Shown here one piece after another: positions 1 to 64,000 of a stretch of 64,000 nt of DNA; positions within the stretch are counted from its first letter, which is position 1, and each line of letters begins with the position of its first letter. The stretch comes from Flavobacteriaceae bacterium (GTDB taxonomy: Bacteria; Bacteroidota; Bacteroidia; Flavobacteriales; Flavobacteriaceae), in NCBI GenBank assembly GCA_028284005.1, contig JANQSO010000014.1, forward strand, positions 62,001-126,000, written 5' to 3'. The translations under genes and the position numbers were made by a program. Under the pieces are notes generated by a model. It did no database searches. It was given only the letters and a program-made list of their open reading frames with translations, and was not told the DNA's origin.

Positions 1-1036
1 ACGTTTTTCAAGTATTATTTATATAGTTTCCCTATTATCATTGCTTGGCCTATTTGTTTTTGGAAAGAACATAAACGGGGCTACTTCCTGGTATGCGTTT
101 GGTAGTTTTGGCCTTCAACCCAGTGAATTTGCAAAAGCAGCTACGGCTTTGGCATTGGCTAAGTACGTAAGTGACATACAAACCAATGTAAAAGAATTTA
201 AACATCAGCTACGGACCTTTATTATTATAGCGCTCCCGGCAATTTTAATTATACCCCAACCAGACCCGGGGAGTGCATTAATATACCTGGCCTTTATATT
301 TCCCCTGTATCGGGAAGGCCTTCATTTTGTATATCTACTATTAGGTTTCTTTGCAGCTGCTTTGTTTGTAAGTACATTAGTATTTGGTGTAGTCTGGATA
401 ACTTTAGGAGTCTTGTTGATCGCCGGATTTCTTTTTTTCAAAAACCGAAAGAAGCGGCCCGGTATCTTTAAATACATTATCATAACAACAGCCTGTATTG
501 GTTTTGCTTTTTCAGTAAATTATATTTTTAACAATGTATTTGAACAACGACACCGTGACCGCTTTAATATTGTATTAGGTAAAGAAATTGATTCAAAGGG
601 AATTGGTTATAACACCAATCAAAGTGAAATAGCCATTGGGAGTGGTGGATGGACAGGAAAAGGCTGGACCCAAGGTACACAAACCAAAGGAAATTTTGTG
701 CCGGAACAGCATACGGACTATATATTTAGTACAGTTGGTGAAGAGTGGGGGTTTTTGGGCAGCATGCTTGTTATTGTATTGTTTATAGCGCTTTTTGTGC
801 GCATTCTTCAATTGGCAGAACGGCAAAAAAATCAGTTTAGCAGAGTATACGGGTACAGTGTGGTTGCTATATTATTTCTACATTTCTTTGTGAACATAGG
901 AATGGTAACGGGGCTTTTCCCAACGGTAGGCATCCCCCTTCCTTTCTTTAGCTATGGAGGTTCCGGATTATGGGGCTTTACTATTTTGCTATTTATTTTT
1001 ATACGTTTGGATGCTTCAAACTATTATTATACTTAA
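1..1036 (+). CDS. rodA: RodA, SEDS-family peptidoglycan polymerase (5' end cut by window)
   Basis: Integral membrane SEDS glycosyltransferase that polymerises peptidoglycan during side-wall elongation, normally together with a class B PBP. The reading frame is open from base 2 through the left edge, so roughly the first quarter of a usual 400-430 aa RodA is missing. Visible are the family motif LQPSEFAKAATALALAK, a central long loop and the C-terminal signature VGIPLPFFSYGGSGLWG, with several hydrophobic helices. A TTG at base 41 could be read as a start, but the family needs the upstream helices, so it is internal. The stop overlaps the convergent nuclease gene by 4 bases. FtsW is the alternative SEDS protein; the GMVTGLFPTVGIPLPF segment and lack of fts neighbours favour RodA. 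Confidence 0.9.
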   Translation, partial: RFSSIIYIVSLLSLLGLFVFGKNINGATSWYAFGSFGLQPSEFAKAATALALAKYVSDIQTNVKEFKHQLRTFIIIALPAILIIPQPDPGSALIYLAFIFPLYREGLHFVYLLLGFFAAALFVSTLVFGVVWITLGVLLIAGFLFFKNRKKRPGIFKYIIITTACIGFAFSVNYIFNNVFEQRHRDRFNIVLGKEIDSKGIGYNTNQSEIAIGSGGWTGKGWTQGTQTKGNFVPEQHTDYIFSTVGEEWGFLGSMLVIVLFIALFVRILQLAERQKNQFSRVYGYSVVAILFLHFFVNIGMVTGLFPTVGIPLPFFSYGGSGLWGFTILLFIFIRLDASNYYYT

Positions 1037-1851
1037 CTCCTTCCCCACGCCTTGATATCAATTTTTGCTTCAATTCTATCTTCCGTTTTATCGGTAAGCT
1101 TCGGAAAGAAATCGATCCCTGTTTGTGATTCGATCTCATCAATAGTTGTGACGTATTCATAAAAGGACTTGTTAGTTGGCTCATTCGGAATTAAAAAAGC
1201 GATCGCCTTATATTCCCCTCCCGATGTATCCACTATAATCTTGAAAAATGCTTCCGGTACTGAAACTCCTTCAGAACCGATCCTTTTTAAACCCTTTTTT
1301 AGCACACCCCCGGTGACAACATATACACCATTATATTTTTTTGCCCAGTAGCGTGTTTTTTGTTCCAGTTTATTCCATATACCACTGTTAAAGTCATTAT
1401 TTTGCGGACTTATATTGCTGGTCAAAAAGGTTTCATGGTAAGCATCAAAAGAAAATCTGCGGTCTCCGGCAGGACACAGATGACCCCGGTCATATCCCGA
1501 ACCTTTATAACTTCTCCAATGTGCCGATTTGGATTTTACCTTACGATCCTCCACAAAATGAGGCCTCTCAAAATCGTTTTGGGACAAATGTTTTTTGGAA
1601 AGTTCATATGCCACCCATTCTGCTTGCTCGTGGGCTTCGGCATAGGAAAGAGTAAAATAGGTATGCTCGATCACAACGCCGGTAGTGGATGTTGGTAAAA
1701 AAGAATCGTCAAATTCTGAACCTAAGAATTCTTTTTTAGATTTTGAGGTGTCGGGGTAGTTTTCATTTTGGGTATCAACATACTTTTCTGCATAATACAA
1801 TCCAACAATAATGAGTATGGTTAGTAAAGGATAAAGGTATTTTCGGTTCAT
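1033..1851 (-). CDS. Secreted/periplasmic DNA/RNA non-specific endonuclease (NUC1/NucA family)
   Basis: Beta-beta-alpha-metal nuclease that cuts DNA and RNA without sequence preference. The catalytic DRGH motif is intact at about residues 121-124 (context GSGYDRGHLCPAGDR), with His124 as general base, and the downstream Mg-binding Asn lies in the QNNDFNSGIWNKLE segment (about 150-163). An N-terminal hydrophobic segment (about residues 6-20) acts as signal anchor, so the enzyme works outside the cytoplasm, probably for nutrient or extracellular DNA degradation. Its 272 aa length is normal. It converges on rodA with a 4-base overlap. No inhibitor gene is next to it, which fits an exported enzyme. 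Confidence 0.9.
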   Translation of the reverse strand: MNRKYLYPLLTILIIVGLYYAEKYVDTQNENYPDTSKSKKEFLGSEFDDSFLPTSTTGVVIEHTYFTLSYAEAHEQAEWVAYELSKKHLSQNDFERPHFVEDRKVKSKSAHWRSYKGSGYDRGHLCPAGDRRFSFDAYHETFLTSNISPQNNDFNSGIWNKLEQKTRYWAKKYNGVYVVTGGVLKKGLKRIGSEGVSVPEAFFKIIVDTSGGEYKAIAFLIPNEPTNKSFYEYVTTIDEIESQTGIDFFPKLTDKTEDRIEAKIDIKAWGRS

Positions 1852-1885
1852 ATAAAAACTCTTATTTTAACAAAGGCCTGATTAA

Positions 1886-2989
1886 TTAGCTTCTCACATC
1901 CAGAGCATCCCGTAACGCATTTCCTATCAACATAAACGCAGTGACCAGGCTCATTATAGCCAGTCCGGGAATAATTGCCAGATAAGGTTTCCCTAAAATA
2001 ATATAAGCATAGTGGTCTTTAATGATACCACCCCAGCTTGGCATGGGCGGCTGGGCACCGATCCCCAAAAAGCTTAATCCGCTTTCAATAAGTATTGCTC
2101 CGGCAAAATTCGCAGCAGAAATGATAATTACCGGTGCCATGGCATTAGGTAAAATATGACGTACAATGATCCTAAGGTCTTTAAAGCCCAAAGCTCTTGC
2201 TGCGGTAACGTATTGCATTTCTTTTACGCCCAACACCTGCCCTCTAACCACACGAGCTACTTCTACCCACATGGTAAGTCCAACAGCAATAAAAACCTGC
2301 CAAAATCCTTTTCCAAGGGCTAGTGTTATGGCAATAACCAACAATAGTGTGGGAATGGACCAGGTTACATTGATAACCCACATAATTGCAGCATCAACTT
2401 TACCGCCAAAGTAACCTGCTACTGCACCCATTGTAATTCCAATCACTAAGGAAATAAATACCGCTACAAAACCTATGGCCAGTGAAATACGAATACCTAT
2501 CAACATTCGGCTTAACAGGTCACGGCCATACTTGTCTGTTCCTAAAATGAATTTCTTTTCTGAAATATACTGCTTTGGAATTTCTTCTAAATTCCGCGCA
2601 TTTGGAAATAGTGAAAGTTTATATTCTTTTTGAAGCCCTTCGGTACCGTCTAGGGTATATTCGGTTACTTGGAGGGATTCTTCTTTTAATGTGTAGTTGG
2701 AAATTGGAATTTCGGTATCTGCGTTCTTCTTTCCGAAGAAAAAAACAGAAAAGGCGTTTTGCTCTTCAGCTTTGGCAGGAATAGTGAGCATCTGTACAGA
2801 AAACCCAGGTGGTTTTGAATGAATAGCCAAATGCATTTGATTTGCATTTTGAGAATTATCCGGTGCTAAAGCATAGGCAAAAACAGCTACTAACACACAA
2901 ATTACCAAAAAGCCAAAACTAAAAACGCCCCAAAAGTTCCTTTTGAACTTTTGGAGCGCAACTTTTGTTAAAGAGGTCGATTTGTTCAT
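1886..2989 (-). CDS. OppC/DppC-like ABC transporter permease
   Basis: Inner-membrane permease subunit of a peptide/nickel-type ABC importer. The N-terminal helix (about 20-42) is followed by an atypically long periplasmic stretch, then the OppC hallmark LGTDKYGRDLLSRMLIGIR, several membrane helices and the EAA loop (AARALGFKDLRIIVRHILPN) that contacts the ATPase, ending with SFLGIGAQPPMPSWGG. The gene starts 7 bases after the Prc stop and is probably cotranscribed with it. No OppB partner, ATPase or binding protein is encoded nearby; in this family of bacteria the subunits are commonly scattered. At 367 aa it is longer than a typical OppC (about 300) because of the periplasmic insertion. Confidence 0.88.
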   Translation of the reverse strand: MNKSTSLTKVALQKFKRNFWGVFSFGFLVICVLVAVFAYALAPDNSQNANQMHLAIHSKPPGFSVQMLTIPAKAEEQNAFSVFFFGKKNADTEIPISNYTLKEESLQVTEYTLDGTEGLQKEYKLSLFPNARNLEEIPKQYISEKKFILGTDKYGRDLLSRMLIGIRISLAIGFVAVFISLVIGITMGAVAGYFGGKVDAAIMWVINVTWSIPTLLLVIAITLALGKGFWQVFIAVGLTMWVEVARVVRGQVLGVKEMQYVTAARALGFKDLRIIVRHILPNAMAPVIIISAANFAGAILIESGLSFLGIGAQPPMPSWGGIIKDHYAYIILGKPYLAIIPGLAIMSLVTAFMLIGNALRDALDVRS

Positions 2990-2996
2990 TAAAAAA

Positions 2997-5129
2997 TCAA
3001 TTTTTAATGTTCGCCATTTTGCCTTTTCTTATATTACTTAATTTTAAGTCCTCCAGTACATTAACTGCTTCTTCTACATAAATATCCTTTGCAAGGTTCT
3101 TATGCCAACGCTTTCGCTTTTCACGTAATGTAGTATCCTGCCGCATCATTTCAATTTCATTAGGCAATGAACGGTAACTTAATTTATTATCGTATTCGTC
3201 TATTAAGTCAAACTTCTTACTTTCCTTTTTACGTTTTTCTATTTCGGCACTATAGGTGTCAAAATTTAGATTCACATTCATCTCATCGCGTTTCACCTTA
3301 ACCCATCTCGCGTTTTGCTCGATCAAAGCTAATTGTTCGCTTTTTTCCATGCGTTCTTTGCTCTTTTTGATGGTTTCATCAAAATCTATATAACCATCCC
3401 AAACTTCATATTTGGCAGGTTCAATTTTATCGTATGGCAACGGATTATCATAGTCTCGTTCCCCAACATCAATATAACTGTAGCGGTCCGGCATTACTAC
3501 ATCGCTTTTCACTCCTTCCAGCTGCGTAGAACCTCCATTAACTCTATAGAATTTTTGAGTTGTCAGCTTTAAGGCTCCCATATCTCCCATATCATTTTTA
3601 CGTAACCACTGATTTAAATCAATTAAATTCTGAACGGTTCCTTTTCCATAGGTTTGTTTGCTGCCAAGAATTATTGCACGCTTATAATCCTGCATTGCTG
3701 CGGCAAGTATTTCAGAAGCTGATGCAGAAAGTTCATTCACCAGGATCACTAATGGCCCATCCCAGGCTAATTCATCATTTTCATCTTTTAAAACTTCTTT
3801 TCTACTTCCTCCGGAAGCAACCTGAACAATTGGCCCTTCTTTTATAAATAACCCTCCAATATCTACAGCAGTTTTTAAGGATCCTCCCCCGTTATCTCTC
3901 AGGTCCAATACCAATCCTTCCATGCCTTCTTCTTTAAGGCGTTCAATTTCTTTCTTGACATCACTTGCGGCATTTCGCTTTTTATAATCGTCCATATCAA
4001 AGTAGAATTGCGGAAGATTAATTAATCCAAACTTCTTGTCTTCTTTTTCTATAACGGTAGATTTTGCGTAGGTCTCTTCGAGCTCAACAACATCCCGAGT
4101 AATTACCTCTTCTTCAATGGTACCGTCTACTCGTTTTATTGTAAGAGTAACCTGAGTTCCTTTTGGGCCTTTGATAAGTTTCACAGCATCATCAAGGCGC
4201 ATCCCCACGATGCTTACTGCTTCATCTTCATCAGCTTGTTTTACTTTTAAGATTATATCACCTACTTCAACATGCTCTCCACGCCAGGCAGGGCCTCCGC
4301 TTATCACTTCAACAATATTGATATAATCATTTCTCTTTTGAAGCCGGGCGCCAATACCTTCTAATTTTCCAGACATACGTAAATCGAATCGGTCTCTGTC
4401 GGGTGGAGCAAAATAGTTGGTGTGCGGATCAAATTCTTCAACAACGGTAGTGAGAAAAACTGCAAAATAATCTTTGCGTTCCAGGTCATCTGTGAAATCG
4501 AAGTATTCCTTTAAAGAGGTTTCTGTTGTCCCTCTGGCCTTTTTTTCTATTTCGGTCAATGATTTTCGGGTATATCCTTCTTCTGTCTCAAGTTTTGTTT
4601 TTTCTTCTTCCACTAAATCGTAATAAGAGGATATAGTAGAAAATTTTAATTGCCACCTCCAGCGTTCTTTCAATTCTCTCTTAGAACTGGCGTAGTCAAG
4701 CTCGTCATAATCTACATTAATAATTTCATCTTTAGAATAATCAAAAGGTGTTTCCAGGACTTCTACATAAATGTCCTTTGCCTCTTCCATTCGTTGTTTA
4801 AAACGATCATGGACCAAATTGAAGAAAGTTAGTTCCTTATTTTTAATCTGGTCGTCAATTTCATGTTTATATGCGCTAAACTCTACTATATCTGAAGCTA
4901 AAAAATATCTTTTGATGGGATCTAATCCTTCTATAAAATCTTCGAAAACGCCTTCAGAAAAAGTATCATCTATATCTGCCGGGTCATAATGCCCTTTTTG
5001 TAAAACATAGGTTATTAAATCTATAAGGAGTTTATCTTTATCCGGGTCATCAAACTTCTTTGTCGTAAAGCTACAAGAAGCAGCAGCTACAAATACAGCA
5101 AGGAATAATACCTTAAAGTTCTTTTTCAT
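2997..5129 (-). CDS. prc: Carboxy-terminal (tail-specific) processing protease Prc, S41A family
   Basis: Periplasmic serine protease that degrades or trims proteins from their C-termini. Start chosen at the third in-frame ATG (5129), giving a clean lipoprotein signal (MKKNFKVLFLAVFVAAASC); starts at 5147 and 5138 are possible and add 3-6 residues. Counted from 5147: an N-terminal helical domain (40-235), a PDZ domain (about 255-345), and the S41 core with LVLDLRDNGGG (413-423), the nucleophile in SASASE (Ser476) and the general-base Lys502 in TYGKGTVQ, followed by the C-terminal domain of large Prc proteins. Total length (about 710 aa) fits Prc rather than the shorter CtpA. First gene of a likely two-gene unit with the permease. 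Confidence 0.93.
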   Translation of the reverse strand: MKKNFKVLFLAVFVAAASCSFTTKKFDDPDKDKLLIDLITYVLQKGHYDPADIDDTFSEGVFEDFIEGLDPIKRYFLASDIVEFSAYKHEIDDQIKNKELTFFNLVHDRFKQRMEEAKDIYVEVLETPFDYSKDEIINVDYDELDYASSKRELKERWRWQLKFSTISSYYDLVEEEKTKLETEEGYTRKSLTEIEKKARGTTETSLKEYFDFTDDLERKDYFAVFLTTVVEEFDPHTNYFAPPDRDRFDLRMSGKLEGIGARLQKRNDYINIVEVISGGPAWRGEHVEVGDIILKVKQADEDEAVSIVGMRLDDAVKLIKGPKGTQVTLTIKRVDGTIEEEVITRDVVELEETYAKSTVIEKEDKKFGLINLPQFYFDMDDYKKRNAASDVKKEIERLKEEGMEGLVLDLRDNGGGSLKTAVDIGGLFIKEGPIVQVASGGSRKEVLKDENDELAWDGPLVILVNELSASASEILAAAMQDYKRAIILGSKQTYGKGTVQNLIDLNQWLRKNDMGDMGALKLTTQKFYRVNGGSTQLEGVKSDVVMPDRYSYIDVGERDYDNPLPYDKIEPAKYEVWDGYIDFDETIKKSKERMEKSEQLALIEQNARWVKVKRDEMNVNLNFDTYSAEIEKRKKESKKFDLIDEYDNKLSYRSLPNEIEMMRQDTTLREKRKRWHKNLAKDIYVEEAVNVLEDLKLSNIRKGKMANIKN

Positions 5130-5280
5130 AATACGCATATCTATCATCTTAAATTAGAGTCTTCTAAATTATATAAAAAACCGTGCCAATAACTCGTAAT
5201 GATACTAATTTTTTGTTAAACAAACTAATTATAACAACGGCTATAAAATGTGTATTTTAGCTTTTTGAAAAACAATAGGC

Positions 5281-6057
5281 ATGCCTGAAAAAAAACCTCT
5301 CATATTAGTCACCAACGACGATGGTATCACTGCTCCGGGTATTCGTGCCCTTATTGAAGTCATGAATACACTTGGAGATGTATATGTAGTTGCACCGGAT
5401 TCTCCTCAAAGTGGCACGGGGCACGCTATTACTATTAACGATACTTTGTACTGTGATAGTATTAAAATTGATAAGGAACAACCGCAAAAAGAATTTAGTT
5501 GTAGTGGAACACCTGTAGACTGTGTGAAGTTGGCGGTAAATGAAATTTTAAGACGTAAGCCCGATCTATGTGTAAGCGGCGTAAATCATGGTAGTAATTC
5601 TTCCATCAATGTAATTTATAGTGGCACCATGAGTGCAGCTGTAGAGGCCGGAACCTTGGGTATTCCTTCCATTGGATTTTCATTACTGGATTACTCTATG
5701 GATGCCAATTTTGAACCTATAAAAGAATATATAAAAACTATAGCCATACAATGTTTAAACAACGGATTGCCAAAAGGGGTCGTACTAAACGTTAATTTTC
5801 CAAAGGTAAACGAAGGCGAGATCAAAGGAATGAAAGTATGCCGGCAGGCAAATGCACATTGGATCGAAAACTTTGACAAACGTGTAAATCCATTAGGCCG
5901 TGAGTATTATTGGCTTACGGGGGAATTTGTTAACGAAGATAAAGGGGAAGATACAGATGAATGGGCGTTGCACCATGGATATGTTTCTATAGTCCCTGTA
6001 CAGTTTGACCTTACGGCTCACCATGCAATTAAGGATATTAATACCTGGGATCTATAA
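5281..6057 (+). CDS. surE: 5'/3'-nucleotidase SurE
   Basis: Metal-dependent survival protein E, which removes phosphate from nucleoside 5'- and 3'-monophosphates (and short polyphosphate in some members). The N-terminal metal site LVTNDDGITAPGI (Asp13-Asp14) is intact, as are the second signature APDSPQSGTGHAIT, the CSGTPVDCVKLA segment, and SGVNHGSN with the metal-binding Asn. Length 258 aa is normal. The stop TAA shares its last A with the ATG of the next small membrane gene, and lpxB follows at once, so the three genes form one transcript. SurE-LpxB adjacency is a recurrent arrangement in Flavobacteriia. It is divergent from prc across a 130-base intergenic region. Confidence 0.96.
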   Translation: MPEKKPLILVTNDDGITAPGIRALIEVMNTLGDVYVVAPDSPQSGTGHAITINDTLYCDSIKIDKEQPQKEFSCSGTPVDCVKLAVNEILRRKPDLCVSGVNHGSNSSINVIYSGTMSAAVEAGTLGIPSIGFSLLDYSMDANFEPIKEYIKTIAIQCLNNGLPKGVVLNVNFPKVNEGEIKGMKVCRQANAHWIENFDKRVNPLGREYYWLTGEFVNEDKGEDTDEWALHHGYVSIVPVQFDLTAHHAIKDINTWDL

Positions 6058-6356
6058 TGAAACAAAATATAGCAAAAGAAATAGGTATTGGATTACTAAT
6101 AGGGCTACTGTCAAATTTAGCAGGGAGTTATCTTTATATTTTCTTTTTATCGAAAATTAAAAAATTAAGTGTAGAAAGCACCTTAGAAGTTGCTTTAGAG
6201 CAAGGATTAACAGGGAACATTATTGCGCTTGGAGCATTATTGAACCTGGTCGCTTTTTTTGTCATTTTGAAAAAAAAACAATATTATCGAGCTCGTGGCG
6301 TGGTTTTGGCAACCTTAATAGCAGCGATCATAATTTTGATTTCAAAGTTTTACTAA
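6057..6356 (+). CDS. Small inner-membrane protein between surE and lpxB
   Basis: Unrecognised 99-aa protein with three hydrophobic segments (about residues 9-30, 52-72 and 80-97), separated by a short polar stretch and a lysine-rich loop (KKKQYYRARG). It overlaps the surE stop by one base and ends directly before the lpxB ATG, so translational coupling across the three genes is very likely. Similar small membrane proteins are usual at this place in Flavobacteriia. The context hints at a link with lipid A or membrane biogenesis, but nothing in the sequence names a reaction. Confidence 0.8.
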   Translation: MKQNIAKEIGIGLLIGLLSNLAGSYLYIFFLSKIKKLSVESTLEVALEQGLTGNIIALGALLNLVAFFVILKKKQYYRARGVVLATLIAAIIILISKFY

Positions 6357-7475
6357 ATGAAATATTACCTCATAGCGGGAGAGGCCTCCGGAGACCTACA
6401 CGGAGCTAACTTAATGAAGGCACTTAAGATGCAAGATGCCGAAGCATCTTTTAAGTACTGGGGAGGTGACCTAATGCAACAAACCGAAGGGGAGTTGGTA
6501 AAACATTACCGGGACTTAGCCTTTATGGGGTTTATTGAAGTTCTTTTTAACTTAAGGACGATCCTTAAGAACATTAAACTTTGTAAAAAAGATATTGAAG
6601 ACTTCAATCCCAATGTTATTATATTTATTGACTATCCCGGTTTCAATCTACGTATTGCCAAATGGGCGAAACAAAAAGGGTATAAAACACACTATTATAT
6701 TTCTCCACAAATTTGGGCGTGGAAGGAAGGCCGGATCAAAAGCATAAAACGCGATGTAGACGCGATGTACGTAATTCTCCCGTTTGAGAAAGATTTCTAT
6801 GAAAAAAAGCACCATTTTCCGGTACATTTTGTTGGTCATCCGCTAATTGACGCTATTACCGATAGGGAACAGGTAGACCCTATTACCTTCAAAAAAGAAC
6901 ATGGTTGGGATGACCGCCCTGTTATCGCTTTGCTACCCGGAAGCAGGAAGCAGGAAATCTCCAAAATGCTGAAGGTCATGCTGTCTGTTGTTGAAGATTT
7001 TAAAGACTACCAGTTTGTAATTGCCGGAGCTCCCAGCCAGGAAGAAGGATTTTACGCCCCTTTCATCAAAAAACAAAATGTGCATTTGCTGCTAAATAAA
7101 ACTTACGACCTATTGAGTATTTCTGATGCAGCACTGGTCACTTCGGGAACTGCTACGCTGGAAACTGCCCTATTTAAGGTTCCACAAGTGGTTTGTTATA
7201 AAGGAAACCGTATTTCTTATGAAATAGCCAAAAGAGTAATTAAGCTTAAGTATATCTCATTGGTGAATTTAATTCTTGATAAAGAAGTGGTTACCGAGTT
7301 GATCCAAACTGAACTCAATACCAAAAACCTGAAAAAAGAATTATCAAATATCCTTGATCCTTATAAGCGAGCTACCCTATTTTTGGATTATTACGATCTG
7401 GAAAAGAAGCTGGGAGGAAAAGGCGCCAGTGAAAAAACTGCCAGGCTAATTTTTAAAGCAGTTTCCAATACTTAA
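6357..7475 (+). CDS. lpxB: Lipid-A-disaccharide synthase LpxB
   Basis: Peripheral inner-membrane GT19 glycosyltransferase joining UDP-2,3-diacylglucosamine and lipid X to form the lipid A disaccharide. Diagnostic segments are GEASGDLHGA at the N-terminus, IDYPGFNLRIAK, YYISPQIWAWKEGRI, VGHPLIDAI, LLPGSRKQEI and the C-terminal donor-binding TSGTATLETAL. Length 372 aa matches the family. The ATG follows the previous stop without any gap, placing the gene in the surE operon. No other lpx genes are in the window. Confidence 0.97.
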   Translation: MKYYLIAGEASGDLHGANLMKALKMQDAEASFKYWGGDLMQQTEGELVKHYRDLAFMGFIEVLFNLRTILKNIKLCKKDIEDFNPNVIIFIDYPGFNLRIAKWAKQKGYKTHYYISPQIWAWKEGRIKSIKRDVDAMYVILPFEKDFYEKKHHFPVHFVGHPLIDAITDREQVDPITFKKEHGWDDRPVIALLPGSRKQEISKMLKVMLSVVEDFKDYQFVIAGAPSQEEGFYAPFIKKQNVHLLLNKTYDLLSISDAALVTSGTATLETALFKVPQVVCYKGNRISYEIAKRVIKLKYISLVNLILDKEVVTELIQTELNTKNLKKELSNILDPYKRATLFLDYYDLEKKLGGKGASEKTARLIFKAVSNT

Positions 7476-7520
7476 AAAAAATTCATAGTTTTATAGTTCA
7501 AGAATTGGAATTTGCCCTAC

Positions 7521-8024
7521 ATGAAAAAATTATTCCTACTTGCCCTGTTACCTCTGTTCATAGCCTCTTGCGGTAGCTCTAAAACGACCTCCAAAACCAA
7601 AGTTTACAAAGCCGAAAAGATCTCTAAGAATTCCAATAAAAGGAAACTGGAAAATATTGTGGATTATGCAAAATCCTTCAAAGGTACTCGCTATAAGTTT
7701 GGAGGTACAACAAAATCCGGAATGGATTGTTCCGGGTTGGTCTATACTGCCTTTAAAAAAGAGAGCGTCCTATTACCCCGTATCTCACGTGATATGGCAA
7801 CCAAAGGTAAGCGTATTAAATTATCGCAAACTACCGTAGGTGACCTGGTGTTCTTTCAAACAAATAAAAACAGGAAAGTCATTAATCATGTAGGGTTAGT
7901 TGTTGAAACCAAAGGCGGAAACATTAGGTTTATACATTCCACAACCTCCAGTGGAGTTATCATTTCTTCTCTTGAAGAACGTTATTGGAAGTCTGCTTTT
8001 ATTGAAGTTCGCAGAGTTATTTAG
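7521..8024 (+). CDS. NlpC/P60 (C40) cell-wall peptidase lipoprotein
   Basis: Probable D,L-endopeptidase that cleaves peptidoglycan peptides outside the inner membrane. The start at 7521 gives a textbook lipoprotein signal (MKKLFLLALLPLFIASC); an ATG nine bases upstream adds only three residues. After a basic linker, the C40 domain spans about residues 48-165: catalytic Cys in KSGMDCSGLVYTAF, DLVFFQT, the His in INHVGLVVE, and the third polar residue near IRFIHST. The short single-domain architecture (167 aa) resembles Spr/MepS-type enzymes. It lies 45 bases after lpxB on the same strand. Confidence 0.92.
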   Translation: MKKLFLLALLPLFIASCGSSKTTSKTKVYKAEKISKNSNKRKLENIVDYAKSFKGTRYKFGGTTKSGMDCSGLVYTAFKKESVLLPRISRDMATKGKRIKLSQTTVGDLVFFQTNKNRKVINHVGLVVETKGGNIRFIHSTTSSGVIISSLEERYWKSAFIEVRRVI

Positions 8025-8055
8025 AAAATACCTATCTTAGGCACACTTCCCGGTT

Positions 8056-8079
8056 TATTTTAAACATTGTTTTAAAATA
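8056..8079 (+). promoter_or_regulatory. AT-rich 9-6-9 inverted repeat just before comEC
   Basis: The arms TATTTTAAA (8056-8064) and TTTAAAATA (8071-8079) are perfect complements around a 6-base loop and end five bases before the comEC ATG. The spot is suitable for an operator or a weak RNA hairpin controlling comEC translation. It may also be chance in A+T-rich DNA. Confidence 0.3.
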
Positions 8080-8084
8080 CTGGG

Positions 8085-10112
8085 ATGAAATTTATCAATT
8101 TTGCAATCGTAAAATTTTCTGTTTTCCTTACGTTGGGTATTCTTACAGCGTATTTTTTACAGAACAGTCCGGTTTTCTTTTTACCTGTTATTCTAGGCTT
8201 ATTTGTCATTTTGCTAATTATCTGGCGGATCGGATTAAAGCAATTATTCCCTTACGTTTCCTTCGGAATCATAAGCTATTTATGCTTTTTCAGCATTGGG
8301 TACTTCAATTACCAGCTACGCCTTCCTCGTTTTTTGCCAGGTCACTATTCACATCATGCAGAAGTAAACACTCCGGTAGTGCTTCAGCTTAAAATAAAAG
8401 AAACTTTAAAGCCGAATAATTACAATGTAAAATATATAGTTGAAGCTGAAGCAGTACAGGGAATTAGTACTTCCGGAAAATTACTTCTCAATATTCAAAA
8501 AGAAGTTGGTCTCAAAAAATATGTAACTGATGATGTCCTTTTGGTCTATACTTCGTACATGAAAATTCCAAAGCCTTTAAATCCTTATCAGTTTAAATAT
8601 GCCAGGTATATGAAAACACTTGAGGTCTATCATCAACTACAAATTTCAAAGAGGCATATTTTACAAGAATCTAAAGGAACCATAACTCTTAGAGGTGTTG
8701 CAGAAAAGTATCGGGCCTACAGTATCAAGAAATTACAAAATTCACCCATCAAAACAGTGGAGCGCTCTATTATTAAGGCATTGGTATTAGGACAGCGAAA
8801 AGACATTGATACCAAAACTTATAGTGATTATGCAGCTGCCGGAGCAATACATATTTTGGCTGTTTCGGGGCTGCACGTGGGAATTCTGTTTTTACTTTTA
8901 TCCGGATTATTGAAACCTTTGGAATATTTCCCTAAGGGATTACTCATTAAGTCCCTATTGATCATTTTGTTTCTTTGGTGCTTTGCATTGATTGCCGGGT
9001 TAACGCCTTCAGTAGTGCGAGCTGTTACTATGTTCTCATTCTTCTCTTTTGCAAAATACAACAACCGCCCTACCAATTCTATTAATACATTGTTCCTTTC
9101 ATACTTTGTCTTATTGCTTTTTAATCCACAATGGTTGTTTCACATTGGATTTCAATTAAGTTACCTGGCCGTATTATTTATACTTTGGGTTCAGCCGGGA
9201 TTGTTCCAACTCTATATCCCAAAAAATTTTATCCTTAAAAAGATCTGGGCGATCTTTACTGTCACCATTGCAGCACAATTAGGTATTATGCCATTGAGCC
9301 TGTATTATTTTCATCAATTTCCGGGCTTATTCATGCTTACTAATATTGTGGTTCTTCCCTTTCTGGGAATTCTTTTGGCCGGAGGAATCCTGATCATGAT
9401 CTTAGTCATTCTAGATATGCTTCCCGATACTTTAGCATTAGCTTACAATTATCTTATTGAACTACTCAATAATTTTATAAACTGGGTTGCAAGACAAGAT
9501 GATCTCTTATTTCAGGATATATCATTTTCCAGGGCAAAAGTAATAACCAGCTATTTGGTAATAATATCTCTTGTATTTCTTTGGAAAAAAGTGAATCATA
9601 AAAGAATTGCAGTAAGCCTTATAAGTTTAAACTTATTCATCGGGGTTCTAATATGGAATTCTTATAGGCTTTCAGGGCATCAATTGATCATTTTCAACAA
9701 AAGCAGGCACGCACTTATAGGATATAGAAATGCTACAGATCTATTGCTATTTCGGAGTGATTCTACCCAAAGCTATAGAAACAAATTTCCTATTAAAGAA
9801 TATCGTGTTGCTCAAAATATCTCAACATATTCCGAAGAAAAAACACCTCCTGTTTTTTTATTTGGGAACAAGCAAGTTCTGGTTCTGGACAGCCTTGGGG
9901 TATATCCTAAAGCTTCAAAGGCAGATGTTCTGGTTCTCACATATAACCCAAAAATACATCTGGAAAGACTCATTGACAGTCTTCAACCCAAATACATTAT
10001 AGCAGATGGGAGCAATTATATTTCTTATGTCAATCGTTGGCGTACTACATGCGAAATAAGGAAGCTCCCTTTTCACCATACCGGCACAAAGGGAGCTTTC
10101 ATTATAGAGTAG
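8085..10112 (+). CDS. comEC: ComEC/Rec2-family DNA-uptake channel protein
   Basis: Polytopic membrane protein of natural transformation that carries single-stranded DNA across the inner membrane. The N-terminal membrane helices and DUF4131 region (about 1-200) are followed by the competence domain with the signature AAAGAIHILAVSGLHVGIL (about 245-265), then about ten helices to residue 505. The C-terminal soluble tail (about 525-675) sits where other ComEC proteins carry a metallo-beta-lactamase-like domain, but no HxHxDH metal motif is present, as is common in Bacteroidota. Length 675 aa. It converges on the thioredoxin-like gene with only 26 bases between stops. No other competence genes are nearby. 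Confidence 0.92.
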   Translation: MKFINFAIVKFSVFLTLGILTAYFLQNSPVFFLPVILGLFVILLIIWRIGLKQLFPYVSFGIISYLCFFSIGYFNYQLRLPRFLPGHYSHHAEVNTPVVLQLKIKETLKPNNYNVKYIVEAEAVQGISTSGKLLLNIQKEVGLKKYVTDDVLLVYTSYMKIPKPLNPYQFKYARYMKTLEVYHQLQISKRHILQESKGTITLRGVAEKYRAYSIKKLQNSPIKTVERSIIKALVLGQRKDIDTKTYSDYAAAGAIHILAVSGLHVGILFLLLSGLLKPLEYFPKGLLIKSLLIILFLWCFALIAGLTPSVVRAVTMFSFFSFAKYNNRPTNSINTLFLSYFVLLLFNPQWLFHIGFQLSYLAVLFILWVQPGLFQLYIPKNFILKKIWAIFTVTIAAQLGIMPLSLYYFHQFPGLFMLTNIVVLPFLGILLAGGILIMILVILDMLPDTLALAYNYLIELLNNFINWVARQDDLLFQDISFSRAKVITSYLVIISLVFLWKKVNHKRIAVSLISLNLFIGVLIWNSYRLSGHQLIIFNKSRHALIGYRNATDLLLFRSDSTQSYRNKFPIKEYRVAQNISTYSEEKTPPVFLFGNKQVLVLDSLGVYPKASKADVLVLTYNPKIHLERLIDSLQPKYIIADGSNYISYVNRWRTTCEIRKLPFHHTGTKGAFIIE

Positions 10113-10138
10113 TGAAATACTTAACTTAAAAGCTACTC

Positions 10139-10672
10139 TTAAAAAGTTCCTTTAAAATTTTCCTGATATTCTTTCCACGCCTCAACTGTCGTTAATTTGG
10201 CATAGTCATCATTAGCGATCATTTTTAGATAGATCTCTAACTGCTGTGGTGTTTTATAGCCCGGTATCGCCTGAATTAGATCACCGTTTTCTTTAAAAAA
10301 GACCAAACTAGGATAGCCTCTTAACTTCAACGCATCTGCAAAAAAGTGAGTCGCATTCCTGCCTTTTCTGCCTTCCTGGTAATTTGGGTTTGTATATGTA
10401 AAATCCTGATACGTGATCTCTTCGGTACCTTCGGCATTAAATTTCACGGCATAGTAGTTCTCATTAATGAAGTCAATCACATTTTTGTCACCAAATGTGT
10501 TTCTATCTAACAACTTACATGGCCCGCACCAAGTAGTATAAACATCCATAAAGATCTTTTTGGGTTGTTCTTTTTGAGCAGCCAATGCTTCATTTAAAGT
10601 CATCCAATTGATTTTTTGGGCAGACATGGTGCCAACTGTAAGAAGGGCAACAAACAGTAATATCTTTTTCAT
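10139..10672 (-). CDS. Exported thioredoxin-like protein
   Basis: Thiol-disulfide protein with an intact CGPC active site (VYTTWCGPCKLLDR) and a thioredoxin fold that runs through YPSLVFFKENG to the C-terminal helix. The start at 10672 gives a clean signal peptide (MKKILLFVALLTVGTMSAQ); a longer reading from 10720 would add 16 residues overlapping the terminator hairpin and is rejected. It likely acts in the periplasm as a reductase or disulfide exchanger. A longer insertion between the active site and the cis-Pro segment (RGYPSLV) is typical of DUF255/thioredoxin-7-like members. It stands alone, with a terminator on its upstream side. Confidence 0.88.
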   Translation of the reverse strand: MKKILLFVALLTVGTMSAQKINWMTLNEALAAQKEQPKKIFMDVYTTWCGPCKLLDRNTFGDKNVIDFINENYYAVKFNAEGTEEITYQDFTYTNPNYQEGRKGRNATHFFADALKLRGYPSLVFFKENGDLIQAIPGYKTPQQLEIYLKMIANDDYAKLTTVEAWKEYQENFKGTF

Positions 10673-10700
10673 CTGTAATAGTTTTAATGCCAATATAGTG

Positions 10701-10741
10701 CAACAAAAAACGTTCCACAAATTGGGAACGTTTTTTTGTTG
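10701..10741 (-). terminator. Rho-independent terminator after the first POT gene
   Basis: A 16-bp near-perfect stem (arms 10701-10716 and 10725-10741, core AAAAAACGTTCC / GGAACGTTTTTT, loop ACAAATTG) starts 13 bases beyond the 590-aa transporter stop, reading on the minus strand. The A/T flanks make it usable from either side. Confidence 0.85.
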
Positions 10742-10753
10742 AAAGTATTGTGA

Positions 10754-12526
10754 TTACCTGACCCCGTGCATCAAACGTTTCAGCAAAGGGTGTAGTAATA
10801 AGGAAACTATTCCGAGCCCTATTGGGATAATGGTAAATATTAGGAAAAAGGTTGACAGGCTGTATTCTTCAGTGATTTTTTCGATATCTCCACCTACGTA
10901 ATGCGCCAATTTGTTACCAATGGCGATCGCCAAATAGTAAACACCGAACATAAATGCGACCATTCGGGTTGGGATCAGTTTACTCAAATAAGACAGTCCC
11001 ATTGGCGAAAGACATAATTCCCCCAAAGTATGAAACAGGTATGCGAACACCAGCCATACCATACTCAAGCTTGCACTATCGGCACCTGAAGGAACATTTC
11101 TTGCTCCAAAGGCCAAAAAAGCAAAGCCCAATCCTAAAAGTGCTAGCCCCAGGAAGTATTTTACAGAAGCTGGTGGATTATAACGGCTGTCCCACCATTT
11201 AGTGAAAAGTGGTGCAAACATAATGATAAACAATGAATTGAGAATAGCAAACCAGGTTACAGGCACCTCTGTCTCAGTAGATTGAAATTCGATATACAAT
11301 TTATAAATCACAATACCCCAAACTACTACAAAACTGAAACCTAAGATTAGGTTGGACAAACCAATGCGGTTAAAGGTCTTCCGAAATAATCGCAGCAATA
11401 CATACGTAATAATTAATAGCGGAACCACGGTTACAATGAGATCAACTATTTTGAAGCCCATAGCCGCATTCCCTTCGAGGAACCTATCAGTAAAATCTCT
11501 CGTATAAACCGGTAATGACCCTGCGGCCTGCTCAAAAGCAGCCCAAAAGAAGATGGTAAATATGCAAAAAATGGCAAAAGCAATCATACGATCACGTTCA
11601 ATCTTTACGTACCTTGGAATACGGACGATCAATAAAGCGATGAAGGCTACCGCCGCCAGAAGCGCTAGAAAAAGTGAATTCTCCATACCTGCAATATTGA
11701 AATTCAAAGTTTGTATATCCCCAATCTTGCTCAATGGATCATTGATAATAAAAATAAGCGCTGAAACTGCAAAAATGACTATCAATACAGTATCCAGTAG
11801 TCTAAAACGATTTAGCTTCACGCCCTTTTTCTCTTCAGGATCGATCATTTCCTCAATAGTATCACCCAAATCCTTGTTTTTTTCCGGCTTATCCCCTATC
11901 GTACCAAACAGTGGTTGTGCGAAGTAAAACTGTAGCATTCCCAACAACATAAACACTCCTGCCAAACCAAAACCGTAGCTCCATCCAACCTTTTCACCAA
12001 CCCATCCGCACAACATGATACCTATAAACGCCCCAGCGTTCACTCCCATATAGAATATATTATACGCGCCATCTTTCTTTTCGTCATGGCCTTCGTACAT
12101 TTTGGAGATAATAGAGGTCATATTTGGTTTAAAAAAGCCATTACCCATGATCAGAAATGCAATTCCGATATAGAGGAAGGTCGGTGTTTCCACAGCCATA
12201 GAGGCATGCCCCAATGTCATTAGCAAGGCACCGATCACCACGGCCATTCTATAACCGATCTTATTATCAGCTAGCCAGCCACCTATCAACGGAGTAAGAT
12301 ACACGAGCATCGCATAAGTTCCCAGAAGCGAGAGCGCCGCCTCGGTGGACCACTCCCAGCCCGGGTTATCACCTAAAATTGCTCCGGTAAGGAAAATAAC
12401 CAAAATGGCTCGCATTCCATAGTAAGAAAAGCGTTCCCACATTTCGGTGAAAAAAAGTACAAATAATCCTGCCGGATGCCCAAGCACCTTATCCTTGAAA
12501 AATGTATCGCTGTTTGAAGTATTCAT
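10754..12526 (-). CDS. POT/PTR-family proton-dependent oligopeptide transporter (long form)
   Basis: Inner-membrane proton-coupled di/tripeptide importer of the major facilitator superfamily. The N-terminus carries the family ExxER motif in FFTEMWERFSYYGMRAILV, the second signature is YNIFYMGVNAGAFIG, and ELCLSPMGLSYLSKLIP lies in the C-terminal half. The 590-aa length exceeds the 461-aa paralogue mainly through extra segments near residues 215-310, including the charged stretch EEMIDPEEKKGVKLNR and two added hydrophobic helices. It follows the paralogue on the same strand, 79 bases downstream, each with its own terminator. Its codons look slightly richer in G+C than the paralogue's. With the upstream DPP-IV it forms a peptide-use block. 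Confidence 0.93.
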   Translation of the reverse strand: MNTSNSDTFFKDKVLGHPAGLFVLFFTEMWERFSYYGMRAILVIFLTGAILGDNPGWEWSTEAALSLLGTYAMLVYLTPLIGGWLADNKIGYRMAVVIGALLMTLGHASMAVETPTFLYIGIAFLIMGNGFFKPNMTSIISKMYEGHDEKKDGAYNIFYMGVNAGAFIGIMLCGWVGEKVGWSYGFGLAGVFMLLGMLQFYFAQPLFGTIGDKPEKNKDLGDTIEEMIDPEEKKGVKLNRFRLLDTVLIVIFAVSALIFIINDPLSKIGDIQTLNFNIAGMENSLFLALLAAVAFIALLIVRIPRYVKIERDRMIAFAIFCIFTIFFWAAFEQAAGSLPVYTRDFTDRFLEGNAAMGFKIVDLIVTVVPLLIITYVLLRLFRKTFNRIGLSNLILGFSFVVVWGIVIYKLYIEFQSTETEVPVTWFAILNSLFIIMFAPLFTKWWDSRYNPPASVKYFLGLALLGLGFAFLAFGARNVPSGADSASLSMVWLVFAYLFHTLGELCLSPMGLSYLSKLIPTRMVAFMFGVYYLAIAIGNKLAHYVGGDIEKITEEYSLSTFFLIFTIIPIGLGIVSLLLHPLLKRLMHGVR

Positions 12527-12559
12527 AATGGATTAATTTTTATTAATGAAATAAAATAT

Positions 12560-12591
12560 AAAGACCCTATAGGGGTGTCTATAAGGTCTTT
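12560..12591 (-). terminator. Terminator between the two POT genes
   Basis: Inverted repeat AAAGACC (12560-12566) / GGTCTTT (12585-12591), extended inward by TATA/TATA across one mismatch, lies 14 bases past the 461-aa transporter stop. On the minus strand it is followed by ATATTTTATTT. It separates the transcripts at least partly. Confidence 0.7.
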
Positions 12592-12605
12592 GTAGTTAGT
12601 TATGA

Positions 12606-13991
12606 TTAGTTGTCAGCTATTTCGAACCCTTCAGCTTCTTCGTATTTCATTTCCCGTTCGTTGTCTTCTGCGCCATGCGTAAGGGATTCTAATTTCTTTC
12701 TAAACGCCATTACAAGAAGTCCAAAAACAACACAGAATACAGCTATACCAGTAAAGATGGTATATTCTCCAAGACTCTCAGAAGCTTCTCCCAATAACCC
12801 GGCAAGTTTATTTCCAAAACCGGTCATTGCAAAATAAACTCCCATCATTAATGAAGCATATTTTAACGGAGCTAATTTTGTAATATATGATAGCGCTACA
12901 GGTGAAATACATAACTCACCTACCGTATGGAACAAATACGCTAATACTAACCAGTACATTGCAGAAGCACCATTACTTTCGTATTGTCCTGCAGCCGCAG
13001 TCATAAAAAAGAATCCGGCACCCATAATAATAAGGCCGATAATCATTTTAAACAATGAAGTAGATACTTTTCCTTTTAACTTTCTTTTAGCCCAATATGC
13101 AGCAACCGTAGTTCCTAAAAATATAATGAACATTGCATTTAACGATTGAAACCATGAAGCCGGAACTTCCCATCCCATTAACATTCTGTTAGTTTTTTCC
13201 GAAGCATAAATATTCATTAATCCTCCGGCTTGCTCAAAAGCTCCCCAGAAAACTATTACTAATAAGAAGGATATAAATAATACTATGATCCTGTCTTTTT
13301 CAATCTTGGTTAAAGGCTTTTTCATAGCCTCTTTTTCTATTTTATTTTCAGAAGTCCCTAAAAAATTCCCAACAAGCTTTAAATGTTTTTGACCAACCAG
13401 ATATTGAATAAGACCTAAAGCCATACCAATTCCTGCTAATCCAAAGCCATAATGCCATCCGTGTACCTCACCTACATAACCTACAATTAAACTGGATAAA
13501 AACGCTCCAATGTTAATTCCTATATAAAAGATAGTAAATCCTTTATCACGTCTTATATCACCTTGTTGATACAACCCTCCTACCATGGTAGAAATATTTG
13601 GTTTTAGCATTCCAACACCGGCAATGATCAATCCTAAACCTGAATAGAAGGCCCACATCTGCTCAACTGCCAATATACTATGCCCTGCCACCAATAAGAT
13701 TCCTCCAAATAAAACAGATTTTTTCTGTCCCAAAAATTTATCTGCAATCCATCCACCGGGAATTGAAGCTACATATACCAGCATGGTATACCATCCGTAA
13801 AGGGCTAAAGCTTCACCATTGGTCCAACCTAAACCGGGGTTAGCATCAGTTGTGGCACCCACTAAGTATAAAACCAAAATGGCTCGCATCCCATAGTAAG
13901 AAAAACGTTCCCACATTTCGGTGAAAAAGAGAACATATAGTCCTGCGGGATGTCCAAATAGTTGTTTTTGATTTTGGAGAGTTGTCGACAT
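12606..13991 (-). CDS. POT/PTR-family proton-dependent oligopeptide transporter
   Basis: Proton-coupled peptide importer in the inner membrane. It shows the ExxER motif in FFTEMWERFSYYGMRAILV, FTIFYIGINIGAFLSS as the second PTR signature, and ELCISPVALSYITKLAP near the C-terminus. At 461 aa it is the standard 12-14 helix size. A highly charged tail (AEDNEREMKYEEAEGFE) ends the protein. The first 35 codons are almost identical in DNA sequence to those of the 590-aa neighbour, showing tandem duplication. It begins 33 bases after the DPP-IV stop, so the peptidase and this transporter are probably one operon. Confidence 0.94.
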   Translation of the reverse strand: MSTTLQNQKQLFGHPAGLYVLFFTEMWERFSYYGMRAILVLYLVGATTDANPGLGWTNGEALALYGWYTMLVYVASIPGGWIADKFLGQKKSVLFGGILLVAGHSILAVEQMWAFYSGLGLIIAGVGMLKPNISTMVGGLYQQGDIRRDKGFTIFYIGINIGAFLSSLIVGYVGEVHGWHYGFGLAGIGMALGLIQYLVGQKHLKLVGNFLGTSENKIEKEAMKKPLTKIEKDRIIVLFISFLLVIVFWGAFEQAGGLMNIYASEKTNRMLMGWEVPASWFQSLNAMFIIFLGTTVAAYWAKRKLKGKVSTSLFKMIIGLIIMGAGFFFMTAAAGQYESNGASAMYWLVLAYLFHTVGELCISPVALSYITKLAPLKYASLMMGVYFAMTGFGNKLAGLLGEASESLGEYTIFTGIAVFCVVFGLLVMAFRKKLESLTHGAEDNEREMKYEEAEGFEIADN

Positions 13992-14024
13992 ATTTTTAAG
14001 TATTAGTTAATATTTAGTTGTTGA

Positions 14025-16238
14025 TTAGTTCTTGATCTGTATCATTTTCTCTTTAGGTTCTCCTAAAGTGTTTTGAATGAACCTGGTCATTTTTTTGAAT
14101 AAATGCAAGCGGGTATTTCCGCCATAGATACCGTGGTTCTTATCCGGGTAAATGGCCCATTCAAAGTCTTTATCAGCCTGAATTAAAGCCTCTACCAATC
14201 TCGTGGTATTCTGCACATGGACATTATCATCTGCACTACCGTGTACTAAGAGAAAGTCCCCTTCCAATTTATTTACATGAGAAATTGGAGAGTTCTCATC
14301 GTATCCGGAAGCGTTTTCCTGTGGTGTCTGCATGTACCTTTCGGTGTAAATGGTATCGTAGAAGCGCCAGCTGGAAACCGGGGCCACTGCAATTGCCATA
14401 GAGAAGGTATCTGCTCCCTGGAAGAGACAGTTAGAAGACATAAATCCGCCATAGCTCCAACCCCAAATACCAATTCGTTCTTTGTCTATATAGGGCAAAT
14501 CTCCAAGTTTTTTCGCCGCTGCAATTTGATCTTCTACTTCATATTTACCCAGTTCTTTCTGTGTCATTTTTTTGAAATCCCGTCCTTTCAATCCGGTTCC
14601 TCTTCCATCTACACAAACCACAATATATCCTTGTTGTGCCAACATCTGGTGCCAATAATCGTTTGACCCGTTCCATCTATTAGCTACCTGCTGTGATCCC
14701 GGGCCCGAATACTGGTACATGAACAAAGGATATTTTTTATTAGGGTCAAAATCCTTTGGTTTGATCGTATACATATTTAGTTCGTGGCCATTTATTTGAA
14801 TGGTCGAAAACTCTTTTGGTGAGGTTTTATACCCTGAAACCAGGCCTTTAAGCGCTTTGTTATTCTTTATTTCACGAAGTACCTTCCCTGTTTTGGCTTC
14901 ATTCAATGTAAAAACATAAGGAGTTTTCGTATCTGAAAAAGTATTGATGTAATAGGTGTAATCTGCACTAAATGCAGCACTGTTGGTTCCGGTTTTATCA
15001 CTTAAACGCACTTTATTCTTGCCGGAACGCAGTACAGAATATACATCTCTGTTAATACTTCCATTCTCGGTACTTTGATAATAAATACGTCCTGTATTTT
15101 GGTCGAATCCATAGTAATTTGTCACTTCCCAGTCACCATCTGTTATCTGGTTGATAAGCTTACCTGTCTTATCATAATGATAGATATGGTTCCACCCGCT
15201 TTTCTCGCTTGTCCATATAAAACTATTATCATTCAAAAAAGTAAGGTCATCTGTTACATCTACATAAGCATCATCTTTTTCCTGATGTACCAACGCAGAA
15301 GTATTATTAGTGGCGTCTACAAAAACCAGGTCCAAAGTATTTTGATGCCGGTTGGTCAATTGCGTGCTCAATATATTTGGATCATTGGTCCATTTAATTC
15401 TTGGAATATAATAGTTGTTGTATTTGGAAAGGTCAACTTTCGATATCTTGCCGGTCTTTAGATCGTACAAATGCAAAGAGACCAGTGCATTTGCTTCTCC
15501 GGCTTTTGGGTATTTAAAAACTTGTTGTGTTTGGTATAGATCTTCTCCATAAACATCCATAGAAAACTCGGGAACATTGGTTTCATCAAAACGGATAAAA
15601 GCAATTTTATCACCTGTTTTATTCCAGTCGAAAGCTCTTACAAAAGCAAATTCTTCTTCGTAGACCCAATCTGTAATCCCGTTGATAATACTGTTTTTCT
15701 TTCCGTCCGTAGTAATTTGTTTGATATCTCCGGCAGAAAGGTCCTTTATGTACAAATTGTTATTGAATCCGTAGGCAATCTTACTTCCGTCATTGTTAAA
15801 TGTAGGCTCCTGTATCTTGTCTTCTGAAACTAACGTCAATGATTTTGCCTTCAGGTCATATACATAATAGGTCCCCAATGCTGAGCGTCTATAGATCTGT
15901 TCTAACTTTGTAGCGAGCAAAAGTTTAGACTCGTCACTGCTAAATTCATACGAAATGATATATTCAATTCCGTCCAGGTCATTGGTATTCACCAATGTCC
16001 TTACTTTTTTACCACTTTTATAGTCAAAAACATCTACGGTAGAAGCTTTCTGGTCACGGTCATAGTTTAAAACCGAATACTCCTTTCCATTCTTTAAAGA
16101 ACGCAGGACATCCAGCCGTTCTGTACGGAAAACTCCTCCCCAAATATCTTCTAATGAAATCTCTTTTTGCTGTGCTATACTTGTAGAAATAACTGCTATA
16201 AATAGTAAAAGCACCTTAACTGAAAATAATCTTCTCAA
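14025..16238 (-). CDS. Dipeptidyl peptidase IV-type S9 serine peptidase
   Basis: Exported S9B peptidase releasing N-terminal X-Pro/X-Ala dipeptides. The signal peptide covers about residues 1-22 (MRRLFSVKVLLLFIAVISTS...). The beta-propeller domain follows (about 40-480) and contains the S9B glutamates in TDWVYEEEFAFVRAF that hold the substrate amino terminus. The alpha/beta hydrolase has Ser595 in GWSYGGFMS, the Asp in HGSADDNVH and the His in NHGIYGG. Length 737 aa is standard. The dipeptides it produces are natural substrates for the two POT transporters encoded directly downstream, so the three genes form a periplasmic peptide degradation and uptake unit. Confidence 0.95.
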   Translation of the reverse strand: MRRLFSVKVLLLFIAVISTSIAQQKEISLEDIWGGVFRTERLDVLRSLKNGKEYSVLNYDRDQKASTVDVFDYKSGKKVRTLVNTNDLDGIEYIISYEFSSDESKLLLATKLEQIYRRSALGTYYVYDLKAKSLTLVSEDKIQEPTFNNDGSKIAYGFNNNLYIKDLSAGDIKQITTDGKKNSIINGITDWVYEEEFAFVRAFDWNKTGDKIAFIRFDETNVPEFSMDVYGEDLYQTQQVFKYPKAGEANALVSLHLYDLKTGKISKVDLSKYNNYYIPRIKWTNDPNILSTQLTNRHQNTLDLVFVDATNNTSALVHQEKDDAYVDVTDDLTFLNDNSFIWTSEKSGWNHIYHYDKTGKLINQITDGDWEVTNYYGFDQNTGRIYYQSTENGSINRDVYSVLRSGKNKVRLSDKTGTNSAAFSADYTYYINTFSDTKTPYVFTLNEAKTGKVLREIKNNKALKGLVSGYKTSPKEFSTIQINGHELNMYTIKPKDFDPNKKYPLFMYQYSGPGSQQVANRWNGSNDYWHQMLAQQGYIVVCVDGRGTGLKGRDFKKMTQKELGKYEVEDQIAAAKKLGDLPYIDKERIGIWGWSYGGFMSSNCLFQGADTFSMAIAVAPVSSWRFYDTIYTERYMQTPQENASGYDENSPISHVNKLEGDFLLVHGSADDNVHVQNTTRLVEALIQADKDFEWAIYPDKNHGIYGGNTRLHLFKKMTRFIQNTLGEPKEKMIQIKN

Positions 16239-16355
16239 ACTGTTAAAATTTTGTTATGCCAAGTTTACTAAATTTTAACGAAAATATGGCAGTTTTTATG
16301 TTAAATACTGCGCATTTGTTAGTAAATACCTACTTAAAAGGTTCGGTATAAATAG

Positions 16356-16363
16356 TATCTTTG
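16356..16363 (+). promoter_or_regulatory. Bacteroidota -7 promoter box upstream of HMG-CoA reductase
   Basis: TATCTTTG matches the Bacteroidota sigma-A -7 consensus TAnnTTTG exactly and lies 20 bases before the ATG at 16384. A good -33 TTG at the usual distance is not seen, so the call rests on one element and its position. Confidence 0.45.
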
Positions 16364-16383
16364 TATTTTTAATTTCAGATAAT

Positions 16384-17697
16384 ATGCCGAAGCCCGTTTC
16401 AGGATTTTCAAAAAAAACGAAAGAAGAAAAAATACAGTGGTTAGCCAAAACTTATCTTAGCAATGAACCTACTGCAGTGGCTACCCTTAGAAAATACTGG
16501 AATAATGATGCTACGCTTCAGAAATTACACGACGACTTTATAGAAAATACTCTTACCAATTACTATTTACCATTTGGAATTGCTCCCAATTTTTTAATAA
16601 ACAATTCGCTTTATGCACTCCCCATGGTGATAGAAGAAAGCTCTGTAGTAGCTGCTGCCAGTAATGCTGCTAAGTTCTGGTTAGAACGCGGAGGCTTTAC
16701 GGCCGAAGTCCTTTCTACCCAAAAAAACGGGCAGGTCCATATAAATTTCTTCGGAAAAAAAAGTGACCTGGAGCAGTTTTTTTCTGAAGTGAAATCAGAA
16801 CTAATTACCAGTATTGGAGCTATTCAGTCCAATATGAAAAACCGTGGAGGCGGATTGATAGACATAGAACTTATCGATACAACCGAAACACTGGAAGGCT
16901 ATTATCAACTTCATGGCACTTTTGAAACCCTGGATGCTATGGGTGCCAATTTCATAAATAGCTGCCTTGAAGAGATCGCCAATACATTCGAAACCAAATC
17001 AAAGCAATTTGCCCCCTTTTCCAAAAACAATGCATATCCCGAGGTCGTATTGAGTATTCTTTCCAACTATGTACCGGAATGCCTGGTGCGAGCTTCGGTA
17101 CGTTGTCCGGTTGAGGATCTAAATGACAAAGCTATCGACGGAAAGACCTTTGCCGATAAGTTTGTCCGTGCTGTCGCTATAGCCAAAGCCGAAGAACGTC
17201 GTGCCGTAACACACAACAAAGGGATCATGAATGGTATTGATGCTTTGATCCTTGCGACCGGAAATGATTTCAGGGCTATAGAAGCCGGAGCTCATGCATA
17301 TGCTGCCAAAGATGGTAATTATACAAGCCTTACACATGCAAAAGTAGAAAACGGTATTTTCACTTTCTGGATCGAAATTCCATTAGCATTAGGTACCGTT
17401 GGAGGATTAACCTCTTTGCACCCAATGGTGAAGCTGGCTTTTGATATACTTCAGAAACCGAATGCTTCCAAACTTATGGAAATTGTTGCCGTTGCCGGAT
17501 TGGCTCAAAATTTTGCAGCCATTCGGTCGTTGATCACTACCGGTATACAAAAAGGGCACATGAAAATGCATTTAATGAATATTTTGAATCAATTATGTGC
17601 TTCGGAAACCGAAAAGGAAAAGGCAGTTACCTATTTTAAGGAAAACACAGTTTCCCATAGTGCCGTAATAGATTTTGTTGAAACCCTTCGAAACTAA
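16384..17697 (+). CDS. Hydroxymethylglutaryl-CoA reductase, class II
   Basis: Catalyses the HMG-CoA/mevalonate step of the mevalonate isoprenoid pathway. Class II (bacterial) features are clear: NYYLPFGIAPNFLINN, the catalytic Glu in PMVIEESSVVAAAS (about 84), Lys in NKGIMNGIDA, Asp in TGNDFRAIEAGAH, and the C-terminal His in IQKGHMKMH. Length 437 aa is typical. Flavobacteriia commonly make isoprenoids through mevalonate, so the enzyme probably works in the biosynthetic direction despite the class II structure. The stop is three bases before the TTG start of a GHMP kinase of the same pathway type. Confidence 0.95.
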   Translation: MPKPVSGFSKKTKEEKIQWLAKTYLSNEPTAVATLRKYWNNDATLQKLHDDFIENTLTNYYLPFGIAPNFLINNSLYALPMVIEESSVVAAASNAAKFWLERGGFTAEVLSTQKNGQVHINFFGKKSDLEQFFSEVKSELITSIGAIQSNMKNRGGGLIDIELIDTTETLEGYYQLHGTFETLDAMGANFINSCLEEIANTFETKSKQFAPFSKNNAYPEVVLSILSNYVPECLVRASVRCPVEDLNDKAIDGKTFADKFVRAVAIAKAEERRAVTHNKGIMNGIDALILATGNDFRAIEAGAHAYAAKDGNYTSLTHAKVENGIFTFWIEIPLALGTVGGLTSLHPMVKLAFDILQKPNASKLMEIVAVAGLAQNFAAIRSLITTGIQKGHMKMHLMNILNQLCASETEKEKAVTYFKENTVSHSAVIDFVETLRN

Positions 17698-17699
17698 TT

Positions 17700-18608
17700 T
17701 TGAAACAGAAATTTTACAGCAACGGCAAGTTATTACTCACAGGAGAATATTTAGTATTAGACGGTGCTACAGCACTGGCCATCCCTACTAAATACGGGCA
17801 ATCTTTAGAGGTTTCGCCTTCAGAAAAAGAAGGAATTCAATGGCAGAGCCTCAATGTAGAAAACGCTGTCTGGTTTCAAACTCACTTCAAAAAAGACGAT
17901 ACCACTATTCTTGAACCGGATAGAAATGACAAGATCACAGTAACACTTTTTAAAATTCTTAAAAAGGCCAAACAGCTTAACCCGTCCTTTTTAAATGAAA
18001 ATATTGGATGGAAAGTGACAACCCGGTTAGGTTTTCCACAAAATTGGGGTTTAGGCACCTCTTCCACACTGATCAACAACATTGCTCAATGGGCGCGTGT
18101 GGATGCTTTGGCCCTCTTATGGAAGAGTTTTGGCGGTAGCGGTTATGATATTGCTGCTGCACAAAATGATGTTCCTTTTTTATATAAACTTCAAAACAGC
18201 AAAGCAGTAGTTGAGCCTACCAATCTAAAGTGGGATTTCACCTCTAGCCTGTTCTTTGTACACCTAAACAAAAAACAGGACAGTAAGGACGGAATTATAC
18301 GTTATAAAGGCAGTGTGGTTACGGGTGAACAGATCGATATGATCTCTTCCATAAGTAAGGATATACCATTATGCGGTTCTCTTTCAGTGTTTGAAAAATT
18401 GCTTCAAAAACACGAAGAGGTCATTTCAAGAATTGTACAACTGCCAACCATTAAAGAGCAGCTTTTTAATGATTATCCCAATACTGTTAAAAGCCTGGGA
18501 GCCTGGGGTGGAGATTTTGTACTGGCAACAGGCACTGAAACAGATAAAGAATATTTCAGAAAAAAAGGATTTAACACCATCATAGATTTTGAAGAAATGG
18601 TAAAATAA
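17700..18608 (+). CDS. GYDIA-type GHMP kinase (mevalonate-pathway kinase candidate)
   Basis: GHMP-superfamily small-molecule kinase. It begins with KLLLTGEYLVLDGATALAIP, has the nucleotide-binding GLGTSSTLINN (about 118) and the GGSGYDIAAAQ segment that gives this Bacteroidota family its name. The TTG at 17700 is the start: it produces the conserved N-terminus and lies three bases after the HMG-CoA reductase stop, so the genes are coupled. The genomic link with HMG-CoA reductase suggests mevalonate or phosphomevalonate phosphorylation, but the exact substrate cannot be read from sequence. The ATP-binding GLGTSS motif is intact. Confidence 0.9.
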   Translation: MKQKFYSNGKLLLTGEYLVLDGATALAIPTKYGQSLEVSPSEKEGIQWQSLNVENAVWFQTHFKKDDTTILEPDRNDKITVTLFKILKKAKQLNPSFLNENIGWKVTTRLGFPQNWGLGTSSTLINNIAQWARVDALALLWKSFGGSGYDIAAAQNDVPFLYKLQNSKAVVEPTNLKWDFTSSLFFVHLNKKQDSKDGIIRYKGSVVTGEQIDMISSISKDIPLCGSLSVFEKLLQKHEEVISRIVQLPTIKEQLFNDYPNTVKSLGAWGGDFVLATGTETDKEYFRKKGFNTIIDFEEMVK

Positions 18609-18634
18609 AAAGCCTTGCAATTGCAAGGCTTTTT
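18608..18634. terminator. Bidirectional terminator between GHMP kinase and ppiD
   Basis: Perfect palindrome AAAAGCCTTGCAA / TTGCAAGGCTTTT flanked by A and T runs, lying between two converging genes. It serves both transcripts. Confidence 0.9.
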
Positions 18635-18658
18635 GTTTTAATATTATTTTACGGCTAA

Positions 18659-20776
18659 TTAATAAAAACTAGCTCTGTTGTCTTCAATTTCGGCAGCATT
18701 CTTAAGTGCATTGTACACACTTGTATTAATTCCGGGAATCACTTTTGCGTTTAACTGATTTGCAAAAGATGCATAATTATCAAGGTCCGGTGCCTTATTT
18801 ACTTCCACTATGCGTACTTTGAACACTCCGGTTTCGCCATCTATTAACTCTGTAACTTCTCCTGCATTTTTACCAAATGCCGCGCCCACAACTTCAGGCT
18901 CTGTTCCTGCTCCGGCAATCGTTGGGTTTGCCATGGTTACTGCTGTTGCATTTTTAACCGTTACATTTTGGCTGCTTGCAATCTCTTGTAAAGTAGTCCC
19001 TGTTATGGCCTCACGTATCTTTTTTGCCTTTTTCTCATTACGAAGGATAGGAGTCACTTCTGCTGAAGTTTCAGCTACGCTTAAAAGACCCTTAGGAGTT
19101 TTACGGGTAAGTTGAACGATCACATATCCTTGTGGCACGTTAAATCTCTTTACATCACCAACATTCGTGTCTTCATTAAACGCCCAGGTAACAATAGAGC
19201 GGTTACTTCCCAGTCCCGGAATATTAGAATCCAGTTCCCCAATCTTATTTACCGGTTTCACAGTAGTATCTTGTTCATTGGCAATTTCGGTGAAGTCACG
19301 GTCCTGAGCAGCAACTTCATAACTTGTTGCTTTAGAGAAAATGTCGTTGATGGTAGTTTCTGAAGGTTCAACTTCTTTTGTAACCGTAGCGGTTTTAACT
19401 ACTTTCTGGAAATTTTTCTGCTCTTCGATCTCGATAACATGGTATCCGAATTGAGTTTTTACGACTCCAATATCTCCTTCATTGTTCTCAAAAGTGAAAT
19501 CTCTAAACTCATCCACCATTGCATTATATACAAAGTTCTCGTAACGTCCTCCTTTTTCAATACTTCCTTTATCCGATGAAAAAGCGGTAACCAGATCTTC
19601 AAATTTTGAACGATCTGCCTTCACTACTCTCATAATACTATCTGCAGTTGCCTTAGCTTCTTCGTCGGTCCTTGTTTTATTATCGGTTTGGTTCAATCCG
19701 GAAGGAATTAAAATGTGTCTTGCCGAAACGGTATCCGGTAATTGACGCATTCCAATTAGCTTTGTAAGGCTAAGTGTATTATTAATTTCATAAGGACCGT
19801 AGATATCATCTATGTTCATAGTAAAGACAGTATCCCTGATAGCCTCCGGAAGTTCTCTCTTGAAATACCAGGAATCTGAATAGGTATTGTCTGAATTTGC
19901 ATTTACAAACTCTTCATAGTCATTTGTTCTTGCTAAGCCCGGGATCGTATCGTTTGCTTTTGTAACCGAATTATATTCCACTCTATCATCTAACAACAAA
20001 ACTACTTCGGCTTTTGCAGCATCAATATCTTCCTGTGAAGGCTCTTCCACATAAGAAACATATTGAATATCTACCATTGGGTCTACTTCAAAATCCTTTG
20101 GATGTGATTTGATATATGCCGCTATTTCATCATCACTTACCGGAACATCTTCATCCGGGATGTTGGTATAAGGAACCTGTACAAACTCAATATTAATTTT
20201 ATCGTTTTCAAAACGGTATTCCTTTTCACCTTCGGCCAAGGTAGCGATCATACCACCTTTTACCATATTCAGGTATGTATTTTCAAGTGCGGTTACCTTA
20301 GTGTTCTTTACATATTCCAACCACTGGTCATAGGCTGGCGGGTTATTGGCTTTTACATCTGCAACATATTCCAGCATTTTAGCTTCGCTGAACAAACCGG
20401 ATTCGTCTTGAAAAACAGGATTTGAAGCAAGATAGGTACTAAGTGCCTTATTGGTCAGTTCCGTCTCCGCAGTGAGCCCGATCTCATCGTATTGTTCCTG
20501 CATTAAAACTCGGCGTAATTCACGTTCCCATACAATGTTCATTGCCTGGCTTGAAGCTGCATTAGGTCCTAAGCTACGTTGTGCCGTTTCTACCTGTTCC
20601 ATAAATTCCTGTCTGGGAATATCCACACCATTCACGGTAGCCACCGTAGTTTGTCCTTTATCTGTAGAAAAGCCTCCATTTCTAATCACATCTGCTAGTA
20701 CAAATGAGAACAATGCCATTGCTATAATAACGATAAGGAATACACCTCTTTTTCTAATACTGTTTAAAACTGCCAT
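18659..20776 (-). CDS. ppiD: PpiD-like periplasmic peptidyl-prolyl isomerase / chaperone
   Basis: Membrane-anchored folding factor for exported proteins. One N-terminal transmembrane helix (about 12-30) is followed by a SurA_N/PpiD N-terminal chaperone domain (about 35-230), a parvulin-type PPIase domain (about 350-455: SARHILIPSG, FSSDKGSIEKGGRY, FGYHVIEIEEQ) and a second degenerate rotamase-like C-terminal half. Length 705 aa is typical of Bacteroidota PpiD. It is the last gene of a run starting with coaX, 91 bases after the CNNM gene. Role in outer-membrane protein maturation is inferred from the family. Confidence 0.92.
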   Translation of the reverse strand: MAVLNSIRKRGVFLIVIIAMALFSFVLADVIRNGGFSTDKGQTTVATVNGVDIPRQEFMEQVETAQRSLGPNAASSQAMNIVWERELRRVLMQEQYDEIGLTAETELTNKALSTYLASNPVFQDESGLFSEAKMLEYVADVKANNPPAYDQWLEYVKNTKVTALENTYLNMVKGGMIATLAEGEKEYRFENDKINIEFVQVPYTNIPDEDVPVSDDEIAAYIKSHPKDFEVDPMVDIQYVSYVEEPSQEDIDAAKAEVVLLLDDRVEYNSVTKANDTIPGLARTNDYEEFVNANSDNTYSDSWYFKRELPEAIRDTVFTMNIDDIYGPYEINNTLSLTKLIGMRQLPDTVSARHILIPSGLNQTDNKTRTDEEAKATADSIMRVVKADRSKFEDLVTAFSSDKGSIEKGGRYENFVYNAMVDEFRDFTFENNEGDIGVVKTQFGYHVIEIEEQKNFQKVVKTATVTKEVEPSETTINDIFSKATSYEVAAQDRDFTEIANEQDTTVKPVNKIGELDSNIPGLGSNRSIVTWAFNEDTNVGDVKRFNVPQGYVIVQLTRKTPKGLLSVAETSAEVTPILRNEKKAKKIREAITGTTLQEIASSQNVTVKNATAVTMANPTIAGAGTEPEVVGAAFGKNAGEVTELIDGETGVFKVRIVEVNKAPDLDNYASFANQLNAKVIPGINTSVYNALKNAAEIEDNRASFY

Positions 20777-20867
20777 CTGTCAATCAAATTTATAGGGGGC
20801 GAAAATACCATTTTCCCATCATTTATAAAAGGTTCCTTTTGAAAAAAAGTGAAGAAATCCATAAAAA

Positions 20868-22118
20868 CTAGTCTTCGGGAGTACGTTTAAGTGCAACCAA
20901 CTCAATTTTGGTATTGGATACTTCCAGAATTTTGATAGTATAACCTTCTATATCAACGGTTTCATCTTGTTGCGGAATATCTTCCGTAAAGTTAACGATC
21001 ATTCCTCCCAGCGTTTCATAATTCTCGCTTTCAGGCAAATTGAGCTTATAGGTTTCGTTCAAATAATCTACCTCCAACCGTGCAGAAAATTTATAGTGAT
21101 TCTCCTGCAATTTCTCTTCTGTCAATTCAACAGAATCGTGTTCGTCTTCGATCTCTCCAAACAATTCTTCAATAATATCTTCTACTGTCATGATACCGGA
21201 TGTACCTCCGTATTCATCTATAACCACAGCAATACTCTTATGTTTTTTACTCAATATGTTCAGGACATCTTTTGCTAACATGGTCTCCGGTACAAAAACC
21301 ACCGGCATCAACACTTTTTTAAGGCTTGATGGTTTTTTGAACAATTCGAAAGAATGTACATACCCTAAGATGTCATCAATACTTTCTTTATAGATAAGGA
21401 TCTTGGAAAGTCCGGTTTCGGTAAATATCCTGCTTATCTCTTTTGGAGTTGTATTAATATCAACAGCAACGACCTCTGTTCTGGGAATCATTACTTCGCG
21501 GGATTTCACTTCAGAAAAATCCAACGCGTTCTGAAATATCTGTATTTCGGTATCAATTTCCTGGGAAGCTTCGGAAGTTTCCATTTGCTCGCTTATATAG
21601 TTCCCCAGTTCAATTTTACTAAAGCTTAACTGCACCGTATCACCTTCGGTCTTAAAGAATACTTTGAGTACCATATCCGATATCCAAATAACAAATTCTG
21701 ACACTACAGAAAATAAGATATAGAATATATATGCAGGTACCGCAAATATCTTTACAAGGCTGTTGGCATAGATCTGAAAGAACACCTTAGGCAGGAATTC
21801 TGCTGTCATTAAAATGACCAGTGTTGAAATAATGGTTTGTACCAAAAGGCCCGAAAATCCTTTCAGGGGTATATACTGCATGAGCAGGTCTCCCATATAA
21901 AAGCCATAAACAACCAATGCTATGTTATTACCAACAAGCATGGTAGCTATGAATTTTGAAGGGCGTTTGGTTATTTTTTTCAGAACCCCGGCCAGAAAAT
22001 TGTTTTGTTTTTTTTCAATTTCTATGTGGATCTTATTAGAAGACACATAAGCGATCTCCATCCCCGAAAAAAAAGCGGAGAGAATCAGCATAATAGCAAT
22101 AATAAGAAGGTATTCCAT
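20868..22118 (-). CDS. CNNM/CorC-like hemolysin-family membrane protein with CBS pair
   Basis: Inner-membrane protein with an N-terminal CNNM (DUF21) domain of about four helices (residues 1-150), a CBS-domain pair (about 205-325, including GYVHSFELF and VVIDEYGGTSGIMTVEDIIEELFGEI) and a C-terminal CorC_HlyC transporter-associated domain. The family is linked to Mg/Co efflux; the related gliding protein GldE has the same layout, so GldE is an alternative that cannot be excluded without comparison. The ATG overlaps the stop of the following small membrane gene's neighbour by one base (22118), showing tight coupling with the lptC group. Confidence 0.88.
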   Translation of the reverse strand: MEYLLIIAIMLILSAFFSGMEIAYVSSNKIHIEIEKKQNNFLAGVLKKITKRPSKFIATMLVGNNIALVVYGFYMGDLLMQYIPLKGFSGLLVQTIISTLVILMTAEFLPKVFFQIYANSLVKIFAVPAYIFYILFSVVSEFVIWISDMVLKVFFKTEGDTVQLSFSKIELGNYISEQMETSEASQEIDTEIQIFQNALDFSEVKSREVMIPRTEVVAVDINTTPKEISRIFTETGLSKILIYKESIDDILGYVHSFELFKKPSSLKKVLMPVVFVPETMLAKDVLNILSKKHKSIAVVIDEYGGTSGIMTVEDIIEELFGEIEDEHDSVELTEEKLQENHYKFSARLEVDYLNETYKLNLPESENYETLGGMIVNFTEDIPQQDETVDIEGYTIKILEVSNTKIELVALKRTPED

Positions 22119-22318
22119 TAACTATTTCGGTTGCGTTCTTCCATTTTCTTCCTAAACCTGCGTTTAAAGAAGAACATAAAGATAGCTACTACGATAAAGA
22201 AAATAAATAAATAGGCTCGATTTCTGTTGTCGTTCCAGTTCACATAAGCTACATAAGCAGCAAAAACGGCCATTACTATATAAGCATATTCGAAAAGTCG
22301 GTAAATTTTAGTTCCCAT
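22118..22318 (-). CDS. Small membrane protein between lptC and the CNNM gene
   Basis: Unrecognised 66-aa protein with two hydrophobic helices (about 8-23 and 31-48) and a very basic C-terminus (FKRRFRKKMEERNRNS) that should face the cytoplasm. It overlaps lptC by 11 bases and the CNNM start by one base, so it is translated as part of that operon. Positionally conserved small proteins of this sort occur in related flavobacteria; function unknown. Confidence 0.8.
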   Translation of the reverse strand: MGTKIYRLFEYAYIVMAVFAAYVAYVNWNDNRNRAYLFIFFIVVAIFMFFFKRRFRKKMEERNRNS

Positions 22319-22880
22319 CGGTCTTGTTTTGATCTATAATTTGAACTCCCTGGTTCTTTCTGGATAAAAAGTTAGTAAAATCTTCACTGGAATCAAACCG
22401 TGCCCCGTCATTATACGAACCATCCTTAAATTTGATCTGGTACGGCTGATCCGTGAAAACCCTTTTAGCTTTCTGGTCCCAATACAATTGTTCGGCCTTT
22501 AACACAAGGCTGTCACTGGTTACCAGGACCACATTATCACGCAAATCTACAAGATTGGTTTGATCATACCGAATCGCATAGTCTGAAGTTACCGTACTTT
22601 TTTCATTCTTTTCATTCCAGAAAAGCACTTCAATCCCTTCCGGAAACTCCTGGTATGGAAATTTAAAGTTTGAATAATCGTGTAACAGAGGCGCTATTAG
22701 ATTGGTCACTACTCTTCCGGAATCCGTATATTTTAGGTTGATGTTCTTTCCTTCGGCGATAGGTGCCCCATCTGTCAAATTGAGTTGTTGAATATTCTTA
22801 TAATTTCCTTCACAAGCAAAAAGCGTGACGGTACATAGCAGTACTATCACGCTTTTAAACATATGTTCAGTATTGTTCAT
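22308..22880 (-). CDS. lptC: LptC-like LPS-export periplasmic lipoprotein
   Basis: Component of the Lpt bridge that hands LPS from the inner-membrane LptBFG to LptA. It has a short lipoprotein-type signal (VIVLLCTVTLFAC; a second ATG at 22862 gives a shorter n-region) and a beta-jellyroll of OstA/LptC type, seen in segments such as SDYAIRYDQTNLVDLRDNVVLV, LKAEQLYWDQKAKRVFTD and the C-terminal GARFDSSEDFTNF. Length 190 aa is right. In E. coli LptC is membrane-anchored rather than lipidated; the Cys variant is common in Bacteroidota. Confidence 0.88.
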   Translation of the reverse strand: MNNTEHMFKSVIVLLCTVTLFACEGNYKNIQQLNLTDGAPIAEGKNINLKYTDSGRVVTNLIAPLLHDYSNFKFPYQEFPEGIEVLFWNEKNEKSTVTSDYAIRYDQTNLVDLRDNVVLVTSDSLVLKAEQLYWDQKAKRVFTDQPYQIKFKDGSYNDGARFDSSEDFTNFLSRKNQGVQIIDQNKTDGN

Positions 22881-22904
22881 TTCATGCCGGGCTAACCCGG
22901 TATC

Positions 22905-24266
22905 TTATAAATTAGGCACTCTCACGCTACCGCCAACCCAGCAGCTAAAGCTTACGGTCTTCCCGGCCATTCCTTCAGAAAAGATATCACTTTTAGAAGG
23001 AGCACGTTGTCTGTAGCTACTTGCTGCAGCTCTTGCATTTGAAGCAATGGAAGCATCCAAACGAGCTGCTTTATCTGCATATTCTGCTGCTTTCCAGTTC
23101 ACAGCTCTTTTCTCAAAGACCGAGCTTCCACAACTGTTAGAACTTTTAGCGATCATTTGAGCGATCTTCAAATATGCAATTCCCGCAGATGGTTTTGCAG
23201 CCAACATTTTGTTATAATAAGACCTTGCCTGTCCATAGCTTCCTTTCTTACGGAAGTTTTCAGCGATACTATAATATACTTTTGCTTTGTCACTTGAATT
23301 AGTTTCCAATTCTGCCGCCTGGTTGAAATACTCTAAAGCCGTACTTCCTTTTCCGTCTTTTTCAGCTAATTTCCCTAAGTAATAAGCAGACTTTGCCGAA
23401 GGCTCCAGAGAGTGTAGCTGCTGTACCAGTTTGAAGAACAGCGGATCGTCACAGTCCTTAGCATTTAAACGTCCGGCAGCACGTCTTATCCAGGTTATAT
23501 CGTCTTTATTGCTTTCAAAATCCTTGTTATATAACGGTATCAGGTTTTCACAATCTGCAATGGTTCCCAACTTACCATCAACACTTCCTTTTACCTGTCC
23601 ATACGCAACAAGATTCTTTTCATATACTTTAACACGCTTGGCTTCTTTTGAAGAAAGGGCCGTACCTGATTCCTGCTTATTGATCAACTGTGTAAGCTTT
23701 GAAGCAAGTTTACTCTCTTCGCTTTCTATTTTAGCGTACACGATATCATACAGGTCAAATACATCCTGAAGGTCTTTTTCTCCAGACTCATAAAGTCCTT
23801 TGGCTAACGAAAAATACGTGTATAAACTCTTAGGGCTGGTGAAGTTTTCAGCGTCCTTCTTATAGGCCATATCAAAAGCTTTGAACTGCTCCATCTTGGA
23901 CCCCATATCATTATCGTATTTTACCTGAGCAATTTTAGAAAGGATCTCCCCTGTTTTAGTTTTAGCAGGAAAGTTCTGCATCCTTAGGTTATATACTTCT
24001 ATTAGATTGCTTATTTTACTTTTATCACCCTTCTTTATAAAATGCTTGAACATTCTTTCCGCAAGTTGGTAGGTAGCTAAGCTAAACTTTGGACATTCTT
24101 TTATTACTTTCTCGTAGTGAGGTAATGCTCCTTGATAATTCTTAGCTTTTGCCGGTTCGGCAAAAAGCGACATGGTCACATTGCAATCATTAGGAGCCTG
24201 AGCGAAAACCGATCCCCCAAAAGTTAGCGATAACGTTGCTAAAAATAAAATTGCTTTCGTTTTCAT
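22905..24266 (-). CDS. Exported tetratricopeptide-repeat protein
   Basis: Periplasmic protein with helical repeats. The start at 24266 gives a clear signal peptide (MKTKAILFLATLSLTFGGS...) and avoids overlap with the upstream porin gene, which a start at 24308 would cause. TPR-like motifs are visible near the N-terminus (GALPHYEKVIKECPKFSLATYQLAE) and in the C-terminal half (SAYYLGKLAEKDG, TALEYFNQAAEL, AKVYYSIAENFRKKG, YLKIAQMIAK). Tyr/Ala/Leu spacing fits scaffolding. Located between lptC and a FadL-like porin, it may help envelope assembly, but that is positional inference only. Confidence 0.85.
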   Translation of the reverse strand: MKTKAILFLATLSLTFGGSVFAQAPNDCNVTMSLFAEPAKAKNYQGALPHYEKVIKECPKFSLATYQLAERMFKHFIKKGDKSKISNLIEVYNLRMQNFPAKTKTGEILSKIAQVKYDNDMGSKMEQFKAFDMAYKKDAENFTSPKSLYTYFSLAKGLYESGEKDLQDVFDLYDIVYAKIESEESKLASKLTQLINKQESGTALSSKEAKRVKVYEKNLVAYGQVKGSVDGKLGTIADCENLIPLYNKDFESNKDDITWIRRAAGRLNAKDCDDPLFFKLVQQLHSLEPSAKSAYYLGKLAEKDGKGSTALEYFNQAAELETNSSDKAKVYYSIAENFRKKGSYGQARSYYNKMLAAKPSAGIAYLKIAQMIAKSSNSCGSSVFEKRAVNWKAAEYADKAARLDASIASNARAAASSYRQRAPSKSDIFSEGMAGKTVSFSCWVGGSVRVPNL

Positions 24267-24285
24267 AATGTTGGTATTTATTGTA

Positions 24286-25524
24286 TTAATCATAGTATCT
24301 TTTTTCAAACCATCTGTCGTTAAGTGACAGGCTTATAATTGTATTGAAGAAATTTTCCTGTATGAGTCCAAAATCCTTTGTGCCGCGTCTTCCCACTTCA
24401 AAGCCAAGATTCACATTGGAGAATAATCTTCCAACCGGTAATCCAACTCCAAAAGATATGCCAAACTCATTTATATCCTGACCGTTTACGTTGACCCCGG
24501 TTTCTTCAAAACGGAATCCTGCCCGATAAACTACTCTGTTCCAGTAATTTCCTAATGAATTGTAGTTAGGTATATAAAAACCTCCTATACGATACTTTGA
24601 AGCATCCATAAAAACTACATTTTCAATATCAAAGGTACGATTCGTAAAATTACTCGTTTTTTGGTTGGTATATTCCAGGCCTACAAACCAGTTTTTTGGG
24701 GCTCCAATACCGGCCCCTAAGGTATACTGAGAAGGGAATGTAAAATCTGTATCTGCAACAGCAACTTCTTGTTCTTCAACAATACCCAGTGATCCGGTAC
24801 TTGTTATCAATACCGAAGCGATCTGCCTGGTGTTCTCCGAAGTGAAATTGGTTTCAGGTGTATAGGAAATTGCAGTGTAGAATTCCAGATTTTCAGAAAC
24901 CATAGTTTTATAGGAAGCTCCAAAATTATAACTGAATCCTAGCAGGTCGGACTTATTGATCTCTCGCGTTGCATATTGAACTCCCGTATCATTAAGTGTG
25001 GTATTTTCAATGTTTCCAAAGTTGTAATTGACCTCAGCGCCAATATTGAGGTTTGGTGTGATCTTATAGCCCAATGTGAAGAACGCTTTATTCAATCCTC
25101 CCGAGCCTGTATAGTCTGTAGTGGTTTCTCCATTGATAGTTTGTAAACTGTAACCAACGGATGTATAAGGTATCAACCCAAAGCTTGCCCCGAACTTCCC
25201 CATGGGAATTCCTACTGCCAGGTAATCCAGAGAGGTAGTGGACGCATTTCTCTTTTCATCGGTGGTATTTTGGTTTGCATACCTGTGGCTTGCCCCTACC
25301 GAGTAATTTACCAGGCGCAGATCTGCTATCCCGGCCGGGTTTTGAATATTTAAATGAATACTGTCCGAGTAGGTACTTATTCCTCCCATGGAACGGCTTT
25401 CTGCAGTACCTTTAAATTTTAATGTCCCAATACCATAAAAAGAATACGGTGATGTTGTTCCATCCTGAGCTAATGTAGCTCCTGTTATAAGTATAAAAAC
25501 TGCAATGATTATTCGCTTCAACAT
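24286..25524 (-). CDS. FadL/PorV-like outer-membrane beta-barrel protein
   Basis: Signal peptide (about 1-19) followed by a beta-barrel of the OMPP1/FadL superfamily. The N-terminus has the family pattern of a Gly/Ser-rich plug ahead of an asparagine-proline motif (SRSMGGISTYSDSIHLNIQNPAGI), then alternating aromatic/polar strands ending in an aromatic residue region (SLNDRWFEKRYYD). Length 412 aa. It begins one base within the coaX stop, so it belongs to the coaX-ppiD run. Substrate unknown; hydrophobic compound uptake or a T9SS-like accessory role are both possible. Confidence 0.82.
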   Translation of the reverse strand: MLKRIIIAVFILITGATLAQDGTTSPYSFYGIGTLKFKGTAESRSMGGISTYSDSIHLNIQNPAGIADLRLVNYSVGASHRYANQNTTDEKRNASTTSLDYLAVGIPMGKFGASFGLIPYTSVGYSLQTINGETTTDYTGSGGLNKAFFTLGYKITPNLNIGAEVNYNFGNIENTTLNDTGVQYATREINKSDLLGFSYNFGASYKTMVSENLEFYTAISYTPETNFTSENTRQIASVLITSTGSLGIVEEQEVAVADTDFTFPSQYTLGAGIGAPKNWFVGLEYTNQKTSNFTNRTFDIENVVFMDASKYRIGGFYIPNYNSLGNYWNRVVYRAGFRFEETGVNVNGQDINEFGISFGVGLPVGRLFSNVNLGFEVGRRGTKDFGLIQENFFNTIISLSLNDRWFEKRYYD

Positions 25525-26252
25525 TAATCCTTATTAAGTTCCAAAATGTAATTTAAGCCCTCCAATAAAAAAATTGAGTTGGCAAAGATGTCATTTTTTA
25601 AGCTATCTCGCAAAAAATGAGCGTCTCCTCCTGTTAAAATAACTGTTAAATCTGCATATTTTTCAGAATATCCGTCGATAAAGCCATTTATTTCATACAA
25701 AACCCCAAAAACAACTCCGGAGTGCATAGAAGTTGCCGTAGTATCCCCTACCAGTTCTTCGGGAGTGTCCGCATCCAATAACGGTAGTTTTTCGGTAAAC
25801 GTATGCATGGCATTATAACGCATTGCTATTCCCGGTGAAATAGCCCCCCCAAGGTATTCATTTTTTTCTGAAAGAAAGTCGTAGGTAATACAACTTCCAG
25901 CATCAATGACCAGCACATTTCGCTCCGGATACTGTTTGGCTGCAGCACTTGCCAGGGCAATACGGTCCACTCCCAATGTTTCAGGGGTTCCATATAGGTT
26001 TTTAAAAGGTAGTTTTGTGGTATGGGAAAGCTCAAAGACCGAAAATTGCTGTTGTAGTTCTTGCAGGTGCAGCCCTGTTAGATTACCTACCGAAGAAACC
26101 ATGCAATGTGTAATATCCGGAAACTGTTCCGAAACCTCTGTGAGCGCATCCAAAAAGTCCTCATGCAAACACTTTTTTTTAAGCTCCAATGCATCATTAT
26201 TAAAGACGGCAAACTTTAGTAAAGTATTCCCTACATCTATTACTAAATTCAT
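25524..26252 (-). CDS. coaX: Type III pantothenate kinase CoaX
   Basis: Phosphorylates pantothenate in the first step of coenzyme A synthesis. It carries the ASKHA phosphate loop VIDVGNTLLKFAVF, the substrate site with GVDRIALASAA, the catalytic-region segment VIDAGSCITYDFL, GGAISPGIAMRYNAMHTFTEKLP and the adenosine motif LTGGDA. Length 242 aa is normal. It is the first gene of the minus-strand envelope run, with the tRNA-Phe promoter divergent upstream. Confidence 0.95.
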   Translation of the reverse strand: MNLVIDVGNTLLKFAVFNNDALELKKKCLHEDFLDALTEVSEQFPDITHCMVSSVGNLTGLHLQELQQQFSVFELSHTTKLPFKNLYGTPETLGVDRIALASAAAKQYPERNVLVIDAGSCITYDFLSEKNEYLGGAISPGIAMRYNAMHTFTEKLPLLDADTPEELVGDTTATSMHSGVVFGVLYEINGFIDGYSEKYADLTVILTGGDAHFLRDSLKNDIFANSIFLLEGLNYILELNKD

Positions 26253-26354
26253 AGAGTTGTTTGTGGCGTTAAAAATACAATTTGAAATGAGACGAGATTG
26301 TTAATTGTCTATTAAATTGAAAGTGAATTGCAAATTATTTTTTTCAATTTATGT

Positions 26355-26384
26355 TTTGCAATAGGCAAAATAGATTTATATTTG
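26355..26384 (+). promoter_or_regulatory. Bacteroidota promoter of tRNA-Phe
   Basis: A TTTG (26355-26358), an 18-base spacer and TATATTTG (26377-26384) match the Bacteroidota -33/-7 consensus. Transcription would start near 26391, about 50 bases before the tRNA. Confidence 0.65.
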
Positions 26385-26387
26385 CAC

Positions 26388-26421
26388 CCTCCTACGCACT
26401 ACCTGTGTAGTGCTTCGGAGG
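26388..26421 (+). other. Strong leader hairpin ahead of tRNA-Phe
   Basis: GCACTAC (26396-26402) and GTAGTGC (26407-26413) form a perfect 7-bp stem with loop CTGT. An outer CCTCC (26388-26392) / GGAGG (26417-26421) pair continues it across a 3x3 internal loop. It spans the predicted transcription start region and precursor leader, so it may aid tRNA precursor processing. Confidence 0.5.
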
Positions 26422-26442
26422 AGCGGCCCTTAAAAGCTGTAA

Positions 26443-26515
<73 letters not shown>

Positions 26516-26525
26516 CTTAAAGCGT

Positions 26526-26558
26526 AAAACCCATCTGCTATTGCAGGTGGGTTTTTTA
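26526..26558 (+). terminator. tRNA-Phe terminator, left copy
   Basis: Stem AAAACCCATCTGC (26526-26538) / GCAGGTGGGTTTT (26543-26555) with loop TATT and a following T-run. It differs at four of 30 positions from the copy at 29900-29929. Confidence 0.85.
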
Positions 26559-26655
26559 TTGGAGTTAATATTTCTCATTATTAAATTAGACTGTTACCGA
26601 CGGTCGTTTATTCAAATCGTAACCTCAAAGTATATTTCCACTCAACCGCACTCAA

Positions 26656-26748
26656 ATGGCATTTGTTGGCTACTTCAGTTATGATAATGAAAGCTATTGG
26701 AAAAGTAAACACTTGAAGCAAATACGCGAACAATTTATAGATATCTAA
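26656..26748 (+). pseudogene. Relic N-terminal coding fragment in the island (possibly TIR-like)
   Basis: Short frame with natural-looking composition that starts MAFVGYFSYDNESYWK and ends after 30 codons at TAA. The opening resembles the first strand and loop of TIR-type domains (F-x-S-Y-D-N-E), but it is far too short to be sure, and it could be chance. If real, it is the stump of a gene lost when the island's left end was remodelled. Confidence 0.2.
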
Positions 26749-26824
26749 CCTCTACAAAGAACACTATAATGCCCATCTTAGTGTTAAATGTGGGGGTAGT
26801 TACTTTATAAGTTCTTTTCTGGGT

Positions 26825-27913
26825 TTAGTAAGGTCTGTTCTCTAATAACTTTTTAGGCCTAGGTCTAACCTGGGCAATTGACGTTGATAGCTTAATTTTT
26901 TTGGAGTTAGAATGAATTTTTAATCCATTAATGTCAAGATTTATATCACAATCAGTTGTTCCTAACCTAATTAAGTTCTTTTCCTCTTTTTCTTCTGACT
27001 CGACAATTAATTTTTTGTCTCCAACTTCTACTAAGTTACCAAGCTCTATCATGGTCTTATTTGCCCTTGTGAATTTTGATGATTTTTCAAAAAGCTGCCT
27101 AATATAATGTTCTGTGATACTTTCATTAAAAAAAACGGTATTGTAGCAATTAAGAACTTGCAACATATTAAGTTGTTCCACATCTTTAGGTCTAGTAATA
27201 TCACAGACTGCTCTTTTCTTAAATCCAACCTTGTAAATCATTGAATCGTAAAATACTATTATCACAGAGGGGCTTAAGGGGACAAACATTTGCAAACCCG
27301 TATTGCCATAACCCGTTTTCCCATACTTCCACTTCTTTTTTTCAAGAAACTGGTTATACTTAATAATTGGGAAATCAGATGTTATAAAAGGAGTTTCAGT
27401 TTTATTAATAAGCAATTTATAGCTCAGGTCTGATAAGTTACTTATGATGTCAGGTAAAGAAGAAAGAGCTAATTTAATTGCATCGTCATGAGAAACCTTC
27501 GGAACTAATTTGTCTATATTTGTAGTTTCATCCACCTCAATTAACCTTTGAGCAATTAATTTCCTAGAATCTTTAATATAATTTAAGAAAACAGGATTTC
27601 TCAAATCCATCAACGCAACGAAAGTAAGCAACTCCAAATGAGAATACCCGTCCTGTTTGGGAACCTTAAGGACGGAAGTGATTTCTCGTATCAGAGGAGA
27701 TAAAATACCCTCTATTTGGGCTAGATTGTCTTCCACTACACCATCATGGCCATAAAAGAAGTTTCCAGAACCTTGGGTTTTGATTTTAGCTCTTGGGAAA
27801 AATATGGAATTGTTTATATTAAATATCCCAATCTGTTTGCCATTAAACTCGTACGAAAAATTTCTCAAATAAAATTTGGGAATATAATGTTGATTTTTTT
27901 TCTCAGTGTTCAT
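26825..27913 (-). CDS. DUF4238 domain protein
   Basis: Uncharacterised 362-aa protein without signal peptide or membrane segments, so cytoplasmic. The DUF4238 hallmark HYIPKFYLRNFSYEF sits at residues 9-23 and the second family motif TPFITSDFPIIKYN near 192-205; VALMDLRNPVFLNY lies between. The C-terminal 60 residues are rich in Lys/Glu/Asn. No catalytic function is established for the family, and no nuclease or ATPase motif is evident. It is divergent from the 404-aa gene over only 78 bases that contain a perfect inverted repeat, and both lie inside the tRNA-Phe island. A pair role, for example in defence, is a hypothesis. Confidence 0.85.
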   Translation of the reverse strand: MNTEKKNQHYIPKFYLRNFSYEFNGKQIGIFNINNSIFFPRAKIKTQGSGNFFYGHDGVVEDNLAQIEGILSPLIREITSVLKVPKQDGYSHLELLTFVALMDLRNPVFLNYIKDSRKLIAQRLIEVDETTNIDKLVPKVSHDDAIKLALSSLPDIISNLSDLSYKLLINKTETPFITSDFPIIKYNQFLEKKKWKYGKTGYGNTGLQMFVPLSPSVIIVFYDSMIYKVGFKKRAVCDITRPKDVEQLNMLQVLNCYNTVFFNESITEHYIRQLFEKSSKFTRANKTMIELGNLVEVGDKKLIVESEEKEEKNLIRLGTTDCDINLDINGLKIHSNSKKIKLSTSIAQVRPRPKKLLENRPY

Positions 27914-27935
27914 TCTGAATAGGGACTTGTAGTAG

Positions 27936-27969
27936 AGAATTTATCGTAAATTGAGGCTAGATAAATTCT
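27936..27969. promoter_or_regulatory. Perfect 10-bp inverted repeat between the divergent island genes
   Basis: AGAATTTATC (27936-27945) and GATAAATTCT (27960-27969) are exact complements 14 bases apart, within the 78-base gap between two divergent ATG codons. Centre-to-centre spacing of 24 bases is close to two helical turns, suitable for a dimeric repressor covering both promoters. Confidence 0.5.
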
Positions 27970-27991
27970 ATTACCAATTTCAAAATATTAA

Positions 27992-29206
27992 ATGGGGAAG
28001 AACAGCAAAGATATACAACAAAATAATCAGAGCCTAACCTTTAAAGCAGTAATAAATGAAGCCGAGGTTACTAGAAATGGAAAATATATCTGTACAATTA
28101 AAGGCGTCAGTATTCTTCCTCAGAGTGTAAAAATTTCACCTTTAGACTTAAAGAAAAATCTCGTCCGAAAATCTAAAGAAAATAACATTGATATAAAGAA
28201 TAAACTATACGAAGGAAACTATTATCCCAATATTCTTGATTATACATTGGGTGAAATAAGCCATGCAGCCAATCATGTATGCGAAAGATGGATGAAGGGT
28301 ATATTGGAGTCCTTGACTGCCGAATCAGAGAAATTTCAGGAGATAACATTGACAACTGAGGCAATCAAGAACCAATTACTCATTGCAAATCCTGAATTAT
28401 TTCCATTAATGGATGACTTAGATGAATTTTGTAAAAAGTACGAAGTAAGTCCCAATGACTTTGTGGAATCAGGGAAATTCAATCAGTTAGAAATTAACCT
28501 AGAAGCAATCTCTGCGCGACTGTCCTCAGAAATTTTCTTTTTTAGGAAAAAGTTGTTTACGGAGTTGTTAATTCAAAAGGTAGATGCAAAGATATATGAG
28601 CTGAAAAAAAAGCACGTCAGCAAAATAAACGTTATAAACAAAGAGGTATACACTAAATGGAAAAGCACTCAGATTAAAGAAATTGAGAGTGTTCAAAAAT
28701 ACATTAGGTCACCATTCACCTTCGAAGACTTTGACCAGTATTCCAACTTCGAATCTTTTGAAACCTTTAAGCCTCATCAGGAACTGCAACAAGATTTAGT
28801 TTCTGAAACTTACTATTGGATTAGTCCATTTCCCAATGTGACGAATAGATTTCATAGAGCGGTTGAAATATATAGGTCTAATACCGATTACCGCGATTGC
28901 TTGGACAATTTGAGGCTAGCATTAGAACTGCTTTTAAGGGAAGTTTTAGGTAATAAAAAGAGCTTAGAAAATCAAACATCGGAGATTGGGACTTACCAAA
29001 ATAGTTTGGGGATTAGTAAAGAAATTAAGAACATGTTTTACAAAACCCTAGACTACTTTATGAAGTATCAGAATGGAAATGTTAAGCACAATGATTTGGT
29101 AAAAAGTATTGACGAGGTTGAATTTGTTTTTGGACTGACTATGATTTTTATTCGACTTATTATTAAGCCCAATAAATCACTAACAGACAAAATAAAACGG
29201 ATATAA
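27992..29206 (+). CDS. Unrecognised 404-aa island protein (helical, possible HEPN-like C-terminus)
   Basis: No family recognised. The protein is cytoplasmic in character (no signal or membrane helix). The N-terminal about 60 residues look beta-rich (ENGKYICTIKGVSI-like strands follow VTRNGKYIC); the middle (about 90-240) is helical and charged, with ELKKKHVSKINVINKE suggesting coiled coil. The C-terminal 110 residues (from NRFHRAVEIYRS, through DCLDNLRLALELLLREVLG to KYQNGNVKHND and FGLTMIFIRLIIK) read like the four-helix C-terminal domains of abortive-infection/HEPN proteins, but the catalytic R-x4-H is not present (N-x4-H instead). Divergent partner of the DUF4238 gene. Confidence 0.8.
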   Translation: MGKNSKDIQQNNQSLTFKAVINEAEVTRNGKYICTIKGVSILPQSVKISPLDLKKNLVRKSKENNIDIKNKLYEGNYYPNILDYTLGEISHAANHVCERWMKGILESLTAESEKFQEITLTTEAIKNQLLIANPELFPLMDDLDEFCKKYEVSPNDFVESGKFNQLEINLEAISARLSSEIFFFRKKLFTELLIQKVDAKIYELKKKHVSKINVINKEVYTKWKSTQIKEIESVQKYIRSPFTFEDFDQYSNFESFETFKPHQELQQDLVSETYYWISPFPNVTNRFHRAVEIYRSNTDYRDCLDNLRLALELLLREVLGNKKSLENQTSEIGTYQNSLGISKEIKNMFYKTLDYFMKYQNGNVKHNDLVKSIDEVEFVFGLTMIFIRLIIKPNKSLTDKIKRI

Positions 29207-29548
29207 AGTTTTGTACTATGTTTAGTAATGTAGGGTAAACCGTTATACTTGTTTTCTGCAGTAATATAGTTTTACGCTACAATCGACACAAGTTTTTTTC
29301 TTCAACAATCTAAGAAAAAGTAAAATGAAACCTTATTTAAAAGCCTAATAGGATGAAAAATTCGGATAACATAATTTCTCTAGATTCACATATCCTTTGA
29401 AGAGTACTTACAGGAATTCTATACCCATCATCTGTAACTATTTTTCCGGTTTTTTACACTAGTTGTGTTACAATTATTAAATATCTATCAAAAAAAGAAT
29501 TAATAATTATTACTTTTGATTAAGTAAATGTAATACAAACAAGTTATC
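29207..29548. other. Long noncoding stretch in the island
   Basis: 342 bases between two plus-strand genes. It contains the XRE-like relic on the minus strand (29337-29453). A TACTTTTG (29511-29518) matches the -7 box TAnnTTTG and may drive the 75-aa gene at 29549. Nothing else was recognised. Confidence 0.45.
29337..29453 (-). pseudogene. C-terminal remnant of an XRE-type HTH regulator
   Basis: Open 38-codon minus-strand frame with no plausible start whose end reads VSTLQRICESREIMLSEFF followed by ILLGF and stop. The S-T-L-x-R-I-C-E-x-x-x-I-x-L-S-E-F-F pattern is the last two helices of XRE/Cro-type DNA-binding domains as found in many flavobacterial small regulators. The N-terminal recognition helices are absent: a stop (29454-29456) lies directly upstream and no frame continues them. 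It suggests the island once carried its own repressor. Confidence 0.4.
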
Positions 29549-29776
29549 ATGGATAGAGATCTATTAACATTGGTAAAGAAAATTAAAGAAGTCAAAAATC
29601 TTGATGAACTTGATGAAATAAAGGAACTGGGAGAATCATTTTTACGTAGTAAAAAACGTGAGGCAATTTTAACCTTATTATCTATCTCTGAAGAAATGGG
29701 TAAAGAAGAAATACTTAATTCTGTAAAAGATCTGTCCAGTTATTTAGAAAGTATTGCAGATCATGGAGAAAAATAA
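29549..29776 (+). CDS. Small helical protein of the island, 75 aa
   Basis: Unrecognised acidic, helix-forming protein with heptad-like Leu/Ile spacing (LLTLVKKIKEVKNLDELDEI, ILTLLSISEEMGKEEIL, SVKDLSSYLESI). No signal or metal motif. The size and composition recall small regulators or antitoxins, but no toxin lies next to it. A -7-like TACTTTTG sits 31 bases before its ATG. It is the last gene before the right attachment repeat. Confidence 0.6.
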   Translation: MDRDLLTLVKKIKEVKNLDELDEIKELGESFLRSKKREAILTLLSISEEMGKEEILNSVKDLSSYLESIADHGEK

Positions 29777-29858
29777 GCATCTGCTACAAGTCTTAGATTT
29801 AACAATCTATCCCGAAACACCTTATTGACATTATTAAGACCTCTAAAAAAGGAACAAT

Positions 29859-29886
29859 TACCTCCAGCGATTGAATCCTGGAGGTA
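29859..29886. repeat. Inverted repeat around the right attachment core
   Basis: TACCTCCAG (29859-29867) and CTGGAGGTA (29878-29886) are perfect 9-bp arms around a 10-base centre. The arrangement resembles the paired core sites bound by a tyrosine recombinase. The left copy at the tRNA lacks the first arm. Confidence 0.5.
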
Positions 29887-29890
29887 CCAC
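29876..29890 (+). repeat. Right attachment-type repeat
   Basis: Exact copy of 26502-26516 (TCCTGGAGGTACCAC). The upstream bases do not form a tRNA, so this is only the 3' tail of a tRNA-Phe gene. It is followed after nine bases by a terminator related to the tRNA-Phe terminator. Confidence 0.7.
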
Positions 29891-29899
29891 ATCACTCAC

Positions 29900-29938
29900 A
29901 AAACCCGTCTGCCATTGCAGACGGGTTTTGTTTTTTTT
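29900..29938 (+). terminator. tRNA-Phe-type terminator, right copy
   Basis: Perfect 13-bp stem AAAACCCGTCTGC / GCAGACGGGTTTT, loop CATT, long T-run. Its nine-base distance from the tRNA tail matches the left copy. Confidence 0.88.
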
Positions 29939-29976
29939 ACAATATTATTACTTCGAGATATTCATTAATAACTACT

Positions 29977-31146
29977 TTATTCTTTAATAAAAGAATAAGT
30001 CACAACAGTAGTAGTATTGTCTAGCCTTACTTTTAAAAAATAGATCCCTGGTTTGATCCCTTCAATATTGAATTCAATTCCATTTGATAACACAATGGGA
30101 GTGGGAATATTCATTTTTCGCCCCTGTACATCATAGAAAGTAGTTTCAGTGATCTTTTCGTTGCCGTGGTAATTTAATCTTAGTTGGTCGTTTCCCGGGT
30201 TTGGAAATAATTTCGCTTTTTTTTCAAAATCTGAATTATCCTGGTACCCTAACACATCCTCAATAACCCGTAATCTTCCGGTACCTTGAAACATTTCAGC
30301 AATGTATAAGGTATTTCCATTATCCGGGGAACCTATCCCGGTAGGGGTATTGAATGTTGCAGTACTTATATCTCCGTCAACATTCGTTGGAGTTCCGGTA
30401 CCGGCAAACAACTCAGATTCGCCTGTCAACATATCTATTACATAGATTCTATGGTATCCCGGAGAAGTAGCATACATATAATTTCCATAGATCTTTATCG
30501 GGCCGACATTTGGAGTATCAATTGTCGCAAAGATCGAGGAGGTATTATTAATCATGTCTATTTCAATGATATTTCCATTGGTCCAATTGCTTACATACAT
30601 TTTTCCTGTTGCCTGTACATAAGCCAATCCCGCAGGATTTACAACTGGAGATCCCGATGCAATATTTTCTACAAAGACTCCATTACTGTCATATTTCTTT
30701 ACATTGTTTAGAATATATTCAACAACATAAATATTACCCAATTCATCTACTTCCAGGCTTCCGGCTCCATTGACTCCACTTATTATTATAGAATCGCTAC
30801 TACCATCCGAACTTATTCGCGATACGGTTCCCGCTTGCCATCCCGTAACCAAAAGATTACCGGACAGGTCGAACATACTTCCCACGACCCATATAGGGAG
30901 GTTATCTCTAAACATGCTAAAACTTCCATTTTGAGGATCTACTTTCCAAACAGATTTTCCATCTAGATTCCCGTTTTCTCCACTGTCATTAACATAGATG
31001 AATCCCTCATTATCAATAGATATTTCCCCATCTCCGGGAAATGCTTCCACAAGCGTTGTAACTGTTTGTCCCTGGAGCTGTTGCGTTAGTGTTGAAATAA
31101 GAATAAGTAAGAGGATGCATTTGATATTTAAAGTAATCGTTTTCAT
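29977..31146 (-). CDS. Secreted NHL/SMP-30-like beta-propeller protein with T9SS sorting tail
   Basis: Signal peptide (about 1-26), then repeating beta-propeller blades of NHL/SMP-30 type, seen as recurring units such as GNLLVTGWQAGTVSRISSDG, GNIYVVEYILNNVKKYDSNG and GKMYVSNWTNGNIIEID, and a C-terminal Por sorting domain (KAKLFPNPGNDQLRLNY ... GIKPGIYFLKVRLDN). The tail predicts export by the type IX system and attachment to or release from the cell surface. Whether it is a lactonase or a binding propeller cannot be told; the metal-binding Glu/Asn/Asp set is not clear. It lies just outside the island. Confidence 0.85.
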   Translation of the reverse strand: MKTITLNIKCILLLILISTLTQQLQGQTVTTLVEAFPGDGEISIDNEGFIYVNDSGENGNLDGKSVWKVDPQNGSFSMFRDNLPIWVVGSMFDLSGNLLVTGWQAGTVSRISSDGSSDSIIISGVNGAGSLEVDELGNIYVVEYILNNVKKYDSNGVFVENIASGSPVVNPAGLAYVQATGKMYVSNWTNGNIIEIDMINNTSSIFATIDTPNVGPIKIYGNYMYATSPGYHRIYVIDMLTGESELFAGTGTPTNVDGDISTATFNTPTGIGSPDNGNTLYIAEMFQGTGRLRVIEDVLGYQDNSDFEKKAKLFPNPGNDQLRLNYHGNEKITETTFYDVQGRKMNIPTPIVLSNGIEFNIEGIKPGIYFLKVRLDNTTTVVTYSFIKE

Positions 31147-31271
31147 ATTGACACATTTTTTTAAAAGTTAATACCGTAAAAGTTGTCAATAATTAAAACA
31201 GAAAAAAGGAAGAAGTGTCCATCTTTCTGTCATTCGGTAGAATGAAAGGAATTTTGTGAAAATTTAACAAA

Positions 31272-31287
31272 GCTCCTTTTTCGGAGC
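31272..31287 (-). terminator. Weak terminator-like hairpin after the AraC gene
   Basis: GCTCC/GGAGC around TTTTTC, 47 bases past the minus-strand stop, followed on that strand by TTTGTTAAATTTT. The 5-bp stem is short. Confidence 0.35.
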
Positions 31288-31333
31288 CTATAGTTTATCA
31301 AAAAACTGGATCGGGCCTAAGGCAAAAGAAGCA

Positions 31334-32431
31334 TTATTCCACTCTGCTTTCTAACCACTTGGTAGGAGAAAAGCCTGTATGCTTTTTAAAACTTCGATAA
31401 AAAGTAGCCGTACTATTAAAGCCTACTTGTTGTGCAATGGCTTCAATAGTGAACACATTGTTTTTGGTATTGCTCAACACATCCTTAGCTTCATTTACCC
31501 GGTGAAGATTTATATAATCATGGAATGTTTCTGAGTTTTTATGATTTAGAAATTCCGATAGTTGATGAGGGGTTATGGATAAATGTTGCGCTAATTTTGA
31601 GAGGTTCAGATCTTGTTGAAGGTATATTTTTTGCTGAATCATTAGATGGTTCAGGTCATCCTGAATTTTGATCAGGTCAACATTGGTCAAATTGGAATTG
31701 GTATATTTTGAAATTACTTCTTTTATATGCCTGAACATCCAATTGGGCCTGAACATTAATATATAGGCGGTCGCATGAATAAATAATGTTAATGAAACAA
31801 ATACAAAGGTACTTGTAAACCATGATATCGATAATCCAAGTACATTAAAGCTTAGCAGATGTATAAAGGATACAATTCCCAGAGTCAATAAACATCCGTT
31901 CACTACCGAAACAAAATTGAATGTTGATACTCCCTTCCGCCTTATTAAGAAAAAGATCAATAAAGGATACACTAGTAGTTGCAGATGGTAGGCCGTTTTT
32001 AGTATAATATGAAGTGCAGTGATATTTTGCCCTGAACTATAGGATAATAAATACTCCTGCCTTGTTTCCGGAGGTAAAATAAAAAAAGGCAAATTAATGA
32101 CCATTGACGCAAGAAAGGGGGTAAAATGCAGAAACTCTTTTTTAATATCCAATGTAGTTCCTGTTAAAAAGGAGCAAAACAATAAGTAGTATAGAGGTAC
32201 TATTAGCAACCAAAAGGACGACCCCCAACCAATCCCTACAAATGCCTTTTGTGTATAGAGGATAAAATAATTGGATAGCACAAAATCCGTACACAATAGC
32301 AGCAACGAGGCAATTAGCAGCAAGGTAATGATACGCCGGATCTTCTCTATCCGGTTCGATATTAAGAAATATATGAAGATAAAGACCCCTTGAAAAATTC
32401 CAAAAGATATGATGGTTAACCAAAAGCCCAT
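31334..32431 (-). CDS. AraC-family regulator with N-terminal multi-helix membrane domain
   Basis: Membrane-bound transcription factor. About seven hydrophobic helices cover residues 1-235, followed by a linker and a C-terminal AraC DNA-binding domain with two HTH motifs (LSKLAQHLSITPHQLSEFLN and FTIEAIAQQVGFNSTATFYR) and the family ending FKKHTGFSPTKWLE. The ATG at 32431 is preferred over a TTG four codons upstream. A TAAATTTG -7-like box (minus strand, 32448-32441) overlaps that TTG, which would place the transcript start almost at the ATG. The ligand is unknown. Divergent from the VOC gene. Confidence 0.9.
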   Translation of the reverse strand: MGFWLTIISFGIFQGVFIFIYFLISNRIEKIRRIITLLLIASLLLLCTDFVLSNYFILYTQKAFVGIGWGSSFWLLIVPLYYLLFCSFLTGTTLDIKKEFLHFTPFLASMVINLPFFILPPETRQEYLLSYSSGQNITALHIILKTAYHLQLLVYPLLIFFLIRRKGVSTFNFVSVVNGCLLTLGIVSFIHLLSFNVLGLSISWFTSTFVFVSLTLFIHATAYILMFRPNWMFRHIKEVISKYTNSNLTNVDLIKIQDDLNHLMIQQKIYLQQDLNLSKLAQHLSITPHQLSEFLNHKNSETFHDYINLHRVNEAKDVLSNTKNNVFTIEAIAQQVGFNSTATFYRSFKKHTGFSPTKWLESRVE

Positions 32432-32588
32432 TACCAAAAACAAATTTAAATTATACCTGTCTCGTTCTGCAAAGCATATATAAATGTAAGTTATTTGTAT
32501 GAGGCTAAAAAAATTATAGTTAGGTTCTCTTCCTATTCATTAACTTAGTACAACACAACAGAACTATACACAAAATCATTAAAATACT

Positions 32589-33014
32589 ATGCGAAAAGAC
32601 CCTCCTGCCGATAGCCTTCTAAGCTTAAAAACAGTTATCAGAACAAAGGACTTTGAAGCTTCAAAAAGATTCTATATTCAAATTCTGGGCCTGGAAATAG
32701 CGGAGGAATATAACGACGGAGACGGTTCCAAAGGTATTATAATGAGGTTTGGCCCGGAAGGCAGTAATGCCTTTTTAGAGATCTCTGAAATAAAAGAGGC
32801 ACATGATTATTACCAGGAAGCATTTGGCAAAAGTTTTGAAAATGATAAAACAGACTTGCAAATAAGAACCGATACTATAGCCTATTGGGCCGACAGATTA
32901 AAAGAAAAGTGGACTGCAAGAGGCCCGGTACTTCGCCCCTGGGGTTCCTACTATCTGTACCTAAAAGATCCGGACGGGTTGCAAATTATTATCTATCAGG
33001 AAAAAGCAAAGTAA
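32589..33014 (+). CDS. VOC-family (glyoxalase/dioxygenase-fold) protein
   Basis: Single vicinal-oxygen-chelate domain of 141 aa. Two beta-alpha-beta-beta-beta halves are visible: LKTVIRTKDFEASKRFYIQI...FGPEGSNAFLEIS and the second half ending YLYLKDPDGLQIIIYQ. The first-half metal position appears replaced (K-T-V rather than H/Q), the final Gln/Glu area is present, so metal binding is uncertain. No signal peptide. Members include glyoxalases, resistance proteins and dioxygenases; the substrate cannot be read. Divergent from the AraC gene, which might control it. Confidence 0.82.
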   Translation: MRKDPPADSLLSLKTVIRTKDFEASKRFYIQILGLEIAEEYNDGDGSKGIIMRFGPEGSNAFLEISEIKEAHDYYQEAFGKSFENDKTDLQIRTDTIAYWADRLKEKWTARGPVLRPWGSYYLYLKDPDGLQIIIYQEKAK

Positions 33015-33053
33015 TGTACATAGCTGATATGCGTTATGGAAAAACTCTAATCT

Positions 33054-33605
33054 ATGCCTCTTTTTACCTCTTCACGTGAAAAACATCTTTGGCTTTGGGC
33101 ATTTGCAGTATTTGCAGCTATTTTTTCCACTCTTTTTATCGGGGAACCACTTGCAAAACTCTTTAGCGATCAAGATATACGAGCTGCCGTCTTTCTATTT
33201 GTTATGGCACTGATAGGAATAGCGATCATACTACATGGACTTAGAACAAAGCCGGGCAAGATCGAAATAACAATACGGTTAGGAATAGCAGCAGTTTATA
33301 TCATGTTCTTTCTTAGGTTGGGCATGGCTGAGCGAAGCCACCTAATAGAATATAGCATATTGGCAATTTTTATACATAAGGCAATTACTGAAAGAATAAA
33401 TCAGGGGAGCCAGGTTCCTGTGCCCGCTTTGCTCTCTTTTATTATTACTTTCCTAATTGGGGTACTTGATGAATGTATTCAAATATTTTTGCCCTATCGG
33501 GTGTTTGATCTAACGGATATACTATTTAATGGTATTGCGGTGGTAATGGCCATAGGATCAAGCGTTGTTCTAACCTGGATACGTAAGCGATTTGGTAAGT
33601 CATAA
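33054..33605 (+). CDS. VanZ-like membrane protein
   Basis: Five hydrophobic segments in 183 aa, with the VanZ-family signature RSHLIEYSILAIF followed by LDECIQIFLPYRVFDLTDIL, whose Glu and Asp residues are the conserved polar sites in the membrane. VanZ itself raises teicoplanin resistance in enterococci, but most homologues like this one are stand-alone and their job is unknown. It starts 39 bases after the VOC stop on the same strand. Confidence 0.85.
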   Translation: MPLFTSSREKHLWLWAFAVFAAIFSTLFIGEPLAKLFSDQDIRAAVFLFVMALIGIAIILHGLRTKPGKIEITIRLGIAAVYIMFFLRLGMAERSHLIEYSILAIFIHKAITERINQGSQVPVPALLSFIITFLIGVLDECIQIFLPYRVFDLTDILFNGIAVVMAIGSSVVLTWIRKRFGKS

Positions 33606-33692
33606 ATTGAAGCAGTCATGTTATAAACCATCCGTTGACCTTTCAATATTTCCCCCTTTTCCCTACTTTTATCCTGTCAACTAACCAAAAAC

Positions 33693-34445
33693 ATGAGATA
33701 TCTAGTACTTGCCTTTATTTTATGCTTTTCTCTCTCTGCAAATGCACAAATACTGAATGCCGAATCCCTCCGGAAAGTAACCGATACCTCCGGCTGGTCC
33801 GGTTCCGCTAGTTTAAATTTTGCATTGAAGCGTAACACCAAAGACTTCCTTACCATCTCCAATCATATTCACTTGCAATATAAAATGAACAAGCACCTGG
33901 TACTGTTCAAGAACGATATTGCTTTTCAGAAAATAGAAGGCGATAAATTTGAAAATGGCGGTATTTCCCACCTGCGTTACAACTACCGCTTTCATCCCCG
34001 TATCGCCTGGGAAGTATTCACACAGGGACAATACAACAAAATATCCCTGATAGACTTTCGGGGGCTGCTGGGAACGGGCCCACGTTTTAAGCTCACCACT
34101 TCTGAAAAATATAAATTCTACCTGGGGACACTTGTGATGTACGAACACGAAGAAATAGCAGACGGGGTCACTCCTATCCAAAGAGACGTTAGAGGCAGTG
34201 CTTACCTGTCCTTTAGTATATACCCTACCGAAACCATCACTATTGTCAGTACCACCTATTACCAGCCAAAATTCTCGCAATTCAGTGATTACAGGATATC
34301 GAGCCAATCATCCCTATTGATCGACCTCTTTAAGAATTTCGCTTTTAAAACATCCTATACATTTATCTACGATGCTTTTCCGGCAGTTGGAATTCCTAAC
34401 TCTCAATATAACTTCACCACCGGTATCACCTATTCGTTCGATTAA
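33693..34445 (+). CDS. DUF481 outer-membrane beta-barrel protein
   Basis: Signal peptide MRYLVLAFILCFSLSANAQ followed by a 12-14-strand beta-barrel pattern of DUF481 type: alternating hydrophobic residues in SGSASLNFALKRNTKDFLTI, the conserved GGISHLRYNYRFHPRIAWEVF and GTGPRFKL, and an aromatic C-terminal strand ending TYSFD. DUF481 proteins are salt-induced outer-membrane proteins with no assigned substrate. 250 aa is usual. The gene is separate from the arsenosugar operon that follows. Confidence 0.85.
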   Translation: MRYLVLAFILCFSLSANAQILNAESLRKVTDTSGWSGSASLNFALKRNTKDFLTISNHIHLQYKMNKHLVLFKNDIAFQKIEGDKFENGGISHLRYNYRFHPRIAWEVFTQGQYNKISLIDFRGLLGTGPRFKLTTSEKYKFYLGTLVMYEHEEIADGVTPIQRDVRGSAYLSFSIYPTETITIVSTTYYQPKFSQFSDYRISSQSSLLIDLFKNFAFKTSYTFIYDAFPAVGIPNSQYNFTTGITYSFD

Positions 34446-34504
34446 TAATTTTAAAACTTCTGTAAGTTTTTTTCTTTAGTAAGACTACTTGTTTATATTT
34501 ACGA

Positions 34505-34527
34505 AGTACTAAATCCGGTTTAGTACT
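34505..34527 (+). promoter_or_regulatory. Palindromic operator candidate before the arsenosugar operon
   Basis: AGTACTAAA (34505-34513), TCCGG, TTTAGTACT (34519-34527): a perfect 9-5-9 inverted repeat 26 bases ahead of the first ATG. A TATATTTA (34493-34500), one base off the -7 box consensus, is directly upstream, so a bound repressor would sit on the transcription start. No arsR gene is adjacent. Confidence 0.5.
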
Positions 34528-34553
34528 ATTTCGTACTTATAATACATACAATT

Positions 34554-34892
34554 ATGGCGGCAAATAACTATTACGATCCTGCAGACCTGCGCAAATTTGG
34601 AAATATCACCGAGTGGAGTGAAGAACTGGGTACTAAGTTCTTTGATTACTACGGAAAGGTATTTGAAGAAGGCGCATTAACGGCAAGAGAAAAATCGTTG
34701 ATCGCCCTGGCAGTGGCCCACACAGAGCAATGCCCTTATTGTATAGATGCCTATACCAAAGACGGTTTGCAACGCGGTATCACCAAAGAAGAGATGATGG
34801 AGGCCGTGCATGTAGGTGCTGCTATAAGAAGCGGTGCTACTTTGGTTCATGGTGTCATGATGATGAATAAAGTAAATAAACTTGACGGATAG
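34554..34892 (+). CDS. AhpD-like protein associated with arsenosugar biosynthesis
   Basis: Carboxymuconolactone-decarboxylase/AhpD-fold protein of 112 aa. It carries the redox CxxC in HTEQCPYCIDAYTKDGLQRG. AhpD proteins usually have C-x-x-C-x-x-x-H, but here Tyr takes the His place, so peroxidase activity may be altered. Such proteins sit immediately ahead of arsS in arsenosugar clusters and are annotated as associated peroxidase-like proteins. First gene of the six-gene run, 14 bases before arsS. Confidence 0.9.
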   Translation: MAANNYYDPADLRKFGNITEWSEELGTKFFDYYGKVFEEGALTAREKSLIALAVAHTEQCPYCIDAYTKDGLQRGITKEEMMEAVHVGAAIRSGATLVHGVMMMNKVNKLDG

Positions 34893-34906
34893 GTCAACCC
34901 CATTTT

Positions 34907-35974
34907 ATGTCGAAATTAAAAACCCAATCACTACATAAACGCGAAAGCGAACTCGCCGAAGCGAACAGGCAACTGGAAATACTATCGAATGGTATTTTCC
35001 AGGGAGAAGAATTACCCACTTTCGCAAAAAAGATACAGGAAACCGGACAGTTTCCGTTACGCCCCAAAAAACTGGAGATCCTTCAGATCAATGTGGGGTA
35101 TATGTGCAACCAGGTTTGTGAACACTGTCATGTAGATGCAGGGCCGGACCGAAAGGAGATCATGACGAAAGAGACCATGGAACAATGCCTGGAAGTGATC
35201 CGAAATACCGGTGCCCATACCCTGGACCTTACGGGTGGTGCCCCGGAAATGAACCCTAACTTCCGCTGGTTTGTCGATGAGGCCAGTAAAGCCGGAATCC
35301 AGGACTTTATTGTACGAAGCAACCTCACCATTATAAGGGCGAATAAAAAATACCACGACCTGCCACAATTCTTCAAAGATCATAACGTACACGTAGTAAG
35401 CTCTATGCCACACTGGACAAGAGGCAAAACAGACAAACAACGTGGAGACGGTGTTTTCGATAAATCCATTAAAGCCCTACAGGACCTGAATGCCATTGGT
35501 TACGGAATGCCGGACAGTGAGTTGCGCCTGGACCTGGTATATAACCCGACCGGAGCTTTTTTACCGGGCAATCAGGCCAGCCTTGAAAAGGATTTTAAAA
35601 AAGCATTACTGGAAGACTTCGGGATCCGTTTTCACAATTTATTCGCTATTACGAACCTTCCTATTTCGCGGTTCTTGGATTACCTCATCGCTTCAGATAA
35701 TTACGAGGATTATATGTACCAACTGGTGGATGCATATAACCCTGCTGCAGTTGCCAATGTAATGTGTACCAATACTATTTCCATAAGCTGGGATGGCTAT
35801 TTGTATGACTGTGATTTCAACCAGATGCTTGGCCTAAAAGTTGCCGGGAAAGTGAAACACATAAAAGACTACAACGAAGAGATCCTTAGTAACAGGAATA
35901 TTGTTATCTCTCAACACTGTTATGGCTGTACTGCCGGAGCAGGAAGTAGTTGCCAGGGAGCGGTAGCAGAATAG
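34907..35974 (+). CDS. arsS: Arsenosugar biosynthesis radical SAM protein ArsS
   Basis: Radical S-adenosylmethionine enzyme proposed to attach the adenosyl moiety to a methylated arsenical, giving the arsenic-ribose precursor of arsenosugars. The 4Fe-4S motif is CxxxCxxC in GYMCNQVCEHCHVDAG (about 64-72), followed by LDLTGGAPEMNP. The C-terminal DUF3641 domain has the cysteines in DCDFNQMLG and HCYGCTAGAGSSCQG. Length 355 aa. It is flanked by the AhpD-like gene and by a rhodanese gene 18 bases downstream, with ArsM, PNP and a glycosyltransferase in the same operon. Confidence 0.95.
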   Translation: MSKLKTQSLHKRESELAEANRQLEILSNGIFQGEELPTFAKKIQETGQFPLRPKKLEILQINVGYMCNQVCEHCHVDAGPDRKEIMTKETMEQCLEVIRNTGAHTLDLTGGAPEMNPNFRWFVDEASKAGIQDFIVRSNLTIIRANKKYHDLPQFFKDHNVHVVSSMPHWTRGKTDKQRGDGVFDKSIKALQDLNAIGYGMPDSELRLDLVYNPTGAFLPGNQASLEKDFKKALLEDFGIRFHNLFAITNLPISRFLDYLIASDNYEDYMYQLVDAYNPAAVANVMCTNTISISWDGYLYDCDFNQMLGLKVAGKVKHIKDYNEEILSNRNIVISQHCYGCTAGAGSSCQGAVAE

Positions 35975-35992
35975 GTCTGAGATTGTTAGCGT

Positions 35993-36493
35993 ATGAAAAA
36001 CCTACTCTACATATTTATTTTTTTGCTGGTGCTTCCCCTTACAGCGCAGGAATCTATCGACAACCTTTTAAAAATCTTCAATTCACATAGCATTCCATAT
36101 ATTTCGGTAGAAGAATTACGCAGGCTTCAAACAAATGATACGGTTCTTATTCTGGATGCCCGTGAAAGAAAAGAGTATGATGTTAGCCATATCGACCAGG
36201 CAAAATACGTAGGTGTTTCCGAATTTTCTTCGGAAAAAATTTCAGAAGAGATAACTAACAAGGATACTCCAATTGTTGTATACTGCTCTTTAGGGGTTCG
36301 TTCTGAAAGAATTGGAGAAAAACTGAAAAAGGCCGGTTTTACAAATATCAGGAACCTCTACGGAGGTATCTTTAAATGGAAGAACAAGGGATATCCCGTG
36401 GTTGATGCTACCGGGAATAAAACTGAAAAAATGCACGGTTTATCCCGAATATGGGGAAAATGGCTAACCAACGGAATTAAAGTATATGAATAA
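35993..36493 (+). CDS. Exported rhodanese-like protein in the arsenosugar operon
   Basis: Signal peptide (about 1-18, MKNLLYIFIFLLVLPLTAQ) and one rhodanese domain with the active-site loop VVYCSLGVRSE containing the catalytic Cys, plus LDARERKEYDVSHI at the N-side. It may carry sulfane sulfur or handle thiol-bound arsenicals; the latter is inference from context. The last codons overlap the next gene's ATG by 8 bases, so it is a true member of the operon. Confidence 0.88.
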   Translation: MKNLLYIFIFLLVLPLTAQESIDNLLKIFNSHSIPYISVEELRRLQTNDTVLILDARERKEYDVSHIDQAKYVGVSEFSSEKISEEITNKDTPIVVYCSLGVRSERIGEKLKKAGFTNIRNLYGGIFKWKNKGYPVVDATGNKTEKMHGLSRIWGKWLTNGIKVYE

Positions 36494-37106
36494 GGACTTA
36501 CTGATCATATTCACAAGAAATCCGGAATTAGGTAAAGTAAAGACCCGCCTGGCTGCTACTGTAGGAGATGCTTCGGCATTGGATATTTATACCTTTTTAC
36601 TGAAACACACGGTTGCGATCACTAAAGAATTGGCAGTTGCCAAACAAGTACACTATTCTGTAAAGGTACGGGAGAATGACCTCTGGGACGAAACGGTCTT
36701 CGATAAAAAACAACAGCATGGCGATGACCTGGGAGCCAGAATGCTGTATGCTTTTCAGCAAGGCTTTAAAGCAGGTTACCAAAACATCATTATAATTGGA
36801 AGTGATATGCTGGACCTGGACCAAAAAGATTTGGAAAAGGCATTTTCAGAATTAAAGGACAACCATATTGTCATTGGCCCGGCAGAAGACGGTGGTTACT
36901 ACCTACTGGGAATGAAGCAATTGAAACCGGAAATTTTCAGTAATAAAAAATGGGGAACCAGAACTGTTCTGGAAGACACCTTAAAAGACCTAAAAAGTGA
37001 ATCGGTATACAGCTTACCTCTTAAAAACGATGTAGATTTGTACGAAGATATTAAAGATAATGAGGCATTTCGGCCGTTTTTAAAAACAAAGGAAAAAACA
37101 GCATAG
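36486..37106 (+). CDS. DUF2064/TIGR04282 glycosyltransferase-like protein of arsenosugar clusters
   Basis: GT-A-like nucleotidyl/glycosyl-transferase fold. The N-terminus LLIIFTRNPELGKVKTRLA resembles nucleotide-sugar binding in cofC/GT families, with the DUF2064 core IIIIGSDMLDLDQKDLE and GPAEDGGYYLLGM, and KWGTRTVLEDT further on. 206 aa. The family is tied by genomic context to ArsM/ArsS and proposed to modify the arsenosugar. It overlaps the rhodanese stop and precedes PNP by 12 bases. Confidence 0.9.
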   Translation: MNKDLLIIFTRNPELGKVKTRLAATVGDASALDIYTFLLKHTVAITKELAVAKQVHYSVKVRENDLWDETVFDKKQQHGDDLGARMLYAFQQGFKAGYQNIIIIGSDMLDLDQKDLEKAFSELKDNHIVIGPAEDGGYYLLGMKQLKPEIFSNKKWGTRTVLEDTLKDLKSESVYSLPLKNDVDLYEDIKDNEAFRPFLKTKEKTA

Positions 37107-37118
37107 CAGTTTGAGATT

Positions 37119-37931
37119 ATGAACAAGTATATTGAGCAAACAGCAGAGTATTTACAACAAAAAGGGTTTGAAGCTCCGGAAATTGGGATCATTCTTGGTA
37201 CCGGACTCGGGCAGATCTTAGAAAAAATAGATATAGAAAGCGAAGTGAGTTATAATCACATTCCCAACTTTCCCACCGCAACGGTAGAATTTCACAAAGG
37301 AAAATTGATCTACGGAACCCTGGCCGGAAAGAAGGTAATGGCCATGCAGGGACGTTTTCATTTGTATGAAGGCTATTCGTTATACGACATTACGTTTCCC
37401 GTGCGGGTAATGCATCAATTGGGTGTTAAAAGGTTGCTGGTAAGTAATGCCAGCGGAGCCATTAACCTGAATTTCAAAAAAGGAGAGATCATGTTGATCG
37501 ATGACCATATCAATTTGCAGGGAGGCTCCCCATTAGCTTTTAAAGGTGTTGAAAAAATGGGAGAGCGATTTGTAGATATGAGTGTTCCTTATGATTCCGA
37601 AATGAATCAAAAACTCGAGAAAATTGCAAAAGAGAATAACATCAATTTACACAAAGGGGTATATGCAAGTGTTGTAGGACCTCAATTAGAAACCCGTGCC
37701 GAATATCGCTATTTAAAGATCATAGGGGCCGATGCCGTGGGAATGAGCACCGTACCTGAAGTTATTGTTGCAAATCATTTGGGGCTGGCCGTGTCAGCTT
37801 TATCGGTTTTAACCGACGAATGTGATCCGGATCATTTGGAACCGGTAGATATTACCGAGATCATTGCTATGGCCGGTAAAGCAGAACCGCAAATGATCAC
37901 TCTTTTTACTGAATTGGTTAAACAGATATAA
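37119..37931 (+). CDS. Purine-nucleoside phosphorylase
   Basis: Trimeric class PNP that splits purine nucleosides with phosphate. It shows IGIILGTGLGQILE with the phosphate Ser replaced by Thr-Gly-Leu-Gly context, MQGRFHLYEGYS, VSNASGAINLNFKKGE, DDHINLQGGSPL, and the purine-site segment VGMSTVPEVIVANHLGL. 270 aa is standard. In this operon it probably removes adenine from the ArsS product, which would release the arsenic-ribose unit for glycosylation; ordinary purine salvage is also possible. Eight bases precede arsM. Confidence 0.94.
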   Translation: MNKYIEQTAEYLQQKGFEAPEIGIILGTGLGQILEKIDIESEVSYNHIPNFPTATVEFHKGKLIYGTLAGKKVMAMQGRFHLYEGYSLYDITFPVRVMHQLGVKRLLVSNASGAINLNFKKGEIMLIDDHINLQGGSPLAFKGVEKMGERFVDMSVPYDSEMNQKLEKIAKENNINLHKGVYASVVGPQLETRAEYRYLKIIGADAVGMSTVPEVIVANHLGLAVSALSVLTDECDPDHLEPVDITEIIAMAGKAEPQMITLFTELVKQI

Positions 37932-37938
37932 TTGGACT

Positions 37939-38907
37939 ATGAGCTATTTAGATACTACACACGATGTTTACAAAGAAGCAGCACTAAATCCGGATGTGGG
38001 CCTATGCTGTACTACAAATCCTATATGGGAGCTACCCGGTTTAAAGATCCCAAAGATCATGCAGGAGATGAATTACGGCTGTGGAAGTACCGTACACGCC
38101 CGTGACCTCATCAATAATCCGCAAACATTGTATGTAGGTGTTGGCGGCGGAATGGAGTTGTTGCAATTCGCATATTTTAATCGTCAAAAAGGAGGCGTTA
38201 TTGGTGTGGATGTAGTGGACGAAATGCTGGAAGCCTCACGAAAAAATTTCAAGAAGGCCGAAGCATTGAATCCGTGGTTCAAAAGTGAATTCGTAGCGCT
38301 GAAAAAGGGCAGTGCCATGCAACTTCCTGTAGAAGATAATTCTATTGATGTAGCAGCTCAAAATTGCCTGTTCAATATCTTTAAAGCTGAAGAGCTAAAG
38401 CAGGCCATTGAAGAAATGTACAGGGTCCTGAAACCTCACGGACGTTTGGTTATGAGCGACCCTACCTGTGAGCAACCTATGAACGATACCCTAAGAAATG
38501 ATGCTCGCCTTCGCGCTTTATGCTTAAGTGGTAGTCTTCCAATTGCCGATTATGTAAAAGCATTGACCGATGTTGGTTTTGGTACCATCGAGATAAGAGC
38601 CCGCAAGCCCTATCGTATCCTCGACCCAAAAAACTACCCTACAGATGAATTGATATTTATAGAATCTATTGAAGTGGCGGCCATTAAGGACCCAATGCCG
38701 GAAGATGGCCCCTGCGTTTTTACAGGGAAAGCTGCGATCTATTTTGGTGAAGAAGAATTCCTGGATGATAAGAAAGGCCATATCCTTTTGAAAAACCAAC
38801 CTATTGCTATTTGCGATAAAACAGCCGGAGCTTTACAAAGCCTGGGAAGAGATGATATTTATATTAGCGAATCCACTTTCCACTATGACGGAGGGGGCTG
38901 TTGCTGA
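37939..38907 (+). CDS. arsM: Arsenite methyltransferase ArsM, arsenosugar type
   Basis: SAM-dependent methyltransferase that methylates As(III), supplying the dimethylated arsenical for arsenosugars. The N-terminal DVGLCCTTNPIWELPGL and NYGCGSTVHARDL supply the arsenic-binding cysteines seen in the arsenosugar subfamily, the SAM site follows in GVGGGMELLQFAYF, and the protein ends in a thiol-rich GGGCC tail. Length 322 aa. Last gene of the operon, followed by a bidirectional terminator. Confidence 0.94.
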   Translation: MSYLDTTHDVYKEAALNPDVGLCCTTNPIWELPGLKIPKIMQEMNYGCGSTVHARDLINNPQTLYVGVGGGMELLQFAYFNRQKGGVIGVDVVDEMLEASRKNFKKAEALNPWFKSEFVALKKGSAMQLPVEDNSIDVAAQNCLFNIFKAEELKQAIEEMYRVLKPHGRLVMSDPTCEQPMNDTLRNDARLRALCLSGSLPIADYVKALTDVGFGTIEIRARKPYRILDPKNYPTDELIFIESIEVAAIKDPMPEDGPCVFTGKAAIYFGEEEFLDDKKGHILLKNQPIAICDKTAGALQSLGRDDIYISESTFHYDGGGCC

Positions 38908-38935
38908 TCTCTTCCTGAAAATAACGTTTAAATAA

Positions 38936-38969
38936 AAAACGGCTGGGCTCAATTAAGTCCAGCCGTTTT
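38936..38969. terminator. Bidirectional terminator between arsM and the DUF4097 gene
   Basis: Arms AAAACGGCTGG (38936-38946) and CCAGCCGTTTT (38959-38969) pair perfectly around a 12-base loop, between converging genes. Confidence 0.9.
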
Positions 38970-38986
38970 AGTACTTAGGTATTATA

Positions 38987-39685
38987 CTACCCTTTCCTCA
39001 TGTAGATATTTCCTGAAATGGTTTCCAGTTCAACCCAGTCGCCACCATTGTTAACAGTTCCTTTTACCCTGTTGCTGCCTGAAGATCTTTTTTTGGAACC
39101 TTCGGTATCGATGTCCAGGTCCGAGTAGATGGTCCCGGTAAGGGTCTTGGCATCGATCCTGGCTTTGTTCATGGTAATGTCCAGGTCTCCGCTAATGGTC
39201 TTTAGACGAAGCTCTCCTGAATACTTTTTAATTTCTACATCACCAGATATAAGATCCGTTACCAATGAGCCCGAAAAGGAGTCTAAAAAAAGGTCACCGG
39301 AGATGCTTTTTACTTTAAGCTCGGAGTTTCTGGGAACATACACCACATAATCGATCTCTGTAGTAGTATTGCAGTCGTTCCAATTGTTTCTTTTGTGTTT
39401 TTTCTTAAAATAATCGCCAAAATCTGACGAGATCTTCACTGTACCGCTATCTCTTTCAGTTTTTAAGCTGTAGGATTCATTTCCTTCTCCATCATCAATT
39501 TGCACTGTTGCTTTTACAGCTACTTCTTTTTTATCCCATTGTTGTACTTTGATCTCATCGGCAAACTTAAAATTCAATGCAATTCTGTCATTTGCAGAAA
39601 CGTTCTCTGTCTTTTCCACATTTCGCTGCGCGTATAAACTAATACTTGCGAAGATCAAAATGAGGATTGTGAATATATTTTTCAT
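38987..39685 (-). CDS. Exported DUF4097 beta-repeat protein (downstream copy)
   Basis: Signal peptide (about 1-19) and a right-handed beta-solenoid of DUF4097 type, with repeating rungs: SGDLFLDSFSGSL, SGDVEIKKYSGELRLKTISG, LDITMNKARIDAKTLTGTIY and SGNIYMRKG. It is a paralogue of the next gene (shared endings NNGG...SGNIYMRK). The last gene of the sigma-factor operon; DUF4097 proteins are frequent partners of anti-sigma factors and may sense or stabilise the envelope. 232 aa. Confidence 0.87.
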   Translation of the reverse strand: MKNIFTILILIFASISLYAQRNVEKTENVSANDRIALNFKFADEIKVQQWDKKEVAVKATVQIDDGEGNESYSLKTERDSGTVKISSDFGDYFKKKHKRNNWNDCNTTTEIDYVVYVPRNSELKVKSISGDLFLDSFSGSLVTDLISGDVEIKKYSGELRLKTISGDLDITMNKARIDAKTLTGTIYSDLDIDTEGSKKRSSGSNRVKGTVNNGGDWVELETISGNIYMRKG

Positions 39686-39703
39686 GATTATTGTTTTAAA
39701 ATG

Positions 39704-40549
39704 TTATTGTTTTTTTCTGAGGTAAATATTCCCTGTGGAAGCTTTAAGGGAGATATTAACTCCTCCATTGTTCAGCTTCCCTTCTATACTACGATTAGCA
39801 CCTACCACTCTTAAACCGTCTCCTCTTGGAGCTTCCAGGTCGAAATTGCTATATACGGAGCCCATAGTAGATTTAAGTTTTACATTGGCCTTTGTATTTG
39901 CAGGAAGGCTAACATCAATTGCACCTACTGAAGAACTAATGGAAATTGGGGCACTTTGGTTTACCGAGGCAAAGACCACATCAATATCGCCTGTACTGGT
40001 ATGCGCCGTAACAGGCCCTGTGACATCTTTAAGGACAATATTACCTACATTGGTATTCACTTCAATTTCTGAAGAAAGTCCGGTGATCTTGGCACTGCCT
40101 AAGTTACCACAGTCCAAACTTAAATCAATACCAGCAGGTATTGTTAAAGTAAAACCGTGACGCTGCATAAACGATTTCAGGTCCTTAACACGCAAGAGGT
40201 CCCCATCGCGCTCTATTTGTATCCCTACACCGGTGTTATCCTCTCCTGCCGCATAGATAGCCTTTAGCCCTTTTGCACGGTCCTTTTTGGATTTTTTCTC
40301 TTCGTCATCCGAAAAATTGTGTTCATCGTGATACTCATGATCTTCATCACAATTGTCACAATCACCGCAATTATCACATTTTGGGTCAATGATCAATTCA
40401 TTGGCAGTTCCGGTCTTTACATAGACCGAGGTATCTGTGTCAAATTGGATCTTTTTAATTCCGTTCAAGGATTCTTTGTATGATTCCTGTGCAAAAGTGA
40501 TTGTCATGTTGCACAAAAGAATCAGTAAAATAATAGTTGTTCGTTTCAT
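39704..40549 (-). CDS. Exported DUF4097 beta-repeat protein (upstream copy)
   Basis: Signal peptide (about 1-20), an acidic, Cys/His-rich insertion (DPKCDNCGDCDNCDEDHEY) that could bind metal, and a beta-solenoid similar to the neighbouring paralogue (LDCGNLGSAKITGLSSEIEV, TSTGDIDVVFASV, SSVGAIDVSLP, STGNIYLRKK). 281 aa. It lies 22 bases after the anti-sigma gene. The cysteine cluster is absent from the paralogue and is unusual for the family. Confidence 0.87.
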   Translation of the reverse strand: MKRTTIILLILLCNMTITFAQESYKESLNGIKKIQFDTDTSVYVKTGTANELIIDPKCDNCGDCDNCDEDHEYHDEHNFSDDEEKKSKKDRAKGLKAIYAAGEDNTGVGIQIERDGDLLRVKDLKSFMQRHGFTLTIPAGIDLSLDCGNLGSAKITGLSSEIEVNTNVGNIVLKDVTGPVTAHTSTGDIDVVFASVNQSAPISISSSVGAIDVSLPANTKANVKLKSTMGSVYSNFDLEAPRGDGLRVVGANRSIEGKLNNGGVNISLKASTGNIYLRKKQ

Positions 40550-40570
40550 AGTTTATGATCTTTGATTGAT

Positions 40571-41353
40571 TTATAATAGTTGTTTTACTCCTTCGTCCAG
40601 TTGCCTTTTTACAAAAATCGGGACTTCGGGTTCCTCTAATAGTTGTTGCATAGGCACTAATGCTCTTTTATCCTGAGCCTGTACCAAAAACTGTATCACA
40701 GCGATCTGGATATCGGGATTCTTTTCATTGCCCAGTGCATTTATAAAGGCTTCTCTTACCAGGTTATTTTCTGAAAAACGGGATAACGCTTCTGCCGCAG
40801 ACAGGCGAACATTCACATTCACGTCATACTGCATACGCACTATGATTGCCTCAAGTATTTTAGTATCCGGTTGTACCATTTCTTCCGAATAATTCACCGC
40901 CTGTATCCTTTTGCTCACAGAGCGGTTGTCCATAAGGGCCAATGTCATTTCCGTTTTTAATTCATCGGATTGCTTCTGAAGCATCACTATCTGAGAGTTG
41001 GACCTGTTTGTTGAAAGATAATCTCCCGTAACATATCCGGTTAGTAATAGCAATAGTGAAGCTGCAATTTGAAATGCTGTTTTCCAGGAAAGCGGGATCA
41101 CCTTTGTATTGTTTGTTTTCGATAGTTTTTCTTTTTCGTTTTCTAGCATTTCCGCAAAAGCCAAATGCACATGCTCCTTAGGTTTTTCCGGCTCGACACC
41201 AGCGATGGTACCCAGAAGTATTTTAGTTTCATTTAAGGCTTTTGTACAGCTCTCGCATGATGCAATGTGCAAATCGAATTGCTGTGCATCTTCCTTTGAG
41301 AGATTACCATCCAGATAATCTACAATCCTAGTTTCTGTTTCGTTACAATTCAT
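40571..41353 (-). CDS. Zinc-finger anti-sigma factor with HEAT-repeat C-terminus
   Basis: Membrane anti-sigma factor. The cytoplasmic zf-HC2 motif is H-x3-C-x2-C in DLHIASCESCTKALNE (about 27-40), with one transmembrane helix near 90-107 (AFQIAASLLLLLTGYVTG). The periplasmic part holds HEAT-like repeats (AIIVRMQYDVNVNVRLSAAEAL, AFINALGNEKNPDIQIAVIQ, VPMQQLLEEPEVPIFVKRQL). It would hold the adjoining ECF factor inactive until an envelope signal arrives. Its ATG overlaps the sigma stop by 4 bases. A HEAT sensor is the distinctive part. Confidence 0.9.
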   Translation of the reverse strand: MNCNETETRIVDYLDGNLSKEDAQQFDLHIASCESCTKALNETKILLGTIAGVEPEKPKEHVHLAFAEMLENEKEKLSKTNNTKVIPLSWKTAFQIAASLLLLLTGYVTGDYLSTNRSNSQIVMLQKQSDELKTEMTLALMDNRSVSKRIQAVNYSEEMVQPDTKILEAIIVRMQYDVNVNVRLSAAEALSRFSENNLVREAFINALGNEKNPDIQIAVIQFLVQAQDKRALVPMQQLLEEPEVPIFVKRQLDEGVKQLL

Positions 41354-41892
41354 ATTTCAATAGATTCAAAATAGAGTGATTTTAATTTTTTAATAGCACG
41401 GTGCGTTTTAGTTTTTACAGCTATTTCCGTACTTCCGATAACTTCGGCAATTTGCTTGTATTTCATGCCCTGAAACCTGCTCATTACTAATAATTCACGG
41501 TCTTTAACAGGTAGTTTCTTCAGTACATGTTTTAATCGCTGTATATTTTCGTTATTGTCTTCATCATCTGCTTCACTTATTTCTGTTACTTTTTCCAAAC
41601 CTACATCGCCTTGAAGCCTTTCTTTCTGTAATTGCTTAAAATAATCTGAACTGATATTTCTGGCAATCTGAAAGATCCAGGAAGCAAATTTTCCTCCTTT
41701 GTATGAATTTCTGTAACGAATCGCCTTGTAAAAGGTGTTTTGTATCAGATCTTCACAAACAGACTGGTTCTGTATCATTTGAAAGAAAAAATTATAGATC
41801 CATTGATGGTATCTTTCAAAAAGGATGGTCATAGAATCTAAGTTTCCTTTGGAGACTTCCTGCATTAATGCTTCGTCGGTTGGTTTTTCCAA
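41350..41892 (-). CDS. ECF sigma-70 family RNA polymerase sigma factor
   Basis: 180-aa group IV sigma factor. Region 2 is at about 20-90 (FERYHQWIYNFFFQMIQN, CEDLIQNTFYKAIRYRNSY, FASWIFQIARNISSDYFK) and region 4 at about 120-175 (LPVKDRELLVMSRFQGMKYKQ, IAEVIGSTEIAVKTKTHRAI). The TTG at 41892 is the only start giving the full N-terminus; ATG at codon 10 would truncate it. It is cotranscribed with the anti-sigma factor and the DUF4097 pair and divergent from the DUF547 gene. Confidence 0.93.
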   Translation of the reverse strand: MEKPTDEALMQEVSKGNLDSMTILFERYHQWIYNFFFQMIQNQSVCEDLIQNTFYKAIRYRNSYKGGKFASWIFQIARNISSDYFKQLQKERLQGDVGLEKVTEISEADDEDNNENIQRLKHVLKKLPVKDRELLVMSRFQGMKYKQIAEVIGSTEIAVKTKTHRAIKKLKSLYFESIEI

Positions 41893-42014
41893 TGTTGCTA
41901 TGGTTATTTTCTGTTATTGTAGACCTTTGTAAAACAAAAAGGTTACATTTTATTTATTCATTTTATGAAATTAATGAAAATAGTATTCGACAAAGCATCC
42001 ATAGTATAGAATTA

Positions 42015-42824
42015 ATGAGATCTATTATACCGTTTTTCAGCTTTTTAATGATTGCTTTTGTATTGCAAAGTTGCAGTTTGTTTTCTGCTGCAGGTTTAAC
42101 AAGCCAGGGACAGCCTGTCAAAGAAGTGAATGGCAATCTTGTTTCAACTACAGCAAATTCTGCCGTAAATATCGACCATTCGCAATGGGACCGGTTACTA
42201 AAAAAGTATGTAGATGAGGAAGGGCTGGTCAATTACAAGGGATTTCAAAAAGACCGCGAAGCATTAGACCAATATTTGTTGCTACTGTCATCTCAGAAAC
42301 CGACAGACAATTGGAGTGTTCAGGAGTTATTGGCATATTACATAAACACTTATAATGCGTATACTGTTGACCTGATTTTGGACCATTATCCTTTAAAAAG
42401 TATTAAAGACATTGGTGGGGCATGGACCAAGGGAATTGTTCCTATTGGAGGCAGTAAGATTTCTTTAGGCGGAATAGAAAATGGGATCCTTAGAAAAATG
42501 GGTGAACCCCGTATTCACTTTGCCATTAACTGCGCGTCTTTTTCCTGCCCAAAATTATTCAATGAAGCTTTTACCGCTGCAGAGATCAATGAACAGCTGG
42601 ATGCAGTTACTAAAGAATTTATAAATAGTGATAAAAATGATATCTCTGCAAAAAACCCAAAGTTGTCTTCTATTTTCAATTGGTATAAAAAAGATTATTT
42701 AGTGGATGGTGAACCAAATGTTATTAGATATATTAATCAATACAGTAAAACGAAAATAGCTCCGGACGCTACTCTGGATTATTTGGAGTATGACTGGAAC
42801 CTCAACGAACAAAAGTTCAAGTAA
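42015..42824 (+). CDS. DUF547 lipoprotein beside the arsenosugar genes
   Basis: Start chosen at 42015, where MRSIIPFFSFLMIAFVLQSC gives a lipoprotein signal with the lipid Cys at residue 20; an earlier reading from 41868 overlaps the sigma-factor gene and adds a non-conserved stretch. The DUF547 domain follows (WDRLLKKYVDEEGLVNYKGF, LLAYYINTYNAYTVDLI, IHFAINCASFSCPKLFN, IFNWYKKDYL). The conserved NCAS/SC segment is a likely active or binding site; the enzymatic role of DUF547 is unknown. Its place before an arsenosugar-type glycosyltransferase links it with that pathway by context only. Confidence 0.87.
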   Translation: MRSIIPFFSFLMIAFVLQSCSLFSAAGLTSQGQPVKEVNGNLVSTTANSAVNIDHSQWDRLLKKYVDEEGLVNYKGFQKDREALDQYLLLLSSQKPTDNWSVQELLAYYINTYNAYTVDLILDHYPLKSIKDIGGAWTKGIVPIGGSKISLGGIENGILRKMGEPRIHFAINCASFSCPKLFNEAFTAAEINEQLDAVTKEFINSDKNDISAKNPKLSSIFNWYKKDYLVDGEPNVIRYINQYSKTKIAPDATLDYLEYDWNLNEQKFK

Positions 42825-42882
42825 GTTATCTAACCTTAAAAATCATTAAAGCCCTGAGGTTTTTATTTTGTAAGTTTATCTA

Positions 42883-43587
42883 ATGATCAGCATCATAATC
42901 CCTGTTTTTAATGAAGCCGAAACTATTGAAAGTTTGTTGTCTTATCTTTCTGCAAACAGTTCGTCAGAAAATATTTCAGAGATCCTTGTAGTAGATGGCG
43001 ATAGTACAGACGGGACCCGGGACCTGGTAGTTGGTTTTTCTGAAAATTCCGGGTCTAACATTCGGCTAATTTCTTCAGAAAAAGGGAGGTCCAAACAAAT
43101 GAATAGCGGTGCCCGTAATGCCTCCGGAAACATCCTTTACTTTTTACATGCAGATTCTTTTCCTCCTAAAGGCTTTGACACCTCTATTCTCACCAAAGTA
43201 GAAAAAGGAAATGTTTCGGGGTGTTTTCGAATGAAATTTGACAGCGATCATCCTCTTTTAAGATTTTCGCAATGGTTCACTCAGTTTAATTTTAAGTTTT
43301 GCCGGGGAGGTGACCAGTCTTTATTTGTTAAAAGAGATGTGTTCGAAAAGCTAAACGGCTTTAATGAAAGGTATATAATCTATGAAGATTGCGAATTTAT
43401 AAACCGGTTATACGATTCTTTTAATTTCACAATTATCCCAAACTATGTAATTACATCTTCCCGTAAATATTCGCAAATTGGCACCTGGAAATTGCAATAC
43501 CACTTTGCCGTGATCCATTTAAAAAAATGGATGGGAGTTTCTCCGGAAGAGCTTTACAAATATTACAGCAGGAACATCAAAGCATAA
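42883..43587 (+). CDS. Family-2 glycosyltransferase, TIGR04283/arsenosugar type
   Basis: GT-A family-2 glycosyltransferase (234 aa). It begins ISIIIPVFNEAETIESLLSYL, then EILVVDGDSTDGTRDLV, IRLISSEKGRSKQMNSGARN and the metal-site region LYFLHADSFPPKGFD; FCRGGDQSLFVKRDVF is characteristic of the TIGR04283 arsenosugar glycosyltransferases. It is the second sugar transferase of the locus, 4 kb from the six-gene operon and separated by the minus-strand sigma operon. Its product may glycosylate the arsenic-ribose. Confidence 0.88.
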   Translation: MISIIIPVFNEAETIESLLSYLSANSSSENISEILVVDGDSTDGTRDLVVGFSENSGSNIRLISSEKGRSKQMNSGARNASGNILYFLHADSFPPKGFDTSILTKVEKGNVSGCFRMKFDSDHPLLRFSQWFTQFNFKFCRGGDQSLFVKRDVFEKLNGFNERYIIYEDCEFINRLYDSFNFTIIPNYVITSSRKYSQIGTWKLQYHFAVIHLKKWMGVSPEELYKYYSRNIKA

Positions 43588-43589
43588 GA

Positions 43590-44609
43590 TCACTTACTTG
43601 TCTTGTACCTCTCCCTTATAATTGCTTCTACTGGTTTATTTTGTGGAGTAAACCTGGAATTGTCGGGCCCCCCGGATGCTTCATGATCTATATACCACTT
43701 CCAGAGAAAGCCTCCGGCAAACCACTCCTGGTTCCAAACCTCTTCAAATAAAACCCGTGTTAGATTAGTTTGGGCCTCAATATTAACTTCTGTCATACTT
43801 CTGTCGCTTTTCCATGGTTCTTTTCCGGCAAAATCAACACTTCGGTAACCATATTCGGCAAATAATATTTTCTTGTTGTACGTTGTTGCTATGGTCTGCA
43901 TTTCCCTTTTCCATTTTTGCCATCCGCTTTGTGCTTCTTCAGCAGTAGGGGTTTTACTTTCAGAAACAGGAAAATATGCGTCAACTCCTATATAATCCAG
44001 TTCTTTCCAAAAAGGAACATGTTTGTATTCATCCCAATTGGCAGCGTAAGTAAGCTTTCCTTTATAGATGTTTTTAATTTCGGTAATAAGCACCTCCCAA
44101 TATTCCGGGCGGTTTGTAATAAACTGTTCCAGTTCTGTCCCAATGCAAAATATGGACACTTTCATCTCTTCTGCCAATTGCGCAAATTCGAGAATAAAAT
44201 TCCTGTAAGATTCTTCAAGGGTTTTCCAGTCTTTTTCGGTATTCATTTTTAGATAGCCTGTAAATTCTCCGCGCCATATCCAAATTTGAGGCTTCAGCAT
44301 TACATTGATATTATTTTCATGTAGTTTACGGATATACTGTTGTGCTCCATCTTTGGTTTCTCCATACCATTGTCTTTCAATATTGAAAACAATCTCAGGA
44401 TCGTTTAAATTTCTGGTAAATCCAAAGGGCATTACGGAAGCGTAATTTGCGTGTATATTTAAAACCGGCGTTACGTTCTCTTGTTGAACTTCATGAGGGG
44501 AAGCCACAAAACTCACCCCGTTGATCTTTGGGTCATCCGGACTCATTTGAGCACAGCTGCTTAAAACAATTACGAAAAAGAGAAATAAGAGAAGTTGGAG
44601 TCTATGCAT
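43590..44609 (-). CDS. GH113-like TIM-barrel glycoside hydrolase lipoprotein
   Basis: Lipoprotein signal (LLLFLFFVIVLSSC at about residues 5-19), then a TIM-barrel of family-113 type: GVSFVASPHEV, ASVMPFGFTRN, NINVMLKPQIWIWRGEF, the acid/base Glu in FCIGTELEQF (about 157) and the nucleophile Glu in ILFAEYGYRS, with YIGVDAYFP between. GH113 members are beta-mannanases. The gene converges on the glycosyltransferase (2-base gap). Such GH113-like genes recur with TIGR04283 transferases; the substrate may be a surface glycan rather than plant mannan. Confidence 0.83.
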   Translation of the reverse strand: MHRLQLLLFLFFVIVLSSCAQMSPDDPKINGVSFVASPHEVQQENVTPVLNIHANYASVMPFGFTRNLNDPEIVFNIERQWYGETKDGAQQYIRKLHENNINVMLKPQIWIWRGEFTGYLKMNTEKDWKTLEESYRNFILEFAQLAEEMKVSIFCIGTELEQFITNRPEYWEVLITEIKNIYKGKLTYAANWDEYKHVPFWKELDYIGVDAYFPVSESKTPTAEEAQSGWQKWKREMQTIATTYNKKILFAEYGYRSVDFAGKEPWKSDRSMTEVNIEAQTNLTRVLFEEVWNQEWFAGGFLWKWYIDHEASGGPDNSRFTPQNKPVEAIIRERYKTSK

Positions 44610-44714
44610 TACTGTTTGTTATTCCTATGGGAAAATACAACAAATTATACTATGTTGTGCTTCCGCTGCCTGAAGTGTTTGAGGAGTACACCACAGGCGG
44701 GAAGACTTAACGAT

Positions 44715-44957
44715 TTATTGTTTAGAGGCAATCATACTATGAAAGCTTGTGTTTAGCGATATTTTTTTAGCAGAATGTAAAAAGTTGGTGAATGTTTCCG
44801 GATTTGAACGTATCGAGCTGGAATACACTTTTTCATTAGAGGCATATTTTCCAAAGAATGCATCAGTTACATTAAAAAATGTTTGAGGAGTTTGTGAAAA
44901 GATAGTTGTTATACTTGCAGTAAGTAATAACATTGTCGTTAAAAAAAGTCTTTTCAT
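44715..44957 (-). pseudogene. Truncated DUF547 gene remnant
   Basis: An 80-codon frame with a good signal peptide (MKRLFLTTMLLLTASITTIF) and then only the first part of a DUF547 domain: FFNVTDAFFGKYASNEKVYS aligns with the start of the nearby intact DUF547 protein (WDRLLKKYVDEEGLVNY). It then loses the family pattern and stops after HSMIASKQ, where an intact gene would have about 160 more residues. The downstream 105 bases do not continue it. It may be a dead duplicate or a short secreted protein. Confidence 0.5.
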
Positions 44958-45122
44958 GTTTTTAGGTTGAATAGAATCTCTGTCACAAGGACATTAAAAT
45001 AACTTGCAGAACAGATATATATTTTACATTAAGAAAATTTTATCATTTAAGAGAGATTCGTGACTGTATCCCGAGAGCTAAAATCAAAATAATTTTGGAA
45101 ACCGGAAGATATTTCTACCTAT

Positions 45123-46400
45123 TTATTCTATAGACTCGAGAGTAGCGGACAAGTAATTCAATAAAGGTTCTTGAAACAAAATTCCTTCCTGTGCTAAGAC
45201 TTTAATATAAGACTGATACATTTGTTGCTGCGCCTTCAACTCTTCGATCTTCTTCTTGTGCTGCAATATTTTCAGTTTTAATAATAACAATGGTGATGCG
45301 CCCTCCATTCCTTTATAAGTTTCCAGCAACGAAGCAACACTACTTTCATCTATCTGTTTTTTAAGACTTTGGTAATTTGTTATTGCTCTCTTAAATTCAT
45401 TTTGAGCTAATTTTTGGTCGGCATCAATCTTATATAATGTTTCGTTTAATTTACTTTCTTTCCTTAGTTTTTCGAAATAATAATCTCCTTTATTCTTTCT
45501 GGAATTTCCAAAGAAAGGTAAATTAATTCCTAACCCTAGTGAGAATTCTTCCTCAAAGATTACAGTATTCCTTCCTCCATACTTTGCCTGAAAATAGTCA
45601 AATATTTGATTGGATCTGGCAGTACTAAGCCGCATTTCCCTTTCCAGTGTCTTTAGTTTTAATTTCTGAAGTGATACTTCTAGATTTTCTGTCTTTAATG
45701 AAGAAATTGATGTTGCTGCAACTTGTTCCGGCTTAATGAGGTCATTAGAGTTAATTTCCATTGAATCGTCTTCTCCTTTATTGAAAAAGAGTAGAAGCAA
45801 TGATTGTTTAATGGATCTTTCTTCATTTAGATCGTTTAGTTTTGAATTAACCGAAAACAAAGATTCTTCAGTATCGATCAGGTCTTTTACATCAAAGTCC
45901 GTATCATATACCTTTTGGCCCAACAAATGCAATTTGTCTTTTAATTGAAGTTGACTTTCGGTATACAACTCAATTAATTTATCTATAAAAATATAGTCAA
46001 CCAGCAGTAGATACCTGTTTTCTAATTCTTCATTAAAATTAATTTGGTTTTCAATTCTAACTTCTTCAATTTTATTTTGATATACCTTTTTTTGTCTTGA
46101 AATGGCACTTAAACTGTTTGGTTTAATTCTTATAGTATATTCTTGCCTGTTTAAAAAGAAATCTCTTGTTTCGGTCCTTAATTGAACATCTCTTAGTAAG
46201 GGCAGGTTATAATTATAGTCCTCTAAAAAGGATAGGTTTGCCGAATCTGATTCTATCTGACGAGATTCCTGGGCAGCACGCAAAAAAGAAGTTGTGGTAA
46301 TTACATCTTGCGCATGGAGTGTAGGCATAAAGAAGCAACTCGCCCATAAGGTTAGTAAGAGTATTTTATTGCTAAACAATTTTGAAGCTGGTATTAGCAT
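45123..46400 (-). CDS. TolC-like outer-membrane efflux/secretion factor
   Basis: Outer-membrane factor (OMF/TolC family). Start at 46400 gives a signal peptide (about 1-30, ending MPTLHAQ). Long alpha-helical coiled-coil segments follow (KLIELYTESQLQLKDKLHLL, VSLQKLKLKTLEREMRLSTA, KIDADQKLAQNEFKRAITNY, KKIEELKAQQQMYQSYIKVL) with two beta-strand regions, as expected for TolC-like trimers. 425 aa. Last gene of the operon with the HlyD-like and DUF4956 genes. The sequence diverges from standard AcrAB-type OMFs. Confidence 0.8.
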   Translation of the reverse strand: MLIPASKLFSNKILLLTLWASCFFMPTLHAQDVITTTSFLRAAQESRQIESDSANLSFLEDYNYNLPLLRDVQLRTETRDFFLNRQEYTIRIKPNSLSAISRQKKVYQNKIEEVRIENQINFNEELENRYLLLVDYIFIDKLIELYTESQLQLKDKLHLLGQKVYDTDFDVKDLIDTEESLFSVNSKLNDLNEERSIKQSLLLLFFNKGEDDSMEINSNDLIKPEQVAATSISSLKTENLEVSLQKLKLKTLEREMRLSTARSNQIFDYFQAKYGGRNTVIFEEEFSLGLGINLPFFGNSRKNKGDYYFEKLRKESKLNETLYKIDADQKLAQNEFKRAITNYQSLKKQIDESSVASLLETYKGMEGASPLLLLKLKILQHKKKIEELKAQQQMYQSYIKVLAQEGILFQEPLLNYLSATLESIE

Positions 46401-46416
46401 AAAGACTTCCTTAACG

Positions 46417-47424
46417 TTAACTTTTTAAATTTAGGATCACTTTCTCTTTTTGAAGAAATGGATTGTCCGGTGGAATCTCTATTATAATTTCCCTTCCAAA
46501 TGTTTTAAGTTCCTTTATTTTACGTAACCTGGGAGGTATTTCAACAATGCGGGACCCCAATGTTTTTACAACTCCCACATTTTGAATCTCGGGGCGAGAA
46601 CTGGAAGAGATATCTATGGTATCATTGATATTTACCTTTAACAGTAGGTCTTCATGTATATACCCTACGACCAGTGTCGGACTTTCTTCATAAAATGTTA
46701 TTAAAGTTGAGAAAGAAGATATTATTTCATCTTCTTTACAATGAATATTACCTATCAGGCCGTCTGTAGGAGCTACTATGGTTTGTTTCTCCTTTTTTTG
46801 CTGGTAATACTCTAATTCTTCCTCAAGTCCTTTTATTCTGGACAAAAGAGGGTTGTTATCTGCAAAGCGTTCACTCTTCAAATTATTGATCTCGGTTGTG
46901 ATAATATTTCTTGTAAAAGTTAATTCCTTTTTTAAGGCTTCTATTTTTAAAAATAACGGATTCTTAATTTCTCCTTCCTGAGTATTTTCTGTAGTAATAC
47001 TCTGGATATTTTCTGCTAGTTTTTTATTCCTTTCTATTTCTGCATGATATTCATCTATTTGAGATTGGATGCTGGTAGTTTTTTCATTCAATTCTATATT
47101 ATATTGACTTATTCTCCAGTCCAGATCCGTCTTCCACAACTGGTATTTGGTTTGTAGTTCTTCAATACTGTATTGCGTATTACTGATCTTTACCGGTAAA
47201 CTGGGTGAAAGAACATCCAATAATACGGTTCCTTTTTTAACCTTTTGGCCTGTAGTAACATAGATCTTCTCTACTTCGACAGGGTTTTCCATGTTGATCT
47301 CGGTTTCTTTATTTTCGGCAAAACCATAAAATGTCACAGAAGTATCTAACTTCACAACAAGGGAGAGACCTAGCAGCACAATGACCGCAAATGCAGCTAC
47401 GTATACAAGATTAAATTTTTTCAT
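46417..47424 (-). CDS. HlyD-like periplasmic adaptor (membrane-fusion protein)
   Basis: One N-terminal membrane helix (about 7-24) then a lipoyl-like half motif (VEVEKIYVTTGQKVKKGTVLL), a long central coiled coil (about 75-220; ISQYNIELNEKTTSIQSQID) and the returning lipoyl/beta-barrel half (APTDGLIGNIHCKEDEIIS, LVVGYIHEDLLLKVNINDTI). It bridges an inner-membrane component with the OMF encoded directly downstream (16-base gap) and overlaps the DUF4956 gene by 14 bases. No ABC or MFS transporter is in the operon, so the DUF4956 protein or a distant partner would provide the inner-membrane part. Confidence 0.82.
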   Translation of the reverse strand: MKKFNLVYVAAFAVIVLLGLSLVVKLDTSVTFYGFAENKETEINMENPVEVEKIYVTTGQKVKKGTVLLDVLSPSLPVKISNTQYSIEELQTKYQLWKTDLDWRISQYNIELNEKTTSIQSQIDEYHAEIERNKKLAENIQSITTENTQEGEIKNPLFLKIEALKKELTFTRNIITTEINNLKSERFADNNPLLSRIKGLEEELEYYQQKKEKQTIVAPTDGLIGNIHCKEDEIISSFSTLITFYEESPTLVVGYIHEDLLLKVNINDTIDISSSSRPEIQNVGVVKTLGSRIVEIPPRLRKIKELKTFGREIIIEIPPDNPFLQKEKVILNLKS

Positions 47425-48124
47425 AATCGTTTCTAAAATTTAATTTTACATTTAATAACCCTAATTGCTTAGTTAGTGCGTTCACCAATGTAGTAGCTTT
47501 ATTTCTATCTGTTGTATGAATTTTATATTCAAAAACAACAACTTCCAATATTTCTTGTTCTCTTTTTTTATGATTGACATTATATCTGATCATTTCCACT
47601 TCTTTGCAGTAATCGTTCAATACCGCATCAATTTTATCTCTTAGATCTGTACCTATAACATCCTTGTTAGGCATTTCAAACTGTAAATTACTAATGATGC
47701 CTTTATTTTTATGGATAGGAGAAAAGTGTATTAATAACACCACCAGGCAAAACCCTACAGTTCCCACAACCGAAATAGATATACCATACACTCCCGTAGC
47801 AATTCCCACGGCAATAGAAGTAAACATGAATACCATATTTCTTGGGTTTCTTAACGTAGTTCTAAATCTAATAATGGCCAATGCTCCAAGCATTCCCAAA
47901 CCACGGGCCAAGCTATCTCCAATAGCTTGCATAACTGTAGCAACAGGAATTGAAATTAAAATTAAAGATTGAATGAAGTATCGCGGCCTTTCGATCCCTT
48001 TTGATGTCTTATCGTAAGTTAATGCGATCAAAGAAGATAATCCAAAAGACAGTAATGCAATTACAATAACATTAAAAATACTGGAGCCTTCCAGGTTATT
48101 GTTAAAATTAGAAAAGTCAAACAT
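47411..48124 (-). CDS. DUF4956 membrane protein
   Basis: About four to five membrane helices in the first 140 residues (VIVIALLSFGLSSLIALTYD, LGMLGALAIIRFRTTLRNPR, NMVFMFTSIAVGIATGVYGI, VGTVGFCLVVLLIHF), followed by a cytoplasmic alpha/beta C-terminal domain. The ARGLGMLGALAIIRFRT segment is the DUF4956 hallmark. The family is often encoded with CotH kinases and VTC-domain polyphosphate polymerases; here two CotH genes precede it but no VTC gene is seen. 237 aa. Its overlap with the HlyD gene suggests it acts with the export proteins. Confidence 0.88.
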   Translation of the reverse strand: MFDFSNFNNNLEGSSIFNVIVIALLSFGLSSLIALTYDKTSKGIERPRYFIQSLILISIPVATVMQAIGDSLARGLGMLGALAIIRFRTTLRNPRNMVFMFTSIAVGIATGVYGISISVVGTVGFCLVVLLIHFSPIHKNKGIISNLQFEMPNKDVIGTDLRDKIDAVLNDYCKEVEMIRYNVNHKKREQEILEVVVFEYKIHTTDRNKATTLVNALTKQLGLLNVKLNFRNDYEKI

Positions 48125-48200
48125 ATGGTGTATTTAATACCTAATTAGCAAAATTGTTTAAAACCTTAAGAGTGCCGAAAAAAAATTAGCTCTAACCAAC

Positions 48201-50162
48201 TTATTCAACAATGATCTTTTTTGAAATGTTATAGCTCTCACTTATAAGCCTTACAACATACATTCCCGAATTAAGTTTTGAAACGTCGATATCTACTTGA
48301 GAATGTGCATTTTCGATATTGTAGATCTCTCTTCCCAAAATGTCGTTAATTACAATTCTTGATGCAGCCTCATCGGCAAAATCTATTTTTAAGCTGGTAC
48401 TCGCAGGATTAGGATATATGCTTATCCCGTTAATAGAATTTTCACTAATGCCTAATACAGTAGCATTTTCTGCATTGAAAGTAACATTCACAATTGCAAA
48501 ATCTCCTGTTCCATTTGGCACTCTGGATAAGCTTTGATTTTCGGCTTGTTCATCTGTATAACTAACACTGTCTATTATTGTACCGTCCAGATACGATAAA
48601 ATGATTTCATCACCGTCCTTATCCAAATTGAATTTTGTGTGAAGGCCATCTTGCTGTGGATCTTTGTCTGCCCATACAATCAAATAACCATTGGCAGGAA
48701 TAGTAACATCCGGAAATTCCCATTTGTGAATAAAGCTTTCACTGTCACTTAAGAAGTAATTGTTCAAACTTATAGGATTGTTAGTATTATTATACAACTC
48801 GATCCAGTCATCGTTTTCGTTATCCTGGTCTACCCACTGACTTCCAGGAGCATTACTGGCCATAAATTCATTGATAACAACATCCTGAAACCCTATGGGA
48901 AGATCCAAAGGAGTACAAGTATGACTCTGGTTAGCAATATCAGCCACAACAACAGGAGTTCTATCCTCAATGAACTTTTTAAACCCTTGAACAGGCCCAT
49001 TATTTATGGGTTGTCCATTCCAGGTATCTCCGTTTATTGATGCCTCAACATCAATCAAAGAGAAAAAATTATTGGTAGCAGTATTCCAGTCATCATCTAT
49101 GAGATCCAGCTGCGCATCCAGTTTTGGATTTAATCTAGCTTCCGTAAAATTAACCTCCATGATCTCACACATGTAGTTTAAGTACCTAACCCTGAATTCC
49201 GGTACTTGAAAAATACGGTGAATTAATACCTTACTGGCATTATTCAAAATAATATTGAAATCCCCAAAACCGTTTTGTTGCCTGTCAAAAGCAAAATTAT
49301 AGTCCCAGGGCAGCCAATGTATCTTATCGGTCTTAGGCTCGTGGTACAAATACCAGTTTCTTCCGTGTTCTATATACGAATCCCAATTGTTTGTCAAAAG
49401 GTCAATCGCTAAGATCCTCAGGTATTCATCCAGGTCAAATATACTTTCAATATCATCCTTGAATTCAGTGTTAGTAGAATTATTGATAAAATCCAGAAAC
49501 TCTATAAATTTTGTCCAGTCATCGTCATCTTCATTGGTTTGCAATTCAAAAGGATAACTGTTGGGATTAGTACCCAGCCAGTTTAGATCTGAGTTTCCTT
49601 TATTCTTCCATAAATTACCATCATTATCTGCAAAGTTTCGTTTTAGATATCTTTTATCTATTTGCTCAATGATAGCGTAAATACCCCAGTATTCATCTTG
49701 GATATAAACCTTTACATGTGAAACTCTTGGAGAAGGGATACCATGCTGTCTAAACATATCATAGACTATTTTATCTTTGATAACAGCCGGGTCACCCTGA
49801 CCATTTGCAAGATTGATTTTCCTCACTCCATCATATTCCTGATCATCAACAAATTTTCCAAAATTAATCTTGAGAGGCTTTTTGGTGGTATTTGTGAAAA
49901 AATTCGATGAAAACCCTTTTTGACGCACCCCCACATTTTCTATAACATTGCCATCTACTTCTACAGTAACGGAATGATATGGAACTTCTGTACCATTATT
50001 CAGGAAATTTTGAAAATCATTTTCCAATAACTGCCAGAAATTGTTTTCGGTAGAATTAATTCTTATTTCATGTAAATAACTATCATCAAATAAAGAATAC
50101 CCTCCCTGTGCTTGTATTTGAAGGCTTACCAATAAAAAAGCCACTAAAAAAATTTGTTTCAT
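48201..50162 (-). CDS. Secreted CotH-kinase protein with lamin-tail domain and T9SS tail
   Basis: Signal peptide (about 1-18) and a CotH protein-kinase-like domain at about 25-400: GVRQKG (78-83), YWGIYAIIEQIDKRY (158-172) with the conserved Glu, and the catalytic-type WLPWDYNFAFD (283-293). A lamin-tail domain follows at about 425-535 (DVVINEFMASNAPGS, DDWIELYNNT, NGYLIVWADKDPQ), and a Por type IX sorting domain ends the protein (ISIYPNPASTSLKIDFADE, NISKKIIVE). CotH of spore formers phosphorylates coat proteins; surface-exposed T9SS members like this have unknown targets. 653 aa. Confidence 0.9.
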   Translation of the reverse strand: MKQIFLVAFLLVSLQIQAQGGYSLFDDSYLHEIRINSTENNFWQLLENDFQNFLNNGTEVPYHSVTVEVDGNVIENVGVRQKGFSSNFFTNTTKKPLKINFGKFVDDQEYDGVRKINLANGQGDPAVIKDKIVYDMFRQHGIPSPRVSHVKVYIQDEYWGIYAIIEQIDKRYLKRNFADNDGNLWKNKGNSDLNWLGTNPNSYPFELQTNEDDDDWTKFIEFLDFINNSTNTEFKDDIESIFDLDEYLRILAIDLLTNNWDSYIEHGRNWYLYHEPKTDKIHWLPWDYNFAFDRQQNGFGDFNIILNNASKVLIHRIFQVPEFRVRYLNYMCEIMEVNFTEARLNPKLDAQLDLIDDDWNTATNNFFSLIDVEASINGDTWNGQPINNGPVQGFKKFIEDRTPVVVADIANQSHTCTPLDLPIGFQDVVINEFMASNAPGSQWVDQDNENDDWIELYNNTNNPISLNNYFLSDSESFIHKWEFPDVTIPANGYLIVWADKDPQQDGLHTKFNLDKDGDEIILSYLDGTIIDSVSYTDEQAENQSLSRVPNGTGDFAIVNVTFNAENATVLGISENSINGISIYPNPASTSLKIDFADEAASRIVINDILGREIYNIENAHSQVDIDVSKLNSGMYVVRLISESYNISKKIIVE

Positions 50163-50211
50163 AAAATAGTATTAAATGATATTGTTAGCATAAGCCCTCT
50201 TCACTAATAAT

Positions 50212-50965
50212 CTACTCGACAATGAGCTTTTGAGCATGCAAAGTAATTCCTTCGTCCGTAGTGATCTTTAAAATATATAGACCGGAAGTAAAGTTTCCTC
50301 TTTGTAGTTCAAACTTATTGGAGTCTGTTTCCATCGATACTATCTCTCTGCCTAGCAGGTCATATACCGCTAACTTCAAAGGATATGTATTGTTGGAGAT
50401 CAGTATTGTTGCTGCTGTCTTCATAGGGTTGGGGAACACAGAGATACTGATATTCTCAAAATCGTTTACACCCAGTGAACAATCTTTATTAGCAGCTCCA
50501 GGAGTACCGTGTTCCGATCCTGTCACTGCACACGCGTTCCAACTGGACGCCAGAGCATTGTCCAATCCCGGGTCAATAAGTTCTAAGGTAGGGCCATTTC
50601 CATCTGCAGCAGTTGGCCAGGGAGCTTCATCGTCATATTCTACAGAATCCACAAGCACATCGTTATCATCAAATAAGCGAATTAATTCTCCACCTCCACT
50701 AAGTCCGAAAGTAAAATCTCCCAGGATAGGGCTGACAGCAGGGAAAAGCGCCTGGAAATCTGTTAAAGACTGAGCCAAAACCAGATAAGAACCGGGTTGC
50801 ATCGTTGTTCCGTTTGGAATAACAAATTCATGTAAGTCATCATTATCCTTAAATACCCAGTTAGAGATATTTACGGCGTTACTTCCATTATTATATAGTT
50901 CTATCCAATCTTTAGTTTCAAAATCTGGTGCGTCTTTATAATTTATTTCATTAATAACGATCCCT
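50212..50965 (-). repeat. Duplicated LTD plus sorting-tail segment, copy 2
   Basis: This 3' part of the large CotH gene is highly similar to the whole stand-alone LTD gene (53209-54018). Shared words include INEINYKDA, DFETKDWIELYNNG, FGLSGGGELIRLFDDN and LVDSVEYDDEAPWPT. It is a recent intralocus duplication. Confidence 0.85.
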
Positions 50966-53175
50966 GTTCCTCCACTTGCAGCGAAAACTGCTTTTATATT
51001 ATCACTTTGTGTGAGCAATAAAGAGATGTCTACCGCATTTGGGTCCGGGATAACATGATTGTCAATTTCCCAATGATCAAATATATAGTTTGAATTACTT
51101 TGTACTGCTTCTATAAGCATTTCGATACCGCCATGGTATGACCCGGTCCAGGGATAGTCCCCATAATCAATTGTTATGGAATTGAATTTTATTTGACCTG
51201 CATTGGCCGGTTCAACTTCCAAAGTAACATCATAAGGTCCGGTTAACGTATAACAGCTATTTAATCCGTCCGGAAGATAATCGATTCTATCACTTATAAA
51301 ATCCTTGATCTTTTGGACATTCCCTTGCCACTCATTCATATTTCCTCCCCATCGGTTAAAGTGCTGAGGCATCTCCGGTGTAATAGAGTTTTCTATTCCT
51401 TCCAAAACACTAAGCATTTCATCTTCTCTAAAAGCGGTATTCATCAGGTCCATATATCTAGTTACGTAATACTGTCTAAACTCATCATTCTCCAAAAGTT
51501 TATTCAATAATACAATATGTTCTTCCGGGTCTGCTGTGATCCCTTCAGGATAGCATGGCTCGGCATCCGCATTTTCATTTGGTACACCTGTATAATTTAT
51601 ATAGTGATTGAATGTAGCGTCTTCATCCCACAATACATACCCCCATTTTAAATGGCTTCCGGCTGGGTCTAATCCCCGCCACCAAGAGGTGTTCCAGTTG
51701 ATCCAATCTGTACAAACTACAAAAGAGTTTATCAAAATATAATCAACGAGGCTGGTAACGTCAATCTCATTTGCAACGTGCTGGTAATTTGCCTGAACCG
51801 ATAGATCATTGGTGATGGCAAAAGTGTGTATATCTTCCCAATCATCAAATGCGGCCTGACCGCCATATTGGGCCCAGGTATTACCCCAGTTCATTAAATA
51901 TTGAACATTATATTTATCCTGATCGTAGTAGAACTTCGTATAATCCGAATCGCTCACCTTTTCTCTTATGGAGTAAACTCCCCAATATTGGCCATTGGCA
52001 TAAACAACACAACGCTCACCTCTTCGCATATCTACATTCAATTTATTTTTATTTGCCAATTTTTGAATAAACACATCTCTTGTATGAGCACTTGAGTCTA
52101 TACCGGGATAATTATCATCTCCTGAAGCTCTTATAATTATTCTCTGAAAACCCTCTCGTTCGGATAAACTCAGTAACTTTTCATTGATAGCATCATGATA
52201 GCCCATTTCATCTCTGGCTATATAATCAAAGCTCCTTTGATCAAACTGCCAAGAATCCTGTCCATGTTTGTTGTATTCTCCATAGCCAAAATCTTTTCTC
52301 TCACCATCGGCATCAAAATATTCAATAGTACCATGAGGCCTTAAAGTCTGGTTTCCATTAAGTAATGTCGTTAACTGGCTTGCCGAAGTAGATAAGACCG
52401 GCAATGTATGATTTTCATTGATGAAGTATGTATTAAAAGTCATGAAACTAGGTAGTATCTCAGGATTATTGGATAGTACAATGGCTTTTACTATCTGGGT
52501 GTTTGCAATAGTCAAAGCTCCTGTATACTGTGTAGACCCGCTAGTGGGTAGGTTTCCGTTTACGGTATAATGTATGGTAGAATTTGGTTCTGCTGTAGTG
52601 ATCGCTAAACTTTGACTTCCATTATAAAATCCCGCGTCTATACTCATTTCCGGCCCTTGTGCATAAGCGGTATAACTCGTACCGGTATTGGCTGCCCCTC
52701 TGGTAGGGTTTGTAAAAACCTTCCAGGTAGAAGAACCGTTAGGGCTTCTTCCCATTGAGTGTTCTAATTGGGTCTTTTGTATTTCAAAATCATTGATGAC
52801 GGTACCATTTGTATCTGAAAAAATAACATGTTCCGGAGTGTTCCTGGTCTGTTTTAACTTGAAACTGGTATGATAGTTACCTCCGGAGGCTTCATCTCGT
52901 CCGGAACACCAGAACACCAGATATCCATTTGCAGGAATAACAGTTCCTGCAGGGATTGCCCATTTTGTAGGGTTGGAAGGGTTATCACTTAAATGGTATC
53001 CCGCTAAATCAACGCTCGATCCACCTGTATTATGGAGCTCGATCCAGTCTTCGGTTTTTCCATAGTTATCCAAATATCCTGTTAAATTGGCAACAGAGTA
53101 TTCATTAATTATTACCTGACCGGATACAGGTATTAAGAACATAGAAAGTACGAAAAGGAGGAAGTATTTTTTCAT
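50212..53175 (-). CDS. Large secreted CotH/LTD multidomain protein with T9SS tail
   Basis: 987-aa surface protein. In order: signal peptide (1-19), a lamin-tail domain (about 20-130), a chitobiase/hexosaminidase C-terminal-type Ig domain (about 175-240: TTAEPNSTIHYTVNGNLPTS), a CotH kinase domain (about 260-660, with YWGVYSIREKVSD and WGYVLWDEDATFNHY), a divergent InlB B-repeat-like segment (about 680-770, SIDYG-x-YPWTGS-like region: ITIDYGDYPWTGSYHGG), a second lamin-tail domain (about 780-890) and a Por sorting domain (VFPNPMKTAATILIS...AQKLIVE). Both CotH catalytic regions keep their acidic residues. Translated just before the second CotH gene, 49 bases apart. Confidence 0.9.
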   Translation of the reverse strand: MKKYFLLFVLSMFLIPVSGQVIINEYSVANLTGYLDNYGKTEDWIELHNTGGSSVDLAGYHLSDNPSNPTKWAIPAGTVIPANGYLVFWCSGRDEASGGNYHTSFKLKQTRNTPEHVIFSDTNGTVINDFEIQKTQLEHSMGRSPNGSSTWKVFTNPTRGAANTGTSYTAYAQGPEMSIDAGFYNGSQSLAITTAEPNSTIHYTVNGNLPTSGSTQYTGALTIANTQIVKAIVLSNNPEILPSFMTFNTYFINENHTLPVLSTSASQLTTLLNGNQTLRPHGTIEYFDADGERKDFGYGEYNKHGQDSWQFDQRSFDYIARDEMGYHDAINEKLLSLSEREGFQRIIIRASGDDNYPGIDSSAHTRDVFIQKLANKNKLNVDMRRGERCVVYANGQYWGVYSIREKVSDSDYTKFYYDQDKYNVQYLMNWGNTWAQYGGQAAFDDWEDIHTFAITNDLSVQANYQHVANEIDVTSLVDYILINSFVVCTDWINWNTSWWRGLDPAGSHLKWGYVLWDEDATFNHYINYTGVPNENADAEPCYPEGITADPEEHIVLLNKLLENDEFRQYYVTRYMDLMNTAFREDEMLSVLEGIENSITPEMPQHFNRWGGNMNEWQGNVQKIKDFISDRIDYLPDGLNSCYTLTGPYDVTLEVEPANAGQIKFNSITIDYGDYPWTGSYHGGIEMLIEAVQSNSNYIFDHWEIDNHVIPDPNAVDISLLLTQSDNIKAVFAASGGTGIVINEINYKDAPDFETKDWIELYNNGSNAVNISNWVFKDNDDLHEFVIPNGTTMQPGSYLVLAQSLTDFQALFPAVSPILGDFTFGLSGGGELIRLFDDNDVLVDSVEYDDEAPWPTAADGNGPTLELIDPGLDNALASSWNACAVTGSEHGTPGAANKDCSLGVNDFENISISVFPNPMKTAATILISNNTYPLKLAVYDLLGREIVSMETDSNKFELQRGNFTSGLYILKITTDEGITLHAQKLIVE

Positions 53176-53208
53176 TTTGTTGGCATTTTAATTAATTTTT
53201 CATTCTTA

Positions 53209-54018
53209 CTACTTGACAATTAGTCTTTGAACCTGTAAAACAGATTCATTGCCAGTAGTTAATTTTAAGATATATACTCCTGTATTTAAATTCTCTTTTT
53301 CAAGAATGAATTTATTGGAATTTGTTTTCATCATTTTAATTTCTCTTCCAAGCATATCATAAATGGTTAGACTTAAAGGAGAAGTAGTATTGGAAACAGT
53401 AATAGTGGTCTTGGCAACCATAGGGTTAGGATAAACAGAAACAACGCTTTCATTAAAGTCGTTTACTCCCAGTACAGAAGTACTGTTGACCTCTCCCGGG
53501 GTTCCGTGCTCACCATCAGGTAAAATAGAAGCCTTCCAACTGGAAGCCAAGGCATTGTCCAAATTAGGATTGGTAAGCTCTAAAGTGGGGCCGTTTCCAT
53601 CCGGTTCTGTAGGCCATGGGGCTTCATCGTCATATTCTACAGAATCTACCAATACATTATTATCATCAAACAAACGTATCAATTCTCCTCCTCCGCTAAG
53701 TCCAAAGGTGAAGTCTCCCAAAACCGGGGATACTCCGGGAAATAATGCTTGAAAATCTGCTAAGGTTTGTACCAAAACCAGGTAAGAGCCAGCTGCCATG
53801 GTAGTGCCGTTCGGGATTACAAATTCATGAAGGTCATCATCATCTTTAAAAACCCAATTGGAGATATCAACAGTATTTGCACCATTATTATAAAGTTCTA
53901 TCCAATCTTTAGTTTCAAAATCTATTGCATCCTTATAATTAATTTCATTAATAACAATTTGTCCATTTAAAGTGAGACCGGACAAAGAGATACAAAGAAG
54001 AAGTAAGAAATGTTTCAT
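53209..54018 (-). CDS. Secreted lamin-tail-domain protein with T9SS sorting tail
   Basis: Signal peptide (about 1-19), one LTD (about 20-185: IVINEINYKDAIDFETKDW, ISNWVFKDDDDLHEFVIPNG, PWPTEPDGNGPTLEL) and a Por sorting domain (VVSVYPNPMVAKTTITVSN...VQRLIVK). The protein is almost the same as the C-terminal third of the next gene's product. It is the first gene of the minus-strand unit of two CotH proteins, DUF4956, adaptor and TolC-like factor. LTDs in secreted bacterial proteins are thought to mediate binding or surface retention; no enzymatic motif is seen. Confidence 0.88.
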   Translation of the reverse strand: MKHFLLLLCISLSGLTLNGQIVINEINYKDAIDFETKDWIELYNNGANTVDISNWVFKDDDDLHEFVIPNGTTMAAGSYLVLVQTLADFQALFPGVSPVLGDFTFGLSGGGELIRLFDDNNVLVDSVEYDDEAPWPTEPDGNGPTLELTNPNLDNALASSWKASILPDGEHGTPGEVNSTSVLGVNDFNESVVSVYPNPMVAKTTITVSNTTSPLSLTIYDMLGREIKMMKTNSNKFILEKENLNTGVYILKLTTGNESVLQVQRLIVK

Positions 54019-54150
54019 AATGATATTTTTGAAGTTATAGTTAGTATGAAAAACGTAAATCTATTAAATATATCTAAACTTTAATGAGCTGATAGCAAAT
54101 CACTTATGTGATTATAACAATTATCTTTAAAAAAACCCTACCATAAATTT

Positions 54151-54197
54151 AACAATAATCTAACATTATTCTAACGTTATTCTAACGCTTTATTAAC
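54151..54197. promoter_or_regulatory. Tandem 11-bp-phased TCTAAC repeats in a divergent promoter region
   Basis: TCTAAC occurs at 54159, 54170 and 54181, exactly 11 bases apart, in ATTATTCTAAC / GTTATTCTAAC units, with a further degenerate TATTAAC at 54191. Helically phased repeats suggest binding of an activator to one face of the DNA, upstream of a TATCTTTA (54244-54251) -7-like box. Confidence 0.4.
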
Positions 54198-54283
54198 TTT
54201 AAGACAAGAGTTTTTTTGACAATCAAGAAAATTATTAAGTTTTTATCTTTATATACGACAGATACCTCAATATGTAAACATTT

Positions 54284-55582
54284 ATGGAACACATCGTCAT
54301 TATTGGTAACGGAATCTCTGGTGTTACTGCTGCCAGGCACATACGCAAACTTTCAGATAAGAAGATTACCATAATATCTTCTGAAACAGATCATTTCTTT
54401 TCCCGAACCGCCCTTATGTATATCTATATGGGGCACATGAAGTATGAGCACACCAAACCTTATGAAGATTACTTTTGGAAGAAAAACCGGATTGATTTAA
54501 AGCGAGGTTTTGTAAAAAGCGTCACTCCTCAAAAAAAAGAATTGCAATTAGCAGACGGTGAACGTATGAAATACGATAAATTGATCATTGCCGTAGGTTC
54601 AAAATCCAACAAATTTGGATGGCCGGGGCAAGATCTGGATGGTGTTCAGGGATTGTATTCATTTCAAGATCTGGAAACTTTGGAGAAAAATGCTCCTAGC
54701 AACAAAGTATGCAAACGTGCTGTGATCGTTGGAGGTGGCCTTATTGGGATCGAACTGGCCGAAATGCTTAGTACACGAGATATTCCCGTTACTTTTTTAG
54801 TCCGCGAAAATAGTTTTTGGAACGGAGTGCTTCCGGACGGTGAAAGCCAAATGCTGAACCGACATATTAAAAATCATCATATCGACCTGAGGTTAGGAAT
54901 GAATCTAAAAGAAATTCTAGCTGATGAAAATGGCCGTACCCGTGCAGTTGTAATTGCTGAAACCGGAGAAGAACTTGCTTGTGATATTGTTGGGCTAACA
55001 GCCGGTGTTTCCCCAAATGTAGACTTTCTAAAAGACAGTGAAATAGAACTGGGAAGAGGTGTTAAAGTAAATCGTTTTTTAGAGACCAATTGTGAAGACG
55101 TATATGCAATTGGCGATTGTGCCGAACAACATGAAGCTATTGGAAACCGTCGCCCAATTGAAGCTGTATGGTATACCGGACGTATGATGGGTGAAACTGT
55201 AGCGCAAACCATTTGTGGCAATAAATTAGAATACAAACCCGGGCATTGGTTTAACAGCGCCAAATTCTTCGATATAGAATACCAAACCTACGGATGGGTC
55301 TTTGCCAATAAAAAAGAGTATGAGGCACATTTTCATTGGAAGCATGAGGATGACACTAAATGCATCACTATAGCATATCACAAGGAAACCGAAGAATTTT
55401 TAGGCATCAATACTTTTGGAATACGAATGAAACATGAAGTATTTGACCGCTGGCTAAACGAAAAACGTGATGTTAACTATGTTGTCAAACATTTAAAACT
55501 TGCCAACTTCGATCCGGAGTTTTATGCTCATTTCGAAAAAGAGATACTTTCAGCCTTTACTAACCGATACACAATTGCCTAA
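54284..55582 (+). CDS. FAD-dependent NAD(P)-type pyridine nucleotide oxidoreductase
   Basis: Two-dinucleotide-fold flavoprotein. The FAD motif is IIGNGISGVTAARHIRK, the NAD motif AVIVGGGLIGIELAEML (about 148-164), and the C-terminal FAD motif DVYAIGDCAEQHEAIG (about 268-283). The fold matches nitrite reductase NirB N-termini, rubredoxin reductases and ferredoxin reductases. The adjacent 4Fe-4S membrane protein begins 4 bases after its stop, so the pair probably passes electrons from NAD(P)H to a membrane ferredoxin-like acceptor. 432 aa; the C-terminal 100 residues extend beyond the standard reductase. The physiological acceptor is unknown. Confidence 0.88.
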   Translation: MEHIVIIGNGISGVTAARHIRKLSDKKITIISSETDHFFSRTALMYIYMGHMKYEHTKPYEDYFWKKNRIDLKRGFVKSVTPQKKELQLADGERMKYDKLIIAVGSKSNKFGWPGQDLDGVQGLYSFQDLETLEKNAPSNKVCKRAVIVGGGLIGIELAEMLSTRDIPVTFLVRENSFWNGVLPDGESQMLNRHIKNHHIDLRLGMNLKEILADENGRTRAVVIAETGEELACDIVGLTAGVSPNVDFLKDSEIELGRGVKVNRFLETNCEDVYAIGDCAEQHEAIGNRRPIEAVWYTGRMMGETVAQTICGNKLEYKPGHWFNSAKFFDIEYQTYGWVFANKKEYEAHFHWKHEDDTKCITIAYHKETEEFLGINTFGIRMKHEVFDRWLNEKRDVNYVVKHLKLANFDPEFYAHFEKEILSAFTNRYTIA

Positions 55583-55586
55583 CAAT

Positions 55587-57176
55587 ATGAGTACCATACA
55601 AAGAAATATGTCGCTTACCGGTGAACCACCCAAAACAATTAATACACAGCAAAAAATTGCTACTCTCATTGGAATGGCAGGTTTGATCATACTGCTCCTG
55701 GCGGCATTTAATCTGAATTTTCCAAATAAAAGTTTCTGGCTCGCTACTTCACTGACATCTATTTTTCTGGGGATCTTGTGGTTTACCAGAGCAGCTTATC
55801 AAAACAAGTTAGAAGGAATAAAAAATGATGGTGTTTGGTTTAAATCTATTTCCAGCCGGGGATATTTGGGTTGGATTACAGGAATTGTCCTGACGGGATT
55901 TTATATTTTGCTATATTTTTTTCCGCAGTATCTGGGTTTACAACAAGGTAGTGACAATAGGGGTCTTATCGCATTGTTTGACCCACTAAGCAAATTATTG
56001 AATGGGAATCCTGCCAGTCAATGGTTTGTATATGGAACACTTTATACAATTGCAATCCTCGCTTTTGGGATAAAATTTATATGGAAATACAGGCACAATC
56101 GCTATGAGAAAATACGCACTATTAGTGTGATGTTTTTTCAAACAGCTTTCGCTTTTTTAATACCGGAGTTTATGGCCCGTTTAAATAGTGATACATTTTC
56201 GTTACCGTATTACGACCTAAAGAACATTTGGCCTCTTAACTACTATAATTTTGAACAATACCGGATCGATAGTTTTATCTCTGCAGGAGACATAGGGCTG
56301 GGACTACTTATTTTTGGGATCGTTTCCATTTTTGTGATTACACCCATTTTAACATACAAATTTGGTAAAAGGTGGTATTGTAGTTGGGTCTGTGGCTGTG
56401 GAGGTTTAGCTGAAACCGCAGGAGATTCTTTTCGTCAGTTAAGTGACAAAAGCATGAACGCATGGAAGATTGAACGTTGGGTGGTACATAGCGTATTGGT
56501 CTTTGTTGTTGTAATGACTACAGCTGTGGTACATTCATATCTAGGAGAAGATACTTCAAAATACTGGTTGACGAAAGATACATTTCTATTAGGTGTAGGT
56601 GCTTTCCTTACTTTACTATTTGCAGGAATTTGGTTCTTTAAACGCCATCAGTTAAAAAAAGATGCACGCTACGGAGCTATAGGCTACCTTATTATTTTAC
56701 TGATATTGATAGGGATGCATTTTACTACGGATAAAACATTGTTTCTCTTCGAAGCGGAAACACTTCGAAAATCCTATGGTTTTTTAATAGGTGCTATCTT
56801 CAGTGGAGTAATAGGAACTGGTTTCTATCCAATATTTGGAAGTAGGGTCTGGTGCCGTTTTGGGTGTCCTATGGCTGCTATTTTGGGATTACAGCAACGG
56901 TTGTTTTCAAAATTCAGAATTACAACCAATGGGGGCCAATGCATTTCATGTGGAAATTGTTCTACTTATTGTGAAATGGGTATAGATGTTCGTGCTTATG
57001 CCCAAAAGGGTGAAAATATTATACGCGCCAGCTGCGTAGGGTGTGGTATCTGTTCTGCAGTTTGTCCGCGTGGAGTTTTAAAATTAGAAAATGGGCCTCT
57101 GGAAAATCGTATTAAAGGCAATGAAATTTTGTTAGGTAACGATATCAATTTAATGAACTATGTAAACAACAAATAA
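55587..57176 (+). CDS. NosR/NapH-like polyferredoxin membrane protein
   Basis: Start chosen at 55587, just after the reductase stop; an earlier frame from 55500 overlaps that gene. About eight membrane helices are present. The cytoplasmic cysteine motifs are SWVCGCGGLAETAG and WCRFGCPMA in the membrane loops, and two 4Fe-4S ferredoxin motifs CISCGNCSTYCEMGI and CVGCGICSAVCPRG near the C-terminus. This is the NosR/NapH/CcoG-like electron-transfer layout without the periplasmic FMN domain of NosR. About 529 aa. Together with the flavoprotein it forms an electron-transfer pair; no terminal reductase is nearby. Confidence 0.87.
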   Translation: MSTIQRNMSLTGEPPKTINTQQKIATLIGMAGLIILLLAAFNLNFPNKSFWLATSLTSIFLGILWFTRAAYQNKLEGIKNDGVWFKSISSRGYLGWITGIVLTGFYILLYFFPQYLGLQQGSDNRGLIALFDPLSKLLNGNPASQWFVYGTLYTIAILAFGIKFIWKYRHNRYEKIRTISVMFFQTAFAFLIPEFMARLNSDTFSLPYYDLKNIWPLNYYNFEQYRIDSFISAGDIGLGLLIFGIVSIFVITPILTYKFGKRWYCSWVCGCGGLAETAGDSFRQLSDKSMNAWKIERWVVHSVLVFVVVMTTAVVHSYLGEDTSKYWLTKDTFLLGVGAFLTLLFAGIWFFKRHQLKKDARYGAIGYLIILLILIGMHFTTDKTLFLFEAETLRKSYGFLIGAIFSGVIGTGFYPIFGSRVWCRFGCPMAAILGLQQRLFSKFRITTNGGQCISCGNCSTYCEMGIDVRAYAQKGENIIRASCVGCGICSAVCPRGVLKLENGPLENRIKGNEILLGNDINLMNYVNNK

Positions 57177-57230
57177 CATACGTTAGTAACAGATTTTCCT
57201 TACGTCTAAGCAAAAAATCACAATGTCACG

Positions 57231-57713
57231 ATGCTTCACAAAGTGCCTCTTCTTATCATTTTATTCTTTATAAATTCTAATTTAGAAGCCCAAAAGGACT
57301 ACCATAAAGAGTATTATTCCAATGGAGTACTTAAAGCTGAGGGGTGGAAAAATGACCTTCAAAAAGAAGGTTACTGGAAGTTTTATTATCCAAATGGAAT
57401 GCTTCAAAAACAAGGGCATATTTTTAATGATAAACCCATAAAATACTGGTATTTTTATCGTGAAAACGGGACGATTAAAAGTGAAGGACATTTTATCAAT
57501 GGCCTTAAAGGCAAGTGGTGGCTTTTCTACGATACAATGGAAAAGATATCCCATAAATGCCAATTGAAGAATAATAAAAAAAACGGGTACTGCTTACGGT
57601 ATCTTAAGGAAAAACTCATTAAAGCAGAAAAATATTTAAATGGAAAAAAAATTAAAGAATGGACAGATTTTAGGTCGTTTAAAAAAGAAAATAAACTCTC
57701 TGATTTAAAATGA
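57231..57713 (+). CDS. Exported MORN-variant repeat protein
   Basis: Signal peptide (about 1-20) and about five tandem units of the MORN-like pattern Y-x-N-G-x-L-x-x-E/Q-G (YYSNGVLKAEGWKN, YYPNGMLQKQGHIFND, YRENGTIKSEGHFINGL, CRYLKEKLIKAE...). Function unknown; such repeats form beta-hairpin scaffolds, often in toxin-antitoxin-like or envelope proteins. It overlaps the following glycosyltransferase ATG by 4 bases, so it belongs to the glycan gene run. 160 aa. Confidence 0.75.
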   Translation: MLHKVPLLIILFFINSNLEAQKDYHKEYYSNGVLKAEGWKNDLQKEGYWKFYYPNGMLQKQGHIFNDKPIKYWYFYRENGTIKSEGHFINGLKGKWWLFYDTMEKISHKCQLKNNKKNGYCLRYLKEKLIKAEKYLNGKKIKEWTDFRSFKKENKLSDLK

Positions 57714-58402
57714 CTTCCATTAAAGTTATCATTCCCGCTTTTAACGAGTCGGCTTCTATCGCCAAAGTGATTGGTGATATTCCTAAGATAGTTTCTGAAG
57801 TAATTGTAGTAAACAATAATTCTACCGATACTACCTATGAAGTTGCTAAAAATGCCGGGGCTACGGTTATTACTGAAAATGCCCGTGGGTATGGCCACGC
57901 ATGCCTGAGAGGAATGAGCTATATTTCTCAACAAGAAACAGTACCGGACATCATTGTTTTCCTGGATGGAGATTATAGTGATTATCCTGAAGAACTACTA
58001 AAAATTATAGCCCCAATCATTGATCATGATATCGACTTTGTAGTTGGCTCCCGTGTTAAGAGGCTCCGTGAAGATGGTTCAATGACTTTTCCACAACGCT
58101 TTGGAAATTGGCTTGCAACAACATTGATGAAACTTTTTTTTAATTCAAAATTTACAGATCTGGGCCCTTTTCGGGCTATTAAATACCAAAAGTTACTTGC
58201 ATTGGAAATGGAAGACAAAACCTATGGGTGGACCGTTGAGATGCAATTAAAGGCACTTAAACGAAAATACACATATGTAGAAGTTCCTGTGAAATATAGA
58301 AACCGAATAGGCGTTTCAAAAGTTTCGGGAACCATAAAAGGTGCTATCTTTGCAGGCATAAAAATTCTGAGTTGGATTTTTAAATACAGTTTAAGAAAAT
58401 GA
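57710..58402 (+). CDS. Family-2 glycosyltransferase (dolichyl-phosphate mannosyltransferase-like)
   Basis: GT2 enzyme of 230 aa: VIIPAFNESASIAKVIGDI, VVNNNSTDTTYEVAKNAGAT, ARGYGHACLRGMSYI, the metal-site VFLDGDYSDYPEELLK and the acceptor-side TDLGPFRAIKYQKLL. The length and GT-A layout match polyprenyl-phosphate mannosyl/glucosyl-transferases, but there is no C-terminal membrane pair. It overlaps the next transferase by 4 bases. Confidence 0.88.
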   Translation: MTSIKVIIPAFNESASIAKVIGDIPKIVSEVIVVNNNSTDTTYEVAKNAGATVITENARGYGHACLRGMSYISQQETVPDIIVFLDGDYSDYPEELLKIIAPIIDHDIDFVVGSRVKRLREDGSMTFPQRFGNWLATTLMKLFFNSKFTDLGPFRAIKYQKLLALEMEDKTYGWTVEMQLKALKRKYTYVEVPVKYRNRIGVSKVSGTIKGAIFAGIKILSWIFKYSLRK

Positions 58403-59892
58403 TACTGGAAACCGTTGTTATTGCCATTTATTCTATTGCTCTCATACTTATTTTTATGTATGCATTGGCACAACTCAACTTGCTTTTCAATTATTTAAGC
58501 GCTCGTAGAAACTGTGAGAAGACCTGTGAGAAATTTGATTTTTCGAAACCTGAAGAAATTCCCACGGTAACCATTCAGCTACCAGTATATAATGAACTGT
58601 ATGTTATGGAGCGTTTGCTGGAAAACATTGCCGAACTGGACTACCCAAAAAATAAGCTTCACATACAGGTATTGGATGATTCTACAGATGAATCCTTCAA
58701 TACAACTGCCGCACAAATTAAAAAGCTACAAACAACAGGGCTGGACATAGAACATGTAACACGTGAAAATAGGGTAGGTTTTAAAGCCGGTGCATTAAAG
58801 GAAGGGCTAAAAACCGCAAAAGGTGAATTCATTGCGATTTTTGATGCGGATTTCCTTCCAAGGCCCAATTGGTTAAAGCGAACCATTCCATATTTTAAAG
58901 ATTCGGAAATTGGTGTAGTGCAAACTCGTTGGGGGCACTTAAACAGGGATTATTCCATACTTACACGGGTACAGGCTTTTGCTTTGGACGCTCACTTTAC
59001 ATTAGAACAGGTAGGGAGAAACAGTAAAGGACATTTTATCAACTTTAACGGTACCGCCGGAGTCTGGCGTCGTGAATGCATTATTGATGCCGGAAATTGG
59101 GAAGGCGACACTCTTACCGAGGATCTTGACCTAAGTTACAGAGCGCAATTAAAAAGCTGGAAGTTTAAATACCTGGAAGAAGTTGAAACACCGGCCGAAT
59201 TGCCGGTAGTGATAAGCGCAGCGCGCTCACAACAATTTAGATGGAATAAAGGAGGGGCTGAAAACTTTAGAAAAATGGCATGGCGTGTTTTAAAGAGTGA
59301 TGGTATTCCTTTTAAAACCAAAATACACAGTTTATTGCATTTGTTAAACAGTACAATGTTCTTAAACATATTGATCGTTGCCATTTTAAGTATTCCAATG
59401 TTGTACATTAAAAACGAGTATGAACATTTGAAGATGTACTTCTTTGTGATGAGTTTCTTCGTGATCAGCACAATTATTTTCTTTCTCTGTTATTGGTTTA
59501 CCTATAAGAATATTTATGGTGGCGGTATCAAAAACTTTCTGAAATATACCGGAATGTTCTTTACCTTTTTCTCTATTGCCATGGGGTTTTCACTACATAA
59601 CTCTATTGCAGTTCTGGAAGGGCATTTAGGTAAGAAAAGTGAATTTATACGAACTCCCAAATTTAACATCAACAATCTAAAAGATAGCTGGAAAGGCAAC
59701 AAATATTTAAGAAAAAACATCTCTCCAAATGTAATTATCGAAGGGTTGTTAATGCTCTACTTTGCTTTTGGAATGTATTCTGCTTTTATTGTTGGCGACC
59801 AAGGGGGAGACTTTGGCCTCTTTCCTTTTCACCTAATGCTTTTTATAGGTTTCGGGTATGTGTTCTTCAAAAGTTTAACCAGTAGAGCATAA
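58399..59892 (+). CDS. Cellulose-synthase-like processive glycosyltransferase
   Basis: Inner-membrane GT2 enzyme of 497 aa: N-terminal helix (about 5-27), the D,D,D,QxxRW layout with VTIQLPVYNELYVMERLL, FIAIFDADFLPRPNWLK, LTEDLDLSYRAQLKSW and SQQFRWNKGG, then several C-terminal helices. Resembles CESA/ceramide-glucosyltransferase-like proteins and, in flavobacteria, enzymes of exopolysaccharide or glycolipid synthesis. It follows the DPM-like GT with a 4-base overlap, and a downstream membrane mannosyltransferase begins at 63285, so this stretch is a glycan-assembly region. Confidence 0.9.
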   Translation: MILETVVIAIYSIALILIFMYALAQLNLLFNYLSARRNCEKTCEKFDFSKPEEIPTVTIQLPVYNELYVMERLLENIAELDYPKNKLHIQVLDDSTDESFNTTAAQIKKLQTTGLDIEHVTRENRVGFKAGALKEGLKTAKGEFIAIFDADFLPRPNWLKRTIPYFKDSEIGVVQTRWGHLNRDYSILTRVQAFALDAHFTLEQVGRNSKGHFINFNGTAGVWRRECIIDAGNWEGDTLTEDLDLSYRAQLKSWKFKYLEEVETPAELPVVISAARSQQFRWNKGGAENFRKMAWRVLKSDGIPFKTKIHSLLHLLNSTMFLNILIVAILSIPMLYIKNEYEHLKMYFFVMSFFVISTIIFFLCYWFTYKNIYGGGIKNFLKYTGMFFTFFSIAMGFSLHNSIAVLEGHLGKKSEFIRTPKFNINNLKDSWKGNKYLRKNISPNVIIEGLLMLYFAFGMYSAFIVGDQGGDFGLFPFHLMLFIGFGYVFFKSLTSRA

Positions 59893-59975
59893 ATAATTTA
59901 TTATCTTCAAAAATAAAGCTACATTTTTGTAAATTGAAAAGTGTAAATACCCTAACTAACTAACATACTTTATTT

Positions 59976-60908
59976 GTGAGGCCATTTTTACTTTGGTTGT
60001 TTATTATTGTCTATTCTTCCGGGAGTGTATGCCAAAATAATAAAAACACAGCTGATCCCGAATCATTTTTCAACAACCAAATTGAACTACGCCACGATAA
60101 CGATTTTTTGATATTCACAGACCGTTATTATACCACCGGAAGTTATATTGAATACAGATACCTGCCTGAAAATGGACTCTTTAGAGGCAGAAAGGAACAA
60201 ATTATAGTAAGCCTTGAACATTTATACTACACCCCTACTAATATCATTTCCAGTAATACGGCAGACTTTGACCGCCCCTATGCCGGATACTTAGGGGTTA
60301 GTGCAGGAAGTTTTATGGCAAAAGAACTTCAGGCAACAAATTTCACTATTGCTGTTGGTGTTACAGGTCCCATTTCGATGGCAGAAGGGTTCCAAAATCT
60401 ATTTCACAGCTCCGGAGGAATTTCAACACCTCCCTGGATAGCACAAATAAAGAACAACTTTCATTTTAATTTTTATGCGGGCTATGTAAGGGAATGGATG
60501 TTAAATCCAAAGCCATTTAGTGTATATGCTGCTATAAGTCCAAACATTGCTTTTGGCACAAAGGATGTTTATGTAAATCACGAATTCAAATTTTTCTTTG
60601 GTAAGAGAAACCCTCTTTTAAAAAGCCTGGCTTACAATCAGCTTGGAGAGACAGGGAAAGAGCTCTTCTTCTCCATAAATTTTACCTATAGATATGTTAT
60701 ACACAATGCACTCCTTGAAGGACATCTTGTTGGTGATACTTCCGAATTTTTAGTAACTCCTAATGAAGAATTATTTTTATATGGAATCATAGGCTACTAT
60801 CGCATGAAAAGAAATGATTTCAAAATAGGTTACCAGTATATTTCGAAGGAAACAAATAAAACCAGGAGGCATTTATATTTCACTGTTTCGGTCGCCAGAA
60901 GGTTCTAA
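59976..60908 (+). CDS. LpxR-type lipid A deacylase (DUF2219 outer-membrane protein)
   Basis: Signal peptide from the GTG start at 59976 (MRPFLLWLFIIVYSSGSVC), then the DUF2219 barrel: ELRHDNDFLIFTDRYYTTG with the conserved Asn-Asp, FDRPYAGYLGVSAG, and the C-terminal ending ARRF typical of outer-membrane barrels. LpxR removes the 3'-O-linked acyl chains of lipid A. 310 aa is the usual length. The first in-frame ATG is much later; the GTG gives the only signal sequence, so it is accepted. Confidence 0.85.
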   Translation: MRPFLLWLFIIVYSSGSVCQNNKNTADPESFFNNQIELRHDNDFLIFTDRYYTTGSYIEYRYLPENGLFRGRKEQIIVSLEHLYYTPTNIISSNTADFDRPYAGYLGVSAGSFMAKELQATNFTIAVGVTGPISMAEGFQNLFHSSGGISTPPWIAQIKNNFHFNFYAGYVREWMLNPKPFSVYAAISPNIAFGTKDVYVNHEFKFFFGKRNPLLKSLAYNQLGETGKELFFSINFTYRYVIHNALLEGHLVGDTSEFLVTPNEELFLYGIIGYYRMKRNDFKIGYQYISKETNKTRRHLYFTVSVARRF

Positions 60909-60909
60909 A

Positions 60910-62136
60910 TCATTGAAAAAGAACTTCTTTTTCAACCAATTCTCCTTCTCTATTTACGGTTACTATGGTTTTTTGCCCTTTTTCAAACATAGAAAGTGTT
61001 TTCATATAACTCATCATATCGGTAACATGATGTTCCCCCATCATAACAACGATATCACCTTTTAACAATCCTGCTTTTTGAGCCGGCCGGCCTTCACTAA
61101 TTCCATCTATACGCATACCTTTTCCCGTAAAAAGATAATCAGGGACAACTCCCAAAGTAACTTTGAAATCCGGCACCACTTCACTTTCATTTTTAGTTTT
61201 TCGGAAAGCCAGTTTTCCGTTATCATTTAAATCTGTAATAATGGCAAAGATATAATCAGACACCTTTTGCATTCCTTCGTAATTTAACTTTTCGGCATCA
61301 TCACTTGGTTTATGGTAATCGCTGTGCTGCCCGGTAAAAAAGTGTAACACAGGAATATCTGCCAAATAAAAAGAAGTGTGGTCGCTGGGGCCAATTCCGC
61401 TTTCATGTTCGGCTATGTTCAACCCTTCATTATTAGCAAATAGGGTTTGCTTGAAAATGGGGGAAGTTCCAACACCGTGTACCGCTAAGGTATTCTCTTT
61501 GTTTAAACGCCCCACCATATCCATATTGATCATATAGCTAACTTTCTTCAAGTCGATAGTAGGGTTTTTTACAAAATAGTTAGAGCCCAACAACCCCATT
61601 TCTTCACCTGAAAAAGCGATAAACAAGTAATTGTTATTTTTATTTGTTTCGGAAAGTCTTTCTGCAATATTGAACAGAACAGCTACTCCACTTGCATTAT
61701 CGTCTGCTCCATTATGTATAGCTTCTCCTTCCCTGTGTAGAGACCCCTCTCCTCCCATTCCCAAATGGTCGTAGTGAGCACCTATAACTACCGTAGTCTC
61801 TGCTTTATGATCTATATAACCAATAACGTTCATTCCCTTTGCTAAACTGTCTTCTACCTGTTCCACAAGTATTGCCTGCTTATGAGGATCATTACTGGGT
61901 TTAAAGGTGAATGTCTGGTAGAACCCTGAAGTTCCTTTGGGGAGCAGTTTTAAATCATTAAATCGTTTTACTATATATTCCGCTGCCTGTTGTTCTCCTA
62001 AAGTTCCTGTTTCTCTTCCTTTAAAACCATCTGCAGCTAAAACAGTTACATCTTCTTTCATAGAAATAGATTTAACAACAGTTTCTTTACATGAAAAAAG
62101 AAAGGCTACAAAAAATACTATATAAAATGAGCGCAT
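60910..62136 (-). CDS. M28-family metallopeptidase with C-terminal PDZ domain
   Basis: Exported zinc aminopeptidase. Start chosen at 62136 (MRSFYIVFFVAFLFSC lipoprotein signal, lipid Cys at 16); an earlier ATG at 62154 adds six residues. Zn ligands in order: His/Asp of IGAHYDHLGM, Asp of NGADDNASG, Glu of FSGEEMGLLG, Asp of NMDMVGRL, His of SDHTSFY. The PDZ domain covers the C-terminal about 85 residues (ISEGRPAQKAGLLKGDIVVM). 408 aa. Converges on LpxR with one base between stops and is divergent from the next gene. Confidence 0.93.
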   Translation of the reverse strand: MRSFYIVFFVAFLFSCKETVVKSISMKEDVTVLAADGFKGRETGTLGEQQAAEYIVKRFNDLKLLPKGTSGFYQTFTFKPSNDPHKQAILVEQVEDSLAKGMNVIGYIDHKAETTVVIGAHYDHLGMGGEGSLHREGEAIHNGADDNASGVAVLFNIAERLSETNKNNNYLFIAFSGEEMGLLGSNYFVKNPTIDLKKVSYMINMDMVGRLNKENTLAVHGVGTSPIFKQTLFANNEGLNIAEHESGIGPSDHTSFYLADIPVLHFFTGQHSDYHKPSDDAEKLNYEGMQKVSDYIFAIITDLNDNGKLAFRKTKNESEVVPDFKVTLGVVPDYLFTGKGMRIDGISEGRPAQKAGLLKGDIVVMMGEHHVTDMMSYMKTLSMFEKGQKTIVTVNREGELVEKEVLFQ

Positions 62137-62168
62137 ATCGTTACTTTTACACAAAAGTAATGTATAAA

Positions 62169-63278
62169 ATGAAAAATATTCTACTTATTGCCTTTCTGGC
62201 TCTATTCATATCCTGTAAGAGTGAAAAGAAACAGACAATGGAAATTTCAGAAAAAACCGAAACAGAGGCTGAAATAGTAACAGATACTCTGATCTACCCG
62301 GAAGAAAAACATTTTAAATCCATCCGCCAGATCACTTTTGGTGGCGATAATGCTGAAGCTTATTGGAGCTTTGATGACAAACAGCTGGTGTTTCAGTCCA
62401 ACAATAAAGGTTGGGGAATGGAATGTGACCAGATGTTTTTAATGAATGCCGGTGATTCTTTTAAAGACAATAAACCCCCTATGATTAGTACCGGAAAAGG
62501 GCGAACTACCTGTGCTTATTTTATGCCGGACAATCAACACTTTGTGTATGCTTCCACCCATTTGGCAGATGAAAATTGCCCTGAGGTTCCTCTTCGGAAA
62601 AATGGAAAATATGTTTGGCCTGTTTATGATTCGTTCGATATTTTTGTTGCGGACCTGGAAGGAAACATCACGGCACAACTCACCAATGAACCCGGGTACG
62701 ATGCAGAAGCAACTATTTCACCAAAGGGAGATAAAATTGTATTTACCTCAACCCGAAGCGGAGATCTGGAATTATACACCATGAATTTAGATGGCAGTGA
62801 TGTACAGCAAATTACAAATGAATTAGGTTATGACGGTGGAGCATTCTTTTCTCCGGACGGTACTAAATTGATATTCCGTTCATCGCGGCCAAAAACCGAG
62901 GCTGAAAAAACCGAATATAAGGCTATGCTGGCTCAGGGCCTGGTACAACCTACAGAAATGGAGCTTTACATCTGTAATGCTGATGGAAGTGACCTGCGCC
63001 AACTCACCAATTTAGGGAATGCAAACTGGAGCCCTTTTTTTCACCCAAGCGGAGAAAAGGTGTTATTCTCAAGTAATTTTGAAGCTGAAAAAGGGTTTCC
63101 ATTCAATTTATACATGATCGATCTGGATGGGAAAAATCTGGAGCGTGTTACCCATGGCGAGACCTTTGATGCTTTTCCCGTTTTTTCGAACGACGGAAAA
63201 TACCTGGTTTTTTCTTCTAACAGAAATAATGGCGGTGGCCGGGATACTAATCTATTTATTGCCGAGTGGCAAGACTAA
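62169..63278 (+). CDS. TolB/PD40 beta-propeller lipoprotein
   Basis: The start at 62169 gives a lipoprotein signal (MKNILLIAFLALFISC); longer in-frame starts overlap the divergent peptidase. The protein is a chain of PD40/WD40-like blades: QITFGGDNAEAYWSFDDKQ, AEATISPKGDKIVFTSTRSG, GGAFFSPDGTKLIFRSS, NWSPFFHPSGEKVLFSSNF, DAFPVFSNDGKYLVFSSNR. It resembles TolB and the beta-propeller halves of S9 peptidases but has no peptidase domain. About 370 aa, periplasmic, role unknown. Confidence 0.88.
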   Translation: MKNILLIAFLALFISCKSEKKQTMEISEKTETEAEIVTDTLIYPEEKHFKSIRQITFGGDNAEAYWSFDDKQLVFQSNNKGWGMECDQMFLMNAGDSFKDNKPPMISTGKGRTTCAYFMPDNQHFVYASTHLADENCPEVPLRKNGKYVWPVYDSFDIFVADLEGNITAQLTNEPGYDAEATISPKGDKIVFTSTRSGDLELYTMNLDGSDVQQITNELGYDGGAFFSPDGTKLIFRSSRPKTEAEKTEYKAMLAQGLVQPTEMELYICNADGSDLRQLTNLGNANWSPFFHPSGEKVLFSSNFEAEKGFPFNLYMIDLDGKNLERVTHGETFDAFPVFSNDGKYLVFSSNRNNGGGRDTNLFIAEWQD

Positions 63279-63284
63279 GTTTAA

Positions 63285-64000
63285 ATGCCTGACTTTATAA
63301 AAACACAATCGTTCTCTTACATTTTTGCACTTTTTAGTGCTCTGCTCTACGTAAGTTTTGGATATGATCTGGACCGAAGTGATTTTATAAGACTTAGCTT
63401 GTTATATGCGGGACTATTTTTTCTGACGTATAGGATCATTCAAATTTCCAAGGGCCGTTTTTGGCTACTGGCCGGGTTTGGAGTACTTTTTCGATTGCTG
63501 TTTATTGGAAGCATTCCCAATCTTTCACAAGACTTTTATCGGTTTTTATGGGATGGAAGGTTACTGCTACAAGGTATCAACCCATACCTGCTAACACCGG
63601 AATTCTATATGCAATCCGGTAACGAAGTTGTCCCACAGGCGCTGCAACTGTATAAAGGAATGGGAGCCTTGAATGCGAGTCATTACAGTAATTACCCTCC
63701 CGTTAACCAGTTGTTTTTTGCAATTGCTGCCCTGTTTGCCGGTAAAAGCATATTAGGTTCTGTGGTCGTATTGCGTATCACTATGGTCTTAGCCGATATA
63801 GGTATTTTATATTTTGGAAGAAAGTTGTTAAAAAAACTTGATCTGGATCCACATAATATCTTCTGGTATTTCTTAAATCCCTTTATCATTATAGAACTTA
63901 CCGGGAACCTTCATTTTGAAGGTGTCATGTTGTTCTTTTTAGTTTGGTCCTTGTATCTATTACACAACAAGAAATGGTTCTGGGCGGCTGTTTTGACAGG
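63285..64000 (+). CDS. Polytopic membrane mannosyltransferase (3' end cut by window)
   Basis: Open frame from the ATG at 63285 to the right edge, 238 codons. About six membrane helices are visible, and the loop after the second helix has FRLLFIGSIPNLSQDFYRFL then WDGRLLLQGINPYLLTPEF, an SQDFYR acidic motif typical of membrane GT-C enzymes (GT87/PIG-M-like mannosyltransferases), with SHYSNYPPVNQLFFA in the next loop. Starts 6 bases after the PD40 stop. It probably acts with the two upstream GT2 enzymes, but the sugar and acceptor are not readable. Confidence 0.8.
   Translation, partial: MPDFIKTQSFSYIFALFSALLYVSFGYDLDRSDFIRLSLLYAGLFFLTYRIIQISKGRFWLLAGFGVLFRLLFIGSIPNLSQDFYRFLWDGRLLLQGINPYLLTPEFYMQSGNEVVPQALQLYKGMGALNASHYSNYPPVNQLFFAIAALFAGKSILGSVVVLRITMVLADIGILYFGRKLLKKLDLDPHNIFWYFLNPFIIIELTGNLHFEGVMLFFLVWSLYLLHNKKWFWAAVLT

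Follow-up and report, generated by a model that had tools for sequence, protein, structure and literature searches.

Organization of the Locus

The locus considered here lies within a 64,000-nucleotide stretch of DNA (the window) from the genome of a marine bacterium, Altibacter (Flavobacteriaceae), and a near-identical locus was found in Altibacter. The six genes are tightly packed on the minus strand, and all six open reading frames stand where the original prediction had placed them. The first (53209..54018) encodes an LTD protein (PF00932, 1e-18) with a T9SS type A tail (PF18962, 6.5e-12). It is followed by CotH2 (50212..53175), of 987 amino acids, with the arrangement LTD, CHB_HEX_C_1, CotH kinase domain, LTD and T9SS tail, and by CotH1 (48201..50162), of 653 amino acids, with a CotH kinase domain (PF08757, 5.9e-62), LTD and T9SS tail. 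Next come a DUF4956 membrane protein with about five transmembrane segments and a C-terminal domain (47411..48124; DUF4956, 1.3e-14), a HlyD-family periplasmic adaptor with an N-terminal transmembrane anchor (46417..47424; PF16576 (HlyD_D23), 1.3e-8) and, from its predicted structure, a TolC-fold outer-membrane factor (OMF; 45123..46400).

The intergenic gaps, in the order LTD, CotH2, CotH1, DUF4956, HlyD, OMF, are 33, 49, 76, -14 and 16 bp, the last 14 bp of DUF4956 being also the first of HlyD. On the 5' side, 265 bp separate the operon from a divergent FAD oxidoreductase gene, and on the 3' side 165 bp separate it from an 80-aa open reading frame. The original prediction named a separate promoter as a sign of independent units; in a sequence scan, promoter-like and terminator-like sites within the operon showed no excess, standing at or below the number expected from shuffling. 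The identical six-gene order occurs in two more flavobacterial loci (L082 and L083) and is not a matter of chance, since it has been kept there despite DUF4956 proteins only about 65% identical to that of the window.

CotH and LTD Surface Proteins

Both CotH proteins carry the CotH domain (PF08757) at scores of 210.5 and 116.3 bits, against a curated cut-off of 23.8 (E-values of 6e-62 and 3e-33 in the Pfam/NCBIfam scan), and CotH1 matches the structure of spore coat protein H (PDB 5jd9, E-value 1.1e-21). The catalytic residues of Bacillus subtilis CotH are D228 and D251 (PMC7821199). Their equivalents, located in the alignment by their 23-residue spacing, are kept in both window proteins, and the two columns hold aspartate in 40 and 43, respectively, of all 45 CotH rows aligned. 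The window proteins resemble the Bacillus spore-coat kinase in their CotH domain and in both catalytic Asp residues, and differ from it in being T9SS-exported LTD proteins of a flavobacterium.

The T9SS tails that had been claimed for the CotH proteins are present, and all three surface proteins have the type A Por_Secre_tail (PF18962/TIGR04183), and the genome encodes the T9SS sortase PorU (1357.7 bits), as expected if the three are T9SS cargo. Such tails presumably bring both CotH proteins to the outer face of the cell, beyond the outer membrane. From their domains and sorting signals, the two are probably kinase-like and extracellular. They are the only CotH proteins of the genome, both encoded within the operon. 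The LTD gene, although present as predicted, proves to duplicate the 3'-terminal part of CotH2: its product is 71% identical to residues 739-987 of CotH2 over 249 residues (72% at the DNA level).

Adaptor and Outer-Membrane Factor

The HlyD protein exceeds the cut-off of PF16576 (34.9 bits against 30), and its best relatives in the PDB are EmrA structures (E-value 1e-10). No family matched the OMF in the Pfam/NCBIfam scan. That the protein might not be TolC-like was rejected on the basis of its AlphaFold model (pLDDT 80). The model combines long helices with two beta hairpins and finds TolC with a Foldseek E-value of 7e-13; superposed on the TolC protomer it gives a Z of 23.1 in VIA (rmsd 5.0, 375 residues aligned). 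A homologue in locus L058 matches OEP (PF02321) at 4e-17. Judged by its model, then, the OMF has a TolC fold but is too divergent in sequence for the Pfam OEP family.

A membrane-anchored adaptor nearest EmrA and a TolC-fold OMF in one operon recall EmrAB-TolC and HlyBD-TolC. The window differs from both in what the original prediction rightly called a missing pump: there is no ABC, MFS or RND gene among the operon genes, and the candidate inner-membrane component is DUF4956.

DUF4956 as a Remote Relative of MgtC

The window's genome has one copy of DUF4956. Its AlphaFold model is poor (pLDDT 57) and too weak for a fold search, and profile comparison was therefore used. The DUF4956 profile aligned with that of MgtC over its full length, including the C-terminal domain (hhalign probability 96%, E-value 3.7e-9; 94% and 96% when repeated with two other alignments), while the negative controls, HlyD and the polytopic membrane family DUF6580, gave at most 0.2% (0.1-0.2% for DUF6580). 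The MgtC/SapB family PF02308 detects one DUF4956 protein directly (G061, 4e-5), and the window's protein scores 15.9 bits, under the curated cut-off of 31.4. By these profile comparisons DUF4956 is distantly related to MgtC along its whole length. The genomic partners of DUF4956 (CotH, HlyD, OMF and VTC) are different from those of the MgtC/SapB family. The low-confidence model predicts a C-terminal domain of order beta-alpha-beta-beta-alpha-beta, which I take to be that expected of an ACT-like fold.

The TM2-TM3 motif IGDSLARG (residues 67-76; 47897..47926, minus strand) includes residue 70, which is aspartate in 98/98 members of the DUF4956-HlyD-OMF unit described below and asparagine in 15/15 of the first set of VTC-type genes. 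Aspartate is also found in VTC-less Hymenobacter genes and in two VTC-bearing loci (L193 and L195). That D70 might couple transport to protons is conjecture, and no energy-coupling motif was recognisable in DUF4956. The "LAR" of the same motif was considered as a mark of adaptor-bound DUF4956 and discarded; it is present in Nonomuraea and Paenibacillus, which have no adaptor.

A Conserved DUF4956-HlyD-OMF Unit

In all of the first 21 loci with DUF4956 of the window's type, DUF4956, HlyD and OMF are contiguous and in the same order. A scan of named genomes brought 80 further loci, and in the combined set HlyD adjoins DUF4956 in 99/101 and OMF does too in 95/101, counts that (like the P values) overstate the sample, because the search started from DUF4956 of the window's kind and kinship among the genomes makes them non-independent. 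The exceptions fall mostly at contig ends, with L112 a real one. Gaps within the unit are mostly below 20 bp or the genes overlap. Its hosts within Bacteroidota include Flavobacteriaceae, Saprospiraceae/Lewinellaceae and others, and beyond that phylum Fibrobacterota (L141), Myxococcota (L158), Thermodesulfobacteriota (L159) and Pseudomonadota (Endoriftia, L147). By gene content and order, therefore, the three genes are a conserved unit that recurs in many bacteria, a point beyond what the original prediction contained.

The only families that recur beside the unit across lineages are CotH/LTD (34 proteins) and then VTC (3). In 23/101 loci a CotH gene stands no more than 4 kb away and in the same orientation, where a simple density estimate predicts about 0.5, and CotH/LTD adjacency is about 40-fold above expectation, spanning Flavobacteriaceae, Saprospiraceae, two further families (f5 and f31), Fibrobacterota and Myxococcota. 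About 76 of the 101 units have no CotH within that distance, among them all 17 loci of family f38, whose units sit beside YceI, DUF6580 and SDR genes. The adaptor and OMF, which had been described as a set dedicated to the CotH proteins, are thus dedicated to DUF4956, their adjacency to CotH being limited to the 23 loci. Lack of conservation with CotH had been named as grounds for abandoning the idea; it is seen at the level of gene neighbourhood and not at that of the genome, for CotH is encoded somewhere in 22/22 unit-bearing genomes tested. Among 395 Bacteroidota genomes, CotH occurs in 62/64 with DUF4956 (20/20 with the window's type and 42/44 with other types), compared with 135/395 overall, figures whose P values overstate confidence since the genomes are mutually related.

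A divergent CotH hidden upstream of the stand-alone Saprospiraceae units was also considered. The genes examined there look like those of HD-domain, regulator-propeller or T9SS proteins, and no family is common to these 5' genes.

VTC and Other Lineages of DUF4956

The original prediction noted the absence of a VTC polyphosphate polymerase and held that one is usual at known CotH-DUF4956 loci. Both statements are borne out: no PF09359 was found in the window's whole genome, and among the 395 Bacteroidota genomes VTC is present in 42/44 that have DUF4956 outside the unit, as against 1/20 with the unit. That the adaptor and OMF stand in place of VTC holds as a trend and not as a strict rule, because CotH, DUF4956, HlyD, OMF and VTC occur together in L058 (in the order CotH-DUF4956-HlyD-OMF-VTC-LTD), L141 and L158. 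The same three loci rule out mutual exclusivity.

On a first pass, VTC-type loci appeared to have no adaptor, a view since dropped. The gene of about 355 amino acids 5' of VTC encodes a remote HlyD: compared with the HlyD of the unit it has an hhalign probability of 97.7% and an E-value of 1.7e-12, with controls at 0.2-0.9%, and PF13437 matches the one in L066 at 4.5e-6. This adaptor was found in all 15 of the first VTC-type loci by a profile built from 13 of them. By this profile evidence, most Bacteroidota DUF4956 genes of the VTC type come with a divergent HlyD adaptor. A third clade of DUF4956 has the gene order VTC-DUF4956-HlyD; a fourth, of order DUF4956-CotH-VTC, has no adaptor, and none was found in three Gram-positive loci (L218, L219 and L221).

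Hymenobacter has HlyD-DUF4956-TolC without VTC, its TolC matching OEP at 5e-41. Its DUF4956 nests in the HlyD-VTC-DUF4956 clade (the trees being quick searches with long branches), and the combination of DUF4956 with adaptor and OMF therefore arose at least twice. The VTC-less cassette is carried by L202 and by a plasmid of Hymenobacter volaticus (L220), where a T9SS protein is encoded after it. Bacteroidota loci of order DUF4956-CotH-VTC (L076-L079, L197, L199 and L212) contain very divergent CotH proteins missed by Pfam (two tested; the L076-L079 set against CotH, hhalign 94%).

It is already known that CotH, a polyphosphate polymerase and DUF4956 are clustered beside pel operons in Gram-positive bacteria (PMC7112168) and that Clostridium perfringens has a VTC/CotH cluster, which includes a glycosyltransferase (PMC2879425). 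The window resembles the Gram-positive CotH-VTC-DUF4956(-DUF4832) cluster (PMC7112168; Planococcus plasmid L218) in having CotH and DUF4956 in one operon. It differs in its lack of VTC, its HlyD adaptor and TolC-fold OMF, the LTD domains and T9SS tails of its CotH proteins, and its Gram-negative host. No report of CotH combined with HlyD and TolC was found in the open-access literature, which leaves aside preprints and most subscription journals. Three papers among 5.39 million of that literature mention DUF4956, and two of these list it just as an adjacent or a regulated gene.

Proposed Conduit and Its Cargo

I consider it probable, from gene order and homology, that DUF4956 is the inner-membrane component of a dedicated tripartite conduit. 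DUF4956 would lie in the inner membrane as pump or gate, HlyD would cross the periplasm, and the TolC-fold OMF would lie in the outer membrane, the three forming one complex. The strongest argument for DUF4956 as inner-membrane partner is that its combination with adaptor and OMF arose at least twice, the second time in Hymenobacter without VTC. The place given to DUF4956 by the original prediction fits these observations.

The operon would make two CotH-family proteins exported by T9SS to the outer surface, with an LTD companion, and the conduit would serve these extracellular enzymes. ATP is scarce outside the outer membrane, and VTC makes polyphosphate from ATP, as established for the eukaryotic family. 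Since CotH is extracellular and lacks ATP there, and since the other partner that DUF4956 can have is a polyphosphate polymerase, my first guess for the cargo would be a phosphoryl donor or a polyphosphate-like polyanion, a suggestion I hold only tentatively and rate below even chance. In VTC-bearing systems, VTC would push polymer through DUF4956. In the window, DUF4956 might instead take a cytosolic substrate (polyphosphate made by PPK1, which the genome encodes, a nucleotide or some other anion), which the OMF would then release at the cell surface, completing the path. In the simplest scheme common to these systems, DUF4956 would export a phosphate-related substance, supplied by VTC in the systems that have it, along a path lengthened in diderms by an adaptor and sometimes by an OMF. 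Support for the conduit is moderate; what it carries is a guess.

About as doubtful is the possibility that no phosphoryl donor is moved, and that what leaves through the conduit is a component of the matrix (an organic polymer, a peptide or something else) on which the CotH and LTD proteins act at the surface. Such proteins with T9SS tails suit matrix assembly, the Gram-positive cluster adjoins the Pel polysaccharide operon (PMC7112168), the C. perfringens cluster has its glycosyltransferase (PMC2879425), and in L103 and L141 the gene before CotH is for an ASST-like surface protein. Beside DUF4956-HlyD-OMF, however, no gene for a polymer synthase or any other biosynthetic enzyme turns up repeatedly, and the enzyme that does recur across DUF4956 systems is the polyphosphate polymerase. 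Surface phosphorylation or matrix assembly, the role originally proposed from sequence, is plausible for the system.

It is rather unlikely that DUF4956 is an MgtC-like regulator or assembly factor, with HlyD and OMF using an ABC, MFS or RND pump encoded elsewhere. DUF4956 is small and has no known energy motif, and the studied member of the MgtC family promotes phosphate uptake and not export (PMC6658541). Nevertheless, no pump family recurs among the neighbours of about 100 loci, and DUF4956 is the constant partner through several gene orders and two independent assemblies with adaptor and OMF. MgtC, the nearest named relative of DUF4956, is not known as an established export pump. That an exporter unrelated to the CotH proteins shares their operon by chance, as the many units without a nearby CotH and those of f38 beside YceI, DUF6580 and SDR might suggest, is unlikely in view of the 40-fold excess of CotH/LTD adjacency across lineages (Fibrobacterota and Myxococcota included), the presence of CotH in every unit genome tested, and the six-gene order conserved in three flavobacterial loci.

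If DUF4956 is indeed the inner-membrane part of the conduit, then the part of a tripartite exporter that sits in the inner membrane need not belong to the ABC, MFS or RND families. The adaptor/OMF partners and MgtC homology provide a first mechanistic lead on DUF4956. The three-gene channel may supply something that extracellular CotH enzymes need. The source of ATP for spore CotH has been called an unanswered question (PMC7821199), and for the wider matter of how extracellular kinases obtain a phosphoryl donor the locus offers a compact genetic handle. The full proposal, that DUF4956 proteins are MgtC-superfamily translocators of the inner membrane which, with HlyD (and in two lineages TolC-type OMFs), constitute a new tripartite class bringing a phosphoryl donor, such as polyphosphate, to extracellular CotH, is a long reach and, taken whole, improbable at present.

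Additional Genes near the Unit

The Myxococcota adaptor (L158:10680-12683; 668 aa) has a weak C-terminal match to PF06977 (E-value 0.0018), and secreted SdiA-regulated/phytase-like propellers of the same family are encoded after DUF4956 in some VTC-type loci (the +1 genes of L061, L068 and L072), a possible link by fusion. Related surface proteins are encoded directly 5' of CotH in a Saprospiraceae locus (L103, gene 4) and a Chitinivibrionales locus (L141:6300-7742), the latter copy being arylsulfotransferase-like.

In the window, the 80-aa open reading frame 3' of the operon (44715-44957, minus strand) encodes an exported product that looks like the truncated remnant of a DUF547 protein. Its homologue at the same place in L083 has 238 amino acids and a DUF547 domain, and a second DUF547 gene lies at 41868-42824 (plus strand) of the window. 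A gene for a GH113-like glycoside hydrolase (43590-44609, minus strand) also lies just 3' of the operon, and in L082 and L083 too the operon is followed by a homologue.
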